Source: Levilactobacillus suantsaii
GTDB taxonomy: Bacteria > Bacillota > Bacilli > Lactobacillales > Lactobacillaceae
NCBI RefSeq assembly: GCF_004115745.1
Contig: NZ_QXIL01000002.1
Location: 62,001-126,000, forward strand
Length of the DNA stretch: 64,000 bases
Direction of reading: 5' to 3'
Shown one piece after another: positions 1-64,000 of the stretch (position 1 is its first letter; every line of letters begins with the position of its first letter). A program made the position numbers and the translations under genes. The notes under the pieces are model-generated. The model saw only the letters and a program-made list of their open reading frames with translations. It was not told the origin of the DNA and ran no database searches.

Positions 1-33
1 TCCTAACCGGGCATAGGTTTGTTTAGTCAGCAT
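1..33 (-). CDS. yfmH: M16-family peptidase YfmH, N-terminal 11 codons only (partial)
   Basis: Only the first 11 codons lie in the window (MLTKQTYARLG). The ATG at 31-33 has a TGGAGGTG ribosome site 6 nt upstream and overlaps the expected 3' end of the preceding M16 gene by 11 nt. YfmF and YfmH are normally adjacent M16-family proteins in Firmicutes, linked in annotation to EF-P modification. The assignment rests on position and this short N-terminus. Confidence 0.5.
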   Translation of the reverse strand, partial: MLTKQTYARLG

Positions 34-1309
34 TATGTGCACCTCCATGTAAGCAGTAGGTCGCTTGCAGCGTGACCTGTTGGGCGACCCGTTGCACGTC
101 GGCTACCGTGACTGCCGCTAAAGCTTGACGTCATTGGTCTAGTGACGTCGTAACCTGCGTCAACTGGGCGTTAAGGCGGCCATTCAACAATCGTTGCGGG
201 CTATCCAGGATGGTCAACCGCGCATTCAACAGACTGGCCTTGACTTCCGCCAGCTGATTGCCCGGAATCTCACCACGCTGTAAGACCGCAACTTGGTCCG
301 CAATGATGGCTAGCACCCGTTGCTGGTTTTCGGCTTGGATTCCCGTTTGCACACTGATGGTTCCCGTATAGGGATTGTAACTGCTGCTGGCGTAGTAAGC
401 TAGACTCGCCTTTTCTCGCACCGTTGTGAACAATAACGAGAGCGGCGTGCCACCGAAGAGGGCGTTAAAGACCACGGTCGCCATGAAGTCCGCGCTGTTG
501 CGGTAAACCGGTACCCGGTAAGCCAAGTTCAACTTAGCTTGCGTGACGGGTGCCCAATCATCACCAGCCTGGACCGTCGTACGGGGTTGCCAGTGATAGT
601 ACGGCAGCTCCGCCTGGGTGGACCGTTCGGCTAATGGCCAGGTCGCCAGGGCCGCTTGGGCCCGGTCGGCCGTCACGTCACCAATAATGGCCACGTGAAC
701 AGCGTCGTGGGCCAACATGTCGTGGTACGTGGCTAAGATATCCGCAGCCGTCAGTTGGCCTAAAGTCGTGATGTCGCCTAACGCACTCATTGCCTGGGTT
801 GGTTGCCCAGCAAACAACAATTCCTGCAAACGACGGTTAGCCAGATACTGTTTATCGTCGTCTAGCGACTTGATGGCCGTCAACAAGTTTTGGCGTTGCT
901 GAGTGAACGTGGTCGGGTCGAACTGTCCGTGGGGCAATAACGGCTCAAACAAAACTGCCTTTAAAAAGGCCATCCCCCGTTCAAAGAGCGGTGTGGTGTC
1001 CGGGTAGTCGGCGAGATACTGCTCATCGACCACCGAGCAGGTCAACCGAACGATGTGTTGGGTGCCCGCCTTCAAGACTGAGATGCCAAAGTTGGCGCCG
1101 TACATCGCCGAAAGCTGTCGGGCCAAAGCCGTTTGGGTGGGATACGCCGCGGTGCTGGTCTCTAAGACCTGGGCCATCAAGGCACGTGCCGTAATCGCTG
1201 TGGCTTTCAGCGGCGTCACAAAATCTACCTTGATGCCAATGGTTTTGAATTGTTTCGTGGGTAACAGGTCCAAAGTTACCCCGTTTTGACTGCGTAACTG
1301 CACACGCAA
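23..1309 (-). pseudogene. yfmF: M16-family peptidase YfmF with premature in-frame TGA
   Basis: The reading frame matches the YfmF half of the YfmF/YfmH pair of M16-like proteins, annotated as associated with EF-P 5-aminopentanol modification. No HxxEH zinc motif is seen, as usual for the inactive partner. Translation stops after 392 codons at a TGA (131-133). The same frame then continues with about 35 further plausible codons (including VTVADVQRVAQQVTL) to a TAA at 23-25, overlapping the start of yfmH as an intact gene would. The simplest explanation is TGG (Trp) changed to TGA, as a real nonsense mutation or a sequencing error. The protein loses only its C-terminal 8 percent and could still be made as a truncated form of 392 residues. 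The start ATG at 1309 has an AGGAGGCA ribosome site just upstream. Confidence 0.75.
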
Positions 1310-1384
1310 CTGCCTCCTTAGCTAATTCCTAACGGTGTTTAATGATAAGGGAAGTGCCGGCTAAATACAAGCTAGTCGGCAATC

Positions 1385-1417
1385 AAAAAAACGGGCTGAC
1401 CTGCGCCAGAACCCGGT
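1385..1417 (-). terminator. Terminator of the amino-acid ABC operon
   Basis: A hairpin at 1391-1416 (CGGG/CCCG with an inner CTG/CAG) is followed on the minus strand by a run of seven T. It sits 20 nt past the stop of the substrate-binding gene. Confidence 0.7.
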
Positions 1418-1434
1418 TTGATTTCATCCAATGG

Positions 1435-2286
1435 TTATTTTTTCAACAACGGCGTATCCACGTTTTGACCAAACCATTTCTCGTTGATTTTGGCCAGTGT
1501 GCCGTTAGCCGCTAAGCGTTTAAGGCCCGCATTGATCTTCTTACGCATGGTGGTGTCCCCCTTACGCAATCCAACGGCAAACTGTTCCTTGGGGAAGCTC
1601 CCGGTAATGACCTTATAGTCTTCCGGGTGCGCTTGGTGCTTGACGTAGTAGTTGGCGTAGGTACTATCAATCAACAGTCCCTGAATCCGCCCCGCGTTCA
1701 AGTCGATAAAGGCATTGGTGAAGGAATCGTATTGAATAACGTTGTGGTCCTTGATCCGGTCCTTCAATAACTTCGGGTGACTTTCAATGTCGTTATATCC
1801 CGACGACCCGCTTTGGGCACCTAAGACCTTATTGGTCATGTCCTTAAATGAGTTGATGTGGTCCTTTTTCAGGGTGACCAAGACCTGGTCGTTATTCAAG
1901 TAAACGTCCGAAAAGGCCACCTTTTTAGCCCGTTGTGGCGTGATAGAGAACCCGTTCCAAATCAAATCAATGGTTCCGTTGTGCAGTTCGGTGGCGTTCA
2001 TCGACCAGTCGATGGACTGGAAGTCAACTTTCATGTGGTATAACTTAAAGACCGCTCTGGCCAAATCGATATCGTACCCGACTAGTTTACCGCTCTTCTG
2101 GCGAAAGCCCATGGGCACGAACGTGTCGTCCAAGCCGACGACGACCCGCCCCCGCTTTTGCAGCTTGGGCCAAGTATCTTGCGTATTGGCGCGTTGAGTC
2201 ACGTTACTACAACCAGCTAAGCTCACGCCGAGACCAATCAGAAGACTGACGCCCAAAACCCAGCGCACTAATCGTCGCATGTTCAT
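1435..2286 (-). CDS. Amino-acid ABC transporter substrate-binding lipoprotein
   Basis: This 283-residue protein captures an amino acid outside the membrane for the permease and ATPase encoded just upstream. It has a lipoprotein signal: basic start, hydrophobic run and lipobox LAGC with Cys26. A family 3 periplasmic-binding fold (SBP_bac_3) follows, with the typical segments VGLDDTFVPMGFR, GYDIDLARAV, WNGFSITPQRA and AQSGSSGYN. It is the last gene of a three-gene operon, 15 nt after the ATPase gene. The substrate cannot be read from sequence. Polar amino acids or cystine are possible. Confidence 0.88.
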   Translation of the reverse strand: MNMRRLVRWVLGVSLLIGLGVSLAGCSNVTQRANTQDTWPKLQKRGRVVVGLDDTFVPMGFRQKSGKLVGYDIDLARAVFKLYHMKVDFQSIDWSMNATELHNGTIDLIWNGFSITPQRAKKVAFSDVYLNNDQVLVTLKKDHINSFKDMTNKVLGAQSGSSGYNDIESHPKLLKDRIKDHNVIQYDSFTNAFIDLNAGRIQGLLIDSTYANYYVKHQAHPEDYKVITGSFPKEQFAVGLRKGDTTMRKKINAGLKRLAANGTLAKINEKWFGQNVDTPLLKK

Positions 2287-2301
2287 GACGCATCCCTCCT
2301 C

Positions 2302-2940
2302 TTAAGCCTGTTTGGGTTCAACCCGTAACATCTGATCTGCAATCGTTTCAGCAAAGGGCATGTCATGGGTGACCACGATTTGTGTCATCCCCTGCTGTTT
2401 CAAGTTCAAAATAATTTGTTCGACTTCGTGCCGTAAGTCGGGGTCTAACGCCGACGTTGGTTCATCGTAGCACAATAACTTGGGGTGCATCGCGAGTGCC
2501 CGCACAATAGCCACCCGTTGCTTTTGGCCCCCGGAGAGTTCGTAAGGATAGAGGTCCGCTTTGCCCCCCAGGTTCAGTCGCTCTAGTAAGGTCTGAGCTT
2601 CCTGATTCACGGACTTGATATCCTTTTTCAACATCATGGTGGGCGCTAACGTTACATTTTGTAGGACCGTCAAGTTCGGAAACAGTTGAAAGTCCTGGAA
2701 AACGACGCCAATCACGGCATCGTTATCACGGTTAGTGGCGGGATCGAACGCTTGACCATCAAGGAAGAATTTTCCGCCATCAACAGGGGTCAATCCACTA
2801 ATACACCGTAACAAGGTGGTTTTCCCGGCCCCGGAAGGCCCGACGATGGTTAAGATCTGACCGTCAGCTACAGTCAAATCAACGCCGTCCAAGATGACCT
2901 TGCCATCAAACTTCTTGGTAATTTGTTTCAGCTCTAACAT
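2302..2940 (-). CDS. Amino-acid ABC transporter ATP-binding protein
   Basis: A 212-residue ATPase of the GlnQ/HisP type that powers amino-acid import. It contains Walker A GPSGAGKTT (near residue 34), Q-loop VFQDFQLF, signature LSGGQKQR, Walker B LLCYDEP and the switch His in VVTHD. It is slightly shorter than the usual 240 residues but has all motifs. It lies between permease and binding protein with gaps of 18 and 15 nt, so the three are surely cotranscribed under the upstream T-box. Confidence 0.92.
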   Translation of the reverse strand: MLELKQITKKFDGKVILDGVDLTVADGQILTIVGPSGAGKTTLLRCISGLTPVDGGKFFLDGQAFDPATNRDNDAVIGVVFQDFQLFPNLTVLQNVTLAPTMMLKKDIKSVNQEAQTLLERLNLGGKADLYPYELSGGQKQRVAIVRALAMHPKLLCYDEPTSALDPDLRHEVEQIILNLKQQGMTQIVVTHDMPFAETIADQMLRVEPKQA

Positions 2941-2958
2941 CTTGTTCCCTTCCTTTCG

Positions 2959-3600
2959 TTAACGCCAGTAACTATAGTGTTTCTCCAACCGCCGTAAGAC
3001 CAACGTGCAAACAGCCGTCAACAGTAAGTAGATAATGGCCACGAGTACCATCGGCAAAAGCGTCACGTCCCGGGCCATGGCCACGTTACCAGCCCGCAAA
3101 AGGTCACCCAACCCGATAACGTAAACTAAAGACGAATCCTTAACCAGGTTGATGACTTCGTTCCCAATGGAAGGTAACACAATCTTGACCACTTGCGGAA
3201 TCACGATTTTGCGTAGCGTTTGCCAGTTAGTCAACCGCAAGACCCGCGCACTTTCATACTGGCCCACGGGGATGGCTTGCAAACCGCCCCGAAAGATTTC
3301 CGCGAAGTACGCCGTGTAGTTGAGGATAAAGGCGAAAAGCGCCGCTTCGTAGCGGGGAAAAACGATGCCGATAATCGGTAACCCGTAAAAAACGAAAATC
3401 AATTGCAACAGTAACGGGGTTCCCCGCATCAACCAGACGTACAGGTTGATGATCCAGGTCAACGGTTTAAACTTGGTCAGCATCCCTAACCCAATCAGAA
3501 TCCCGAGGGGAATGGAAATAATAATGGTCCAAAAGAATATCGATAACGTCATTCCCGTTCCGGAAATCAATGACGGTAAAATTTCGCTAACGTAGTGCAT
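2959..3600 (-). CDS. Amino-acid ABC transporter permease
   Basis: A 213-residue inner-membrane permease of the HisMQ type with about five membrane segments. The EAA-like coupling loop is seen in YESARVLRLTNWQTLRKIV, which contacts the ATPase. It is the first gene of the operon, and its start codon lies about 20 nt past the terminator of the T-box leader. The permease forms a homodimer in this family when only one permease gene is present, as here. Confidence 0.9.
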   Translation of the reverse strand: MHYVSEILPSLISGTGMTLSIFFWTIIISIPLGILIGLGMLTKFKPLTWIINLYVWLMRGTPLLLQLIFVFYGLPIIGIVFPRYEAALFAFILNYTAYFAEIFRGGLQAIPVGQYESARVLRLTNWQTLRKIVIPQVVKIVLPSIGNEVINLVKDSSLVYVIGLGDLLRAGNVAMARDVTLLPMVLVAIIYLLLTAVCTLVLRRLEKHYSYWR

Positions 3601-3621
3601 TTTGACTCCTCCTTCTCAACT

Positions 3622-3733
3622 AAAAAACGTCCACTTGGAACTTAATCCAAGAGGACGTTTGACCGCGGTGCCACCTCAATTTTCGACGGGCTCACGCCAC
3701 GCCGACTCAGGGAGTTCCCCGCAACTTTACCAT
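3622..3733 (-). promoter_or_regulatory. Second, partial T-box unit (antiterminator/terminator without Stem I)
   Basis: The minus strand holds a second T-box sequence (GGTGGCACCGCGG, 3663-3675) followed by a terminator hairpin at 3627-3658, GTCCTCTTGG pairing with CCAAGTGGAC, and a T run at 3622-3626. Only about 55 nt separate it from the first unit's terminator, too little for a codon-reading Stem I. It is therefore a partial duplication of the T-box module immediately before the transporter genes. Confidence 0.75.
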
Positions 3734-3995
3734 TAAAAAACGTCCCCTCAGACCCGTAGGCCTAAGAGGACGATCACATCGTGGTTCCACCCCTGTTCGT
3801 TAAACCATCACTGGTTTAACCTCAGTGAGTTGCAAGCAACTCCAGCGATAACGGGCTAACCCGAATCATCCTACTCAAATTCAGACGACCAACTCACAGA
3901 TGTGCTTCGCGTAACTGTCGACACCCTTTTCCATCATCCGGGCTTTCTAATGTCCGCACAGCCAGCTACTCTTCTGCTCAATGTTTTACTTCATT
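3734..3995 (-). promoter_or_regulatory. T-box riboswitch leader of the amino-acid ABC operon
   Basis: On the minus strand there is a T-box core, GGGTGGAACCACG at 3780-3792. An intrinsic terminator follows (GTCCTCTTAGGC pairing with the CTGAGGGGAC arm, T run 3735-3740). Upstream is a long structured region with Stem I hallmarks: AGTA in the 5' specifier-loop strand (about 3970) and a GGATGATGG distal-loop element (about 3925). Two clear hairpins precede the T-box (GTTAAACC/GGTTTAAC and GAGTTG/CAACTC). Uncharged tRNA binding should allow read-through. I could not fix the specifier codon, so the sensed amino acid is open. Confidence 0.85.
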
Positions 3996-4059
3996 GACAA
4001 CATACTACGATTTTTTGGCGCAACCGTCAACCCCATATTGAAAAAAGGTATCCGGGAAT

Positions 4060-4866
4060 TTAGCCACGGTGGAACCAACTGCTGACGCGGTGCCAGAAGC
4101 CAGGTTGACCCTGATCCTCGATTTTCATCAACGGTACAGTCTCGCCTTCCATTCGCCGGGCGACGTTGCGGTAACCTTGCGAAGCGGGGTTATCCGTGTT
4201 CATCACGATGGGTTCCCCTTGATTCGAGGTGGTAATGACCGCATCATCGTCAAAAATGATACCTAATAGTTCAATCCCCAGATGGTGCGTAATCTCATCG
4301 ATATCCATCATGGTACCGTCCTGCATCATATTACGGCGAATCCGGTTGATCAATAATCGCGGGGCTTCCGTCAATGGGTGCTGCTCCAACAGGCCCACAA
4401 CTCGGTCCGCATCACGCACGGCAGAGATTTCCGGCGTCGTCACGACGATGGCCGCATCGGCCCCCGCCACGGCGTTCATGAAACCTTGTTCGATTCCCGC
4501 TGGGCAGTCGATTAAGACATAGTCGTATTCCGGTTTCAGCTCATCGACGATGGCTTTGACCTGTTCTGGTTTTAACGCCGTTTTGTCCGTGTTTTGGGCG
4601 GCTGGCAACAGGTATAGCTTGTCGTCGAACCGTTTGTCTTTGACCAACGCCTGCGGTAACTTGGCGCGACCCTCGGCCACATCCACGATGTCGTAGATAA
4701 TCCGGTTATCTAGCCCCAACACGACGTCTAAATTCCGTAATCCAATATCTAAATCCATCAAGCAGACCCGCTTGCCCATCAAGGCCAGGGCGGTTCCAAT
4801 ATTGGCACTGGTCGTAGTCTTACCAACGCCGCCCTTACCAGAGGTGATCACAATTGCTTTACCCAT
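4060..4866 (-). CDS. minD: Septum site-determining ATPase MinD
   Basis: A 268-residue MinD. It binds the membrane as an ATP-bound dimer and recruits MinC to block FtsZ assembly away from midcell. The deviant Walker A KGGVGKTTT is at residues 10-18, the family segment DLDIGLRNLDVVLG near residue 39, and IDCPAGIEQGF near 119. The C-terminal amphipathic membrane-targeting helix is GFWHRVSSWFHRG. It lies 1 nt after minC, the last gene of the mre-min operon. Confidence 0.96.
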   Translation of the reverse strand: MGKAIVITSGKGGVGKTTTSANIGTALALMGKRVCLMDLDIGLRNLDVVLGLDNRIIYDIVDVAEGRAKLPQALVKDKRFDDKLYLLPAAQNTDKTALKPEQVKAIVDELKPEYDYVLIDCPAGIEQGFMNAVAGADAAIVVTTPEISAVRDADRVVGLLEQHPLTEAPRLLINRIRRNMMQDGTMMDIDEITHHLGIELLGIIFDDDAVITTSNQGEPIVMNTDNPASQGYRNVARRMEGETVPLMKIEDQGQPGFWHRVSSWFHRG

Positions 4867-4867
4867 T

Positions 4868-5536
4868 CTAAATTCCTCCGATCTGGTTATAGAGCTTCGG
4901 GTTAATCTTTTTCAGTTGATCTAATTGCCCGTAAGACAGCACGTGTAAGTCATTGACGTACGCAATCGTCTGGTTGGAAGCCGCTAATTCGTTTGCTTCC
5001 ACGATGTCGAATTGCTCCGCGATGCGCACTTGTTGTGCCGTCTGCAGGTTCCCCATGATCAACTTGGTTTCATCCTCGGGATAACCCGCTTGTAAAATAC
5101 CGTTCACGTTGCCCATCGAGAAAATATTCCCCGTAGTGCAGAGTTTCCCACCCTCATGGATGGTCCCCAAAAAAAGAACGTCGCCTTGCATTTCCACGTC
5201 TTGACCGTTACGAATGACCTTACTCAATAAGTGAACGTTGTCGCGTTCCTTGAGTTGTAGGGCATCCGCGATAGTCATGACGTTGGCCGTCATTTTGTGA
5301 ATCTCAAAACGCGGGTATTGGCTCACCAAATGCTCGATCCGTTGCTTTTCTTCGGCCGTTAGAATCCGGTCCTCCGTGAGGACGTCTAACGAGATTTTGC
5401 CCGCATCGGCTTTGGGGTCCACCCTTAAATTCTCCAACAATGTTTTCAAATCAATCATCACTTGGTCCAGACCTGCAGACTGTTTAATGACCAAGTCATA
5501 ACCGTTTTGTGTTCCACGTAATACGGCAGCTTGCAT
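4868..5536 (-). CDS. minC: Septum site-determining protein MinC
   Basis: A protein of about 222 residues inhibiting FtsZ polymerisation when carried by MinD. The N-terminal FtsZ-inhibiting domain is followed by the beta-helical C-terminal domain, recognised by VIRNGQDVEMQGDVLFLG and GGKLCTTGNIFSMGNVNG. I chose the ATG at 5536 (MQAAVLRG) because AAGGGA lies 9 nt upstream. The longer frame needs a TTG with no ribosome site. It follows mreD by 19 nt and precedes minD by 1 nt. Confidence 0.93.
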   Translation of the reverse strand: MQAAVLRGTQNGYDLVIKQSAGLDQVMIDLKTLLENLRVDPKADAGKISLDVLTEDRILTAEEKQRIEHLVSQYPRFEIHKMTANVMTIADALQLKERDNVHLLSKVIRNGQDVEMQGDVLFLGTIHEGGKLCTTGNIFSMGNVNGILQAGYPEDETKLIMGNLQTAQQVRIAEQFDIVEANELAASNQTIAYVNDLHVLSYGQLDQLKKINPKLYNQIGGI

Positions 5537-5555
5537 AGCGTTCGTTCCCTTCAAC

Positions 5556-6077
5556 CTATTTTAACCAATTATACACCCAACGAATGGGGAAATATAAAAC
5601 AACAAACAGGGCGAGATTTAGAGCCAACGTCGGGCCTAACGTGTTTACTAAGAAAGCACTGCCGGCCATACTGGTCAAATGTACCATCCGACTTGCCAGA
5701 TAGCTCAGCGCTTCAATGACCGTAATGTCAATAAAGTAAATCAACAAGCCGCTTAAAAAGTTGGGACTAATGTAACCCATGACCTGGCGAGTCAAATAGA
5801 CCACCAGGGGAAAGATAAAGACGTAAACCCCAAAAATTCCTGTGTAGTAGAGGTCAAATACCGCACCGGCGATTGCCCCCCAACGAGCAATCGGAATCTC
5901 GTAACGGTCCTCAAACAAAACTGCACAAATCAACCACAAGACGACCAGGTGACTGACCATGGTCGCCGTAGGCTGAAAGAGTTGTGCGCCAAAGATTTGG
6001 CTAATCGACCCGTCCAGAAACAACATGAGGATTAACCCAATGGGAAACCCGAACCGTAATTTAGATAATCGATACAC
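5556..6077 (-). CDS. mreD: Rod shape-determining membrane protein MreD
   Basis: A 173-residue hydrophobic protein with about five membrane helices, placed between mreC and minC as in many Firmicutes. MreD works with MreC, MreB and RodA to direct lateral wall synthesis. The assignment rests on size, hydrophobicity (for example FGFPIGLILMLFLDG and FPLVVYLTRQVMGYI) and operon position, because MreD sequences are poorly conserved. It follows mreC by 12 nt. Confidence 0.9.
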   Translation of the reverse strand: MYRLSKLRFGFPIGLILMLFLDGSISQIFGAQLFQPTATMVSHLVVLWLICAVLFEDRYEIPIARWGAIAGAVFDLYYTGIFGVYVFIFPLVVYLTRQVMGYISPNFLSGLLIYFIDITVIEALSYLASRMVHLTSMAGSAFLVNTLGPTLALNLALFVVLYFPIRWVYNWLK

Positions 6078-6089
6078 GTTCGATCCCCC

Positions 6090-6941
6090 CTACTGTTTCG
6101 TTACGGCAACCGTCACGATGTTCAATTCACTCAAATCCGTGGCTGGCGTAATGTGTAACTTCGTCGATAACCCGTAATCGTCACCACTAGCTTTGGCAAC
6201 CTTACCTACGTATAAGCCCTTTGGCGTAACGCCGCCTAAACCACTGGTCACAACTTTATCACCCTTACTAATCTTGGCTTTGGTAGTCAAGTTGTTCATG
6301 GTGATTTCGCCGGTATCCGCGTTATAACCACTCAAGACTCCGTTGACGGTCTTGCCCGACTTGGTGGTAATGGATACCGCGAACCGGTTAGCCGAATCAT
6401 TATTGTCCGTGATCAGTTCCACCTTGGAATTGGTCTTATTCACTTCGGAGATTCGCCCCACTAAGCCAGAACCAGACATAACGGGCATGTTTTTAACAAC
6501 ACCCGCCGAAGATCCCTTGTTGATGATGACTTGGTTCTGCCAAGATGAAGGCGTCCGCGTGATGACCGCCGCCGAAATGGCGGAGTAATCAGTCAACGAA
6601 TCATTCAGCTTAATCTGCTTCTTCAACTGTTTGTTTTCTTTAGCCAGAGTTTGGTCGCGGACCTTCGTCTGGGCCAGCTCACTCACCTGTTTTTTGAGCT
6701 GTTGGTTTTCCTGATAGGTGTTCAAAAGCTCCGACACAGCACTCACAGAACCACGTAGACCGTTCGCTGGTAAGGCGACTACCCGGTCAGCTAAACCAAC
6801 AATATCATTACCAAACTGTTGCACGAGTGGCGGGGTGGCTTTCTTGTTACGAACCGCTACAGATACCGTCATCAAGGCAAAAGCAACAATCACGCAGACG
6901 ATCACAATGACCAGCCGGCGATTGAAAGAAAATTTTTGCAT
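6090..6941 (-). CDS. mreC: Rod shape-determining protein MreC
   Basis: A 283-residue bitopic protein. It has one N-terminal membrane helix (about residues 9-27), a coiled coil at about 60-110 rich in Gln, Leu and Lys, then the beta-barrel MreC domain with INKGSSAGVVKNMPVMS and GLVGRISEVNKTNSKVELITD. MreC scaffolds the elongation machinery outside the membrane. The ATG at 6941 follows a good GGAGGT site. An intercistronic hairpin separates it from mreB. Confidence 0.95.
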   Translation of the reverse strand: MQKFSFNRRLVIVIVCVIVAFALMTVSVAVRNKKATPPLVQQFGNDIVGLADRVVALPANGLRGSVSAVSELLNTYQENQQLKKQVSELAQTKVRDQTLAKENKQLKKQIKLNDSLTDYSAISAAVITRTPSSWQNQVIINKGSSAGVVKNMPVMSGSGLVGRISEVNKTNSKVELITDNNDSANRFAVSITTKSGKTVNGVLSGYNADTGEITMNNLTTKAKISKGDKVVTSGLGGVTPKGLYVGKVAKASGDDYGLSTKLHITPATDLSELNIVTVAVTKQ

Positions 6942-6992
6942 GTTTGACCTCCATCTTGTTTATCCGGCTAACGGCGAGGTGTTAGCTGGTAA

Positions 6993-7022
6993 CAATAAAG
7001 AAGCGGGAAGCCGCCTTCCCGC
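6993..7022 (-). terminator. Possible attenuating terminator between mreB and mreC
   Basis: A GC-rich hairpin, GCGGGAAG pairing with CTTCCCGC at 7003-7022, is followed on the minus strand by a T-rich but interrupted tail (TTCTTTATTG). It lies just after the mreB stop and about 60 nt before mreC. It probably lowers rather than blocks read-through into mreCD-minCD. Confidence 0.5.
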
Positions 7023-7028
7023 TAGTCC

Positions 7029-8033
7029 CTATTTTTTCTTCATGACATCGATACTCTTTAAGGACTCACCGGTACCGGAAGCCACGCAATCCAACGGATC
7101 ATTGGCGATGGAGACGGGAACCTTAGTTGCTTCCGCAATCACTTCTGATAAGTTTTTCAGCAGTGCACCGCCACCCGTCAAGACGATTCCGTGGTCGATC
7201 ACGTCAGCCGCAATTTCGGGCGACGTTTCTTCCAAGGTCTCGCGGATAGCCGTAATCACGCTTTGAACGGGTTCTTGGATGGCCTTCGCCACATCGGTCG
7301 CCGAAACTTCGACACCCTTAGGCAAGCCCGTCACGAGGTCCCGGCCCCGAATCGTGGCCCCCTCGATTTTGGCTGCATCCTCAACGGAAGCTGACCCAAT
7401 ATCCATCTTTAACTTTTCAGCCGTCCGTTCCCCAATCAAGAGATTGAAGTTCGTCCGGACGTACGTCGCAATCGCGTCATCCAATTTGTCACCAGCAACC
7501 CGAATCGAGCGGCTGGACACGATGCCGCCCAATGAAATCGTGGCCACGTCGGTGGTTCCACCACCCATATCGACCACCATGCTCCCGGTCGGGTCCATCA
7601 CGGGGAGACCCGCACCAATCGCGGCAGCGAATGGTTCTTCAATCACGTATGCGTCACGTGCACCCGCAACCCGGGTCGCATCGATGACGGCCCGCTTTTC
7701 AACTTCAGTCACACCACTTGGAACGCAGACCATCACGTATGGCTTCCCACTGGAGCGCCCTACTGTTTTTTCGATGAAGTATTTCATCATGGCGACCGTG
7801 GTATCGTAATCCGCAATGACCCCATCTTTCATGGGCCGAATGGCCACAATGCTAGCCGGCGTCCGACCAATCATTGCCCGTGCATCTTCACCAACGGACA
7901 CAATTTCCCCCGTCTTTGTGTTCTTGGCGACAACGGAAGGTTCGCGTAGAACGATTCCCTTACCGTCAACGTAGACAATCGTATTGGCGGTACCCAAATC
8001 GATTCCAATATTTTTCGTTCCTAATCCGAACAC
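7029..8033 (-). CDS. mreB: Cell shape-determining actin homologue MreB
   Basis: A 334-residue bacterial actin that guides lateral peptidoglycan synthesis. Phosphate-1 loop [13 protein letters not shown] is at residues 10-22, the second phosphate loop is in [12 protein letters not shown], and the adenosine motif is in [14 protein letters not shown]. It is the first gene of mreBCD-minCD. A paralogue (mbl) lies at 35377-36381. Linkage to mreC distinguishes this copy as MreB proper. A promoter is visible at 8099-8127. Confidence 0.96.
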
Positions 8034-8098
8034 TGTGTTTCATCCCTTCATTGTCAACAAAATTATTTATGTTTTTTGTCTTAGTCATTGATAGACGT

Positions 8099-8127
8099 AT
8101 TATAACATACCTATCTGCGTGAAAACA
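8099..8127 (-). promoter_or_regulatory. Promoter of the mreBCD-minCD operon
   Basis: On the minus strand a perfect -10 TATAAT (8099-8104) carries an extended TGT, and lies 17 nt from a weak -35 TGTTTT (8122-8127). It is about 65 nt upstream of the mreB start. Confidence 0.6.
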
Positions 8128-8232
8128 CGTCGTCACCGATAAGAATACCGAACTTTTAGGGAGAAAGGAACACTTACCGATGATTTTAATTAGATTTTAA
8201 GACTTCCACGCCCAATTCCCGGTATACGGGGC

Positions 8233-9576
8233 TTAACGGCCCTTAGAATTGGCATCAGCAGGGTCATCGTCTTTGAAATAATGCCGAACCTCCGAGATAA
8301 AATATAACGATCCCGTTAACAACAACAGGTCTTCAGCCGACATCTGCCGTAACGCTTGCTGCAATGCGGTTGGCCAGTCCTTAGCCATACTGATACGGTC
8401 ATGTGTTGTCACCACGTCTTCTAGTTCACTCGGTGTTGCCACTACCCGGTTGGCCGGTCCGTTGAACTGGGTCACAATCAAATGGACGTTGGGAAGTGTC
8501 AGTAGCGTGTGCACCATCTTAGTGTACTGTTTATCGGCTAAAACGGCGAGGATGATGTACACCTCGTTGGTCGCAAAGTGGCGGTGTAAGAGCTGGGCCA
8601 ACTCAACCATCGCCGGTTCGTTATGCGCGCCGTCAATTGCAATCAATGGTTGAGTCGTTAACCGTTCGAACCGCCCCGGCCAAGCCGTATGGGCTAACCC
8701 CCGCCGAATCGTCGCCGCAACGACCTGACCGTGTTGCAACTGCTGAAACTGGATAAAGGCGGTCAACGCTGTAGCGGCATTATCGATCTGGTACTGCCCC
8801 AGTAGATCAATCTGCAGGCGCTGATACTGGAAGGCTTGATACTGATACGTGAACCGTTCGCCCCACTGGTCTTCTGGCTGATTAGTGACGTCGAAGTCAC
8901 GGCCCAACGCTACGACCTGTGTCTGCTTAGTTTGTGCCGTCTGGTCCATCACGGCCAAAGCGTCCGGTGACAGCCGGCCACAAACTACTGGTACCTGCGC
9001 CTTGATGATACCGGCCTTTTGGTGGGCGATTTCGGGAATCGTGTCCCCTAGAATCCGCATGTGGTCCAGCCCAATGGTCGTAATCACCGAGATTGCCGGG
9101 GTGATGATGTTGGTGGAATCGTAGAGGCCGCCTAAGCCCACTTCGACCACCACCACGTCGACCGGATGAGCGGCAAAGTAACAAAACATCAGTGCCGTGT
9201 CGATTTCAAATTCGGTCGGGCCCTTAGTGTCGAGTTCGGCATCCAGTTGGGCGACTACCGGTGGGACCCGGTTGACCAACTGGATCAACTCATCGTCGCC
9301 GATAGGCTGGCCGTCCGTACTGATGCGCTCGTTGAACCGGGTGATAAAAGGCGACGTAAAAGTCCCGACCGTTTGCCCATCCGCCATTAAAAGGTCCCGC
9401 AAAAACGCCACTGTCGACCCTTTCCCGTTGGTCCCCGCTACGTGAATCATGGTTAACTTATCTTGCGGATTGCCCAGCAACGCCATAAAATGCCGCATCC
9501 GGTCCAAGGTCGGTGCCTTTTTAAATTGGTCGCGGCCATGAATAAAATTCAATGCTTCGGTATACGTTGTGATCAA
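8233..9576 (-). CDS. folC: Bifunctional folylpolyglutamate/dihydrofolate synthase
   Basis: A 447-residue Mur-ligase-fold enzyme that adds glutamate to folates, and in many bacteria also to dihydropteroate. Motifs are the P-loop HVAGTNGKGSTVAFL (about residue 44), the family segment TSPFITRFNERIS, VEVGLGGLYDSTNI, and the C-terminal domain with IDGAHNEPAMVELAQLL. Length is normal. It lies downstream of valS, separated by a strong terminator. Its own 3' end shows no clear terminator. Confidence 0.93.
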   Translation of the reverse strand: MITTYTEALNFIHGRDQFKKAPTLDRMRHFMALLGNPQDKLTMIHVAGTNGKGSTVAFLRDLLMADGQTVGTFTSPFITRFNERISTDGQPIGDDELIQLVNRVPPVVAQLDAELDTKGPTEFEIDTALMFCYFAAHPVDVVVVEVGLGGLYDSTNIITPAISVITTIGLDHMRILGDTIPEIAHQKAGIIKAQVPVVCGRLSPDALAVMDQTAQTKQTQVVALGRDFDVTNQPEDQWGERFTYQYQAFQYQRLQIDLLGQYQIDNAATALTAFIQFQQLQHGQVVAATIRRGLAHTAWPGRFERLTTQPLIAIDGAHNEPAMVELAQLLHRHFATNEVYIILAVLADKQYTKMVHTLLTLPNVHLIVTQFNGPANRVVATPSELEDVVTTHDRISMAKDWPTALQQALRQMSAEDLLLLTGSLYFISEVRHYFKDDDPADANSKGR

Positions 9577-9645
9577 AAAATACCACTCTCCCGCTAAATT
9601 CTCTGTCTCTTACTGTACCAAATTTTGACCCAAACCGTTAGGTCC

Positions 9646-9683
9646 AAAAAGCGTGTGCCGGCAGTTTTGTCGGCACACGCTTT
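9646..9683 (-). terminator. Terminator after valS
   Basis: A strong hairpin, GCGTGTGCCG pairing with CGGCACACGC (9651-9680), has a five-T run on the minus strand (9646-9650). It lies between valS and folC, about 100 nt past the valS stop. Confidence 0.8.
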
Positions 9684-9779
9684 AACTCATCATTCATTTA
9701 AATGGCGCTCAACCGCGCGACAGCGCTGACCAGCTACTATCGCCCGACCAATTGGGAACCTTAAAGGCCCCTTAATGGC

Positions 9780-12446
9780 TTAAAGTTGGGCTTTGATTTC
9801 CGCTAAGCGGTCCTGCGTTGCGGCCAACTTCTTTTGGTTGTCCGTCTGCTTTTCCCGTTCGGCGTTAACCACGTCTTCAGGAGCGTTGGCCACGAAGCGG
9901 TCGTTGCCTAACTTCTTCGTCGCCCGCTCTACTTCGGCAGTATACTTAGCCGCTTCCTTAGTCAATCGCGCGGCTTCATCGTTTAAGTCTACCAGTTCAG
10001 CTAACGGTACCGAGATTTCGGCTGAAGTGATGACCGCCGTCATGGCTAACTTCGGTGCGACTAGATCTGCGCCGATTTCCAAGTTCTTCGGGTGTACGAA
10101 CCGGTCGATATACTCGCGGTTGGTCTCAAAGACGGTCTGGAGTTTAGTATCGTCGGTCTTGATCTGTAAGTCGATTGGCGTGGACATTGGTGCATTGGCC
10201 TCAGCTCGAATGTTCCGGACCGCTTTGATCAAGTCAATCAGACTGGTCATGTCGCTTTCAGCTGTGGCGTTGTCGAATTCTGGATGGTCGACTGGATAAG
10301 CCGCCGTGACTAACGATTGGCCGTCATGGGGCATCGCTTGCCAGATGGCTTCCGTGACGAACGGCATAATCGGTTGCAAGAGCCGTAACGTTTGGTCCAA
10401 GACGTAGGCTAATAAGTCCTGCTTATCTGCCTTGGCCGCCTCGTCGTCACCCGTCAAGACTTGCTTACTCATTTCGATGTACCAGTCACAAAAGTCGTTC
10501 CAGATGAAGTTGTACAAGGCTCGTCCGGCTTCACCGAAATCGAACTTGTCGAACATGGTCGTAACGTGCTTGACCGTGGCATTTAAGCGGCTCAAGATCC
10601 ACTTGTCGGTCAAATCCCACTTCTCTGCCGCGGGAACGACAGGCTTGGTCTGGTCACCCAAGTTCATGATGACGAACCGACTGGCGTTCCAAATCTTATT
10701 GATAAAGTTCCAAGCCGCGTCCATCTTCTTGTAGCTGAACCGGACGTCTTGCCCCGCCGTCAACCCCGTTGAGAGGAACCAGCGCAAAGCATCGGCCCCG
10801 TACTTGTCGATAACGTCCATCGGGTCAATCCCATTCCCCAGGGATTTGCTCATCTTGCGACCCTCTTCGTCACGAATCAACCCGTGTAACAGCACGTGTT
10901 TAAACGGCCGTTCGCCAGTAAATTCAAGACTTTGGAAAATCATCCGGGAAACCCAGAAGAAGATGATGTCGTAACCGGTCACTAACGTATTGGTTGGGAA
11001 GTAGCGCTTGAAATCAGCACTGTCTTCATCCGGCCACCCCAACGTTGAGAACGGCCACAAGGCACTGGAGAACCAGGTGTCCAAGACGTCGGGATCGCGA
11101 TCCCAATTTTCCGGATCTTTCGGGGCCGTTTCGCCCACGTAGATTTCACCGGTCTGCTTGTGGTACCAAGCTGGAATCTGGTGCCCCCACCAAAGTTGCC
11201 GAGAGATGACCCAATCATGGGCATTTTCCATCCACTGTGTGAAGGTGTGTTCGAACCGTTTCGGCACGAAGTCCACGGCCCCATCACTCTGTTGGTTCTT
11301 CAACGCTTTTTGCGCCAGTGGTTGCATCTTCACGAACCATTGGGTGGATAAGCGGGCTTCGACTTGGACCCCGGTCCGTTCGGAATGACCGACGGAATGA
11401 ACGATTGGTTTGACCTGCAACAGTAAACCTTGTTCATCCAAATCCGCGACCATGGCCTTACGCGCTTCAAAGCGGTCCATGCCGTTGTACTTACCGGCCT
11501 TCTCGTTCATGGTGGCGTCTTCGTTCATGGTGTTGATCCGTTCCAAATTATGGCGATTCCCAACCTGGAAGTCATTCGGGTCGTGGGCCGGCGTAATCTT
11601 CACCATCCCGGTCCCGAAGTCGGGGTCGACGTATTGGTCCGCAATGATCGGAATCTCGCGGTCAGCTAACGGCAAAACAACCTTGGTCCCCACCAGTTCC
11701 TTGTAGCGCTCATCACTCGGGTTGACGGCCACGGCGGTGTCTCCCATCATGGTTTCAGGCCGCGTGGTCGCAATCTCAATGTAGTGGTTACCGTTAAAGG
11801 TTTGGTTAGGATCCACGAACGGGTACTTAACGTGGTAAAAGGCACCCTTGTCGTCCTTGTGAATCACTTCGATGTCGGACAACGCCGTCCGGGCTTGCGG
11901 ATCCCAGTTGATGATGTATTCGCCCCGATAGATCAAGCCCTGCTTGTACAGTGAGACGAAGACCCGCTTAACAGCATCCGATAGCCCGTCGTCCAAAGTA
12001 AACCGTTCACGTGAATAGTCTAATGATAAGCCCATCTTGGCCCATTGCTGGTGAATCGTGTCCGCGTATTCGTCTTTCCATTCCCAGACCTTTTTAATGA
12101 AGGCTTCGCGACCTAAGTTGTACCGGGAAATGCCCTGCTCGCGGAGCTTAGCTTCCACCTTGGCTTGCGTCGCGATACCGGCATGGTCCATCCCCGGTAA
12201 CCAGAGCGTATCGTACCCTTGCATCCGTTTTTGCCGGATCAACATGTCTTGTAACGTGGTGTCCCAAGCGTGTCCTAAATGTAGTTTCCCGGTGACGTTC
12301 GGTGGGGGTAACACGATTGAATACGGTTTTGCTTGTGGGTCCCCACTGGGTTTGAAGACGTCTTCGTCCAACCAAGTCTGGTACCGGCCCGCTTCCACGG
12401 CGGTCGGATCATACTTCGTGGGCATGTCTACTGTTTTATCTGCCAT
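9780..12446 (-). CDS. valS: Valine--tRNA ligase
   Basis: An 888-residue class Ia aminoacyl-tRNA synthetase charging tRNA-Val. It has the HIGH-type motif [16 protein letters not shown] (near residue 48), an editing domain with [17 protein letters not shown]-like sequence, the KMSKS motif in [15 protein letters not shown] and a C-terminal coiled-coil tRNA arm (about the last 65 residues). I chose ATG 12446 ([13 protein letters not shown]) because AAAGGA lies about 10 nt upstream. The ATG at 12455 is too close to it. Expression is controlled by the T-box upstream. Confidence 0.96.
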
Positions 12447-12484
12447 ACCTCTCATTTCCTTTCTCTTTACCGGTCACAATGGTA

Positions 12485-12735
12485 CAAAAAAACTTCGTCC
12501 TAATTCAAAATTAGGACGAAGTCATTCGCGGTACCACCTAAATTGGGTAATTGCTACCCCACTTATCTTCGTTGTTAACGGAGTGTGCTCCGGTACCGAC
12601 TTACGTTTAATTTCAGTCGATCAGCTCACAAGTTACTTTCACCCGCCACGGTCGGCCACTTTCCAGCTCTCGTGACTCTCTGTCTCGACCGTAACGACTT
12701 ACTCGCTTGCTCACAGCTATTTACTCTGTAGTTTA
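12485..12735 (-). promoter_or_regulatory. T-box riboswitch leader of valS (specifier GTA, Val)
   Basis: The minus strand carries T-box core GGTGGTACCGCG (about 12517-12528). It ends in a terminator of CTTCGTCCTAATT pairing with AATTAGGACGAAG and a T run at 12485-12491. In Stem I, CAAG/CTTG and AGCT/AGCT arms close a specifier loop with AGTA on the 5' side and GAAAGTAA on the 3' side. This places GTA at 12634-12636, a valine codon agreeing with the downstream gene. ACGGTCG/CGACCGT forms the helix above. Confidence 0.92.
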
Positions 12736-12747
12736 CCCAATTTTAAG

Positions 12748-13257
12748 CTAAGCGTCAACACGTGGCACTAACTTTTCCAAAGCCGCCAGAGCCGCTAAGT
12801 AGTTGGGTTCTTCGGACTGTTCCGTCACAACCTGTCGATAAGTGATTTTCCCCGTGGCATCAATAATCCAGATAGAACGGGCTAGATTGCCGGCGTTTGG
12901 GATATACAACCCAGTCTCATACCCGAAGGACAACCCCTCGTCTGACAATAAGTCTACGTTGGTGACCCCTTCAGCTGCACACCAACCCGTTTGTTCGGCC
13001 ACGGAATTATTCGATACCGTGTAAAACTTGGCTGCCGGATAGTGGTCCGCCTGTTGCGTAAATTTACGCGTCTGCAACGTGCAGACCGGGGTATCCAGAT
13101 CCGGAACGACGCTGATCAAGCTCACTTGCCCAATCAGATTTGCCGTCTTCACCTTATTATTCTGTTGATCAAACAGCTTGAATTTAGGTAATTGGGTTCC
13201 CACTTCAGGGAGCTCGCCCGCTAAGGCCATCTTCTTACCGAGTCTTGTGACATCCAC
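12748..13257 (-). CDS. tpx: Thiol peroxidase (atypical 2-Cys peroxiredoxin)
   Basis: A protein of 169 residues reducing hydroperoxides with thioredoxin. The peroxidatic site is VPDLDTPVCTLQT (C60 counting from the start chosen here), and the resolving Cys of the family fits TGWCAAEG (C94). The start chosen is the GTG at 13257 (M-D-V-T-R), 8 nt after AAGGAG. The longer frame would begin inside that ribosome site. Monocistronic. Its 3' end abuts the valS T-box leader. Confidence 0.92.
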   Translation of the reverse strand: MDVTRLGKKMALAGELPEVGTQLPKFKLFDQQNNKVKTANLIGQVSLISVVPDLDTPVCTLQTRKFTQQADHYPAAKFYTVSNNSVAEQTGWCAAEGVTNVDLLSDEGLSFGYETGLYIPNAGNLARSIWIIDATGKITYRQVVTEQSEEPNYLAALAALEKLVPRVDA

Positions 13258-13365
13258 ACAGATCACTCCTTAATATTTAGCCAGGTCAAAAAACTAGCTA
13301 TTAGGTTAATTATGGCGCAGTCGCCCCCTAAAAAACAAGTAATTTGCCGGATAAGTTCGGGGGAA

Positions 13366-14493
13366 CTAGCCTGGCATCTTCCCACTCAACTTGATGGCTT
13401 CGATCATAATCTGTGCACCGGTGACTAACGCCTGGTGGTCGAAGGTCATCCCCGGCACGTGCAGGCCGGGTGTCAGGTCACAGCCTAACCCCAACATCGT
13501 ACTCTCTTTAGCCAAGCCATCGTAAGCGTAAAAGTGAAAATCATCACCGCCCTGCGTGGGCACTGGTGCCACCAATCCAGCCGTTCCCAACACGGTGGTA
13601 ACGGCTTGGCTCATCGCCGCTACGGCCGGCTTGCTGGGGATTGCTGCGGGCGATAAGTCGTTTTCGTCTACTTGGATGTCGATCCCGTCAACGGCTACCG
13701 CCCGCATGGCCGTAAACGCCTGGTCCTGCAACTGATCCATCGACTCGTTGGTCCGGGCCCGCAAGTCAACGGCGAAGGTTCCCCTGTCGGGCACAATGTT
13801 CGACGACTCGCCGGCCTGAAACATGGTCGTAGTGATCGAGTAGGGCGTGGTCGTGGCCAACTTCAATTGCTTGAACCGTTCATTCAAGGTACTGAAAGCA
13901 TCAATCACGTTGGCTCCTAACCAGGGTCGTCCAGCGTGGGCCGTTCGCCCCGTGATGGTCACCCAGTAGGTCCGCGTGGCAATATCTGGGAGCAAGGCTT
14001 CGGCCTGACCTAACGCGAGTTCACTTTGGGGGCAGACGTGCAACCCATATAACACGTCTAGCGGCGGTACTAAACCACTTTGAATCACCTTTTCGGCGCC
14101 AGTCACAGTCTCTTCAGCCGGCTGGAAAATAAGTTTCAACGTTCCTGGTAGTTCTGCTTCGTGGGTCTTAAAGTAGGCCGCAACCGCTAAAACAATGGCC
14201 ATGTGCGCGTTGTGCCCACAAGAATGAAGGACTTGTGGTCGGCCTTGATAGACCTGTTTTAAAGCGTCGATGTCAGCCCGCATCCCCATCACGAACCGGT
14301 GGCCGGGATTTAACGTGGCCACCAAGCCCGTCATGTGCGCAAACTTCTGATACGCCACACCCAATTCGTCTAAACGCTGCGCCAAATAAGCCGTCGTTTG
14401 AACTTCATTGAAGGCCGTTTCGGCTCGGCTGGCAAGTTCATCAAAATCGGTTTGTAACTGTTGTGCATCTACCGTAATCGTTTGTGTGTCCAT
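13366..14493 (-). CDS. M20-family amidohydrolase
   Basis: A 375-residue metal-dependent amidohydrolase of the M20D type, acting on N-acyl amino acids or related amides. Metal-binding segments are HSCGHNAHMA, FQPAEETVTGAEKVI and GLHVCPQ. A dimerisation insert lies in the middle, and a late HFYAYDGL segment also follows the family. ATG 14493 is preferred, as GGGGGA is 7 nt upstream. It follows the peptide-binding lipoprotein by 13 nt in the same T-box operon, suggesting it cleaves something the transporter brings in. N-acetyl-diaminopimelate deacetylase activity is a family alternative, but the dap operon context is absent. Confidence 0.87.
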   Translation of the reverse strand: MDTQTITVDAQQLQTDFDELASRAETAFNEVQTTAYLAQRLDELGVAYQKFAHMTGLVATLNPGHRFVMGMRADIDALKQVYQGRPQVLHSCGHNAHMAIVLAVAAYFKTHEAELPGTLKLIFQPAEETVTGAEKVIQSGLVPPLDVLYGLHVCPQSELALGQAEALLPDIATRTYWVTITGRTAHAGRPWLGANVIDAFSTLNERFKQLKLATTTPYSITTTMFQAGESSNIVPDRGTFAVDLRARTNESMDQLQDQAFTAMRAVAVDGIDIQVDENDLSPAAIPSKPAVAAMSQAVTTVLGTAGLVAPVPTQGGDDFHFYAYDGLAKESTMLGLGCDLTPGLHVPGMTFDHQALVTGAQIMIEAIKLSGKMPG

Positions 14494-14506
14494 AATCATT
14501 CCCCCA

Positions 14507-16144
14507 TTACTTACTGGTCTTATAAGCCGTCTTCAACGTGATGCCTTGCGCCGCCGCGTAGGTGACGCCTTTGAGTTGCGGGCTATTCAAGCGGGTGACT
14601 TGTCCTTGATTCAGGACCGCCACAGCCTGGTCACGCATCGCAATCTGGTTAGCTTGTTTGAAATCGGCGTACCGTTTTTGGGCGTTATCGGCGTCCACCC
14701 CGTTCGCTCGGGTGTAAGCCTGGTCAAATTTGGCATTGGAATAGTTTCCCGCGTTATTGTAATTATCAGTGTTGAGTAGCTGGAAGAACTCGGTCAATTC
14801 CGGATAAGAGGTAATCCAATTACTAAAGCCGAGGTCATAGCCTTGTTTTTTCTGCATGGTCGTGATGGCTTGGACCTTGGGCTGCACGTTGACCTTGAGA
14901 CTGAGGCCCTTTAAGTATTTTTCCGTATTGGCCTGGACATACTCGGCGGTATTTTTGAAGGTGTCCACGTCGTAGCAGACCAGCGTCAAATTCAATTTTT
15001 TCAGTCCTAATTGACGCATCCCCTTGGCCCAATACTTCTTAGCCAATTGCGGATCATAGGCAACGGCGGACTTAACGGTGGAATCTAAAGCGAAGTCCTT
15101 GCCCGTTTGTGGATTCTTCGCGATATCTTCCGGTGCCATCCCGTAAGGCACCTTGGCGCCATTTTTCAACACGTTAGCCGTCAAGGTCTTCCGGTCGATG
15201 GCTAACGAGATTGCCCGGCGAATGTTACGGTTACGCATCGCCTTGTGGGCAAAGTTATACGCTAAGTAGTCGGTCTCACCACTTGGGTAACTCAAGTAGC
15301 CTGGTTGAGATTTTTCTTGAGCGGCCTGTTGTCCGGATAATGTGATGTTGTCTAACTTCTTAGATTGATATAACGCCAACGCGGTCTGCGGTGACTTAGC
15401 CACCTGAAACTTCACGGTCGTCAGCTTGACGTTCTTGTGATCCCAGTAATTAGGATTTTTCTTGAGCGTCCAACTCGACGAAGCCGCCGTCCAATTTTGT
15501 ACGGTAAACGGTCCGTCATAGACCGTCTTCTTGGCGGAAGTCCCGTAAGCTTGACCGTACTTGGTCACGACCTTTTCGTTTAGCGGTAAGAAAGGCACCG
15601 ACGCAACTAAGTATTTGAAATACGGCGTTGGTTGCGTCAATTGAACTTTCAGCGTCGTGGCGTTTACGGCCGTCACCCCGAGTTTCGTCGCTGCCATTTT
15701 CCCCGCTTCAATTGCCTTGGCATTTTTAATCGGTAAAAATTGGTAGGCATTGGCCGCTTTGGTCTTCGGCGTCACCGCCCGTTGCCAAGCAAAGACGAAA
15801 TCTTTAGCGGTCAACGGATCGCCGTTACTCCATTTCAGGTTCCGCCGGAGTTTGAAAGTGTAGACGGTCTGGTCATTCGTCGGCTTGACCAAGGTTGTTG
15901 CCAAGCCGGGTTCGACCGTGGTGCTGTCCTTCATCCGGTACAGGCCCTCTTGAGCGTTGTTGACCGTTTCTTGGGCCCCAATGTCCGTAATCATGGTCGA
16001 ATCTAACGACGAGATGTCGACCGGTTCCATGATGGTCGCCGTCTGTTGCGGACTGGCATCGGCCGCTTGACCACAACCCGCTAACGCTAAACCACTGCCG
16101 ATAATAACTGTAAAACTGGTGAAACGTTTCAATAATTTTTGCAT
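14507..16144 (-). CDS. Peptide ABC transporter substrate-binding lipoprotein (OppA family)
   Basis: A 545-residue OppA/DppA-type binding protein (SBP_bac_5). It has lipobox LAGC with Cys24, then MEPVDISSLDSTMITDIGAQE, FKLRRNLKWSNGDPLTAKDFVFAWQR-type sequence and a C-terminal EF-FQLLNTDNYNNAGNYSN region, all typical. No permease or ATPase genes adjoin, so it is an orphan receptor for an Opp system elsewhere. The T-box at 16329-16562 puts it under amino-acid starvation control. A GAGGAGG ribosome site precedes ATG 16144. Confidence 0.93.
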   Translation of the reverse strand: MQKLLKRFTSFTVIIGSGLALAGCGQAADASPQQTATIMEPVDISSLDSTMITDIGAQETVNNAQEGLYRMKDSTTVEPGLATTLVKPTNDQTVYTFKLRRNLKWSNGDPLTAKDFVFAWQRAVTPKTKAANAYQFLPIKNAKAIEAGKMAATKLGVTAVNATTLKVQLTQPTPYFKYLVASVPFLPLNEKVVTKYGQAYGTSAKKTVYDGPFTVQNWTAASSSWTLKKNPNYWDHKNVKLTTVKFQVAKSPQTALALYQSKKLDNITLSGQQAAQEKSQPGYLSYPSGETDYLAYNFAHKAMRNRNIRRAISLAIDRKTLTANVLKNGAKVPYGMAPEDIAKNPQTGKDFALDSTVKSAVAYDPQLAKKYWAKGMRQLGLKKLNLTLVCYDVDTFKNTAEYVQANTEKYLKGLSLKVNVQPKVQAITTMQKKQGYDLGFSNWITSYPELTEFFQLLNTDNYNNAGNYSNAKFDQAYTRANGVDADNAQKRYADFKQANQIAMRDQAVAVLNQGQVTRLNSPQLKGVTYAAAQGITLKTAYKTSK

Positions 16145-16216
16145 ATGAAGTCCTCCTCAACACCCGAGCTATCCCGAGCATCACGCGATTGAGCAACGCC
16201 CAATCAGGCGCCACAC

Positions 16217-16306
16217 CTAAACAAATTGCCGCTGGCTCATATGCCGATGATGTCGCTGCAGCTCCGTTACCGTATTCGTTGAATGACGCATCATCAATTG
16301 AAACAT
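16217..16306 (-). CDS. Candidate 29-residue His-rich small protein
   Basis: This small frame (start MFQLMMRHSTNTVTELQ, end MSQRQFV) has AAAGGAAG 9 nt before its ATG and sits between the T-box terminator and the oppA-like gene, on the same transcript. It has five His and five Arg or so in 29 residues, and no signal peptide. It may be a short leader peptide or simply chance coding. No homology can be claimed. Confidence 0.3.
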   Translation of the reverse strand: MFQLMMRHSTNTVTELQRHHRHMSQRQFV

Positions 16307-16328
16307 TTCGATCAGCTTCCTTTCTGTA

Positions 16329-16562
16329 TAAAAAAATCCCCGCAAAGAAAATTCTTTGCGAGGACGACCGATATCGTGGTTCCACCTCTGATTTATAACG
16401 GCTTCACAACCGTTACCTCAGTAAGTTTAAGTAAACTTGGCTCGATTAACGGCGAGCGCCGGCCCCTCCTAATTAGCGTGACCCGTTCAGGTGGACTGCT
16501 AGTAGCTGTGTTTCAATTCAGGTTCGCCCTTTCAGCCTTGCGGACGATCTCTTAAATTAGAA
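16329..16562 (-). promoter_or_regulatory. T-box riboswitch leader of the peptide-binding protein operon
   Basis: The minus strand shows T-box core AGAGGTGGAACCACG (16375-16389), then a terminator of CCTCGCAAAGAA pairing with TTCTTTGCGGGG and a T run at 16330-16336. A hairpin GTAACGG/CCGTTAT precedes the core. The outer stem CTAATT/AATTAG encloses an upstream domain of about 85 nt, short for Stem I. I could not identify the specifier codon. Confidence 0.82.
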
Positions 16563-16730
16563 TTTACTTTGACTACTCATAGCATTTTTAATTTAAATTC
16601 ATTTTAGGGGTTTTACCGGATTTGTCAAGAGAAAAGTTTAGCTGTCTAGGTAGTCACTAATAGCAGTTATCAGGCCCCATGACCGACAAACCCATTTTTC
16701 ACTGTTTTCTCATAACTCGTCTAGCGACCA
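16563..16730. other. Intergenic, no gene seen
   Basis: Between the T-box leader and the thiI terminator lies AT-rich sequence that probably holds the promoter of the leader (minus strand). No convincing ORF or structured RNA is visible. Confidence 0.4.
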
Positions 16731-16760
16731 CAAAAAAAAGCCACGACCAAAGTCGTAGCC
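16731..16760 (-). terminator. Terminator after thiI
   Basis: A hairpin, GGCTACGAC pairing with GTCGTGGC, followed by eight T on the minus strand. A U-G pair fits only the minus strand, matching thiI. Confidence 0.8.
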
Positions 16761-16780
16761 TCATGCTTAATTTAGATAAC

Positions 16781-17998
16781 TTACAGTAATTCCGCAAAGA
16801 CGTCTTCATTTTGGTTCAAGAAGTTGTCTCCCGGGCGAATCTCTGTAATGGTGATACCGTCGAGCGCTTCTTTCATCAAACCTTCCACGTCGAGATGCTT
16901 TTCGTACTTCCGGGACTTCTCCAAGTCCGGCCGCGTCTTCGGTGCCGGTGGCGTGAAAATCGTACAGCAGTCCTCGTATGGCAGGATCGACAGGTCATAG
17001 GTGTCGATATTCTTAGCCACCTTGATGATCTCCGTTTTATCCATCGACAACAACGGTCGTAAAATCGGCATCGTCGTGACGTCGTTGATGGCTTCCATAC
17101 TTTCCAGAGTCTGTGAAGCCACTTGGCCCAGCGACTCCCCGTTAAAGATCCCCTTGGCGTGCCGCATGTGTGCGACTGCCACGGCCAACCGCAACATCAT
17201 CCGCCGCTGAATGGTCATCAGATACCCTTCCGGCACGGATTCTTTGACGGTTTCTTGAATCTTAGCGAACGGCACCTGAATGAATTGGATGCCCCCGGAG
17301 TACTTGGCCAACTTAGCGGTCAATTCCTTGGCCTTAGCCAACGCCTGTTCAGACGTGTACGGCGGACTGTAGAAGTGGACCATGTCCAGCTTGACGCCCC
17401 GGCGCATCCCATAGTAGGACGCAACCGGTGAATCGATGCCGCCGGATAACATCATGACGGCCTTGCCACCGGTGCCGACTGGTAACCCACCGGCTCCTGG
17501 AATGGTCTGTCCCGAGATGTAGACCCCGTTCATCCGTGCTTCCACGCGAATCTCCAAATCAGGATGTTTCATCTTGACTTGGATGCCGGGTACATTTTCA
17601 AGAACGTGACTCCCTAAAATATCGTTTAGTTGATAGGTGTCATATTCAAACGACTTATCTTGGCGCCGGGTGTTGATTTTAAAGGTCATCCCCGGTTTAA
17701 AGTCCGCCTGCGCTAACGCTAAAACGGTAGCCTTGATGGCGTCGATATCTTTGTCGACCTTCACGGACGGCGAGAAGTTTTCGATGCCGAACTCCCCCTT
17801 CAGCCGGTCCATGACCGCCGTCGAATCAGCCCCGTTCAAGGTCACGTGTAATCGATCGTGTTGGGCACGAACTTCCAAGCCATCGAACTCACTGAGTGCT
17901 TTACGCACGTTGTGACCCAATTGCTTGATGAAGTCTTTTTTGTTCTTGCCCTTCGTCGACAATTCACCGTAGCGGACCATGATTTCGCTATATTCCAT
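16781..17998 (-). CDS. thiI: tRNA 4-thiouridine synthetase ThiI
   Basis: A protein of 405 residues that adenylates U8 of tRNA and transfers sulfur to it. A ferredoxin-like plus THUMP N-terminal region is followed by the PP-loop [15 protein letters not shown] (about residue 183). It ends at normal Firmicute length without the rhodanese domain of the E. coli enzyme. ATG 17998 ([14 protein letters not shown]) has GAAAGGGG about 9 nt upstream. The preceding gene encodes a cysteine desulfurase, its expected sulfur donor, 19 nt away. Confidence 0.95.
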
Positions 17999-18017
17999 TG
18001 CGCGACCCCTTTCGTGA

Positions 18018-19163
18018 TTAGCGTAATTTCGCAAATTGTTGATAAAGTTGGTCGAAGACCTGGTTGAATTGTTTGGCCTCTTCCATGGTGTTGTGTCCGT
18101 CTAACGAGATCCGTACAGCGCTGGTCGCAATGTCGTCATCCACGGCCATGGCTTGCAACGTACTCGATTCGACGTGCTTCTTCGACGAGCAAGCACTCGT
18201 CGTCGAAATGTAAATCTGGTGTTCCTCAAACGCGTGGACGATGGTTTCCCCCCGGACTCCAGCAATCGCAAAGCACAGAATATGGGGCGCAAAGACCGGT
18301 AAGTCCTTCGAGAAAATCGTCACGTGGGCAAACTGTTCGATATGGTGCAGAATTGCCAAGCGAATGGCGCGTTGCCGCTCGACCTTTTGGGCCTCGTCCG
18401 TCAGCAACATCCGCAAGGCCTTCGCCATCGCGGCAATGGCCGGCAGATTTTCTGTTCCGGACCGCAAGTTCCATTCCTGACCACCACCGGCCATTAACGG
18501 TGCAATCTTCCGCCCTTGGCGCTTGTACATGAACCCAATTCCTCTAGGCGCGTGGAACTTATGCCCGGAGAAGGTCACGAAATCGACCCGGTCGTTGAAA
18601 ATCAACTTGCCCAGGCCCTTGCCAATGCCTTGAACAGCATCGATGTGCCAGTGAATCTTGGGAAAATCACGCATGACGTCTGCAATTTCAGCCAACGGTT
18701 GAACCGCCCCAATTTCGTTGTTGACCGCCATGGTCGACACCAGAATCGTAGTCGGCCGGATGGCAGCCCGCAAATCATCCGCGGAGACGCGTCCATTCTC
18801 ATCGACCGGCAGGTACGTGACTTCAAAGCCCAGCTGCTTGAGCTGTTCCATTGAATTATGCACTGCAGGGTGCTCGACTGCCGTCGTAATCAAATGATTG
18901 CCAAATTCGCGTTTGGCCATCGCGGTCCCTTTGATGGCCCAGTTGTCACCCTCGGTACCACCACTGGTGAATAAGATTTCACTCAGCTTAGCTCCGACCA
19001 GGTCGGCAATTTGTTGACGCGATTGTTCGAGGAGGTTGAAGGCCTGTTCCCCAAAGTTATGCAAGCTAGAGGGATTGCCCCAGTAGTTGGCACTAACCTT
19101 GGCGTAGGTATCGACAGCTTCCGGTGCGGCTTTGGTCGTCGCACTATTATCAAAATAAATCAT
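18018..19163 (-). CDS. Cysteine desulfurase (ThiI partner, NifS/IscS family)
   Basis: A 381-residue PLP enzyme releasing sulfur from cysteine as a persulfide. The PLP lysine is in [12 protein letters not shown], the catalytic cysteine loop is [11 protein letters not shown], and the N-terminus [20 protein letters not shown] is diagnostic. Pairing with thiI makes it the NifZ-type dedicated donor for tRNA thiolation rather than a SUF cluster enzyme, and no suf genes adjoin. Confidence 0.94.
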
Positions 19164-19268
19164 GCTGAACCCTCTTATCTTTTTCTATTGGTTCGACTCC
19201 GATAGAAATTCTCACTCATTATAAACACATTCTGAAAATCCCACAAGCCTTACCCGCATTTCTGCAAG

Positions 19269-19312
19269 CAAAAAGCGCCCTTTTTGCCGGCTTACGCCGG
19301 AAAAAGTGACGC
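19269..19312 (-). terminator. Terminator after ezrA
   Basis: A long hairpin, CTTTTTCCGGC pairing with GCCGGCAAAAAG within GCGTCAC...GGGCGC arms, and a T run at 19269-19274 on the minus strand. It lies just past the ezrA stop. Confidence 0.8.
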
Positions 19313-19319
19313 TAGAACC

Positions 19320-21059
19320 TTACTTTTGCGACTCATCATCATGTTTCGGTTTTTCACGACCTTTACGCTGATAATAGGCATCTTCCAGGCGTTTATACGA
19401 TCCTGGTTCCACCTTATCCAGCTCCGTAGCGATCGTTTCCAACGCTTTTGCATACTCATGGTCCTCGTCAAATAATTTTTTAGCCTCTTGACTGGCTTTA
19501 GCCAAATCTTCATGACTAGCCTGGTAACGGTTTGCGTACTGCATCAGTTCCTCTGACAATTCGGCACTGTCGAGTAAATCGTCTGTCCGTTCACTTAAAC
19601 TATCGAGGTCGGTCTGGATAATCAGCAGCTGTTTGGTGATCTGTTCCATGTCGATTTGTGGCTGGTCCATGTCGGTCGCCAACTGTTCGACCTCATTACG
19701 GACCACGAAGAAGTAATCCAGGTAATTCTGCGGGACGCCCGGCAAGTTTAGATTTTCGACCTGCCGCCGTAAACTATGTAGTTTAAAATCAAATTGTCGT
19801 AATGTTTCCCGCGCCTGTCGTTCTTCGTCAGCTAATCCAGCCACACTCTTTAAAACTTTCGCCTGCTGTTCTTCAATTTGCTTTAAATCTTTTTCTTGCT
19901 GTTGTTGATGAGCCAACACAATGGAATAGGTTGCCGCTTGACCAGTCAAGTTCTGCACATCCCGCTGGTAGATACCATCGATGTTGCGCAACTGTTCGCT
20001 AAGTTCCCGGGCCGTTTCCAACTCTTGGTGGTCCAACGTGTAGTTTTGTTTCAAGCGGTCCAACTCGGCCATTAGGCTTTGATTTTGGTTCTGGGCGTGG
20101 GCAATGAATCGCGCCACGTTATCCAAGTTCTCATCGACCGGCTTTTTCGCGTCGATTTCTGTTTGCATCAAATCATACAAATGGTCGATCTGGTCGGCGA
20201 TGCGCTGGTTGATCACCTTTGCGTCGTCTGGCCGCAGATCCGCTAAGGCAGCTAAATTACCGTTGACCTGGTCAGCTACCTTTTGGATTAATCCGGGAAT
20301 ATCCGCATCCCCAAAGTGATAAGCCTCGTTTGACAGTTGTTCGTAACCGCTCTTCAACTCACTGATTTGATCAGGATAAACGGCTGTTAAATCTTTATAT
20401 AGTGGTGGGATGGCTTTGATCAAATCTTCCAGTGATGCCGTATCGGCCTTTAATTGGCCCAATACATCCGAGGCCCGTTCGTGGTCCCCAGTTTGGGTCA
20501 ACTGGGTGAAGGTATCGAAGTTATCTTCCAATTGACCCAACCGCTCTTCCAAGCCGTCGATACTCGGGCCAAAGGCAAAATTCTTGGCCAAAAGCGTCTT
20601 GCGGAGATCCTGGTATTTCTGTTCCAAATCCCGCACGGCCTGTCGATGTTGTTTATCGACTTCCTGTAAGGCAGCTAATTTGGTCTGAACGGTTTGCACC
20701 AACTCGTCCGTTTGACTGACCAGCAACGTATCCTTGGCCAAATCGCGGCGTAACTGAATCAAGTTCAGCCCACGTGAATCATTCTTGAGCTGCGCTAACT
20801 GGGCGTCAATCCGCTTGAAGCGGTCCTGGGTAATGTCCGCATAGTCGTTTTGGAGTTCCTCAAACTGGGTCAACGATTGCCCCGTCAAACTGAGTTGACT
20901 CACAAGTTTAACCTCGTCGGCAAGCGGAATAGCGACGAGTGATGCTTTTTTATCCGCCAAGGCCGTGACTTGCCGACGAATCCGTTGCTGATAAGCGAGA
21001 ATGCCTACATAGACGATAATCGCGAGTATAACGATTCCTACGAGCACAACAGTTACCAT
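19320..21059 (-). CDS. ezrA: Septation ring formation regulator EzrA
   Basis: A protein of 579 residues regulating FtsZ ring placement and linking division to wall synthesis in Firmicutes. One N-terminal membrane helix (VTVVLVGIVILAIIVYVGIL) is followed by a cytoplasmic, almost entirely helical coiled-coil region of spectrin-like repeats, ending in a charged tail. ATG 21059 is preferred to the ATG at 21071 because the AAGGATGGGG region then lies at proper distance. It is monocistronic and divergent from the fRMsr gene. Confidence 0.93.
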   Translation of the reverse strand: MVTVVLVGIVILAIIVYVGILAYQQRIRRQVTALADKKASLVAIPLADEVKLVSQLSLTGQSLTQFEELQNDYADITQDRFKRIDAQLAQLKNDSRGLNLIQLRRDLAKDTLLVSQTDELVQTVQTKLAALQEVDKQHRQAVRDLEQKYQDLRKTLLAKNFAFGPSIDGLEERLGQLEDNFDTFTQLTQTGDHERASDVLGQLKADTASLEDLIKAIPPLYKDLTAVYPDQISELKSGYEQLSNEAYHFGDADIPGLIQKVADQVNGNLAALADLRPDDAKVINQRIADQIDHLYDLMQTEIDAKKPVDENLDNVARFIAHAQNQNQSLMAELDRLKQNYTLDHQELETARELSEQLRNIDGIYQRDVQNLTGQAATYSIVLAHQQQQEKDLKQIEEQQAKVLKSVAGLADEERQARETLRQFDFKLHSLRRQVENLNLPGVPQNYLDYFFVVRNEVEQLATDMDQPQIDMEQITKQLLIIQTDLDSLSERTDDLLDSAELSEELMQYANRYQASHEDLAKASQEAKKLFDEDHEYAKALETIATELDKVEPGSYKRLEDAYYQRKGREKPKHDDESQK

Positions 21060-21239
21060 GATTGACCCCATCCTTCATCCACATTTAAACGCTCAACGAG
21101 TTGTAAAAACGCTCGGTCTAATTTACAATTTAATCTAATCCCAATTATAGCATAAGTCCCCAACGCTTCACTAGATTTTGCTATCCTATTAGGATTTTCT
21201 ACCTATCTATTTTGAACTTTAACTACTGGAGGTTTTTGC

Positions 21240-21710
21240 ATGACGGAACCAATCAACACTTTAATCACCGCACAACTCGACGCTTTGCTCCACGGTGAAA
21301 CGAACCTCACGGCCAACTTGGCCAACGCTTCAGCCCTTTTAAAGCAAACCGTTGCAGACATCAACTGGGCTGGCTTTTACCTCTACCAACCCCAAACTGA
21401 TGATTTAATCCTCGGCCCTTTCCAGGGTAACGTCGCCTGCGTGCACATCGAAAACAATCGTGGCGTTTGCGGGACCGCTCTGAGCACCCAAACGACACAA
21501 CGAATCGCTGACGTCCACCAATTTGCTGGCCACATCGCTTGTGACTCGGCCAGCAACGCCGAAATCGTAGTGCCATTGACTTTAGCCGACGGCACCAAGC
21601 TCGGTGTTATGGACATCTATTCCCCATCGATCGACCGTTTCTCAGTCGACGACCAACACGTCTTAGAAGAATTCGCCCGGGTTTTACTCACGCATGTTGA
21701 CAAAGCCTAA
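21240..21710 (+). CDS. Free methionine-R-sulfoxide reductase (GAF domain)
   Basis: A 156-residue GAF-domain enzyme reducing free Met-R-sulfoxide. The three Cys, C67, C77 and C101, have spacings of 10 and 24 residues, the same as the catalytic set of yeast fRMsr. Family segments INWAGFYLY, GPFQGNVACVHI and GVCGTA are present. TGGAGG lies 8 nt before ATG. The promoter of the downstream rpsD lies inside its 3' end. Confidence 0.93.
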   Translation: MTEPINTLITAQLDALLHGETNLTANLANASALLKQTVADINWAGFYLYQPQTDDLILGPFQGNVACVHIENNRGVCGTALSTQTTQRIADVHQFAGHIACDSASNAEIVVPLTLADGTKLGVMDIYSPSIDRFSVDDQHVLEEFARVLLTHVDKA

Positions 21711-21726
21711 GGTTTCCGGTTATACT
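21697..21726 (+). promoter_or_regulatory. Promoter of rpsD
   Basis: A perfect -35 TTGACA (21697-21702) and -10 TATACT (21721-21726) are 18 nt apart. The -35 lies within the last codons of the fRMsr gene. Transcription would start near 21733, giving a leader of about 170 nt. Confidence 0.7.
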
Positions 21727-21739
21727 GATCGTCGTGTAA

Positions 21740-21880
21740 AATAATGCAGCAATGGGCGGTAAGCTCGTCAACAGATCATTGCGTTTGAAAGCTCAAGGAG
21801 TAACCTGCGGCTGCATAGGGTGAAACTTGCAAAATGATCTGCACGAATACTAAGCCTATAAATGGCCTTATTTTACTCCA
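21740..21880 (+). promoter_or_regulatory. Pseudoknotted rpsD leader, probable S4 autoregulatory element
   Basis: Two long helices interleave. ATGCAGC (21744-21750) pairs with GCTGCAT (21810-21816), and CAGATCATT (21772-21780) pairs with AATGATCTG (21833-21841). This order forms a pseudoknot directly upstream of rpsD. S4 is known to repress its own mRNA through a leader pseudoknot in Bacillus and E. coli. The exact match to the Bacillus element was not tested. Confidence 0.7.
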
Positions 21881-21906
21881 AATAAATTTATTGGAGGACT
21901 CAATTT

Positions 21907-22512
21907 ATGTCACGTTATACTGGCCCAAGTTGGCGGATTTCTCGTCGTTTAGGGGTTTCCCTTTCCGGCACTGGTAAAGAATTAGCACGGCGTCCTTACG
22001 CCCCTGGTGACCACGGTCAAGGCCGTCGTCAAAAGCTTTCCGAATACGGAACGCAATTACGCGAAAAGCAAAAGTTACGGTTCACCTACGGCTTGACGGA
22101 ACGTCAATTCTACAACCTGTTCAAGCGCGCTGGTAAGATCAAGGAAGGAACCCACGGGACTAACTTCATGATCTTACTCGAACGTCGTTTAGACAACGTG
22201 GTTTACCGTTTAGGTTTGGCAACGACTCGTCGTCAAGCTCGTCAATTGGTTAACCATGGTCACATCACTGTTGATGGCAAGCGTGTGGACATTCCTTCAT
22301 ACGAAGTTGAAGTTGGCCAAGTGGTCAGCGTTCGCGAAAAGTCCAAGGACTTAGCCGTTATCAAGGGTGCCGTTGAAGCCGTTGTGGGTCGCCCACAATA
22401 CGTTGACTTCAACGCTGACAAGTTGGAAGGTTCATTAACTCGGTTCCCACAACGTGAAGAACTCGATGCTGAACTCGATGACTCCTTAATCGTTGAATAC
22501 TACAACCGTTAA
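21907..22512 (+). CDS. rpsD: 30S ribosomal protein S4
   Basis: A 201-residue primary 16S rRNA-binding protein that nucleates 30S assembly. The start [16 protein letters not shown] is the Cys-free type without a zinc site. The S4 RNA-binding domain covers about residues 93-150 ([20 protein letters not shown]). Codon use is highly biased, as expected for a ribosomal protein. It is monocistronic with its own leader and terminator. TTGGAGG precedes ATG. Confidence 0.98.
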
Positions 22513-22572
22513 TTAACGCGAGGTTTAGTCCTCACTTTAACGGCTGGCGACCCTGTTGGGTACGCTAAAAAG

Positions 22573-22604
22573 ACATCTCCGCTGATTGGCGGGGATGTTT
22601 TTTT
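22573..22604 (+). terminator. Terminator of rpsD
   Basis: A hairpin, ACATCTCCGC pairing with GCGGGGATGT, followed by seven T. It ends about 90 nt after the rpsD stop. Confidence 0.85.
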
Positions 22605-22622
22605 GCGTGAAATTATCCCCAC

Positions 22623-22655
22623 AAAAAAACTCCCATGTATTCCACCACATGGGAG
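22623..22655 (-). terminator. Terminator downstream of the DUF1054 gene
   Basis: A hairpin, CTCCCATGT pairing with ACATGGGAG (22630-22655), with a seven-T run on the minus strand (22623-22629). It is 145 nt beyond the DUF1054 stop. Confidence 0.8.
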
Positions 22656-22790
22656 CTCCTGATAATCTTGATTCGGCGTATTAGGTTCCCCGGTACATTG
22701 GCGGGGTTCCTATGACTTAGTTTAGCAGCTTAGCGGCACTAATGAGGCCCAAACGCAAAATTTCTATTTAGGACTTCGTCAACTGCGTCA
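22623..22790 (-). ncRNA. Candidate structured 3' UTR or small RNA
   Basis: The minus strand between the DUF1054 stop and the terminator holds a distinct hairpin, TAGG-AA-CCCCG ... CGGGG-AA-CCTA (about 22684-22713), with a symmetric AA/AA internal loop, followed by the strong terminator. The structured stretch with its own terminator could be a 3'-UTR-derived small RNA. No promoter of its own is clear. Confidence 0.3.
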
Positions 22791-22801
22791 GCTAGCCAAG
22801 T

Positions 22802-23398
22802 TTACCCCAAAAGTGCCCGGTACAACGGGATTAACGCCGCCAACGTGGCCTGAATCGTTTGGAGTTGGCGCGCTGCGTGACCGGTAAAGAAAGCCGACCC
22901 CCGAGGAAACGTCCGCCCCACCAGCCACTCGGCGTGGGGGTGGCGTTGTGCCGTCATCAGTTGTTGCGCACCGGTCAAGGTCAACGGCTGGTGATCCGTC
23001 TTATCCGTATGATCTATGGCCCACTCAAAATTAGCGGGCAACGCGGTCAACAACTCAGTCGAAACCCGAGCTACCGTGGCCTGCCGCTGGCGAACTTCTT
23101 GGAGAACGACCAGCCAGATGAACAACCGGTCGTCCCACAGACCCAGTTCTAAGTGCGGTAACATTTTGTATCCCCGTTTGGACGTGCTCCACGCGACCCA
23201 GGTATCCGGTGGTGGGTTCTTACTACGACGGCGGTGTTGGGCAACATGAGCGTACACCGGTCCGCCAATCGTTGCCAACTGCGGTTGCACGGCCGTCACG
23301 GTCGCCATGAATTTCGGGTCGATTTGGGTCTTGATTTTCTCCAATCGTCCCGCCAACGTGGTGTCGTTGAAAATGTCAAAGTCACTGTTCAGGTACAT
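22802..23398 (-). CDS. DUF1054 family protein (YktB-like)
   Basis: A protein of 198 residues matching the DUF1054/YktB family by its N-terminus (NSDFDIFNDTTLAGRLEKI), WVAWSTSKRGYKMLPHLELGLWDD in the middle and similar size. Function is unknown. ATG 23398 is chosen because AGGAGG lies 9 nt upstream, giving the usual MYLN start. Divergent from the yueI-like gene, with a short shared promoter region. Confidence 0.85.
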   Translation of the reverse strand: MYLNSDFDIFNDTTLAGRLEKIKTQIDPKFMATVTAVQPQLATIGGPVYAHVAQHRRRSKNPPPDTWVAWSTSKRGYKMLPHLELGLWDDRLFIWLVVLQEVRQRQATVARVSTELLTALPANFEWAIDHTDKTDHQPLTLTGAQQLMTAQRHPHAEWLVGRTFPRGSAFFTGHAARQLQTIQATLAALIPLYRALLG

Positions 23399-23473
23399 CC
23401 CAGCACCTCCTAGTACTGCTTGCTCGTGATTACATGTTATACTAATGCCACTACGTTGAAAAGAGGGATTAAC

Positions 23474-23941
23474 ATGTCGGATAAGAGTTCGATGGAACAA
23501 CATATGGATGCAGCCATGTATGGCACGCCTAAGGTTAAACCTGACGAACAGCGGCGTTATCTCGGAACTTTCCGGGAACGGGTCTCACTTGCGATGACCA
23601 TTGCGGAAGTCGTGGATCATCAAAACTTATCAGCTTTCATTACCGAGATTACCGCACACCCGGATTACCAGGTTATTTTAAACGGTCACATCGACCAAAG
23701 CGACTTGGGCCCCTACCTCAAAGTGGCGAGTCAGCACAACGTCCAGTTCACGATTCGTCAAGATACCATTTATGGCATCAATGACAGTGACTATGGCCTT
23801 ATCGTAGCTAGTGATACGGCTATTAATCAGTCGCCAATCGATTTGACCAAGAAGTACCCTGACGACACGACCACACAAGCAAACGATGCGGACGACACAT
23901 CTAAGAAAACTAGCTGGTTGGGCCGCTTGCTTGACCATTAA
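23474..23941 (+). CDS. yueI: YueI family protein (DUF1694)
   Basis: A 155-residue soluble protein recognised by MSDKSSMEQHMDAAMYGTPKVKPDEQRRYLGTF-like sequence, the YueI/DUF1694 signature of Firmicutes. Function is unknown. ATG 23474 follows AGAGGG by 7 nt. The C-terminal 25 residues are a polar tail. rarA starts 29 nt downstream and may be cotranscribed. Confidence 0.85.
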   Translation: MSDKSSMEQHMDAAMYGTPKVKPDEQRRYLGTFRERVSLAMTIAEVVDHQNLSAFITEITAHPDYQVILNGHIDQSDLGPYLKVASQHNVQFTIRQDTIYGINDSDYGLIVASDTAINQSPIDLTKKYPDDTTTQANDADDTSKKTSWLGRLLDH

Positions 23942-23970
23942 CGTCCAGTTCATAAAGGAGTTTTTAAATT

Positions 23971-25254
23971 TTGGCACAACCTTTAGCCTACCGGATGCGG
24001 CCCCAACGCCTCGAAGACGTCGTGGGCCAACAGGATTTAGTTGGCCCCGGCAAGATCATTGCCCGGATGGTCAGCGCTAAGCTCCTGTCGTCCATGATCT
24101 TATACGGCCCACCCGGTACCGGAAAAACGAGCATTGCCAGTGCGATTGCCGGCTCGACCAAGTACGCTTTTCACAAGCTGAACGCCGCGACCGATTCTAA
24201 AAAGGATCTCCAAGTCGTCGCCGAAGAAGCCAAGATGAGTGGCACCGTGATCTTACTGCTCGACGAAATCCACCGGCTCGATAAAACTAAACAGGACTTC
24301 CTGTTGCCCCACCTTGAAAGCGGGCGCATCATCCTAATCGGGGCAACCACCGAGAACCCCTACTTAAACATCAACCCGGCCATTCGGAGCCGAACCCAGA
24401 TCTTTGAGGTGCATCCCCTGACCCACGCTGATATCGTGACCGCCTTAACACGGGCATTACACGATAACGACCGGGGTCTGGGCAAACTCCCCTTAGATGT
24501 AGCAGCTGACGCCCTGGACTTCATGGCGGATGCGACCAACGGTGATTTACGGAGCGCCTTGAATGGCCTGGAGCTAGCCGCCCAGTCCACGCCACCAACT
24601 GCCGATGACGACCGAATCCACGTGACTTTAGCTATCGCCGAAGAATGTTTCCAACGTAAGGCCTTGGTCGGTGACAAGCATGGCGACGCCCATTATGACG
24701 TCATCTCCGCGTTTCAAAAGTCGATTCGGGGTAGCGATACCGACGCGGCGTTGCATTACCTGGCCCAACTGGTGGCCGCCGGTGACCTGCCGTCGATTTG
24801 TCGACGACTCATGGTCATTGCTTACGAAGACGTGGGGATGGCCAACCTTCCAGCAGCGGCACGGACCGTTCAAGCCGTCCACGCTGCCCAACAGTTGGGT
24901 CTTCCTGAAGGCCGGATTCCCTTAGCCGATGCAGTCATCGACCTCTGCCTGTCGCCAAAATCCAACTCAGGGATCAGCGCCATCGACGCCGCCTTAGACG
25001 ATGTCAGCAACGGTCACAGTGGCGTCGTCCCCGATCACTTGAAGGATGCCCACTATGCCGGCGCCAAGCAGTTGGGTCACGGGACTAACTATCAGTTTCC
25101 CCACGATTTCCCCAATGATTGGGTCGCGCAACAATACCTCCCGGACACCTTACGGCACGCACAATACTACCACCCTAAGGCCAACGGGCGCTTCGAACAA
25201 AAGCTGGGTGAACAGTACCGGCGCCTGCGGCAAGCGAACAAGCCTGAGCGTTGA
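23971..25254 (+). CDS. rarA: Replication-associated recombination protein A (MgsA/RarA ATPase)
   Basis: A 427-residue AAA+ ATPase acting at stalled replication forks. N-terminal [16 protein letters not shown] is diagnostic. Walker A is [14 protein letters not shown] (about residue 48), Walker [12 protein letters not shown], sensor 1 GATTENP, and the C-terminal tetramerisation domain ends [16 protein letters not shown]. It starts with TTG, supported by AAAGGAG at 7 nt. The promoter of the downstream RNA overlaps its stop codon. Confidence 0.94.
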
Positions 25255-25279
25255 TATTTAAATATTTATATGCTAAGAT
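25251..25279 (+). promoter_or_regulatory. Promoter of the 6S/Lacto-usp-like RNA
   Basis: A -35 TTGATA (25251-25256) and -10 TAAGAT (25274-25279) with an extended TGC are exactly 17 nt apart. The predicted start near 25286 coincides with the 5' arm of the RNA's closing stem. Confidence 0.7.
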
Positions 25280-25285
25280 ACAAGT

Positions 25286-25475
25286 GATTCTAAGGTGTAC
25301 GTGTTGTCTTACTACAAGTTGCCGAACAAGTAATTCTTATAAGGGATCGCCAATGATAACGCCTATGACAGGCCTTTTCACTTGGTAGTCAGAATCGTTA
25401 TCTCGCTTTCCCCCCTGCATTGTCATCGCGGGTCAACATGACTGGACAATTAACGGCACCACTTAGAACATCAAA
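25286..25475 (+). ncRNA. ssrS: 6S-like (Lacto-usp type) RNA
   Basis: An untranslated stretch of about 185 nt folds as a long rod. The ends pair as TTCTAAG (25288-25294) with CTTAGAA (25462-25468) and GTG with CAC. An inner GTTGTC/GACAAT helix follows, leaving a large internal loop, as in 6S RNA. It has its own promoter and a terminator at 25490-25520. Downstream are a small membrane protein and usp, the context published for the Lacto-usp RNA motif, which was suggested to be the lactobacillus 6S RNA. Identity was not tested with a covariance model. Confidence 0.65.
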
Positions 25476-25489
25476 GCCCCGTGCTTTGA

Positions 25490-25520
25490 GGACCATTCCT
25501 TTGAGTGGTCCTTTTCTTTT
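25490..25520 (+). terminator. Terminator after the 6S-like RNA
   Basis: Hairpin GGACCA/TGGTCC followed by TTTTCTTTT. Confidence 0.75.
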
Positions 25521-25607
25521 GGGCTTAACTCCCGCTTGCGGTTTCGTCGGCGTCCTAGTAAACTAGTGCTCAGTCGCACCCATGCGGTGTCAAGGAGGAA
25601 ATGTGTT

Positions 25608-25898
25608 GTGTTAATCACCATACTTATGATTTGCTACACCCTATTATCTTTTGGTATCGGCTGGTACTTTTACAGTCACCGGCGCCGAGCCTTTTTAGTC
25701 TTTCATCCCGAAAGTACCCCAGCCTTAAGTCACGTCCTCAGTTGGGGGGGCATCATCCTCATGATTATCGGTCTCATCGCTGCCGTAGCTACCATCATGA
25801 ACAACTTCGTTTTCATCTCGATCATCTTGCTGGTGGGGGTCATTGCCATCATCAGCTTACAATTGATTTTGGTCCATTGGTTCCCTAAAGGTGAGTAA
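25608..25898 (+). CDS. Small membrane protein upstream of usp
   Basis: A protein of 96 residues with three likely membrane helices: LITILMICYTLLSFGIGWYF, one near SWGGIILMIIGLIAAVATIM and one near FISIILLVGVIAIISLQLIL. Function is unknown. The GTG at 25608 has a perfect AAGGAGG 8 nt upstream. A longer upstream frame lacks any ribosome site and overlaps the terminator region. Such a hypothetical gene between the RNA and usp is the reported arrangement of Lacto-usp loci. Confidence 0.75.
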   Translation: MLITILMICYTLLSFGIGWYFYSHRRRAFLVFHPESTPALSHVLSWGGIILMIIGLIAAVATIMNNFVFISIILLVGVIAIISLQLILVHWFPKGE

Positions 25899-25995
25899 CC
25901 GGTTACAAATTTTGCCGCTTTTTTTGCCATTTTACTTTTTATTTCAACGCAAATAACGTATCATGAAAGTATCAAGTAATGAGAGGTGAACATAT

Positions 25996-26478
25996 ATGTT
26001 ACAACAATACAAGCACATTTTAGTCCCAGTTGATGGCTCCTACGAGGCGGAATTAGCCTTCAAAAAAGCCGTGGCCGTGGCTAAGCGTAACGATGCTGAT
26101 TTACATCTCGTTCACGTTGTCGATACCCGCGCTTTCCAAAACATCTCGAGCTTCGATACCAGTATGGTGGAACAAGTGACCGAGACGGCAAAGAAGACGC
26201 TCGATAAGTACATCTCAGATGCCAAGGCGGAAGGCCTCGAAAAAGTGGACTACGCCATCGAATACGGAGCGCCTAAGACCATCATTGCCCGCGACGTGCC
26301 GCGCGACAACGATACCGATTTGATCATGATTGGGGCCACCGGGTTAAACGCGGTGGAACGGCTCTTAATTGGATCCGTAACCGAATACGTGACTCGAACC
26401 GCTATTTGCGATGTGATTGTGGTCCGGACCGACTTGAACAACAAGCCGGCCAAAACCACCATTGCCAACCAAGAGTAA
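25996..26478 (+). CDS. Universal stress protein, UspA family
   Basis: A 160-residue Usp-fold protein. It opens with KHILVPVDGSYEAELAFKKAV and carries the ATP-binding pattern IMIGATGLNAVERLLIGSVTEYV, close to GxxGx9GSV. It probably binds ATP and acts in stress survival. GAGAGGTG precedes ATG. It is the last gene before a strong terminator. Confidence 0.93.
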   Translation: MLQQYKHILVPVDGSYEAELAFKKAVAVAKRNDADLHLVHVVDTRAFQNISSFDTSMVEQVTETAKKTLDKYISDAKAEGLEKVDYAIEYGAPKTIIARDVPRDNDTDLIMIGATGLNAVERLLIGSVTEYVTRTAICDVIVVRTDLNNKPAKTTIANQE

Positions 26479-26499
26479 TTCTTAACCAAGCCATTATCC

Positions 26500-26530
26500 G
26501 AGTCCGGGAGTCTTCCCGGGCTCTTTTTTT
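26500..26530 (+). terminator. Terminator of usp
   Basis: Hairpin GAGTCCGGGA/TCCCGGGCTC followed by seven T. Confidence 0.85.
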
Positions 26531-26623
26531 GTTACTAACGGTCTTCCGTCACTCGTTAGTGGCTGATTTTTCACGGTCTTTTTTTGTATCATCTTGGATT
26601 TGCCATGGTCATGACCATGCCCT

Positions 26624-26684
26624 GAATAACTTAAAAAGTGCACCACCTTCAAATGGTTTTTCCATTTAAAGGCGGTGCACTTTA
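26624..26684. repeat. Dispersed palindromic repeat, copy 1
   Basis: An imperfect palindrome with arms AAAGTGCACC (26635-26644) and GGTGCACTTT (26674-26683) and an inner CAAATGG/CCATTT stem. It shares about 60 nt, including loop and a GAATAACTTAAAA flank, with 59587-59646. It lies between convergent genes (usp + and a small minus-strand gene) and likely acts as a bidirectional terminator. Confidence 0.8.
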
Positions 26685-26737
26685 ACGTCTTGTTTCAAAA
26701 TTTGTAAATTACTATCACACCGTTTAAGCGGACTGTC

Positions 26738-26944
26738 CTAGTTCCGCCTAAGAAGCCCAACGTCTACTAGGAGGTTGGCAACACAGAGCATAACGATCAA
26801 AACTAACCGACGCCCCAGTGTAAAATAGATGATGATCGAGTACACCCCCACTACGACCATATTCAACCAAATATTATTGACTATATTTAGATGGGTTCGA
26901 TAGAAATTATCTAAGTGTTCTGTTCCAAACCACATCGAGAACAC
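26738..26944 (-). CDS. Small hypothetical membrane protein
   Basis: A 68-residue frame with two predicted membrane helices (about residues 26-43 and 46-63) and a basic end. I do not recognise it. The start is uncertain: GTG 26944 has no good ribosome site, while AAGGGG lies about 50 nt further upstream in an open frame without a standard start codon. Downstream is palindromic repeat copy 1. It could be cotranscribed with the HTH-TPR regulator gene. Confidence 0.45.
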   Translation of the reverse strand: MFSMWFGTEHLDNFYRTHLNIVNNIWLNMVVVGVYSIIIYFTLGRRLVLIVMLCVANLLVDVGLLRRN

Positions 26945-27018
26945 GAAGAGTAGCCACCATAAGCCCCATAAATCGATAGTTTCACCCCTTACTTATTGAG
27001 GTTGATTCAACTACCGCT

Positions 27019-27876
27019 CTAATCGGTTAAAATGGACCCCGTGGTCCGACCTAAACGCTGCTGTAGGGCTTCGTTGTGGGTCACCACAGCCAGCGTCTTA
27101 GCAATCTCCAGACTCTGCTTAGCCGCAGCCGTTGCCAACAAGGCTTGTTCCGCTTGCCCCTTCAATTCGTACAAAACATCGATTAAGTATAAGGAATCTT
27201 CTTGCTTTACCAACCGCAAAGCGGCATCCACGTTTTCGTTGACCAGTTGGGGTTGTTCCAATTGTGTGTATAATTGTGCAATCCGGTAACGGGCCCAAAT
27301 CAAGCGTTTGAACTCCCCTTCCTCATGCCACTCGTAACCATCTAAGTAAGCCATGGCTTCGCGTAAGTAATAGTGAACCTGGTCGTACTCCTTACGGTCA
27401 ACGTAGGCTAAGGCCATCCCTAAGTTGCTGACGATAGCGTACAGGTCCCATGGCATCCGGTAAGACCGGTGTAACAATAAGTTGAAGTGGAAAATCGCTT
27501 CGTCCGTCCGTTGCCGCGAGAAGATCTCCACGAAACCCCGGAAATAGTGGTAGCGTTCCCGGTCAAAGGAATTCTGGATGCTCGCCAAATCGATTTGGAC
27601 CAGAATCCGGTCGGCGCCATGAAAGTCGCCGAAGCGCAAGGCCCGCGATAAACGGCTGAATTGCTCGTCTAATCCGTTCCCCATTCCGGTCAAGACATCT
27701 TCAAACGAAATATTCAGTCGACGACAAATTTCCAAAATGATTTTGATACTTGGTACCTTATTCTTTTTCTCCATCAGACTAACCGTGGCCTGCGTGCAGA
27801 TGCCTTCAGCCAATTCCTGCTGCGATAAATTCTTTTGCTTGCGGTATTGTTTGAGCTTGTCCCCTAGTAAGCGCAT
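27019..27876 (-). CDS. HTH (XRE) - TPR transcriptional regulator
   Basis: A 285-residue protein. An N-terminal helix-turn-helix (LKQYRKQKNLSQQELAEGI, residues 8-26, with recognition helix near TQATVSLMEKK) is followed by about 210 residues of helical TPR-like repeats. This is the architecture of PlcR/Rgg-type regulators that bind signal peptides, though some such proteins sense other ligands. The AT-rich upstream region contains inverted TTACCGAATAT-like sequences that could be its operator. GAGGAG precedes the ATG. Confidence 0.85.
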   Translation of the reverse strand: MRLLGDKLKQYRKQKNLSQQELAEGICTQATVSLMEKKNKVPSIKIILEICRRLNISFEDVLTGMGNGLDEQFSRLSRALRFGDFHGADRILVQIDLASIQNSFDRERYHYFRGFVEIFSRQRTDEAIFHFNLLLHRSYRMPWDLYAIVSNLGMALAYVDRKEYDQVHYYLREAMAYLDGYEWHEEGEFKRLIWARYRIAQLYTQLEQPQLVNENVDAALRLVKQEDSLYLIDVLYELKGQAEQALLATAAAKQSLEIAKTLAVVTHNEALQQRLGRTTGSILTD

Positions 27877-28201
27877 CTCATATCTCCTCTTAAGTCAGTT
27901 CTAATCCTCAGCATTGATGATAAAGACGAACCTTTCTTTAAAAATCGATTAATATATTCGGTAACCTTTTTCATACCCCGTCACCGATATTCCCATCAAC
28001 GATCCCCAATCTCTTTATCATTAATTCTTATAATAAGTGATTTATGAGGAAACACAAGCAATTTACCGCTTTATTAATGAACTTTAATCTGTCTATACCA
28101 TTTTATCATTTTTTTGTTAACCGCCCGATTCACACAACTATCGTTTACCGAATATTTTATTAATGTTCGTATTTTATCCATTTAGTCAATTACTTGATAA
28201 T
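27877..28201. other. AT-rich intergenic region with inverted TTACCGAATAT-like elements
   Basis: The gap before the HTH-TPR gene is much more AT-rich than its surroundings. ATTAATATATTCGGTAAC (27948-27965) recurs inverted at 28143-28164 with small insertions. A partial copy, TCACCGATATT, lies near 27980. The features fit operator sites. A 39-codon plus-strand frame at 28044-28163 is described separately. Confidence 0.55.
28044..28163 (+). CDS. Candidate 39-residue peptide beside the HTH-TPR regulator
   Basis: The frame begins MRKHKQFTALLMNFNLSIPF and ends VYRIFY: a basic start, then a hydrophobic aromatic stretch. It is divergent from the regulator, as pheromone genes often are next to Rgg-type regulators. 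Against it: no clear ribosome site, and a TATAAT only 9 nt before the ATG, so it may be chance in AT-rich DNA. Confidence 0.2.
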   Translation: MRKHKQFTALLMNFNLSIPFYHFFVNRPIHTTIVYRIFY

Positions 28202-29779
28202 TCAAATATAGCTTAAGGTAAAGTTGGCCACAATCGCCCAGAACACCCGATTAGGGCGTTGGGCCACTACCCGTTGTAAGCGCCCGGCTTGGTCCGTAAT
28301 CTGGCCATCGACCCCTAAGGCCCACGCCCGACTCATCGCTGTCGTGGCGTCCGGCGTCCACAAATACGTTGCGGCGCCCTGCCGATGGGCTGCCAAGATG
28401 AACTGATCACTGAGCGAACGTTGCTGAAACGAATAAAAATCTGCTGGGACCGAGGCTGGATCCACCCAATTAAAGGGCGTGATGAACCCCACCCGCAACC
28501 GGGGCGCAACCCGGCGTAATTGCGCCACCACTCGGTAATCTAGCGAATGCACGGCCGAATGGTCTCGTCGTAAGCGTGCCCCGTACAAGTGAGCGAACCG
28601 CCGCACCATCCCCCGCGAATCCGTTGGGGTGGTCTTGAGCTCGACCAATAGCGGCTGGTGAAGCCGTTCAGCCGTCTTCAAATATTTTGGCCAACTCACT
28701 AGACGCCCACGTTGGCCATTTTCTCGCAATGTCAGCCCGCTAAGTTGAGCTTGGGTCAACTGGTGCGGCGTCACGTTACGATGCGCGAGGGTCTTTAAAT
28801 TTTCATCATGGAGGACGACCCAGCGATGGTCCCGGGTCTCGTGCAGATCCATTTCCACGTATTGGGGGTGGAGCCGCTTGGTGTGACGCAACGCGCCTAA
28901 CGTATTTTGAACCCCCACACCAGCATCCAATCCCCGGTGACTGATGACCGTGGTCGCTAAAAAACGGGGCATCTGCCAAGCCTGCACGATGACCGCCCCA
29001 CTGATCACGACCCAAACTAACACCAGACCACCCAGTGACCACCGTGAGCGTTGCATCCGCGGTACTGCCACCGCAGGCTGACCACACCAACACCAAATAA
29101 GGGTGACCGTGCCTAAGAGACTCGCCATGGTATATCCCGCTAAGATGAGGCTTAAAGACCCCAACGCAAACGCCGTCGCACCACTCGGCGATAGCCACTG
29201 ATCAACGGCCCAGTTACCAACCACTAAGGCCCCGCTCATCATCCCCCAACTTAGCATCAGACCAGCTAACCAGCCCAGTCCTTGAAGCATCTGTCGGGGC
29301 GTGCCAATAACAGTCGTCAACCGCCAATGCTGCGGTCCCCAAATCAGGCTGTACGCCACTAAGACCAGGTAGACGACGGCAACGGCCCCCAATAACGGGT
29401 GACGGTACAGGCTGATGTCGTTGACCCACGCAGCAGGTAATTTGAGACGAACTAAGAAGCGGCTGCCTAAACCCCACAAGCCCCAGGGTAAAGCGAGTCC
29501 TACTAGACTGACCAACAGGCCCGACCAGGCCAGTCCCACGCGCCAACCGCGCTGAAAGAACGGCGTGGCACGATAGCTTTGGGCAACTTGGCGGAATTGC
29601 CAAACCACATTAGCCAATAAGAGGACTACTAAGGCCACCTGGCCAACAGCCCAGCCGGGAAACTGACCGCACCATCGCAATAAGCCCAGTTCCAAAATAA
29701 GGCCGGCCCAGCCCCATGTTAACCGCGGCGTCAGCATCCCCACGCGCCAAACCGCTTTTAGTTCTCGCCATCGTATCAC
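28202..29779 (-). CDS. Membrane-anchored glycerophosphodiester phosphodiesterase
   Basis: A protein of about 525 residues. The N-terminal half (to about residue 265) has six to eight hydrophobic segments of the glycerophosphoryl diester phosphodiesterase membrane domain. The C-terminal GDPD domain has ISHRGLDAG, VEMDLHETRD, VVLHDENL and LLVELKTT, so the His, Glu, Asp, His and Glu expected for catalysis and metal binding are all there. The usual PENT is VQNT. It probably hydrolyses lipid or teichoic-acid glycerophosphodiesters. GTG 29779 is preferred: the ATG-less longer frame starts inside the ddl terminator. GGAGGGG lies 10 nt upstream. Confidence 0.87.
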   Translation of the reverse strand: MIRWRELKAVWRVGMLTPRLTWGWAGLILELGLLRWCGQFPGWAVGQVALVVLLLANVVWQFRQVAQSYRATPFFQRGWRVGLAWSGLLVSLVGLALPWGLWGLGSRFLVRLKLPAAWVNDISLYRHPLLGAVAVVYLVLVAYSLIWGPQHWRLTTVIGTPRQMLQGLGWLAGLMLSWGMMSGALVVGNWAVDQWLSPSGATAFALGSLSLILAGYTMASLLGTVTLIWCWCGQPAVAVPRMQRSRWSLGGLVLVWVVISGAVIVQAWQMPRFLATTVISHRGLDAGVGVQNTLGALRHTKRLHPQYVEMDLHETRDHRWVVLHDENLKTLAHRNVTPHQLTQAQLSGLTLRENGQRGRLVSWPKYLKTAERLHQPLLVELKTTPTDSRGMVRRFAHLYGARLRRDHSAVHSLDYRVVAQLRRVAPRLRVGFITPFNWVDPASVPADFYSFQQRSLSDQFILAAHRQGAATYLWTPDATTAMSRAWALGVDGQITDQAGRLQRVVAQRPNRVFWAIVANFTLSYI

Positions 29780-29798
29780 CCTAAAGACTCCCCTCCAC

Positions 29799-29838
29799 AA
29801 AAAAAGCCGATGAGTCCGCCAAAGCGTCTCACCGACTC
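29799..29838 (-). terminator. Terminator after ddl
   Basis: Hairpin GTCGGTGAG/CTCATCGGC (29806-29836) and seven T on the minus strand, directly before the GDPD gene. Confidence 0.75.
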
Positions 29839-29849
29839 AAACTCTCAAT

Positions 29850-30995
29850 CTACTGTTGTTTCTTTAACTTGTACGTCGAAGCGGCCGAGTGGTTATCCAA
29901 CGGGACAAAGTCGTAAGCTAATTGGTCCTGGCGTTTAAATTCTGCTAGTGCTAAATCAATCAAACGGTCGATCAATTCAGTATAGCTGATGCCAGAAGCC
30001 TCCCACAATTGTGGATACAAACTAATGTTGGTGAAACCAGGCAAGGTATTGACTTCACCCACGTACGGCACACCGTCCTTGGAAACCAGATAGTCGATGC
30101 GGGCCATCCCCTTAAGGCCTAAGGCAACGTATGTCTGTAGACCCATCGTGGTGATTTCCGTCGTCAACTTTTCAGGCAACTTCACGGGAACCTCGAAGGT
30201 CACCCCACTGGCGTCCACGAACTTGTTATTGTAATCGTAGAAAACGTCCTTTTCTGGGACCCGAATCGCCCCGAGCTTGGACGCTTGGGGATGCTCGTTA
30301 CCCAAAATGGAAATCTCGACTTCTTGTAAGCCCGCAATGGTCTCCTCGACTAACACCTTGTAATCGTACCGGAAAGCATCTTCTAGCCCCTCCAGATACT
30401 CCTGTTCGTTGCTAGCCTTATGAATACCGACCGAAGAGCCTTGGTTGGCGGGCTTGATGAAGACATCCTGGCCCAACTGCGCTTTGACCGTGGCGTAATC
30501 GTAGTTTTCCCGGTTTGCCGGCGTGACCACCACATACTTGGTGTTGCGGATGCCGTTCGCCGTCAAGACCTGCTTCGTGCGGTCCTTATCAAAGGACGTG
30601 GCCGATGCCAAGACGTCACTACCAACATAGGGTTTTTTCAACAACCGGAAAAGCCCCTGGATAGTCCCGTCTTCACCCAAATTACCATGAATAATCGGGA
30701 AGAACACATCAATATCCTTTGCTTCAGAGAGATTCCAAATGGGTGCCAATGGGTTTGCCGGGTCAACTTGGGCCTGTTCCTCCGCGGCAACTTGCGCCTC
30801 ATCTTCGCCGTCAAAAACGCGCCGAGAAGCTGCGTCACTCAGGACGAAACCGTCGCGGGTCAGTAAGAATAAACTCACAGCATAGCGGGTCTTGTCCATT
30901 GCATCGTAAATGTTACGAGCAGAGCGTTTCGAAACGTCGTGCTCGGAGGAATTACCACCGAATAATAAACCGACGTGTAACTTGTTTTTTTCCAT
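29850..30995 (-). CDS. ddl: D-alanine--D-alanine/D-lactate ligase
   Basis: An ATP-grasp ligase of 381 residues making the dipeptide or depsipeptide end of the peptidoglycan precursor. Motifs are GGNSSEHDVSKRSA, FFPIIHGNLGEDGTIQG, KPANQGSSVGI and VGEVNTLPGFT. In the omega-loop segment YDYNNKFVDAS the position after Lys is Phe (codon 30219-30221), as in D-Ala-D-Lac ligases of vancomycin-resistant lactobacilli and Leuconostoc, where D-Ala-D-Ala ligases have Tyr. I prefer ATG 30995 (MEKNKLHVGLL). ATG 31007 in the same frame adds four residues. Confidence 0.95.
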   Translation of the reverse strand: MEKNKLHVGLLFGGNSSEHDVSKRSARNIYDAMDKTRYAVSLFLLTRDGFVLSDAASRRVFDGEDEAQVAAEEQAQVDPANPLAPIWNLSEAKDIDVFFPIIHGNLGEDGTIQGLFRLLKKPYVGSDVLASATSFDKDRTKQVLTANGIRNTKYVVVTPANRENYDYATVKAQLGQDVFIKPANQGSSVGIHKASNEQEYLEGLEDAFRYDYKVLVEETIAGLQEVEISILGNEHPQASKLGAIRVPEKDVFYDYNNKFVDASGVTFEVPVKLPEKLTTEITTMGLQTYVALGLKGMARIDYLVSKDGVPYVGEVNTLPGFTNISLYPQLWEASGISYTELIDRLIDLALAEFKRQDQLAYDFVPLDNHSAASTYKLKKQQ

Positions 30996-31074
30996 GATGT
31001 CACTCATCCTAACGTGTGTATTTCGGTTAGCCTTCAGTATACCATTTCCCTCTGAATATTAGAATAATTTTATG

Positions 31075-32058
31075 CTATAAAACCATCCGGCGCATCAAAT
31101 TATCTTGGATGCGTTTGGGGAGATCTAACTGAAAACACAGGTCCCCAGCCAGTCGGCGACCATTAAACATGAGGTTCCACCGGCTAGTGTTACTATCTTC
31201 AAGGCTTGGAAAGCCACCTAAATCTGGCCATTGATTTAAAGCGTCAAGGAGTGCTGATTCGTAAAGGACATTTCGATTAGCCAAAGTCGTCAAATACGAA
31301 CTAATCTGGGTCAATTCTCCGTTGTACAAGGGCGTTTTCAGCTGCTTTAGGCGTTCAAACAAAATTACCATCAAGAAAATCTTATCGGCTCGTGGTAACC
31401 AATCCCCCGCCCCCAAGCGATCCATCAAAAAAGCCATCTCACTAAAGGTCGTCAACTGGCCACTGTGCGTGACAAACCCGCGAGTATCCGTTTCTAAACA
31501 AATATAAGTGGCAATTTGGATGACAAAGTGGTCTACATTCAAATGGACGGTCCCGGGATGATTGTTTTCGTATTCCATCACCACCGCCAATAGTCGCGTC
31601 GCGGCTGCTCGCCCGAATGCGCCGCGATTGACGGGTTCCAAAATATGATTAAATAAATAATCAGGTCCCAAAAGCTGCAATGCTAACCACCGAAACTGGT
31701 CCGCTGATAATACCCCACTATCCACAAACCGAATAAGCGTTGGTAGGGCCAATCCATAGCGGGTCCGATAATCCGTGGACCGTAGGTAGGGTAAGACCAA
31801 ATCCAAATCGGCTTGAGACACGTGTGTCACGTGATAGTCTTTTGCTATTAACGGCGCCAACCATTCCTCAAGTTGGGCGACATCGGGCGGTAACGTCACG
31901 GTCGTCCGCTGCCGCCGACGAGTGTTCAAAATAATATGGCTGACCCGTTGGCCCAACGTCTGGTACACGTTCCCATCGTGTAGCTCATCGCGTAGCTTTT
32001 GTAATTGGTCTCGGACAGCAATAATCTGCGCATCCATTTCAATTTTTTTAGTCATCAT
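31075..32058 (-). CDS. Uncharacterised 327-residue protein, possibly DUF2785-like
   Basis: A soluble, mostly helical protein with no signal peptide. A segment TRGFVTHSGQLTTFSEMAFL resembles the RGW-H-H pattern of DUF2785 proteins known in lactobacilli. The match is from memory and weak. It lies 22 nt after the SPFH-protein gene and is probably cotranscribed with it. No function is proposed. Confidence 0.65.
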   Translation of the reverse strand: MMTKKIEMDAQIIAVRDQLQKLRDELHDGNVYQTLGQRVSHIILNTRRRQRTTVTLPPDVAQLEEWLAPLIAKDYHVTHVSQADLDLVLPYLRSTDYRTRYGLALPTLIRFVDSGVLSADQFRWLALQLLGPDYLFNHILEPVNRGAFGRAAATRLLAVVMEYENNHPGTVHLNVDHFVIQIATYICLETDTRGFVTHSGQLTTFSEMAFLMDRLGAGDWLPRADKIFLMVILFERLKQLKTPLYNGELTQISSYLTTLANRNVLYESALLDALNQWPDLGGFPSLEDSNTSRWNLMFNGRRLAGDLCFQLDLPKRIQDNLMRRMVL

Positions 32059-32080
32059 TTAGCCCCCCACAGCTATTGTC

Positions 32081-32944
32081 TTACGCGTCCACTTTACCAG
32101 TATTAATGACCGGCTGTGATCCCCGCTCATTAATAATCGAAACCATCATGTTATTAATCAATTGAAGCTTTTGGCCGTCAGTTAAATTCAGATCCGTTTC
32201 GGCCGTCAAGCGACTGATCGCCCCCTCAGTAATAGAAACCGCCCCTTCAACGATAATTTTTCGGGCCGATAGAATGGCCTGCGACTGTTGCCGCTGGAGC
32301 ATGGCGGACGCAATTTCTGTGGCGTAAGCCAAGTGCGTTAAGCGGGTCTCAACAATCTTGACCCCGGCCACCGTCAACCGCTCCTGTAACTCCTCGGTCA
32401 GATGCGTGGAAACTTCCGTGGGATTGCTACGCAACGTGACGGCCTGTTGGTCATCGAAGTTGTCATAGGCATACTCGGACGCCACGTGCCGGATAGCCGA
32501 CTCGCTTTGGATCTCCACGAATTGCTCGTAATCTTCCACGGAAAAGAGAGCCTTACTGGTATCGACTACCTTAAAAACAATCACCGCTGCAATCTCTACG
32601 GGATTCCCTTGTAAGTCGTTGACCTTGAGGATCGTACTGTTGAAGTTGCGCACCCGCAAGGAGACCGTGGTCTTGTTAGTCAAAGGCACCGTCAAGTACA
32701 AACCGGCTTCGCGAATCGTCCCGATGTACCGGCCAAAAAACGTCAGCACCTTCGACTGGTTAGGACTCACAATCGTGAGACTGCTGGCTCCTAAGATAGC
32801 GATTACAATCAAGAGTACACCCAGGACCCCTAAGGCCCGCGAGCCCGCTGTTAGAAACAGGCAGTAGCCCCCACCAGCCAACAAGGCCAGGACCAGAATC
32901 AACCCTAAGTAGCCATTAATGTGAAACACGTTTTTCTCCGTCAT
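32081..32944 (-). CDS. SPFH/Band 7 domain membrane protein
   Basis: A protein of 287 residues. Two N-terminal hydrophobic segments (about residues 10-55) are followed by an SPFH/Band 7 domain: VSPNQSKVLTFFGRYIGTIREAGLYL, VSLRVRNFNSTILKVNDLQGNPVEIA, VESQSE-like and RLTHLAYATEIASAML. Related proteins organise membrane microdomains. ATG 32944 is chosen, with AAAGGA 9 nt upstream. It is the first gene of a two-gene unit with the unknown 327-residue protein. Confidence 0.9.
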   Translation of the reverse strand: MTEKNVFHINGYLGLILVLALLAGGGYCLFLTAGSRALGVLGVLLIVIAILGASSLTIVSPNQSKVLTFFGRYIGTIREAGLYLTVPLTNKTTVSLRVRNFNSTILKVNDLQGNPVEIAAVIVFKVVDTSKALFSVEDYEQFVEIQSESAIRHVASEYAYDNFDDQQAVTLRSNPTEVSTHLTEELQERLTVAGVKIVETRLTHLAYATEIASAMLQRQQSQAILSARKIIVEGAVSITEGAISRLTAETDLNLTDGQKLQLINNMMVSIINERGSQPVINTGKVDA

Positions 32945-33110
32945 GTGACCCATTCCTTTCAACACCCTATATTTTACCGGCCAACCGCTTTTAAACGATA
33001 CTATTAGGCCTTCAATTAACCGGTGACCGTGCCAACTGCCTCGTTAAAGAGGCTAGCACTTTTCAACTCCATTATACCTGACTTAGTAGGTCCCACAAAG
33101 TCGCCCAACT

Positions 33111-33153
33111 AAAACGACGGGGCAAGCCAATTAGGGCTTGTCCCGTCGTTTTA
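33111..33153 (-). terminator. Terminator after the GcvH-like gene
   Basis: A strong palindrome, AAACGACGGG(G)CAAGCC pairing with GGCTTGTCCCGTCGTTT, ending the mbl-yidD-rodA-gcvH-like unit on the minus strand. Confidence 0.8.
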
Positions 33154-33193
33154 TGTAGAAGTCGTTTAATTAAGCTTCCGGATGTCTTAAGAA

Positions 33194-33496
33194 TTAATAT
33201 TCTTGAACATCAACAAACCAAGCAGCATCTGCATCGCTGCCATTTAACGCATCAAAGCTATCGGCTAAAGCGGGGTTGACTGCCGTGACCTTACCCGTAA
33301 CTGGGCTAGGAATATCGGAAACAGCTTTGTCGGCTTCAACGTTCAACAAGTTGTCGCCCTTCTTTACTTGGTCGCCAACGGCTGGTAACTTAGCGAACTT
33401 GATGGTCCCTAATTCGTCTTGACCCTCAGTTGTCAAACCAATCCGGGTCCCATCAGCGGTGGCCTTCGTCCAGAAATACTTTACCATTTCACTCAT
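33194..33496 (-). CDS. gcvH: Glycine cleavage H-like lipoyl protein
   Basis: A 100-residue biotinyl/lipoyl-type domain. The attachment lysine lies in NVEADKAVSDIPSP, within the usual hairpin turn, so it is probably lipoylated. GIKFAKLPAVGDQVKKGD-like sequence is typical of GcvH. No gcvT or gcvP genes are near. In lactobacilli a stand-alone GcvH-like protein serves as a lipoyl carrier or relay. It is 16 nt after rodA, the last gene of the unit. AAAGGAG precedes the ATG. Confidence 0.88.
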   Translation of the reverse strand: MSEMVKYFWTKATADGTRIGLTTEGQDELGTIKFAKLPAVGDQVKKGDNLLNVEADKAVSDIPSPVTGKVTAVNPALADSFDALNGSDADAAWFVDVQEY

Positions 33497-33511
33497 AATG
33501 CAAAAGCTCCT

Positions 33512-34717
33512 TTATTTAAACGATTCGTTACGACTAAACATGTAACTCTTATAATGATACCGCATTGACATAATTAATCCAATCCCAATCAGATTTCCAA
33601 TCAACGCCGACCCCCCTTGACTCACGAAGGGTAATGGAATCCCAGTCAGGGGCAACAGCCCAATACTCATCCCGATATTTTCGAACACGTGGAAGAGAAT
33701 CATCATGATGACCCCCGTCGAGATATAAGCATAGAAGACGTTTTTCGTATCGAACGTGACCCGAATCATTTGGTAGATCAACAGGAAGTACAGGAAAATC
33801 AGCACACAACCACCAATAAACCCAAAATTTTCACCAATGACGGAGAAAATCATATCGGACTCCCGCACGGGCACGTAAACGTGTGACGTGTTGAACCCGG
33901 TCCCAAAGATACCGCCAGAACCAACGGCCTTCATACTCTGCCAGAGTTGGTATCCCTGGTCAGACGTATCGGCTGAAGGATGTAACCAGGTGTCGACCCG
34001 AGAGAATTGGTAAGATTGGAACCCGACCTTCTCCAAAATTTTTCGACCCCAACCAGTCGTCACCAGCGTCAGGGCGGTCCCCCCGATAACAGCAATCAAA
34101 CTAAATGATGGGACTAAAATTTTCCAGGTCACACCAGAAACTAAGATGACGCCCCCAGCAATGGCGAAGAACACTAACATCGTACCGAAGTCGTTTTGAA
34201 GTTTCAAGGCAACGGCCACCGGAATGGTCCATAAGATAACTTTCCCAATCAACCGCCAATCGGAATTAAACGTGTGGACCGGAAAATTATTATTATGGTC
34301 CGCTACGACCCGCGCCAACATCAAGATGAAGGCCGGTTTCATCACTTCAGAGGGCTGGAAGGTCAACGACCCAATCGCAAACCAACTTCGCGCCCCGGTA
34401 TTAGCATAGTACGACCGGCTGTAAAAAATCAGCACGGCGAAAAGCAGAAAAAGCCCAATCCCGTAAAGTAACGGGGCAACTTTCCACAACTGTTCAGAAT
34501 CAAACTGCATGATAATGATAATGGCCACGGTCCCAATCACATACCAGACCAATTGAGACACGACGGCCGAGGTCACACTGGTCGCACTCGAATCGTGCGT
34601 TGCCGCAACATAAATCGACGCCAACCCAATCAAGGCCAACATCAACACGCAAAAGATAATCCCCCAATCGATTCGGGAATCCACCTCGTCTTGCTGTCTC
34701 GTCGCATTTTTTGCCAC
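33512..34717 (-). CDS. rodA: Peptidoglycan glycosyltransferase RodA (FtsW/RodA/SpoVE family)
   Basis: A polytopic SEDS protein of about 401 residues with ten membrane segments that polymerises lipid II during elongation. Family segments are ARSWFAIGSLTFQPSEVMKPAFI, VGFQSYQFSRV, GFNTSHVYVPVRESDMIFSVIGENFGFIG and GIPLPFVSQGGSALI. GTG 34717 (MAKNATRQQ) is preferred since AAGGAG lies 9 nt before it. Genes encoding Mbl and MurA upstream fit the elongation role. Confidence 0.94.
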   Translation of the reverse strand: MAKNATRQQDEVDSRIDWGIIFCVLMLALIGLASIYVAATHDSSATSVTSAVVSQLVWYVIGTVAIIIIMQFDSEQLWKVAPLLYGIGLFLLFAVLIFYSRSYYANTGARSWFAIGSLTFQPSEVMKPAFILMLARVVADHNNNFPVHTFNSDWRLIGKVILWTIPVAVALKLQNDFGTMLVFFAIAGGVILVSGVTWKILVPSFSLIAVIGGTALTLVTTGWGRKILEKVGFQSYQFSRVDTWLHPSADTSDQGYQLWQSMKAVGSGGIFGTGFNTSHVYVPVRESDMIFSVIGENFGFIGGCVLIFLYFLLIYQMIRVTFDTKNVFYAYISTGVIMMILFHVFENIGMSIGLLPLTGIPLPFVSQGGSALIGNLIGIGLIMSMRYHYKSYMFSRNESFK

Positions 34718-34814
34718 AATAAATTGCTCCTTAATCAAACTCATATTTTGTTTCAATTATAAAGGCCGTAGGGAAAACGTGAACTGCCCCTACGGCCAAT
34801 TTTACCAAAAATTA

Positions 34815-35039
34815 TTATCCGCGGTGCAAATGATAGTCCCGCAATAACACTTCGACACCTTCGTCAACGGTCTTGACGTGGTAAACGTCACCATCCGTTA
34901 ACTGAGCGGCAAAGCGGCCCTCTAAGGGTTGGACCGTGCCGATGGTTTCTTTGCCAATCTTTAAAACGGACATCGTTTCCCCGTTTGGTAACTTTTGCTC
35001 ATCCACGGTGACCTGCACCGCTTTTTCTCGTTTGCTCAT
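34815..35039 (-). CDS. DUF2969 family protein
   Basis: A 74-residue cytoplasmic protein matching DUF2969 by MSKREKAVQVTVDEQK and LPNGETMSVLKIGKETIG. Function is unknown. In lactobacilli it is regularly found in the mreB/mbl-rodA gene group, as here. It has a good AAAGGAG site and lies 14 nt after yidD. Confidence 0.85.
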   Translation of the reverse strand: MSKREKAVQVTVDEQKLPNGETMSVLKIGKETIGTVQPLEGRFAAQLTDGDVYHVKTVDEGVEVLLRDYHLHRG

Positions 35040-35053
35040 GCCGATTTCTCCTT

Positions 35054-35350
35054 TTACTTAATCGTGGGTTGCGACTTATCTAAGCCCATTTTTTGGCGAT
35101 AAGCGCGCTCTGCCGCGACGTTGCGCCGCAGGGTGAAATGATCAGGAACTGGGTCGATGCCACCACGAACCAAGGGATGGCACCGTAAGATCCGGGCCAA
35201 GCCCATTAGTCCTCCTTTCACCGCACCGTGTTTGGTCAACGCCTGCAACATATACGTTGAACAGGTGGGATAGTACCGACAGGTCGGTGGAAATAGTGGC
35301 GAGATCCAGCGCTGATAGCCCCGGACCAGCAACATTAATAAACGACGCAT
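35054..35350 (-). CDS. yidD: Membrane protein insertion efficiency factor YidD
   Basis: A 98-residue YidD protein. The Pro- and Cys-rich core [29 protein letters not shown] and the following [17 protein letters not shown] are diagnostic. The amphipathic N-terminus would sit at the membrane. It assists YidC-dependent insertion in other bacteria. It is 26 nt after mbl. Confidence 0.94.
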
Positions 35351-35376
35351 CAGTTCATCCCCCCTGACTAAAGAGT

Positions 35377-36381
35377 CTAGTTGTTTTGTTTAGCCGTCTT
35401 GGTGTTCATGTGCTCTAGTAAGACACCGGCACCCTTGGCCACGTTATCCAACGGATCTTCTGAGATGATGACGGGGACCGTCAGTCGTTGGGAGAAGAGC
35501 TTGTCGATACCGTCTAACAAAGCGCCCCCACCGGTCAGCATGATGCCCCGGTCGATGATGTCAGAGGCCAATTCTGGCGGTGTCGTCTCTAATACGGACT
35601 TAGCGGCTTCAACGATTTGGTCCACGGAGTCATGAATGGCTTCTTCAACTTCCGTGGCCGTGATTGTGGTCTCGGTCGGCATCCCCGAAACGGAATCCCG
35701 TCCCCGAACGGCCATGGTCTTGTCATCGTTACCTGGCTCGGGGTAAGCCGTCCCAATCTTGATTTTAATGGTTTCGGCCGTCCGTTCCCCAATGATCAAA
35801 TTATGTTTGTGCTTAAGGAAGTTGACGATTTCCGAGTTCATCCGGTCACCAGCCACCCGAATAGAGCGACTTGAGACGACGTCACCCAACGACAAGATGG
35901 CGATATCACTGGTTCCACCACCCATGTCGATGACCATGTTGCCACTTGGCTTGAAGATGTCCATGCCGGCACCTAACGCTGCGACTTTCGGTTCAGCTTC
36001 CAAGTAGACCTTGGCGCCACCCGACTTTTCAGCCGCCTGAATGATAGCCTTCCGTTCGATTTCCGTAATGTTGGTTGGCGCACAAATCATGATGTTGGGC
36101 TTGGACAAAAAGCCCTTCACACTCAACTTATTAATAAAGTAAGATAGCATGGCTTCGGTGATGTCGAAATCAGAAATGACCCCGTCCTTTAACGGCCGAA
36201 TCGCCCGAATATTGCCGGGTGTCCGTCCCACCATTCGGTAGGCTTCAGACCCCACCGCCAATACTTTATCGGTCTTCGTGTCAATCGCGACCACGGATGG
36301 TTCGTTCAATACGATACCCTTGCCGACCACGTAAATTAAAACGTTCGCAGTCCCCAGATCAATTCCAATGTCTTTCGCCAT
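35377..36381 (-). CDS. mbl: MreB-like actin homologue (Mbl)
   Basis: A protein of 334 residues, a second MreB-family actin. The phosphate loop is [13 protein letters not shown], with [14 protein letters not shown] and [14 protein letters not shown]. Position next to yidD, rodA and murA matches mbl rather than mreB. ATG 36381 (MAKDIGID) has CAGGAGG upstream. The longer frame adds 21 residues without support. Confidence 0.93.
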
Positions 36382-36423
36382 ACTGTTGTTTCCTCCTGAT
36401 TTTATGCCAATTTTCAACATTTT

Positions 36424-36452
36424 ATTATACCATACTCCACCCAAACTCTAAA
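36424..36452 (-). promoter_or_regulatory. Promoter of the mbl-yidD-DUF2969-rodA-gcvH unit
   Basis: A perfect extended -10, TGGTATAAT (TATAAT at 36424-36429), with a weak -35 TTTAGA (36447-36452) 17 nt upstream on the minus strand, about 40 nt before the mbl start. Confidence 0.65.
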
Positions 36453-36492
36453 CGGTTTGTCAAGGCTAACTTGAGCCACCGCCCCATCATAA

Positions 36493-36529
36493 TAAAAGGG
36501 GACCTAGGCCTTAGTCCCAGATCCCCTTG
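36493..36529 (-). terminator. Terminator after murA
   Basis: Hairpin AAGGGGA/TCCCCTT with an inner CTGGGACTAAGG...CTAGG loop and a TTTTATT tail on the minus strand. It separates murA from the mbl unit. Confidence 0.7.
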
Positions 36530-36569
36530 CGGGCGCCATTTAGCGGGAAACCACTAAACGCTCTCGTGT

Positions 36570-37883
36570 TTAGATTTCGTTGTTTACGCGTTTGTTTGCC
36601 AACACGACCGTATCATTATCTGGCACGGTAATGCGTTTGACCTCAGCACCTAAGGCGGTCAGCTTCTTATGGAAGTCGTAATAGCCGCGATCTAAGTATT
36701 TGAGATTAGTGACTTGCGTATAACCATCCGCAACCAAGCCCGCCAAAACCAACGCGGCGGCGGCACGGAGATCAGTCGCTGCGACTTCGGCCCCGTTAAA
36801 GTCAGTTGGGCCGTGCATGACAACTGTTCGGCCACTGATTTGGAATTGCGCGTTCATCCGCCGGAGTTCCTCCAAGTGCATAAAGCGGTTTTCAAAAACC
36901 GTTTCAGTCATGGTGCTAGTCCCCTCAGCTGCGAGCTGCAGAATGGTCATCTGCGGCTGCATGTCCGTGGGAAAACCTGGATATGGCATGGTCTTCACGT
37001 CAGTTGGGCGTAAAGTCTTCGGGCCAATGACCCGGACCCCGCCAGCTTCTTCCGTGACTTGCACACCCATTTCTTGTAACTTGGAAATCAGGGGCTTGTT
37101 ATGTTCAACGATACCGTCCTTGATCAAGACGTTCCCTTGCGTCAACGCTGCAGCCACCATGAAAGTGCCGGCTTCGATGCGGTCTTGAACCACGTTATGG
37201 TCGGTTCCGTGCATGGCAGAGACTCCATCGATCCGTAACGTTTCGGTCCCCGCACCCCGAACGTGAGCGCCCATTTTATTCAAAATGTTAGCGAGGTCCA
37301 CAATTTCGGGTTCGCGCGCCACGTTATCGATTTCAGTGGTTCCCTGTGCTAAGCAAGCCGCCATCATGATGTTTTGGGTCGCTCCCACACTCGGAAAGTC
37401 AAGGTAAATGTGGCTTCCCGTCAGGTGATCGGCAAACGCCTCAATGTACCCATCATGTTGTTCGATGCGGGCACCCAAAGCTTGCAGGCCCTTCAGGTGT
37501 AAGTCGATCGGTCGCGTCCCAATTGCGCATCCGCCAGGCAATGCCACCCGGGCATGACCCAAGCGGGCCAGGAGTGGTCCCATCACGACAATCGAGGCCC
37601 GCATCTTCGACACATACTCAAAGGGCGCTTCACTCGACAGTTGCTTCGTCGCATCAATCGTGATTTGTCGCTTTGCTTCATCAAAGTCCACACTTAAATT
37701 CAAGAAGCGTAGAACTTTATTCATTGTGTAAACGTCAGATAGAACCGGAACATTTGCTAAATGCGTAATCCCATCACGGGCTAGAATCGACGCTGCCAAA
37801 ATGGGCAACACGGCATTCTTTGCTCCTTCGATTTGAACTACACCAGATAAGCGGTTCCCACCATGAACAATGATTTTTTCCAT
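36570..37883 (-). CDS. murA: UDP-N-acetylglucosamine 1-carboxyvinyltransferase MurA
   Basis: A 437-residue enzyme of the first committed step of peptidoglycan synthesis, transferring enolpyruvate to UDP-GlcNAc. Start [14 protein letters not shown] with GAKNAVLP. The fosfomycin-target cysteine is C119 in [16 protein letters not shown]-terminal [13 protein letters not shown] is conserved. It is downstream of a DUF1146 gene, as usual in Firmicutes. Confidence 0.96.
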
Positions 37884-37916
37884 GGGATACCTCCAGAGAT
37901 TTTTTATAGGTCTACG

Positions 37917-38147
37917 CTACCGTACGAGATAGCCCAGATTACGAACATTATCAATGAAGTCCAAGAAGAATGAACTGCAGCCAAAACCGACCGCCACCGC
38001 GAGCATTACAATCAATACGCGGGCCTGCCGGGGATAAAACGGCATTAACCGTTCAATGTGTAACGCAGAAATCGACCAAAAGGCCAATGCGATGAAGCAT
38101 AGGTGACTCGTAATGGTTAAGATGCCTTGGATACCTAGTAACTTCAT
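37917..38147 (-). CDS. DUF1146 family small membrane protein (YwzB-like)
   Basis: A 76-residue protein with two membrane helices (about 8-27 and 45-66). Size, topology and position between the atp operon and murA match DUF1146/YwzB. Function is unknown. It lies 33 nt upstream of murA and is probably cotranscribed. Confidence 0.85.
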   Translation of the reverse strand: MKLLGIQGILTITSHLCFIALAFWSISALHIERLMPFYPRQARVLIVMLAVAVGFGCSSFFLDFIDNVRNLGYLVR

Positions 38148-38281
38148 TCGCTCAATCCTTCCCGAACATTCCCATTAACTATAGCATAATTTATGCACGC
38201 TGTCCCTTGGAATTCCCTTAAAACGCCCAGTTGTAATATTACATTTATCCACTAGTGATTTAGCGGCGACGCCATTGCCGC

Positions 38282-38318
38282 AAAAAAACGGTAATCTCCC
38301 ACATGGAGATTACCGTTT
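38282..38318 (-). terminator. Terminator of the atp operon
   Basis: Hairpin CGGTAATCTCC/GGAGATTACCG followed by seven T on the minus strand, 25 nt after atpC. Confidence 0.85.
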
Positions 38319-38344
38319 CATAAGAGACGTTTAAATTATGACGC

Positions 38345-38764
38345 CTAGTGCTTGGCAACATTGATCCGGTTGACCGCTCGCCGCAAAGCCACCTGGGCCC
38401 GTGCCAAATTATCAGCATCGTGCGCAGATTGAGCCTGCTTGATCGATTTCTCGGCGCGTTGCCGGGCATTTTCGGCCCGGGCAACGTCAATGTCATCTTG
38501 ACGTTCCGCACTGTCAGCAACAATGGTAGCCGTATTGTTCGAGAATTCGAGAAAACCACCGTTGACGGCGATTTTGTCCTCAGTATCATCATGCTTGACC
38601 CGGACCACGTCAACCTCCAAAGAAGAGATGACGGGCACGTGGTTAGGCATGATCCCGAGTTGCCCCAGCTTGGTCGTTACGGCCAAGAAGGTGCCATCGT
38701 TATCATAGACACGACCATCGGGAGTGACGATACTAACGGATAGAACTGATGAATTATCAGCCAA
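38345..38764 (-). CDS. atpC: F1F0 ATP synthase epsilon subunit
   Basis: A 139-residue rotor-stalk subunit with the beta-barrel start VLSVSIVTPDGRVYDND and a C-terminal two-helix domain. It is the last atp gene, 13 nt after atpD. Confidence 0.95.
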   Translation of the reverse strand: MADNSSVLSVSIVTPDGRVYDNDGTFLAVTTKLGQLGIMPNHVPVISSLEVDVVRVKHDDTEDKIAVNGGFLEFSNNTATIVADSAERQDDIDVARAENARQRAEKSIKQAQSAHDADNLARAQVALRRAVNRINVAKH

Positions 38765-38777
38765 TTAGAATCCCTCC

Positions 38778-40199
<1,422 letters not shown>

Positions 40200-40215
40200 T
40201 TAATTCCTCCCGTCA

Positions 40216-41115
40216 TTAGTTCTTTAAGGCTTCTTGCCCACCGGTAATTTCGGTGATTTCAGTGGTGATCGCCGCTTGACGTGCACGATTATAGTGCAGT
40301 TGCAACGTCCCAATCAAATCATCGGCATTATCAGTGGCCGATTGCATCGCATTCGTACTGGATGCGTGTTCAGAAGTCTTAGCGTCCAGAATGGCACCAT
40401 AAACTAAGCTTTCCGCGTATTGTGGTAAGACGACCTGCAACACTTCTTCTTCAGAAGGTTCCGTGTCGTACTCCGCCGTCAACGGCTTAGTTGGCGTGTC
40501 ATTCGCAGCGTCGGTCGTTAAGGTTTCCTTATCGACCGGTAACATCTTTTCAGCCCGGAACCGGGATGAAATTCGGTTAACAAAGTGGTTGTAGCATACG
40601 AAGAGTTCATCGAACACTTCGTTATTGAACATCGTGGTGACCGTCTTGACGATTTCCCGAACTTCGTTGAATTCAGGCACGTCACTGACTCCCCGGTATT
40701 CATATGCGACATTGACCCCCCGCCGTTTGTAGAAGTCCGCACCGGTCCCCCCGACGGCTAAAATCATGTAGTCGTCTTGGTTGGGGGTCCGGTCGTCGAT
40801 AAAGCGGTTAGCATCCCGTAGGATACTGCTGTTGTAGCTCCCCACCATACCACGATCAGAGGTAATGACCAGATAAGCGGTCTTCTTCACTGGACGGTCT
40901 GACTGCAGGTTGCTTGAGGAATTATCCAACAGATGAGACTGCGAAAGGTGCATCACAACCGCTTTGACCTTCGACACGTAGTCTTGGTAACCGGTCGTAT
41001 GTTTCTGAATCTTATTTAACTTCGCCGTCGAGACCATTTGCATGGCCGCCGTAATTTGGCGGGTCGCCTTGGTCGAGTTAATCCGACGCTGAACGTCATG
41101 AATCGATTCAGCCAT
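40216..41115 (-). CDS. atpG: F1F0 ATP synthase gamma subunit
   Basis: A 299-residue central-stalk subunit. N-terminal [22 protein letters not shown] and the C-terminal [14 protein letters not shown] signature form the coiled-coil shaft. Confidence 0.96.
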
Positions 41116-41145
41116 TGTTCCTCACCATCCTTCCTTCAAGCAATC

Positions 41146-42702
<1,557 letters not shown>

Positions 42703-42717
42703 TTACCTACAGATTTA

Positions 42718-43260
42718 TTATGCCAACAGTCGACGCCGCAACTTGTTGATTTTCGTCTTAAGACTGCCATCAAGGATCATGCCGGCGGATTCGACAATCA
42801 CACCGCCCAAGATCGTTGGGTCGACCTGACTGTTTAAAATAACTTTCTGAGCACCAACTCGTTGCGCGTAAGCCGTCGAGATTTGATCTTTTTGCTCAGC
42901 AGAAAGATCAATCGCCGTAGTTACGTGGGCATAAACAATGTGGTGCTTTTCGTCGTACAAGCTTTGAAACTGATTAACGATGGCGACCATGGCGTCCATA
43001 CGCCCGTAGTCGTAGACCATGTGAATCAGGTTCTGAATGTAAGGCGAAGCTTGTTCGGCCAATTGGTCGACCAGTTTTTCGCGATCTGCCGCTTGTAAAC
43101 TAGCGTCTGAGAGTACAGTACCCAATTGTGGGTTGTCCTGGAAGACACGTCGAAGCTCCTGAAGTTCAGCATAGCCGTCCTCCAGTTGGTCTTTTTCGGA
43201 CAACAATTCAAATAATGCGCGTGCGTAGCGCTTAGCTACGGTTGTCCTATCAAGACTCAT
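42718..43260 (-). CDS. atpH: F1F0 ATP synthase delta subunit
   Basis: A protein of 180 residues joining F1 to the peripheral stalk. It starts at [19 protein letters not shown] (43260), overlapping the end of atpF by 11 nt; the site GGGTTGGGGAAGC precedes. C-terminal signature [21 protein letters not shown]. An upstream in-frame start at 43293 would lie deep in atpF. Confidence 0.94.
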
Positions 43261-43765
43261 GATGCTTCCCCAACCCTTCAATGTAAGAATCAATCAATGC
43301 CTTTTGGTCATCAGCGTTTAATTCTCTTTGAATGATCTTGGAAGCAATCTCAATAGATAGGTCCGCCACATCGTTGCGCGCACCAGCTAAAGCGTCTTCA
43401 CGTTCTTGATCAATATCCTTTTGGGCATTGGTCTTTAACGTTTGGGCATCAGTTTGCGCTTGGGCCACGATTTGGTCACGTTGTTGTTGACCATTCGTCT
43501 TGGCATCTTGAACGATCGTTTGGGCTTCACCCCGGGACGCATTCAACGCTGCTTGGCGTTTTTCAACTAAGCTCGCGGCATCGCTCCGTGACTTTTCCGC
43601 AGAATCAATATCGTTCGAAATTTTGTCGGCCCGATCTTGCATCATCTTCGTGACTGGCTTCCAAGCCAAAACCTTAACCACCCATAATAAGAGGATAAAG
43701 CAAATCGCGTAGAATAGTGAGTCACCAAAGTATAATGAAGAACCAACTACTAAATGTGAGAGCAT
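43250..43765 (-). CDS. atpF: F1F0 ATP synthase b subunit
   Basis: A 171-residue peripheral-stalk subunit. One N-terminal membrane helix (about 14-33, [18 protein letters not shown]) and a long charged coiled coil. Confidence 0.95.
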
Positions 43766-43811
43766 CTATTGACACCTCCTTTTACTGTCAAATAATGAGA
43801 AATAAGTTCAA

Positions 43812-44060
<249 letters not shown>

Positions 44061-44780
44061 TTATTCCTCAACTTCGAGCTTTTGAGAAATATAAACTGAC
44101 GACAACGTGACAAAGACGAACGCCTGGATGGCCCCCAAGAATGCAGAGAACCCTTGCCAGACCATTTCAATTGGAATCGCGACAATCATTGTCACTAGGC
44201 CGTGTGACGTTGCCAAGCCCCAGATGAGCTTAAGCAACATTTCACCAGAGAAGATTACCCCAAAGATACGAAGACCTAACGTCAGGAAATTTGTGAATTC
44301 TTCGAAGATACTAATTGGCAACCAAACAACGAACGGCTTGAGGTAGTTCGCAAAATGCTTCTTGTACCCCAGCTTTTGGACACCTGAGAATTGTGCAATC
44401 ATTAACGTCATCAGCGAGAACGTCAACGTGACGATTGGGTCAGACGTTGGACTGCGGACAACCGTTGCACCATTAGGCATTGCCAATTGGATAAATAGCC
44501 CCAGTTGGTTAGACAGGAAAAGGAACAGAAACAGGGTAAACCCGTAAAGTCCAAATCCACTCACCTCATTGGAAGGAATTGATCCCTTCAAAATTCCGTT
44601 GGTAAATTCAATCAGCCATTCCAGAAAGTTTTGTCCCTTAGTTGGCTTCATGGCTAAATGCCGTGAGGTAAAGAAGACCACTGCCAAGACTAATAGAAAA
44701 ACCACTAACCCAGAGACGACATTTGCGGTACTAAATGTCAATCCCAGAAATTGGAAGGTCGAAACTGGACCATCATTCAC
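44061..44780 (-). CDS. atpB: F1F0 ATP synthase a subunit
   Basis: A 239-residue membrane channel subunit with five or six helices. Family segments: NFLEWLIEFTNGILK, LRIFGVIFSGEMLL (with the essential Arg) and FSAFLGAIQAFVFVTLSSVYI. It is the first gene of the operon. No atpI is seen upstream. Confidence 0.95.
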   Translation of the reverse strand: MNDGPVSTFQFLGLTFSTANVVSGLVVFLLVLAVVFFTSRHLAMKPTKGQNFLEWLIEFTNGILKGSIPSNEVSGFGLYGFTLFLFLFLSNQLGLFIQLAMPNGATVVRSPTSDPIVTLTFSLMTLMIAQFSGVQKLGYKKHFANYLKPFVVWLPISIFEEFTNFLTLGLRIFGVIFSGEMLLKLIWGLATSHGLVTMIVAIPIEMVWQGFSAFLGAIQAFVFVTLSSVYISQKLEVEE

Positions 44781-44908
44781 CGAATATCACCTCTTTTCAC
44801 ACTATATGAACGTATCCCTCAACAATGTAGCGACCGGCAAAACCCGCTAAACTCTTGAAGTTTACGGAATAGCGAACGAAGCGAGTGCTCCATTCAAATA
44901 CACAGGAC

Positions 44909-44937
44909 ATGATACCACCAATCCTCGTAAAAAACAA
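44909..44937 (-). promoter_or_regulatory. Promoter of the atp operon
   Basis: On the minus strand, -35 TTGTTT (44932-44937) and -10 TATCAT (44909-44914) are 17 nt apart, about 130 nt before atpB. Confidence 0.55.
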
Positions 44938-45114
44938 AACAAATTTCACGAAAATATCACACCACTGTAACCTTCGACAAAAAGCGTAATCTAGGGCCAT
45001 CCCGGGGATGCGACCGCTTCCATATGCTAATTGCGTGCGCAATCAGCAAAAATATTTGCGATTTTTTCGTGGCCCCCAACTTCCCGTCTAAATCGGGCCA
45101 CCCCGTGCAGTCAC
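44915..45114. other. Intergenic between atpB and upp
   Basis: The stretch holds the atp promoter and the upp terminator. An 81-codon frame here (44797-45042) looks spurious. Nothing else is evident. Confidence 0.4.
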
Positions 45115-45147
45115 AAAAAGGGTCTGGAAATCGCCTTCCAGGCCCTT
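45115..45147 (-). terminator. Terminator after upp
   Basis: Hairpin GGGCCTGGAA/TTCCAGACCC followed by five T on the minus strand. Confidence 0.8.
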
Positions 45148-45156
45148 CATATCATA

Positions 45157-45786
45157 TTATTTGGTCCCAAACAACCGGTCACCGGCATCCCCTAAACCAG
45201 GCACAATATAACCGTCCTCGTTCAGGTGGTCGTCTAATGCGGCCGTATAGATATCGATATCTGGGTGCTTAGCTTGTAAGGCTTTGACCCCTTCTGGTGC
45301 CGAAACCAAGCAAACAAACTTAATGTTGCTGGCGCCACGCTTCTTTAACGCGTCGATCGCCATAATGGCTGATCCACCGGTGGCAAGCATCGGGTCGACC
45401 ACAAAGACTTGCCGTTGGTCAATATCTGACGGCAACTTAACAAAGTATTCATGAGGCTGCAGGGTCTGTTCGTCACGGTACATCCCAATGTGTCCCACCT
45501 TAGCGGCCGGGATCAACTCCAAAATACCATCTACCATACCAATACCGGCCCGCAGAATCGGCACGATGGCCACTTTCTTACCGGCTAATTCTTTCGCCGT
45601 CATTTTTGCGACTGGCGTCTCAATTTCCTTGTCCTGTAGTGGCATATCACGAGAGACCTCGTAAGCCATTAACGTCGAGATTTCGTTAACGACTTCCCGA
45701 AAACTGCGAGTCCCGCAGTTTTTGTTACGAATAATCGTTAATTTATGCTGAATCAGCGGATGGTCGAGAACTTGAAACTTCCCCAT
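45157..45786 (-). CDS. upp: Uracil phosphoribosyltransferase
   Basis: A 209-residue salvage enzyme making UMP from uracil and PRPP. The PRPP loop is [17 protein letters not shown], the uracil site [15 protein letters not shown]. Placement upstream of atp is usual in lactobacilli. A terminator separates the two units. Confidence 0.96.
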
Positions 45787-45920
45787 GAATAAACGCTCCT
45801 TTATTATTTCTTACAATTGTACCATTATCTAAGGCTCGATACCGCACTTTTTGTGAATGAAATCGCTTTTTCATTGTTTTTTATGCGAACTAACGGCTAT
45901 GATCTCACTTGAAAGTGACT

Positions 45921-45951
45921 AAAAGGCCCCCAGGCATCACGCCGGGGGCCC
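45921..45951 (-). terminator. Terminator after tsaC
   Basis: Hairpin GGCCCCC/GGGGGCC with a GGCGTGATGCC loop stem and TTTT on the minus strand. It ends the tdk-prfA-prmC-tsaC unit. Confidence 0.75.
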
Positions 45952-45973
45952 CTAAAAATCATTTAGTCCTGAA

Positions 45974-46999
45974 TTAAGCTTGAGTTGGGTCAAAGTGGAC
46001 CTGCCCCGCCGATTTGTTGAGTCGGTTCATGTAAGCTGAACCCAGCCCATCGTCGGCAAATCCCTGGGTCAGGATGCCCTTCACGGATGATTCCGGGTCA
46101 AAGTGTCGCAATCCCGCAAACAAGCGGTGACTAGCGCTACTTAGGTCTTGACCTAATGAATAAGCCTCAACGTTAGTCGGCAATTGATGAGCCGCTAAAA
46201 CGTTGTCGAGGGCCATTACCCCGATTGAATAGTCCTGCGCTTGGGCCCACTTGAAAGCCGCGTCCCAATCCGTCTCGTGATCGACGATGTAGACTTGGGC
46301 GTCCGGCGCATAGTGCTTATATTTCATCCCCGGTGCCTTGGGAACTTCAGTCTTACCCACTTTGTGGTGGTTCGACCGTACTTGACCGATAACTGGCTCC
46401 AGATCCGCTTCAGTTACAGCCCCCGGCCGCAAAATCGTTGGCACGTCTGCCGTTAGGTCGAGGATGGTCGATTCAACCCCGACTTGGGCGGGCCCATCGT
46501 CCACGATACCGGCAATCTTACCCTTTAAATCGTGATAGACGTGTTCCGCTAACGTGGGGCTAGGTTTTCCTGAGGTGTTCGCCGAAGGCCCCACTAGCGG
46601 CACGCCAGCCGCTTGAATCAGATTCAACGTGGTCTGGTTAGCCGGGTTCCGGAAAGCCGCGGTTTTCAAGCCCCCGGTGACTGCCTGAGAAAGGGCGTTT
46701 GGTTGGAGATTCAAAATCAACGTCAATGACCCCGGCCAAAAGGCCTTCATCAACGCCTGAGCTTTGGTGGACAACGGTTGGGCATACTGTTCCACCATCG
46801 CCGGTCCGGTCACCGTAACGATCAACGGATTATCACTCGGCCGACCCTTGGCCGCGTAAACTTGTTTGACTGCCGCTTCGTTCGTTGCGTCGGCCCCTAA
46901 GCCGTAAACCGTTTCGGTCGGAAATGACACGAGTTGGCCCGCACGCAGAAGCGCTGCGGCCGCCTCGACTTGATTTGGTTTAAAAATTTTTGTTTCCAT
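45974..46999 (-). CDS. L-threonylcarbamoyladenylate synthase (Sua5/TsaC)
   Basis: A 341-residue enzyme making threonylcarbamoyl-AMP for t6A37 of tRNA. The N-terminal YrdC domain has FPTETVYGLGADATNEAAV and GPSANTSGKPSPT. A C-terminal Sua5 domain extends from about residue 215. It is next to prmC and prfA, all translation-related, 12 nt after prmC. Confidence 0.94.
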   Translation of the reverse strand: METKIFKPNQVEAAAALLRAGQLVSFPTETVYGLGADATNEAAVKQVYAAKGRPSDNPLIVTVTGPAMVEQYAQPLSTKAQALMKAFWPGSLTLILNLQPNALSQAVTGGLKTAAFRNPANQTTLNLIQAAGVPLVGPSANTSGKPSPTLAEHVYHDLKGKIAGIVDDGPAQVGVESTILDLTADVPTILRPGAVTEADLEPVIGQVRSNHHKVGKTEVPKAPGMKYKHYAPDAQVYIVDHETDWDAAFKWAQAQDYSIGVMALDNVLAAHQLPTNVEAYSLGQDLSSASHRLFAGLRHFDPESSVKGILTQGFADDGLGSAYMNRLNKSAGQVHFDPTQA

Positions 47000-47011
47000 A
47001 TTATTCTCCCA

Positions 47012-47860
47012 TTATTCTGTAAGTTGGACCCGAACCATCCGGTCATGGCCGCTAAGGTCCTGGCGAATGGTCACTTGGGCCTTGGGTAATGCCGCTTCAA
47101 AAATGGCCCGGACCGCGGTGCCTTGCTGGTAGCCAAGTTCCGCAAAAAAGGTGCCGTGTGGCGTCAGGTAAGTGGGCAGATTCGCGGCAAAACGCCGGTA
47201 AAAGGCTAATCCGTGGTCAGCCGCAAACAACGCCGTTTGCGGTTCGTAGCGTTTGACGGACTCATCCATCGCGGCGAGTTCTGTATGGTCGATATACGGC
47301 GGGTTGGACACGATGAGGTCGAAATGTTGCCCCACCACCGGCGCGAACAAGTCACCACTGACGACCTTCACCTGGGGCGCTAACCTTAACGCATTCTGTT
47401 GCGCCACCGTTACCGCTGCTGGTGAAATGTCGGTACCAATCACCTGCCATTGTGGGCGTTCTGCCTTAAGCGTCACGGCGATTGCACCACTGCCGGTCCC
47501 CACATCGAGGACTGTTTGTGGGGTCTTCACCGTGGTCGTCAGAATCCATTCGACCAATTCTTCAGTTTCTTGCCGCGGAATCAACGTAGCCGCCGTGACG
47601 CGAAATTCTCGGCCGTAAAACGGCGCGTGGCCCAAGACATATTGGGCGGGTTCCCCCTGGGCCACCCGCGCTACCTGTTGCTGGTAAGTCGCCAATTGCG
47701 TTGCCGGAACCAGCTCGCGGTAGTGCTGGACCAGTTGGGTAAAGGTCCAGTTCTGGGTTTCTTGCCAAAGAAACTGGGCGGCACTTGGGTCCTGATCAGC
47801 CGCCGTTAAGGTCTGCTTTGCCGCCGTTAGTGCCGCCCAGTAAGTGATTGAACTACCCAT
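47012..47860 (-). CDS. prmC: Peptide chain release factor N5-glutamine methyltransferase PrmC
   Basis: A 282-residue SAM-dependent enzyme methylating the GGQ glutamine of release factors. SAM site [15 protein letters not shown]; catalytic NPPYIDH. Start overlaps the prfA stop by 8 nt, and prfA encodes its substrate. Confidence 0.95.
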
Positions 47861-48938
47861 TATTTTTAAGGTCTTCCAGCTTAGCCGCCTGGTCCGAGAG
47901 AATCAAGGCATCGATGATGTCGTCAAGTTCCCCGTTCATCACACGGTCCAATTTATTCAGTGTCAAACCGATTCGGTGATCCGTGACCCGGTTTTGCGGG
48001 TAATTATAAGTCCGAATCCGTTCGGAACGGTCCCCGGTCCCGATGGCCGACTTCCGTTCCGCGTTATAGGCACTTTCTTCCTGTTGTTTGTAGTAGTCGT
48101 AGACCCGCGCCTTTAAAATCTGCATGGCCTTCGCCCGGTTCTGTTGCTGTGACCGTTCGTCTTGCATGGCGACCACGATACCCGTTGGCAAGTGGGTCAT
48201 CCGCACGGCCGACGAAGTTTTGTTGATGTGTTGGCCCCCAGCTCCAGAAGAGCGGTAAACGTCAGTCCGAATGTCCTTCGGGTCAATGTCGATGTCCACG
48301 TCCTGTTCTTCCGGCATCACGCCCACGGTCGCCGTACTGGTGTGGACCCGGCCGGCCGATTCGGTAACGGGCACCCGTTGGACCCGGTGTGCGCCGTTTT
48401 CGTACTTCAGTTTGGAGTAGACCTTGTCACCGGTGATCATCATGACAATTTCCTTAAAGCCCCCGACTTCGGTGGCGTTCTCGTCGATAATCTCCGTCTT
48501 CCAGCCTTGACGTTCGGCGTACTTAGAGTACATGCTAAAGAGGTCCGCGGCAAACAAGCTAGCTTCATCCCCACCGGCGGCCCCGTGAATTTCCATGATA
48601 ATGTTCTTATCATCGTTCGGATCCTTTGGTAACAGTAAGACTTTGATCTCGTCTTCCAGCTTTTCCTTTTGGTCGTTCAAATCCTTGAGTTCATCCTTGA
48701 CCATGCTCTCCATGTCATCATCAAGTTTCTCCCGTAGCAATTCGTCGTCATCCTTGATTTGCTTAGTGACACTTTGGTACTGGTGGTACTTCGCCACCGT
48801 ATCCCGCAGTTCTCCCTCTTCCTTCGAAAGGGCCATGAACTTCTGCGTATCCGCGATGATTTCCGGATCACTGATCAATTCATTCAGCTCGTCGTAACGG
48901 TCTGCGACCGCCTGGAGCTTGTCAAACATTTCATCCAT
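47853..48938 (-). CDS. prfA: Peptide chain release factor 1
   Basis: A 361-residue RF1 recognising UAA and UAG. GGQ motif in [14 protein letters not shown]. The P-x-T-type codon-recognition motif of RF1 lies in the middle domain. Length is normal. Confidence 0.96.
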
Positions 48939-48958
48939 TTAGATTTAACCTCATTCCA

Positions 48959-49543
48959 TTATTTTCCGATTTGATCCAACGGCGGGTTGAAATAGTGCCG
49001 TCGACAGACCGGGTAATAGGCTTCGTTCCCGCCAATCTGAACCTGTTCACCTTCGTAGACCGGCTGGCCTTCGTGAAAGCGCAAGTTCATGATGGCCTTC
49101 TTGGTACAAAACCAACAAATCGTCTTCATTTCTTCAATTTTATCCGCGTATAAAAGCAGGTACTTAGACCCTTCAAACAACTCGTTGCGAAAATCGTTTT
49201 TTAAGCCGAAGGTCATGACCGGAATCTGTAATTCATCCACGATCTTGGCCAACTGCAATACGTGCTGTTTGGTCAAAAACTGGGCCTCATCGATCAAGAT
49301 ACAATTGGCTTTAGGGTCCACCCGCAACACTTCTTGGTAAATATTCGTCGTTGCAAAGATTGGTTGCGCAGCGCGCTTCAACCCAATGCGACTGGCAATC
49401 GACCCGACCCCATCTCTGGTATCCAGGCCACTGGTCATAATGATGACGCGTTTTTGCTGCTCCTCGTAGTTATGGGCAACTTTTAAAATTTCAATTGACT
49501 TACCACTATTCATTGCACCGTACCGAAAAAAGAGCTGTGCCAC
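48959..49543 (-). CDS. tdk: Thymidine kinase
   Basis: A 194-residue type II thymidine kinase. P-loop [13 protein letters not shown] (about 9-21), IDEAQFL, and a zinc site in CWFCTKK ... CRRHYF. It is the first gene of the tdk-prfA-prmC-tsaC unit. Confidence 0.96.
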
Positions 49544-49773
49544 GTTACTCCCACCTTTTTGACAGTTTCTAATCTATTATAGCTGATTACTAGGTAAAAT
49601 TCGACTCGCGCGCAAGGAAACTTTTGACCATCCCGTTTGAAGGCGATTTAGCTCCAGTTTAAGCTTGATTTTTCTTGCATTTTCGCAAAGTTCAAGGTGT
49701 GCGCTCCCCTATTCTACCAAAAAATGCTAAAATTAACGTTTGAGGTTCAATCTAGTCTTGTTTAAGGAGCGAA

Positions 49774-51129
49774 ATGTCCATGTCATTGCGAAGCGGTGTT
49801 GCCACTTTTGCGGGGAAATCATCTTACTGGTTTCTTCACACCTTCTTACACGGGGGAAGCTCTCTTCCGGGTAAGATCACGTTAAAATTAGATCCACAAA
49901 TTCTCCGGTCCTTGGGAGCGAAGTACGATGTCATCGTCATTACCGGGACCAACGGGAAGACCTTGACCACCGCCCTGACTGTCTCGGTCTTACACGAGAA
50001 ATATCCCGCGATTTTGACCAATCCGACGGGCTCCAACATGGAACAAGGAATCGTCACGACCTTTTTAAACGCCAAACGGCCTAAGACCGGGCGCCCACTT
50101 GCCGTGTTGGAAGTGGATGAAGCCAACGTGATCAAGGTCACCGAGTACATCCACCCCAAGGCCTTCGTTTTCACCAACATTTTCCGCGATCAAATGGACC
50201 GCTACGGTGAAATCTACACGACCTATCAAAAAATTCTTGACGGAGTAGCTTTGGCTCCCGAAGCTACCATCATCGCCAACGGGGACTCACCCATCTTTAA
50301 TTCTAAACAATTACCCAATCCCATCCAATATTACGGTTTCGACGATCAGCCGGATCGCGACTTCAAAGCCAAGCCGAATACCGACGGGGTGCTTTGCCCC
50401 AACTGTCAACACATCCTACACTACCACTCGTTGACTTACAGTAACCAAGGCAAGTACTTCTGCCCGAACTGTGGCTTCCACCGGCCAGACCTGACTTATC
50501 GGCTAACTAAGCTAGGAGAACAGACCCCAACATCCTCACAGTTTGACCTGGATGGTCAGCCGTTCAAAATTTCTGTCGGTGGGACCTACAACATCTACAA
50601 CGCCTTAGCCGCTTACGCTGTCGGTCGTTTTCTTGACGTAGCCCCCGAAAAGATCGCCCACGCTTTCACCGAAAACGCGCAGGTCTTTGGCCGTCAAGAA
50701 GTCATCAACGTCAACGGCAAACAGGTCACCATTGTACTGGTCAAGAATCCCGTGGGGTTAGACCAAGTGTTGCACATGATTGGGACCGACAAGCATCCCT
50801 TCTCGTTCGTGGGCTTGTTGAACGCCAACTACGCCGACGGAATCGATACCAGTTGGATCTGGGACGGCGACTTCGAACAGCTCGCCAACGCAAACATCCC
50901 CACATTTATCACCGGGGGTGAGCGGTACAAGGACATCACCTTCCGGCTGAAAGTCGCGGGTGTCCCCGATGACCGGCATATCGTTGAGCCAAGCTTGGAA
51001 AAGGTCGTCGACCGTATCCAGGAAGTGCCAACGGACCGGGTATACGTGCTCGCCACCTACACAGCGATGCTCCAGTTACGAAAGATTTTAGCTTCAAAGG
51101 GCTTCATTAAGGAGGGACTCGGCGTATGA
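49774..51129 (+). CDS. murT: Lipid II isoglutaminyl synthase, MurT subunit
   Basis: A 451-residue Mur-ligase-fold protein that, with GatD, amidates the D-Glu of lipid II. P-loop VITGTNGKTLTTAL (about residue 50). A zinc-ribbon insert has CPNCQHILHY ... CPNCGFH (about residues 205-240). C-terminal DUF1727 follows. Its stop overlaps gatD by 4 nt. AAGGAG precedes two possible ATGs, 49774 and 49780. Confidence 0.95.
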   Translation: MSMSLRSGVATFAGKSSYWFLHTFLHGGSSLPGKITLKLDPQILRSLGAKYDVIVITGTNGKTLTTALTVSVLHEKYPAILTNPTGSNMEQGIVTTFLNAKRPKTGRPLAVLEVDEANVIKVTEYIHPKAFVFTNIFRDQMDRYGEIYTTYQKILDGVALAPEATIIANGDSPIFNSKQLPNPIQYYGFDDQPDRDFKAKPNTDGVLCPNCQHILHYHSLTYSNQGKYFCPNCGFHRPDLTYRLTKLGEQTPTSSQFDLDGQPFKISVGGTYNIYNALAAYAVGRFLDVAPEKIAHAFTENAQVFGRQEVINVNGKQVTIVLVKNPVGLDQVLHMIGTDKHPFSFVGLLNANYADGIDTSWIWDGDFEQLANANIPTFITGGERYKDITFRLKVAGVPDDRHIVEPSLEKVVDRIQEVPTDRVYVLATYTAMLQLRKILASKGFIKEGLGV

Positions 51130-51830
51130 CTTATGAGTTGAACGTCGCCCATTTATACGGCGACTTGATGAACACGTACGGTGACATCGGTAATATTCTG
51201 GCGTTAAACTACTATGCCAAACAAATGGACGTCCACTTGAACGTCAAAGTCATCAGCCTGGAAGAAACGTTTCACGCCGCCGACTACGACTTAGCCTTCT
51301 TCGGTGGGGGTCAAGACTTTGAACAGACCATCGTCGCCCAAGATATCCAAACCAAAAAGGCCGAACTAATCAAGTTCATCGAATCCGGCGGTCCCCTACT
51401 CGCGATTTGTGGCGGTTTCCAATTACTAGGTCACTACTACATCGGAGCGGACGGTGAAAAGCTCCCAGGTATCGGGGCGTTAGACCACTACACCTTAGCG
51501 CAGGATCACAACCGGTTTATCGGTAACATTGTCATCAAGAACCAAGAGACCGGTGAGACCTACCACGGGTTTGAAAATCACCAGGGTCGAACCTTCATCG
51601 GCAAGGGCGAACGCCCGCTCGGCGATGTGGTCAAAGGTAAAGGGAATAACGGCGAAGACGGTACGGAAGGTGCCATCTACAAAAACGTCTACTGCTCTTA
51701 CTTCCACGGTCCGATTTTGACCCGTAACGGCGACATTGCCAAACACTTACTAGTCGCCGCGTTGAAACGCAAGTTCCCAGACGACGACTTCAGTCAACAA
51801 GAAGCGTTGCCGATTCCAGCGACCTTCTAA
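51126..51830 (+). CDS. gatD: Lipid II isoglutaminyl synthase, GatD glutaminase subunit
   Basis: A 234-residue class I-type glutamine amidotransferase supplying ammonia to MurT. The nucleophile Cys is in LLAICGGFQLLG, the catalytic His in SYFHGPIL. Start ATGA overlap indicates coupling with murT. Confidence 0.95.
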   Translation: MTYELNVAHLYGDLMNTYGDIGNILALNYYAKQMDVHLNVKVISLEETFHAADYDLAFFGGGQDFEQTIVAQDIQTKKAELIKFIESGGPLLAICGGFQLLGHYYIGADGEKLPGIGALDHYTLAQDHNRFIGNIVIKNQETGETYHGFENHQGRTFIGKGERPLGDVVKGKGNNGEDGTEGAIYKNVYCSYFHGPILTRNGDIAKHLLVAALKRKFPDDDFSQQEALPIPATF

Positions 51831-51845
51831 CCCTTAACTTTCACA

Positions 51846-51883
51846 ATAAAGGCACCAAGTTCGCATTGAACTTGGTGCCTTTA
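51846..51883. terminator. Bidirectional terminator between gatD and the serine hydrolase
   Basis: A perfect palindrome, AAAGGCACCAAGTTC pairing with GAACTTGGTGCCTTT, with T-rich ends on both strands, between convergent genes. Confidence 0.85.
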
Positions 51884-51899
51884 TTAGTCACTAGTTTTG

Positions 51900-52922
51900 T
51901 CACCGCCGCCCCTGTTTTTCAGCCAAATAAGTCCCTAAGACCGCGTTACGCTGATCCAGGTACGGTAGGTTCGGTGCCTTGGGGTGCACCCGGTTGGTCA
52001 AGAAAACCATGGCTTGCTGGGTAGCCGGATCGATGGCCAGATAGGTCCCGGTAAAGCCGGAGTGCCATAACACCCGGTGGGCTTGTGGCCACTGGGTCGC
52101 GGTCAATGCCCAGCCCAGCGACCGACCATCCTGACCCGTTGGCGTCCAATCAGCAATCAACCGGTGCACCCAGGTCGGGGGTAATACGCTGGCGAATTGC
52201 TCGGGGTGCCAGTAGGCCTGGCAGAACCGGACTAAATCGGCCACCGTGCTAAACAAGCCCGCCGATCCACACCGGCGTTGCAACACATACCCTTTGGGGT
52301 CGTGGACACTTCCCCGTACGAGACCGCGAGTGGCGGTTACCGCTGTCGGGATGCACGCTAACGGATCCGTCGGGGTAAAGGTGCTGTGCGTCATCCCCAG
52401 TGGATTTAGGACTCGCCGTTGCACGGCTACCTGCACGGGAACACCCAAAATAGCCTCGATGATCCAGCCCATAAAGATATAATTCACGTCGGCATAAACC
52501 ATCTTGACGTTAAAGGTCGGCCCTACATGAAGGCCCAGCAAGGCCGCAGTCAAATCGGCCGCAGTCAATTGGTTTCGGTTCGGGATGTAGCCCGTGATAC
52601 CCGACGTGTGGGTCAACAAATGGCGAATCGTAACCCGTGAGTCTCGAAAAGCCGGTAACCAAATTGTCACGGGGTCCTCTAGATGCAAGCGCCCCTGCGC
52701 CAAGAGTTGTAAGGTCACACTCAGCGTCCCCACGACCTTGGTCAATGACGCCACGTCATAGGTCATTCCCGCTCGTAACGGTTCAACTTGGGGTACCCAA
52801 GCCGCTTGGCCCATGACGCCACTCTCAACGCAATCGCCATCGACAAAGGCGTAACTCACCCCGGGAACCACCCGGTGCGCCACCAGTTGCCGTAAAGCCG
52901 CTTTCGTTGCCTGATAGGCCAT
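51900..52922 (-). CDS. Serine hydrolase, beta-lactamase/esterase family (class C-like)
   Basis: A 340-residue protein with SxxK in YDVASLTKVVG (S59, K62), a YADVNYIFMG motif in place of Y-x-N, and WHSGFTG near the C-terminus. This is the DD-peptidase/beta-lactamase fold. There is no signal peptide, so a cytoplasmic or peripheral esterase or peptidase is more likely than a secreted beta-lactamase. It lies between gatD and an ABC pair without clear operon links. Confidence 0.88.
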   Translation of the reverse strand: MAYQATKAALRQLVAHRVVPGVSYAFVDGDCVESGVMGQAAWVPQVEPLRAGMTYDVASLTKVVGTLSVTLQLLAQGRLHLEDPVTIWLPAFRDSRVTIRHLLTHTSGITGYIPNRNQLTAADLTAALLGLHVGPTFNVKMVYADVNYIFMGWIIEAILGVPVQVAVQRRVLNPLGMTHSTFTPTDPLACIPTAVTATRGLVRGSVHDPKGYVLQRRCGSAGLFSTVADLVRFCQAYWHPEQFASVLPPTWVHRLIADWTPTGQDGRSLGWALTATQWPQAHRVLWHSGFTGTYLAIDPATQQAMVFLTNRVHPKAPNLPYLDQRNAVLGTYLAEKQGRR

Positions 52923-52983
52923 CTAATCCCTTCCCTCTGGTTTCCATTTAACCGCAACCGGCTAGAAAACGCAACGCCGGGTC

Positions 52984-53015
52984 AAAAAAGGGAGCCCCGC
53001 TAGCGCGAGCCTCCC
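52984..53015 (-). terminator. Terminator after the ABC exporter pair
   Basis: Hairpin GGGAGGCTCGCGC...GCGGGGCTCCC with six T on the minus strand. Confidence 0.75.
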
Positions 53016-53040
53016 AGAGTAACCCTATTTAGTTCATAGC

Positions 53041-54882
53041 TTAAGCTAATTCGTTACCCGCAAACTGACTGTTGTACAGGTCGGCGTAGAAGCCCTTAGC
53101 CGCTAACAGACTGTCGTGGTTCCCCGTTTCAACGATGTGCCCGTGGTTCATGACCACGATGTTTTCGGCATTTTGAATCGTCGACAACCGGTGGGCCACC
53201 ACGAAACTAGTCCGACCGGCCAGTAACCGCGTCATGGCATGTTGAATCAGCATTTCCGTTCTGGTATCGACGGAACTAGTGGCCTCATCCAAAATCAAGA
53301 CATCTGGATCAGCGACAAAGGCCCGCGCAATGGTCAAAAGCTGCCGTTGCCCCTGCGAAACGTTGCTGGCTGCTTCGTTTAAGATGGTATCATAGCCATC
53401 CGGCAATTGCCGAATAAAGGCATCCGCGTGGGCCGCCTTAGCCGCCGCGTAAACTTGGTCCGCCGTAGCGTCTTCCCGACCGTACTTGATGTTGTCGAAG
53501 ATGGTTCCAGTAAATAACCAGGTATCCTGGAGCACCATGGCAAAATGTTGCCGTAAGTCGCGCCGCGGCACCGTATTGGTGGCTTGACCCCGGTACTTGA
53601 TTTGTCCCGAGTCCACGTCGTAGAACCGTTCCAATAAGTTGATGATGGTAGTCTTCCCGGCCCCGGTTGGTCCGACAATGGCTACCATTTCACCCGGTTT
53701 GACCGCGAGATTAAAGTCTTCAATCAGTGGTTGGTTCTCCACGTAGCGGAAGTTCACGTCATCAAACTCGATGACGTTCCCACTTGCCGCGGTCTTCGCC
53801 GGCAACTGATTGTGGGCCGTTTCGACCATGTCGTCTTCATCCAAAACGGCAAAGACCCGTTCGGCAGAAGCAATTGTGGCCTGAATGGTGTTGGTCAAGT
53901 TAGCCATCTGGGTGATGGGTTGCGAGAACTGGTTGGTATATTGTAGAAACGCCTGCACGTTCCCTAAGCTAACCGTTCCGTTAGCGACCTGAATCCCCCC
54001 GATAACGGCAACGGCCAGGTAGTCCAAATTCTTCACGAAGTTCATCAACGGGAAGATCAGACTGGAAACAAACTGTGCCTTCCAGGCCGACTTGTAATAC
54101 TTCCGGTTATGGTCTTCGAATTGTTTTTGCACGTTGTCTTCCTGGTTAAAGGTCTTGACCACCGTATGACCAGCATAAGTTTCTTCGACCGTGTTGTTCA
54201 ATAACCCCAGGTTCTTCTGTTGACTGGCAAAGAAGCGTTGTGATTTCGGTGCCACGATTCCTACGACCAGTAAACTCAGCGGCACGGAAACCAACGCCAC
54301 TAGGGTCAACCAGCCACTAATCGTGAGCATCATGTACAGCACCCCGAAGAAGGTCAAGATACTGGTGACCATTTGGGACAACGTTTGTTGTAGCGTCCCA
54401 CCGATATTATCCATATCATTGGCCATCCGCGACATTAAATCCCCGTTACTATGGGTGTCGTAAAAGCTAAGGGAGAGGCGTTGCATCTTGTCCTTTAAAT
54501 CACGCCGTAATTGGTAGACCACCTTTTGGGCAATCCAGTTCATGATGACTTGCTGGATAATCCCGAAAATGGCCGCGCCCACGTAAAGGGCCGCTACGAC
54601 TAGCAGAATGTGGCCAATCTTCCCAAAGTTAATCGGTAGGCTGTCCATCCCAATGCCCGCCTTCAATTGTGCGGTCCCTTTCATGACCCCTTTAAAGAGT
54701 TCTGTAGTGGCTTGGCCTAAGATTTTCGGTGTCCGAATCTGTAAAATCACGGAAGCCGCCGCAAAAATCAGAACCACGATGATACCGGGAATCCAGTGTT
54801 TCATATACCGAAAGAGGCGGCCCGTCGTCTTCCAGAAACTTTGTGGCCGTTGCTTGGTGGCCGATCCACGTCCATTACGCAT
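53041..54882 (-). CDS. ABC exporter subunit, heterodimer second half
   Basis: A protein of 613 residues: six membrane helices (about 20-330) fused to an ATPase domain. Walker A GPTGAGKTTIINL, signature VSQGQRQLL, Walker B VLILDEATSSVDTRT, switch H in VAHRLS. ATG 54882 (MRNGRGSATK) is favoured: AAGGGGG is 9 nt upstream, and it overlaps the partner gene by 8 nt. The pair resembles LmrCD/BmrCD-type multidrug exporters; the substrate is unknown. Confidence 0.93.
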   Translation of the reverse strand: MRNGRGSATKQRPQSFWKTTGRLFRYMKHWIPGIIVVLIFAAASVILQIRTPKILGQATTELFKGVMKGTAQLKAGIGMDSLPINFGKIGHILLVVAALYVGAAIFGIIQQVIMNWIAQKVVYQLRRDLKDKMQRLSLSFYDTHSNGDLMSRMANDMDNIGGTLQQTLSQMVTSILTFFGVLYMMLTISGWLTLVALVSVPLSLLVVGIVAPKSQRFFASQQKNLGLLNNTVEETYAGHTVVKTFNQEDNVQKQFEDHNRKYYKSAWKAQFVSSLIFPLMNFVKNLDYLAVAVIGGIQVANGTVSLGNVQAFLQYTNQFSQPITQMANLTNTIQATIASAERVFAVLDEDDMVETAHNQLPAKTAASGNVIEFDDVNFRYVENQPLIEDFNLAVKPGEMVAIVGPTGAGKTTIINLLERFYDVDSGQIKYRGQATNTVPRRDLRQHFAMVLQDTWLFTGTIFDNIKYGREDATADQVYAAAKAAHADAFIRQLPDGYDTILNEAASNVSQGQRQLLTIARAFVADPDVLILDEATSSVDTRTEMLIQHAMTRLLAGRTSFVVAHRLSTIQNAENIVVMNHGHIVETGNHDSLLAAKGFYADLYNSQFAGNELA

Positions 54883-56608
54883 CGACGGCATCCCCCTTCC
54901 GTAATTGTGACTCAAGAATTTCTTGGTAAGTCTGGTTGTTGGCCTTTAATTCGGCATGCGTTCCTTGGCCCACAATGCGACCCCCATCGATGACCAGAAT
55001 CAAATCAGCATCGGCGACGGTCGAGACCCGTTGCGCGACAATCACTGTCACGCCGTTTTGAACCTGTTGATCCTTCTTCAACGCTTGCCGCAAGACAGAA
55101 TCGGTCTTGAAGTCCAGTGCCGAGAACGAGTCGTCAAAGACATAGACGCTGGCCTGCTTCAAAATGGTCCGAGCAATCACTAGTCGTTGTCGTTGCCCTC
55201 CAGAGAAGTTATCCCCGTTTTGTTCCACGGTTGCATCCAGTCCACCGGCTTCCTGTGTAAAGTCAGCGGCTTGGGCAACCTGTAAGGCATGCCACATCTG
55301 ATCGTCACTGGCATCTGCTTTGGCAGTTAGCATGTTGCTGCGAATCGTCCCGGAGAAGAGTACGGCTTGCTGTTGCGTGATCGAAACGGCGGCGTGTAGT
55401 TCCTTTTGACTAACCGCCGGCAACGCGGTCCCGTTTAAGCGGATTTGGCCACTTTCTGGGTCAAAGAGGCGCGGAATCAGGTTAACCAACGTCGATTTTC
55501 CGGAACCGGTCCCCCCAATGATGGCAACGGTTTGGCCCGCTTTAGCCGCAAAGTTGACGTCAGCTAAAGCCAGCTTTTCCGCACCCGTATACCGAAAGTT
55601 CACGTGATCGAACGTTAAACTAGCCGTCTGGTCCGCAAACGTCATCGGCTGGTCGGCGTCATTGATCTTCGACTTCAAATCCATCACTTCGTTGATCCGG
55701 GCCGCTGAAGCTTGCGCCCGTGGCACGAAGACGAAGACCATGGAAACCATCATAAAGCTAATCAGAATCTGAGTCGCATACGTCATGAAGGCCACTAAGT
55801 TCCCCACGGCCAAGGCCTGGTGGGCAATCAATTGGCCACCATACCAGACGATTCCAATATTGGTCCCGCTAATGATCAAAGTGATAATCGGGAACATCAA
55901 GGAGACAATCATGAAGACCTTAATCCCGGTTTGGGTGTAGTCTTGGTTAGCCCCTTCAAAACGGTCCTGTTCAAATTTATCCTGGTTGAATGCCCGGATG
56001 ACCCGGACCCCGGTCAGGCCTTCCCGAAAGATCAGGTTGATCCGGTCAATCTTCTTTTGCAGGCTCTTAAACAGTGGTACCGCAAAATACATAATCGCGA
56101 TGGTAAAAATTGCTAAGACTGGCAACGCCACTAAGAAGACCAACGTTAACCGCGGGCTCTTCAGATAGGCTAAGATGCCCGCTCCCACTAACATAATGGG
56201 CGCCATCAGCATCATCCGCAGCATTTGCACCATGACGTTTTGAATCTGGACCACATCGTTAGTGGTCCGCGTAATCAAAGACGCGTTCCCAATGGTTTCA
56301 AATTCCTCCGTTGAGGACAACGTGACCTTGCGGAACAAGTCCGTCCGAATCCGTTGGCCCATCTTTTGAGACTGAGTCGCTGCGTAATACACATTACCAG
56401 CCGCCCCCAGTACCCCGATGAAGCTTAAGAGCAACATTTGACCACCAGTTCGCCAGATGTACGCAATATCGTTATTCGCAATCCCTTTATCAATAATATT
56501 GGAGGTTAATGTGGGAAGCGACAGGTCACAGGCGACCTGAATGATCAAAAACCCTACCGCGAGGGCTACTGCCCACCAATTAAGGTGTTTTCGGGCAAGT
56601 CGCATCAT
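54875..56608 (-). CDS. ABC exporter subunit, heterodimer first half
   Basis: A 577-residue transmembrane-plus-ATPase protein. Walker A GGTGSGKSTLVNL, signature FSGGQRQRLVIA, Walker B VYVFDDSFSALDFKTDS. The catalytic Glu after Walker B is Asp here (FDDS), as in the degenerate site of heterodimeric exporters; the switch His is Gln (VAQRVS). The partner gene carries the canonical site. It is the first gene of the pair. Confidence 0.93.
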   Translation of the reverse strand: MMRLARKHLNWWAVALAVGFLIIQVACDLSLPTLTSNIIDKGIANNDIAYIWRTGGQMLLLSFIGVLGAAGNVYYAATQSQKMGQRIRTDLFRKVTLSSTEEFETIGNASLITRTTNDVVQIQNVMVQMLRMMLMAPIMLVGAGILAYLKSPRLTLVFLVALPVLAIFTIAIMYFAVPLFKSLQKKIDRINLIFREGLTGVRVIRAFNQDKFEQDRFEGANQDYTQTGIKVFMIVSLMFPIITLIISGTNIGIVWYGGQLIAHQALAVGNLVAFMTYATQILISFMMVSMVFVFVPRAQASAARINEVMDLKSKINDADQPMTFADQTASLTFDHVNFRYTGAEKLALADVNFAAKAGQTVAIIGGTGSGKSTLVNLIPRLFDPESGQIRLNGTALPAVSQKELHAAVSITQQQAVLFSGTIRSNMLTAKADASDDQMWHALQVAQAADFTQEAGGLDATVEQNGDNFSGGQRQRLVIARTILKQASVYVFDDSFSALDFKTDSVLRQALKKDQQVQNGVTVIVAQRVSTVADADLILVIDGGRIVGQGTHAELKANNQTYQEILESQLRKGDAVDA

Positions 56609-56774
56609 TTGATTTTGGCCTTCTTTCTCGTATGATAAATAAACTAATAGATAAAACTACATATGCGACGATTATACTCGTCTCTTTACCGTTTGCAATC
56701 ATTGACCGTTTGGGCTAGGCTGATAATTTAGTTGAAATTTGGTACAATGTAACCACTGAAGGGAGCCGAGACTT

Positions 56775-57104
56775 GTGGCTAGTAATTCTGATTCGATTTA
56801 CAACGTATTGACGTATATTCATCGCCATCCTAACCGGGTAGGCTTCATCGCGCAACGCAACAGTAACGTCGTTTCCATCAGCGTTCCCGATACAGTTCCC
56901 GTGGCCAATCCAGAAATCTACTTTCCCACGGAACGTTTAGTCGTTAACCGATTAAACGAGGATTTTTTAGCCATGCACGGGGAACTCCTTGATGATTTCT
57001 TTGACCGAACAACCAGTTCCAAGCCCGATTACCAAAACGTGTGGATCACCACGGGTTATGTGGCTGCCCAACACGCCTACTTGGTCGAGCTGTCCTTTGA
57101 GTAA
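56775..57104 (+). CDS. Uncharacterised 109-residue protein
   Basis: Starts with GTG, preceded by AAGGGAG. A soluble protein with the segments HPNRVGFIAQRNSNVVSISV and NVWITTGYVAAQHAYLVELSFE. I do not recognise a family. The ordinary codon use and good ribosome site suggest it is real. It is divergent from the ABC pair and convergent with a small membrane-protein gene. Confidence 0.65.
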   Translation: MASNSDSIYNVLTYIHRHPNRVGFIAQRNSNVVSISVPDTVPVANPEIYFPTERLVVNRLNEDFLAMHGELLDDFFDRTTSSKPDYQNVWITTGYVAAQHAYLVELSFE

Positions 57105-57128
57105 TCCAAATTCAATCTCGCTGTGAAT

Positions 57129-57163
57129 AAAAGGGCCCGGGAAATTTATTTCCGGGCCCTTGG
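57129..57163. terminator. Bidirectional terminator
   Basis: A near-perfect palindrome, AAGGGCCCGGAAA.../TTTCCGGGCCCTT, between convergent genes. Confidence 0.8.
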
Positions 57164-57173
57164 TGCGTTAATT

Positions 57174-57377
57174 TTAACTCAAGAGGGCTTTAGAGGCCCA
57201 GATACCACCGGCAATCAAAGCGGCAATCACGACAAATTTCAATAGCGCCGCAAAGGCCAGTAGCACGATGGCTCCAATGACTAGGGTCCCTACCAGCCCT
57301 AAGAGCCAGCCGGCCAGACCAAAGACTAGCCGTAAAATTGGAAACAGTAATAAAAGCATTAAAAAACCAAAAATCAT
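57174..57377 (-). CDS. Small hydrophobic membrane protein
   Basis: A 67-residue protein, nearly all hydrophobic, with two or three membrane helices and Gly-Ala-Leu composition (LLGLVGTLVIGAIVLLAF). It resembles envelope-stress small proteins of LiaI type only in size and composition. AAAGGGG lies just before the ATG. It is 36 nt after the GGDEF gene and possibly cotranscribed. Confidence 0.6.
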   Translation of the reverse strand: MIFGFLMLLLLFPILRLVFGLAGWLLGLVGTLVIGAIVLLAFAALLKFVVIAALIAGGIWASKALLS

Positions 57378-57413
57378 TCTAGTCCCCCTTTACCTTAAAC
57401 TTCAAGTCAAAAG

Positions 57414-58562
57414 TTATTCCGAGATGTCCGTTTGCCACGGTGTTGTTGTAATCTGCATCCGGCCATTCCGTTTAGAATGGTAGAGGTTGGCGTCCACCCG
57501 CTTGTAGAAGTCGAGTGGCGTCTGGTCCTTGACCGTCAGTTCGGAGACTCCCAGCGACAAAGTCACACTAATCTCCTGTCCATTATAAGCCACTGCTTGG
57601 TTGACGATACTGTTAAAGACTTGTTGGGCTACGGGATGCGCTTGACTGGCTGTATAATTAGGAAGAATAATGTTAAATTCTTCGCCTCCAGTTCGGTAAA
57701 GCGCAATCCCCGGGTCCAAACGTTTCAACGTCACGCTGACCGTCTTAGCCACGGCCCGCAACACCTCATCCCCGGCCAAATGCCCGTAGGTATCGTTCAC
57801 GTGCTTAAAATGGTCGATATCGAACATAATCATCGACAAATCGTGGTGCCGGGACACACTGCGGTAGAACTGCCGGCCGATGGCGCGGTCATAGGCGGCA
57901 TAATTTTGCACCTTGGTCAATGCATCCCAGTTTGCCGAACGAAAAAGCCGATCTTTGATGTGCCGATCCTGATTTTGAATCCGAAAGTACCCATACATCA
58001 ACACGGCAAGCAAGAAAAAGTTAATCAACTCTTCCATCACCGTTGACCAGGACAGATTAAGCCGTAGCTTAACGATTCCCCAAAGAATGGCACCATTGAT
58101 CATGGCCAACGCAATGTAGCGGGTAAACGGCCAGCGCCACATATGGACCCCTTGAATATAGGATTCCACGTAAAACGCCGCAAAAACGATCATGTACACC
58201 CACGACAGCGGCTGGGCAACGTTGCCGTTCAAAAACATAAAGCCGACTCCCAACACACAGATCATCCAGTACGGGACCCGTAATTGCAAGAAGTAAGCCG
58301 TAAACATTAAAATCAACAGTTGAAAATTAGTGAACGTCCAAGAAAGCTGGCTGTCTCGGACCAATAATTGGAGTGCAAAAACGGCAATAACTGCACACCC
58401 CGCCCCAATCCAGGTCTGCACCCGCTTGGTATTGACGGGGCGATTACGGGCTTCATACCAAGCTGTAGTCCAATTGTAGATTGACCAATAGAGTGTGATG
58501 ACCCCGAGGACAAAAAAGACACTTGTTATAAAGGGTGGCACTAACCACATTGACCAGGTCAT
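57414..58562 (-). CDS. Membrane-bound GGDEF-domain diguanylate cyclase
   Basis: A 382-residue protein. The N-terminal half has about six membrane helices; a GGDEF domain follows (about 215-375) with [24 protein letters not shown] and the active-site loop [12 protein letters not shown]. The RxxD inhibitory site five residues before GGEEF is missing, so product inhibition should be absent. The divergent gene encodes an EAL protein, giving a potential c-di-GMP synthesis and degradation pair. Confidence 0.9.
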   Translation of the reverse strand: [382 protein letters not shown]

Positions 58563-58846
58563 TTCATCAGACTCCCCGTGTATTGTCGTTCAATTTCTTA
58601 CCTCATTCACTGGCAATCAGCGCCCAACTGATTTTAAGGCCAAAATAGGTAAGTTTACTGATTACATTTACTATAAATCAATTCATATAATAAAGCCATA
58701 AAGAATTATATAACGGACTATATTAAATAGACCATTAGCTGACAATGAGCCTGTTTTCTAATCAAATCATCAGCCAGCTCTATGGTTTAACGGCCAAGTA
58801 CAGTATGATAGTTACTGAACAGCCATACAAGGAGGAATCAAGTCCC
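58563..58846. other. Divergent promoter region of the GGDEF and EAL genes
   Basis: An AT-rich stretch of 284 nt between the two starts. A strong ribosome site (AAGGAGGA) lies before the EAL start. No clear operator motif was found. Confidence 0.4.
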
Positions 58847-59521
58847 ATGTATCGTTACTTTATCCAACCGCAACTGGACGTTTCCAACCAATCACTGGTT
58901 GGTTACGAATTACTCATTCGTCAAAAGCGGGCCGGTCAATGGGTCCTCCCCCACGACTTTGGTGCCATTCCGATTGCCGTTCAGAGCGACTTGATTCGCC
59001 AGACCGCGCAGAAATTGCGCTTAAAGATTGGCTCGGTCTCATTCAACACGAACCAAGCCCAGTTTATCGATCCCCAGATTGCCCAAGCCATTTTAACGGC
59101 GCAACAACAAATCTATCCCGTGACCCTCGTCTTAGAAGTCACCGAGGAACCCACGACCGTAGCCGTCACCACCCAGCAGATTATCGATCAGGTACGCTTC
59201 TTTCACCAACGCGGCATCCAGCTCAGCCTCGATGACGTGGGGACCGGCCTCAACACTTACCCACACTTGAAACCAATCCTGGGCGCTGCCAGCGAGGTGA
59301 AGTTTGCCCTCCAGAACTTCCGGCAAGCTCACCGTGAAGCCGAAATTCCCACAGCTTTAAAATTTTGGCAAGAAGTCGCCACTCGTGAGCATTTACGCTT
59401 TATCTTAGAAGGTGTAGAAACCCCCGCCGAAGACGCCATGGCTAATCAATTGGGACTTAATCTCCGCCAGGGATGGTATTACGGCAAGCCCCATCTTTTC
59501 AAATTAACGTCTACTGATTAG
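58847..59521 (+). CDS. EAL-domain protein (putative c-di-GMP phosphodiesterase)
   Basis: A protein of 224 residues, essentially one EAL domain. The motif is YELLIRQ (EAL as ELL), then SVSFNTNQAQF, LVLEVTEEP, LSLDDVGTG, VKFALQ (usual KxD region without the Asp), ILEGVETPAED and RQGWYYGKP. Most metal and catalytic residues are present, but loop changes make activity uncertain. ATG 58847 is favoured over 58745 because of AAGGAGGA 10 nt upstream. Confidence 0.85.
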   Translation: MYRYFIQPQLDVSNQSLVGYELLIRQKRAGQWVLPHDFGAIPIAVQSDLIRQTAQKLRLKIGSVSFNTNQAQFIDPQIAQAILTAQQQIYPVTLVLEVTEEPTTVAVTTQQIIDQVRFFHQRGIQLSLDDVGTGLNTYPHLKPILGAASEVKFALQNFRQAHREAEIPTALKFWQEVATREHLRFILEGVETPAEDAMANQLGLNLRQGWYYGKPHLFKLTSTD

Positions 59522-59586
59522 ACTGTAAACCAAGCGTCCCCCCCTAATTGACTTTGACCGTCCGTTTTGGCCCCCTTGTAGACAAC

Positions 59587-59646
59587 GAATAACTTAAAAG
59601 TGCACCGCCTTCAAATGGATCTTCCATTTAAAAGCGGTGCACTTTC
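59587..59646. repeat. Dispersed palindromic repeat, copy 2
   Basis: Arms AAAGTGCACCGC (59597-59608) and GCGGTGCACTTT (59634-59645) with inner CAAATGGA/TCCATTT. It matches copy 1 at 26624-26684 in arms, loop and the GAATAACTTAAAA flank. It lies between the convergent EAL and LCP genes and would terminate both. Confidence 0.8.
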
Positions 59647-59683
59647 GTATTTAGTCTAAACTCATTAACTTTTTAGTAGCTTG

Positions 59684-60763
59684 TTATTGGCCACCACCTG
59701 GGCCGCCGGTACCTCCAGCCCCCCCAGTGGTGCCGGTACCAGTACTATTGCCTGGTGAGATAGCGGTCGACCCCGTCGTCGTAGTGGTATCGGCGGTGGT
59801 CATAATAGCGATTTTTCCTGTTTTGGCATAGGCCAAGCTAAGACCGTTACGAATATAGTTCGTGACCCGTTGGAGTTCCGATTTCGTCGCAACTTCCATA
59901 CTTTGCCCGTTCATCGTTTGACTGCTTCCCTGGATATGGGTCGTCTTGATGTGCTTAAGCGCCGTACGGTAATTCTGCGCCAACGCCGTTAAATCATTAA
60001 AGGTCAAATCAGTTTGCGTTTGCTTCGACAGCGATTGGATAAACGATTCGTTCAGTAGTGTCGATACTGATTTACTTTGCTTCAACAGGGCCATGATGAC
60101 CTTTCGTTGCCGCGTCTGCCGACCATAATCCCCTTGCGGATCATCGTCACGCATCCGGGCATAAGCCAACGCTTTCTTCCCGTTCATGTGGGTCTTGACA
60201 CCCTTTTTAAAGGTGTACCCGCCATAACTAAAGCTCAAAGTTGGCTTCAAAGTCACACCACCGACTTCGTTAATGATTTTTTTCATTCCGCCCATGTTGA
60301 TAATGGCGTAGAAATCAATGGGGACGTTCAGCATCTTTTGGACCGTGGTAATGGCGGTCTTGGACTTGCCCCAAGCGTACGCCGCATTCAATTTAGCGGG
60401 TGACTGGCTGGTGTACCCCGGAATATTGACCGCTAAGTCACGGGGCAAACTGGTCATCGTGGTCTTCTTGGTCTTAGGGTTGATGGTCACCACCATCATA
60501 CTATCGGTTCGGCCCTGAAAGTTTCGGCCCAACGCACCGGTGTCGGTCCCCATCAACAAAATCGAAATCGGCTTTTTCTTCGCCAATTGTTGACTCACGT
60601 TCCGCAGTTTAGTAACGCCCGACGCCTTATACGACTTCTTGACGGAACTTTGCAAGTTTTGATATTGATGGGCGCCGTACGCGACACCACCCACGACCAG
60701 CACCAAGATGAGTGCTAAAAATGTTTTGAGCCAGGGGTGTCGATTTCTTCGTCTACGTTGCAT
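59684..60763 (-). CDS. LytR-CpsA-Psr (LCP) family glycopolymer transferase
   Basis: A 359-residue membrane-anchored protein that attaches teichoic acids or capsule to peptidoglycan. Basic start, one membrane helix (about 14-31), then the LCP domain with ILLMGTDTGALGRNFQGRTDSMMVV, TSLPRDLAVNIPG, NMGGMKKIINEVGGV and RMRDDDPQGDYGRQTRQRKVI. The last 40 residues form a low-complexity Thr, Ser and Gly-rich tail ending in GGPGGGQ. A consensus promoter lies at 60934-60962. Confidence 0.92.
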   Translation of the reverse strand: MQRRRRNRHPWLKTFLALILVLVVGGVAYGAHQYQNLQSSVKKSYKASGVTKLRNVSQQLAKKKPISILLMGTDTGALGRNFQGRTDSMMVVTINPKTKKTTMTSLPRDLAVNIPGYTSQSPAKLNAAYAWGKSKTAITTVQKMLNVPIDFYAIINMGGMKKIINEVGGVTLKPTLSFSYGGYTFKKGVKTHMNGKKALAYARMRDDDPQGDYGRQTRQRKVIMALLKQSKSVSTLLNESFIQSLSKQTQTDLTFNDLTALAQNYRTALKHIKTTHIQGSSQTMNGQSMEVATKSELQRVTNYIRNGLSLAYAKTGKIAIMTTADTTTTTGSTAISPGNSTGTGTTGGAGGTGGPGGGQ

Positions 60764-60933
60764 GTTGCCATCCTTTCAACCACCGGCTTGCGACCACCGG
60801 GGTACACATAATCTAAAAATGATTGAACCCGTCCATTATAAGCGGGATTCCTTAAGTCTTCCTAAGCTTGTCCTGACCTTAATCAAATTCCAAGGTTTCT
60901 AAAACAATGATAAAATGATTAGATTATCATAAT

Positions 60934-60962
60934 ATTTTAATTATATTTTAACCAGTTGTCAA
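60934..60962 (-). promoter_or_regulatory. Promoter of the LCP gene
   Basis: A perfect -35 TTGACA (60957-60962) and -10 TAAAAT (60934-60939) with 17-nt spacing on the minus strand. The leader would be about 160 nt. Confidence 0.7.
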
Positions 60963-60978
60963 GCACCATTGGGCTATC

Positions 60979-61048
60979 AAAAAACCACGTCGTCAGCTGA
61001 CCGTCCTGCTAAAAACGGCTACTCTAACCACGTGGTCGGTCAGCTCGT
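60979..61048 (-). terminator. Candidate terminator after ktrA
   Basis: AGCTGACCG (61037-61045) pairs with CGGTCAGCT (60995-61003), with an inner loop, and a six-T run follows at 60979-60984 on the minus strand. Confidence 0.6.
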
Positions 61049-61071
61049 TTTCCTAGGAGCTGACTAGTGTA

Positions 61072-61730
61072 TTATTTCTTTAATGTTTCGTCAAGGGCCT
61101 CGACTTGTTTGACCGGTCCCACCACGGTCAAAATATCGTGTAATTGCACGATTGCCGTGGGGTCCGGGGAGATGTCAATCTTTTGGCCCCGTTGAATCGC
61201 AATCACCGTTAAATCGAAGCGTTGGCGTAAATTCAACTGAATCAAATTTTGGTTGACGAAGGTCGGATCCGTGATGACAACTTCGGCAAGGGTGTAATCC
61301 TTGCTCAAGTCAATAAAATTCAGAATATGGTTCGACAAGAGTTTACGGGCGATGCCCCGGCCCATGTCCCGTTCGGGGAACACAACCTGGTCGGCACCCA
61401 CTCGTCATGGTCGGCCGTTTCGGCCTTGGCTATCACTTTCTTGGCCCCCTGTTCTTTAGCCAATAATGTGGTGAGGATACTGGCCTCCATGTTGTTCCCA
61501 ATCCCAACGATGACGTAATCAAAGGTATCGATATTCAACCGCCGTAAGACCTCTTCGTCACGCGTGTCCGCAATTAGAGTCTGTGTGGCCACATCGACTA
61601 ACTCGTTGACCCGTTCCTCGTCAACATCAACGGCTAATACATCTTGGTGCATATCGACCAACGTTCGCACGACTGCTTCGCCAAAGCGTCCTAAGCCCAA
61701 TACCGCACAGTTTTTTCGCAATTTTGCCAC
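61072..61730 (-). pseudogene. ktrA: Potassium uptake regulatory protein KtrA, frameshifted
   Basis: Two overlapping frames make one RCK protein. The first (61320-61730) has the NAD-binding Rossmann domain (AVLGLGRFGEAVVRTL, DVDEERVNELVD) up to KVIAKAETADHDE, then runs out of frame. The second (61072-61401) continues as VGADQVVFPERDMGRGIARKL with the RCK-C domain. Compared with the Bacillus KtrA pattern HHKVLEKIGAD, about four codons plus one base are missing at the junction, consistent with a 13-nt deletion near 61404-61410. Downstream of ktrB by 3 nt. The product is probably non-functional. Confidence 0.82.
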
Positions 61731-61733
61731 TCC

Positions 61734-63089
61734 TTAACCAATTAAAATGTTTTCTTCCGGATACCGGATACGGTTGACCCGCGTCTGCCGCTTCGACAGT
61801 GAGTACAACGAGGTAAAGATACCGACCCGGCCAATAAACATCAATAAAATAATCACGATTTTGCCCACAGCACTTAGATCCGGGGTCAAGCCCATGCTTA
61901 AGCCTACGGTCCCAAATGCGGAGAGGACTTCAAACACAATGTATTCTAGTCCATACCCGCGCGGAATCTTCTCGGTCTGCGTCAAGATCAGCGTTGCAAC
62001 GGCAATCACGATACTAGCCAAAAAGACTAACAATAGCGCCCGGCTGATGTTGGCCTGGCTGAAGCGCCGGTGACTGAATTCAACGTCGTCCTTACCTCGC
62101 AACTGGGCGATACTTTGGAGCATCAACACCCCAAAAGTCGTGGTTTTAATCCCACCGGCCGTTGACCCGGGCGTCCCCCCAACAAACATTAAAATCATAA
62201 TTAAGAAAATACTCCCAGCATGTAGTGAGTGTGTCGGTAAAGTAATAATTCCCGCCGTCCGGGGCGTCACACTCAAAAATAAAGTGTTCAAAACCCGATT
62301 GGGCCACGCCATTTGGTCCGCAAAGCGGCTCAAGTTCCCCTCGGTCACTAATAGGGCCACAAAACCAACCACGAACAACGTTCCCGTGGTCACCAGGGTC
62401 AATTTTGAGTTTAAACTGAGGCGCTTACGCTCATGGTAGAGCAAGAGATCGCGCCAGACCAAAAAGCCCAGGCCCCCACTAATAATTAAAATAATGGTCA
62501 CGATGAGTAAGTACGGGTCGTGACGAAATCCTTCGAGACTATTACCGAAAACGTCGAAACCGGCGTTACAAAAGGACATCACTGAGTGGTAGACCGATAC
62601 ATAAAGGCCGCGTCCCCAACCATACCGGGGGACGAAATCTAGGGCCAAAAGTCCCACGCCACCCACTTGAAACGCTGCAGATAACCCAATGACGTATTTC
62701 ATCACGCTCTTAGTATCACTCAGTGTTTCTAGGTTCAAAGATTCCTTGACCATCAGTTGCGTTGATAACCCCATATTACGATGGCGGCGAATCAAGTTAA
62801 ACAACAACACGGCAAAGGTCATGTATCCTAGGGCCCCGACTTCGGCCATCCCCAAAATGACCACCTGACCAAAAATCGACCAGTGGGTGGCTGTGTTCAC
62901 CACAGTCAAGCCCGTGATACAGGTTGCTGACGAGGCCGTGAAGACGACGTTCAGAAAGGATGTCTCTTGGCCGGTACGGGTCGCCGCGGGTAAACTTAAT
63001 AAGATGGTTCCCAGGGCAATAATCAGCACGAACCCAAAGACCATTTTTTTCGAAAGCGTATCTAAAAATCGCATGTGCCAAATCTTCAT
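61734..63089 (-). CDS. ktrB: Potassium uptake channel KtrB (TrkH family)
   Basis: A polytopic K+ channel subunit of about 451 residues with four pore-loop repeats. Selectivity-filter regions are SSATCITGLT, FCNAGFDVFG, GGTPGSTAGGIKTTTFGVL and SAFGTVGLSMGLTPDL. It needs a KtrA ring for normal gating, but the neighbouring ktrA is broken. The start is uncertain (63107, 63089 or 63074). None has a strong ribosome site, while AGGAGG lies about 50 nt further upstream. Confidence 0.9.
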   Translation of the reverse strand: MKIWHMRFLDTLSKKMVFGFVLIIALGTILLSLPAATRTGQETSFLNVVFTASSATCITGLTVVNTATHWSIFGQVVILGMAEVGALGYMTFAVLLFNLIRRHRNMGLSTQLMVKESLNLETLSDTKSVMKYVIGLSAAFQVGGVGLLALDFVPRYGWGRGLYVSVYHSVMSFCNAGFDVFGNSLEGFRHDPYLLIVTIILIISGGLGFLVWRDLLLYHERKRLSLNSKLTLVTTGTLFVVGFVALLVTEGNLSRFADQMAWPNRVLNTLFLSVTPRTAGIITLPTHSLHAGSIFLIMILMFVGGTPGSTAGGIKTTTFGVLMLQSIAQLRGKDDVEFSHRRFSQANISRALLLVFLASIVIAVATLILTQTEKIPRGYGLEYIVFEVLSAFGTVGLSMGLTPDLSAVGKIVIILLMFIGRVGIFTSLYSLSKRQTRVNRIRYPEENILIG

Positions 63090-63107
63090 CAAACCCAAGC
63101 AAGACAC

Positions 63108-63344
63108 TCACACCCAAATTAGCGATTGAGCCCCTCACTTCACCTCCTAAATCCCAAAATCTGCTCCTCTCAGCTTAAGCCCGAAACCCGCTTAAAAGCA
63201 AGGGGATTTTAGCCTCGAAGGCAAGTTTTTGGGCGTCACTTGCCGGCTTTCTTGGTCACCGTCCTAAGTCCCCCGTTTGTATGCCTACTAAGAGCCAAAA
63301 GGTCGTACACTACAGGAGAGGTTACTTTTAAGGAGGAAACGCCT
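63108..63344. other. Divergent intergenic region between ktrB and the phosphatase gene
   Basis: It holds the ktrB leader (minus) and the promoter region of the histidine-phosphatase gene (plus). A strong AGGAGG on the minus strand (63143-63148) opens a frame that does not join ktrB. No c-di-AMP riboswitch could be recognised. Confidence 0.35.
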
Positions 63345-64000
63345 ATGAAAACCATCACGTTGTACCTTGTTCGCCACGGCGAAACCTACTTCAACGTGTT
63401 CCATGAATTCCAGGGATGGAGTGATACCCCGTTGACTAATCGGGGCCACCGGCAGTTGGCCCAAACGGCGGTAGCTTTGCGTCCATTGTCGTTTGCCCGT
63501 ATCTACACTAGTGATACCAGCCGGGCGATTAGTAGCGCCACGCAAATTCAAGCGACTAACGATTGGCACCTCCCCGTGACGTCTCTTGCCAGCTTGCGAG
63601 AACACTTTTACGGCGCGTTTGAAGGTCAACCAGTAGCTTATACCTGGCACTTGATTGCCCAGGCTCACGGCTGGACCGATTACGCCGATTTAGTTGCTCA
63701 CACTTCAGTCGACACCGCTCAAGATTTACTGCATACCGCCGACCCTGCCCAATTGGCGGAAACTAGTCAGGACTTTTGGGAACGTTTCTTAATGGGCTTA
63801 GACCAAATCTACCACGAGAACACCGGTGACCAACCCGTGTTGCTGATTTCTCACAGTTCAAACCTGCGGGCCCTAATTGCACGTTACGCCCCCATGTTGT
63901 TGGACCCCCTCACCCCCGAAAACAGCAAGATTACCCGGCTAACGTTGCAACATGACCCCGATTTACACCTGAAGATCGATTACTATAATCGTGACCGGCT
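63345..64000 (+). CDS. Histidine phosphatase family protein (partial, runs off the window)
   Basis: An open frame of 218 codons continues to the window edge. The phosphohistidine motif LVRHGETYFNVFHEFQGWSDTPL is at residues 7-29, and the second catalytic His is in LLISHSSNLRAL (near residue 172). It belongs to the broad phosphoglycerate-mutase-like superfamily. Substrate unknown. AAGGAGG lies 8 nt before the ATG. Confidence 0.9.
   Translation, partial: MKTITLYLVRHGETYFNVFHEFQGWSDTPLTNRGHRQLAQTAVALRPLSFARIYTSDTSRAISSATQIQATNDWHLPVTSLASLREHFYGAFEGQPVAYTWHLIAQAHGWTDYADLVAHTSVDTAQDLLHTADPAQLAETSQDFWERFLMGLDQIYHENTGDQPVLLISHSSNLRALIARYAPMLLDPLTPENSKITRLTLQHDPDLHLKIDYYNRDR

Follow-up and report, generated by a model that had tools for sequence, protein, structure and literature searches.

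Two palindromic hairpins of Levilactobacillus suantsaii as probable parts of a small mobile-element family at gene 3' ends in Lactobacillales

Results

Two palindromes in the window

The window, i.e. the whole stretch of DNA analysed here, comprises 64,000 nucleotides of Levilactobacillus suantsaii (contig NZ_QXIL01000002.1, positions 62,001 to 126,000 of the forward strand) and carries two long palindromes, 33 kb apart. The genes beside them are named by the look of their sequences, as uspA-like, EAL-like and LCP-like. The features, with genes and ORFs from the ORF table, are as follows.

25996-26478, plus strand: uspA-like gene left of copy 1
26500-26523, plus strand: separate terminator-like site behind the uspA-like gene (terminator scan)
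26624-26693, plus strand: what can be recognised of the element, copy 1 (3' module only; 91% match to consensus positions 48-117 of 123)
about 26625-26636, minus strand: U-tract behind the palindrome, copy 1
26635-26683, no strand assigned: palindromic hairpin, copy 1 (sequence read, inverted-repeat search and fold test)
26637-26681, minus strand: intrinsic-terminator-like site, copy 1 (tail TTTTAAGTTA; fold -37.6 kcal/mol, z -9.2)
26738-26944, minus strand: 68-aa ORF right of copy 1, which may not be a gene
27019-27876, minus strand: next sizeable ORF right of copy 1
58745-59521, plus strand: EAL-like gene left of copy 2
59546-59656, plus strand: element, copy 2 (consensus positions 7-118 of 123, 82%; 5' module, TTGACTTTGACCGTCCGTTTTGG..., and 3' palindrome)
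about 59588-59598, minus strand: U-tract behind the palindrome, copy 2
59597-59645, no strand assigned: palindromic hairpin, copy 2 (at least 20 pairs on the minus strand)
59599-59643, minus strand: intrinsic-terminator-like site, copy 2 (tail TTTAAGTTAT; fold -37.4 kcal/mol, z -8.5)
59684-60763, minus strand: LCP-like gene on the right of copy 2 (38 nt between its stop codon and the hairpin)

In copy 1, two arms of 22 nt each (26635-26656 and 26662-26683), 91% complementary, enclose a loop of 5 nt. Over the two copies and both strands the palindromes fold with z scores of -6.4 to -9.2, and none of 200 shuffles folds equally well. All four exact matches to the core AAAGTGCACC in the window fall within the two palindromes; with one mismatch allowed, the window holds 5 matches against 4.6 expected, and the short core alone is therefore not significant. 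The same GAATAACTTAAAA lies upstream of the palindrome at both copies and the repeated unit extends beyond it, at copy 2 over 59546-59656; copy 1 has no recognisable 5' module, which is either eroded or replaced. A reading of the window from sequence alone had described the two palindromes as alike and as lying between convergent genes, and both observations stand: copy 1 as a query recovers copy 2 in its own genome at E = 1.3e-17, and the palindromes lie between the uspA-like gene (+) and minus-strand ORFs at copy 1, and between the EAL-like gene (+) and the LCP-like gene (-) at copy 2.

The same reading had proposed a bidirectional terminator, of which one direction is retained. On the minus strand, both window copies show the arrangement of an intrinsic terminator, a GC-containing stem followed by a U-tract, and were called as such by a consensus scan that reads sequence and is no measure of function; the scan called the plus-strand palindrome at neither copy, and the plus-strand sequence after it reads TTTAACG or TTTCG. 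The window palindrome may thus be the intrinsic terminator of the right-hand minus-strand gene, whose transcripts it would end, and at most weakly that of the left-hand gene.

Two further observations concern the window itself. A GGDEF-like ORF (-) and the EAL-like ORF (+) stand divergently at 57414-59521, adjoining copy 2, and by the look of their sequences are presumably cyclic-di-GMP genes. Two T-box leaders (Rfam RF00230) at 3763-3990 and 12509-12723, both on the minus strand, score at the gathering threshold.

Fifteen copies in the genome

A genome-wide search with 64-nt, 123-nt and 77-nt queries gives 15 copies rather than two, as expected of the dispersed family that had been suggested from the window. 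This excludes the first half of the condition under which that suggestion was to be given up, a total of two copies genome-wide. Fourteen were found with hairpin queries, and the fifteenth (C66:22930-23044) with the 123-nt query only; it too reads as a palindromic copy. When the copies are aligned in one orientation, the palindrome occupies the 3' side of a longer unit of about 110 nt, whose majority line is AGAGNGNAACAAACTGACTTTTGGCGCACGTTTCGGCACCATTATGGACACCGAATAACTT-(palindrome)-TAGTGTTTTGTCCCAGA. Most copies are also alike over about 50-60 nt before the hairpin, in a 5' module (GGGACAAA...CACGTTTC) that is not palindromic, and the palindrome itself shows changes on both sides at 5 of 18 consensus pairs. 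The MITE-like character that had also been suggested is borne out by these 15 intergenic, palindromic copies, which, to judge by their length, have no coding capacity.

The right-hand ORF points toward the element in all 15 copies, its stop codon lying 22-69 nt from the hairpin in 14 and 241 nt away in one. The left-hand ORF does so in 12 of 15, which gives a convergent placement in 12 of 15, counted on a table of ORFs of at least 60 aa, some of which may not be genes (left-hand ORFs of 63 and 85 aa are included). In blocks of relatives, 66 gaps are convergent among the 524 that measure at least 60 nt (Fisher p = 1e-8 against 12 of 15), a comparison across two tables with different ORF cut-offs and different genomes. 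The mismatches of 14 own-genome palindromes, read on the forward strand, are 16 A-C against 10 G-U; this bias is not significant (p = 0.33), and therefore selection for a minus-strand RNA of these palindromes is not proven.

Two other identities were considered and dropped. As an uptake sequence, AAAGTGCACC is ill placed, as 16 of its 25 genomic core matches form inverted pairs 12-29 nt apart. Integron attC sites are bounded by RYYYAAC and GTTRRRY boxes; GTTAAGC fits the right box and CATTAAC, by eye, fails the left one.

A parent family with a long hairpin

Sought in relatives, as the sequence-only reading had suggested for its core, the palindrome is present in one of 35 genus genomes, its own. 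The 5' module has matches in 13 of 23 genus relatives, where it is part of an element of about 168 nt. The intact element reads GAGAGTGGGACAAAAGGCGGTTAG-xxxxx-TGAGCATTAACG-(variable hairpin)-GGGTTAAGCGGA-yyyyy-CTGCCTTTTGGCGCACGTTTCGG, followed by a short spacer and, in many copies, by a hairpin such as GAGTCTGAGACTTTTGTCCCAGACTC; the skeleton of the family is GAGAGTG..TTAG..TGAGCATTAACG..GGTTAAGCGGA..CACGTTTC. From its start to the end of the terminator the element measures 166-169 nt in the nine of 25 copies in which a regular expression located the GTCCCAGNC-like 3' end. By eye, the 5' GAGNNTGGGACAAAAG is the inverse of the 3' CTTTTGTCCCAGNCTC in intact copies, and this match is eroded in many.

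A covariance model of the first 125 positions, i.e. of the long hairpin, has 97.1% standard pairs, with changes on both sides at 16 of 39 pairs as opposed to at most 5 in slid controls. Its covariation score is 0.342, whereas shuffles give 0.137 and none of 500 reaches the real score. The model matches all 35 genus genomes at E <= 0.001, with 1 to 100 matches each among the best 100 candidates at most: one each in the own genome, in G006 (72% complete) and in G016, five in G044 and 12 to 100 in the other 31. These are counts of matches and not of copies, some being the reverse strand of the same copy; in three close relatives, 36, 44 and 50 matches at E <= 1e-6 correspond to 35, 39 and 44 places.

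Across the order, a search at E <= 1e-5 with strict filters matched 20 of 198 genomes (the own genome included), in 14 of 55 genera and five families. The copies read from four of these families (f1, f2, f5 and f7) keep the skeleton, several with a following hairpin of the GAGGCTGGGA..TCCCAGCCTC type, and those read from f9 keep the hairpin core and have no CACGTTTC end. Database matches include three records of Pediococcus damnosus plasmids (73.5% identical across 58% of the query) and Aerococcus tenax (79.1% identical across 94%); in the plasmid record that was opened, the element lies just behind an ABC-transporter gene on the same strand. Tandem arrangements were seen in two genomes of other taxa: near-identical units at L311 (G197), and units at L317 (G198) in which the CACGTTT of one runs into the AGAGTG of the next.

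Scans of the window, of 16 loci and of 20 loci gave no Rfam 15 match to the element at gathering score; permissive matches over or beside copies, to OrzO-P, ctRNA, group II-D5 intron, T-box and microRNA models, all stay below that score. Two narrow searches, of viral contigs with the exact genus-type skeleton pattern and of phage records with one element copy, returned no match. Among the literature matches listed, which cover few subscription journals, there is no description of a Lactobacillales-wide element of this kind, and a search by oligonucleotide listed unrelated papers only.

Placement behind genes and folding of the sense strand

Placement was studied in three close relatives (G012, G021 and G043), from which 118 model hits were kept (35, 39 and 44) after reverse-strand duplicates had been dropped. 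Copies were oriented and assigned to types A and B by our own ORF caller and motif rules, which misfiled a few (e.g. G043:C1:510441, a type A copy filed as B), and copies at orthologous sites of the three species make the following counts non-independent. Among the 41 scored type A copies, the downstream gene points toward the element in 28, both neighbours lie on the strand of the element in 12, and 20 of 40 have a CTGGG..CCCAG-like motif in the next 90 nt. Of the 76 type B copies that were scored (one more lies at a contig edge), 72 follow a gene of their own orientation, and in 41 of those the element begins within -3 to +7 nt of that gene's stop codon. Twenty-seven start at exactly -3, so that the first three bases of the element are the TAG stop codon itself. 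Others begin right after the T-run of a terminator. Divergent gaps hold 3 of the 117 scored copies of both types, compared with 120 divergent gaps among 552 in the background. Sister-species blocks contain a counterpart of 73 of the 77 type B copies and of 21 of the 41 in type A, and type B sequences at orthologous sites differ between sister species.

Type B copies may stand in tandem (L170, L200, L209 and L231, the last behind a gene that we read as rpsN). At these four loci and at L191 and L248, tandem hairpin units of about 130-140 nt lie behind stop codons or in gaps, and both the number of units and the stem sequence vary between close species while the flanks stay similar. At L183, L255 and L265, in three species, a type B element starts with the TAG stop of a gene with an acidic C-terminus that looks like rpoE, and the three element sequences differ.

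In 39 of 40 type A copies and all 75 of type B, the sense strand has a more favourable fold than the complementary strand (114 of 115; 3 of the 118 were too short and were dropped), with medians of -61.3 against -47.4 kcal/mol for type A and -68.8 against -55.5 kcal/mol for type B, in copies that were found by a sense-strand model and oriented by motifs rather than by energy. The inner pairs of the training set hold 35 G-U against 5 A-C combinations. Both observations argue for selection, past or present, on the transcribed RNA, with the caveat that model and structure alike were built on the sense strand.

Filled and empty sites

In G043, eleven sites for which the sister blocks showed no counterpart were picked by eye, and six of them were examined. 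Four (S4, S5, S6 and S11) are empty in G012 and/or G021, with flanks 92.7-97.8% identical. At one of the other two, S3, G012 carries the same element as G043 minus the long hairpin, so that long and shortened forms can occupy one site; S9 had no ortholog pair. Since one site of six held a shortened copy, absence of a counterpart in the blocks is no proof of true absence.

In all four empty alleles, an inverted repeat with A- and T-rich flanks, by its looks a bidirectional terminator, stands where the filled allele has the element and its own hairpin. The outer stem bases are apparently kept at S11 (AAAACG/CGTTTTGTTTAC) and at S4 (AAAATG/CATTTT), and there is no clear stem remnant at S5 and S6. 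No target-site duplication is evident by eye at the four resolved sites. We infer that the direction was gain in G043 rather than loss in the others; G012 retains TAGAGTGG at S11, perhaps the scar of a lost copy. At S6, where G021 is empty and G043 filled, G012 has an unrelated insert of about 540 nt (L272) with a small ORF that starts like a secreted protein. In 949 kb of sequence surrounding copies, a strict motif search found no two element ends that would form a pair at a distance of 400-3500 nt.

The comparison of flanks at empty sites, which the sequence-only reading had envisaged, thus succeeded in relatives, with four filled and empty pairs, and resolved no empty site for the copies of the own genome, where the intergenic DNA at the uspA site does not align with that of relatives.

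The compact form of this genome

The long hairpin is nearly absent from the own copies, and the AAAGTGCACC palindrome occupies the place of the GAGNCTGGGAC/GTCCCAGNC hairpin of the relatives. The covariance model finds no match in the window. When it is run on the 15 own copies, six have any match at E <= 10, four of them below 0.01 and two weak (E 0.37 and 0.52), and nine have none; the best (L012, 45 bits, E = 5.5e-9) is a shortened hairpin with much missing, and L024, L030 and L016 score 20-23 bits. Judged by sequence, the own-genome form is an internally shortened derivative of the element of about 168 nt, absent from the related species examined. In 34 of 35 genus genomes the uspA-like protein has a single match at E <= 1e-60, and in the remaining one it has two; among the 30 loci examined of these 36 matches, none but that of the own genome has the palindrome. 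Within 150 nt of the end of the uspA-like gene, the model has a match in G013 (33.1 bits) and in G004 (17.6 bits, E = 0.066, visible by eye); the other 27 relatives have no model match near that gene end, the matches at L074, L082 and L083 lying elsewhere.

Discussion

We consider it probable that the window palindromes form the terminator module at the 3' end of a small mobile element, non-coding and non-autonomous, that has settled behind genes and whose copies spread in trans. The intact member of about 168 nt would consist of a long bulged hairpin and a short hairpin resembling an intrinsic terminator, the long hairpin often starting at, or just behind, the stop codon or the terminator of a neighbouring gene. 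Insertion would have replaced the native terminator hairpin, this being likelier than loss of the element with the hairpin restored, and an enzyme acting in trans may have transposed the copies. Such an element would explain the likeness of arms, loop and flanks in two hairpins that lie 33 kb from each other.

The strongest alternative, which we regard as possible although clearly less likely, is that the family is a functional host 3'-UTR RNA, e.g. an mRNA stabiliser or a protein-binding RNA, multiplied by its usefulness and mobile only incidentally. Strong covariation and the better folding of the sense strand in 114 of 115 copies are what such an RNA would show, as is the position of type B copies: 72 of 76 share their strand with the upstream gene, 41 of these 72 start near its stop codon (27 at -3), and the sites are mostly common to the species (73 of 77 with a counterpart). 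However, for 20 of 41 type A copies (4 of 77 for type B) the sister blocks show no counterpart, four empty alleles are resolved, the number of matches ranges from 1 to 100 between species (among the best 100 candidates at most), and the own genome has nearly lost the long hairpin, all of which speak against this alternative.

It is unlikely that ordinary terminators alone, arisen or duplicated as such and kept alike by gene conversion, account for the hairpins with no mobile element involved. Their placement behind genes in 15 of 15 copies, their terminator-like score, and the fact that neither a transposase nor a target-site duplication was seen agree with that explanation; but the likeness reaches about 50-60 nt into the non-palindromic 5' module in most copies, a conserved skeleton recurs in 14 genera with dozens of matches in most genus genomes, and sister species hold filled and empty alleles of the same sites. 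A further proposal, rather doubtful at present, concerns the manner of spread and is SINE-like: an RNA produced by read-through of the stop codon and ending at the element's own terminator would be reverse-transcribed in trans into terminators and stop-proximal sites, for which the enzyme of a terminator-seeking group IIC intron would be one candidate. This would account for the sense-strand structure, the lack of evident target-site duplications, the terminator targets and the 3' end at a terminator. Finally, a REP/BIME-type repeat moved by a REP-associated tyrosine transposase, the kind of repeat to which the short, dispersed and intergenic palindrome had also been likened, is highly improbable, since only one of 15 copies (copy 1, with CGTC) has a GTAG/CGTC tag or its inverse next to the hairpin, the palindrome measures 49 bp against the 20-40 bp of the REP/REPIN criterion, and the unit, of about 110-168 nt and two modules, is too long.

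If the mobile-element explanation is right, one family of tiny elements has rewritten the 3' ends of genes in many Lactobacillales: in most genomes of the genus it takes the place of native terminators, and supplies structured 3' UTRs, at dozens of positions. The way in which non-autonomous elements locate terminators could then be tested directly on this family. It also calls for caution, as likeness between the terminators of different genes can be the likeness of a mobile element.

Comparison with known systems

Group IIC introns, which insert at intrinsic terminators (PMC4424553), resemble the family in their preference for terminator targets and in their RNA-level structure. They differ from it in that our element has no group II intron match at Rfam gathering score and is about 168 nt long, and therefore has no room for a reverse transcriptase. 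The pneumococcal BOX, RUP and SPRITE repeats are small, structured and intergenic, with SPRITE terminator-like (PMC10969869; for RUP also PMC2229807). The likeness to our element, in being small structured intergenic repeats, is one of description. The skeleton given above is not known from BOX, RUP or SPRITE repeats.

The element behaves like a MITE standing in for terminators, and among named kinds EFAR of Enterococcus faecalis appears closest to it. EFAR reportedly inserts into stem-loops, of which the inner part is lost while the outer stem bases remain (Venditti et al. 2007). In our family, the hairpin is lost at all four resolved sites, and at two of them, S4 and S11, the outer bases of the stem appear to have survived. 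The window copies differ from EFAR in being a compact derivative with another 3' hairpin, present in 1 of 35 genus genomes, and to our knowledge tandem arrays that start at stop codons, as in type B, have no parallel in EFAR. EFAR is named among MITEs 'in Enterococci' (PMC3733652), and Efa-1 is described as 163 nt long, with 65 copies and 'a pair of adjacent SLSs' (PMC2267715). By description, our family shares with EFAR and Efa-1 its size, its two adjacent stem-loops, its intergenic position and its palindromic nature. As no target-site duplication was seen at the four resolved sites and no parent IS was found in 949 kb of blocks, we do not call the family a classical MITE, and file it as EFAR-like rather than as a member of EFAR.
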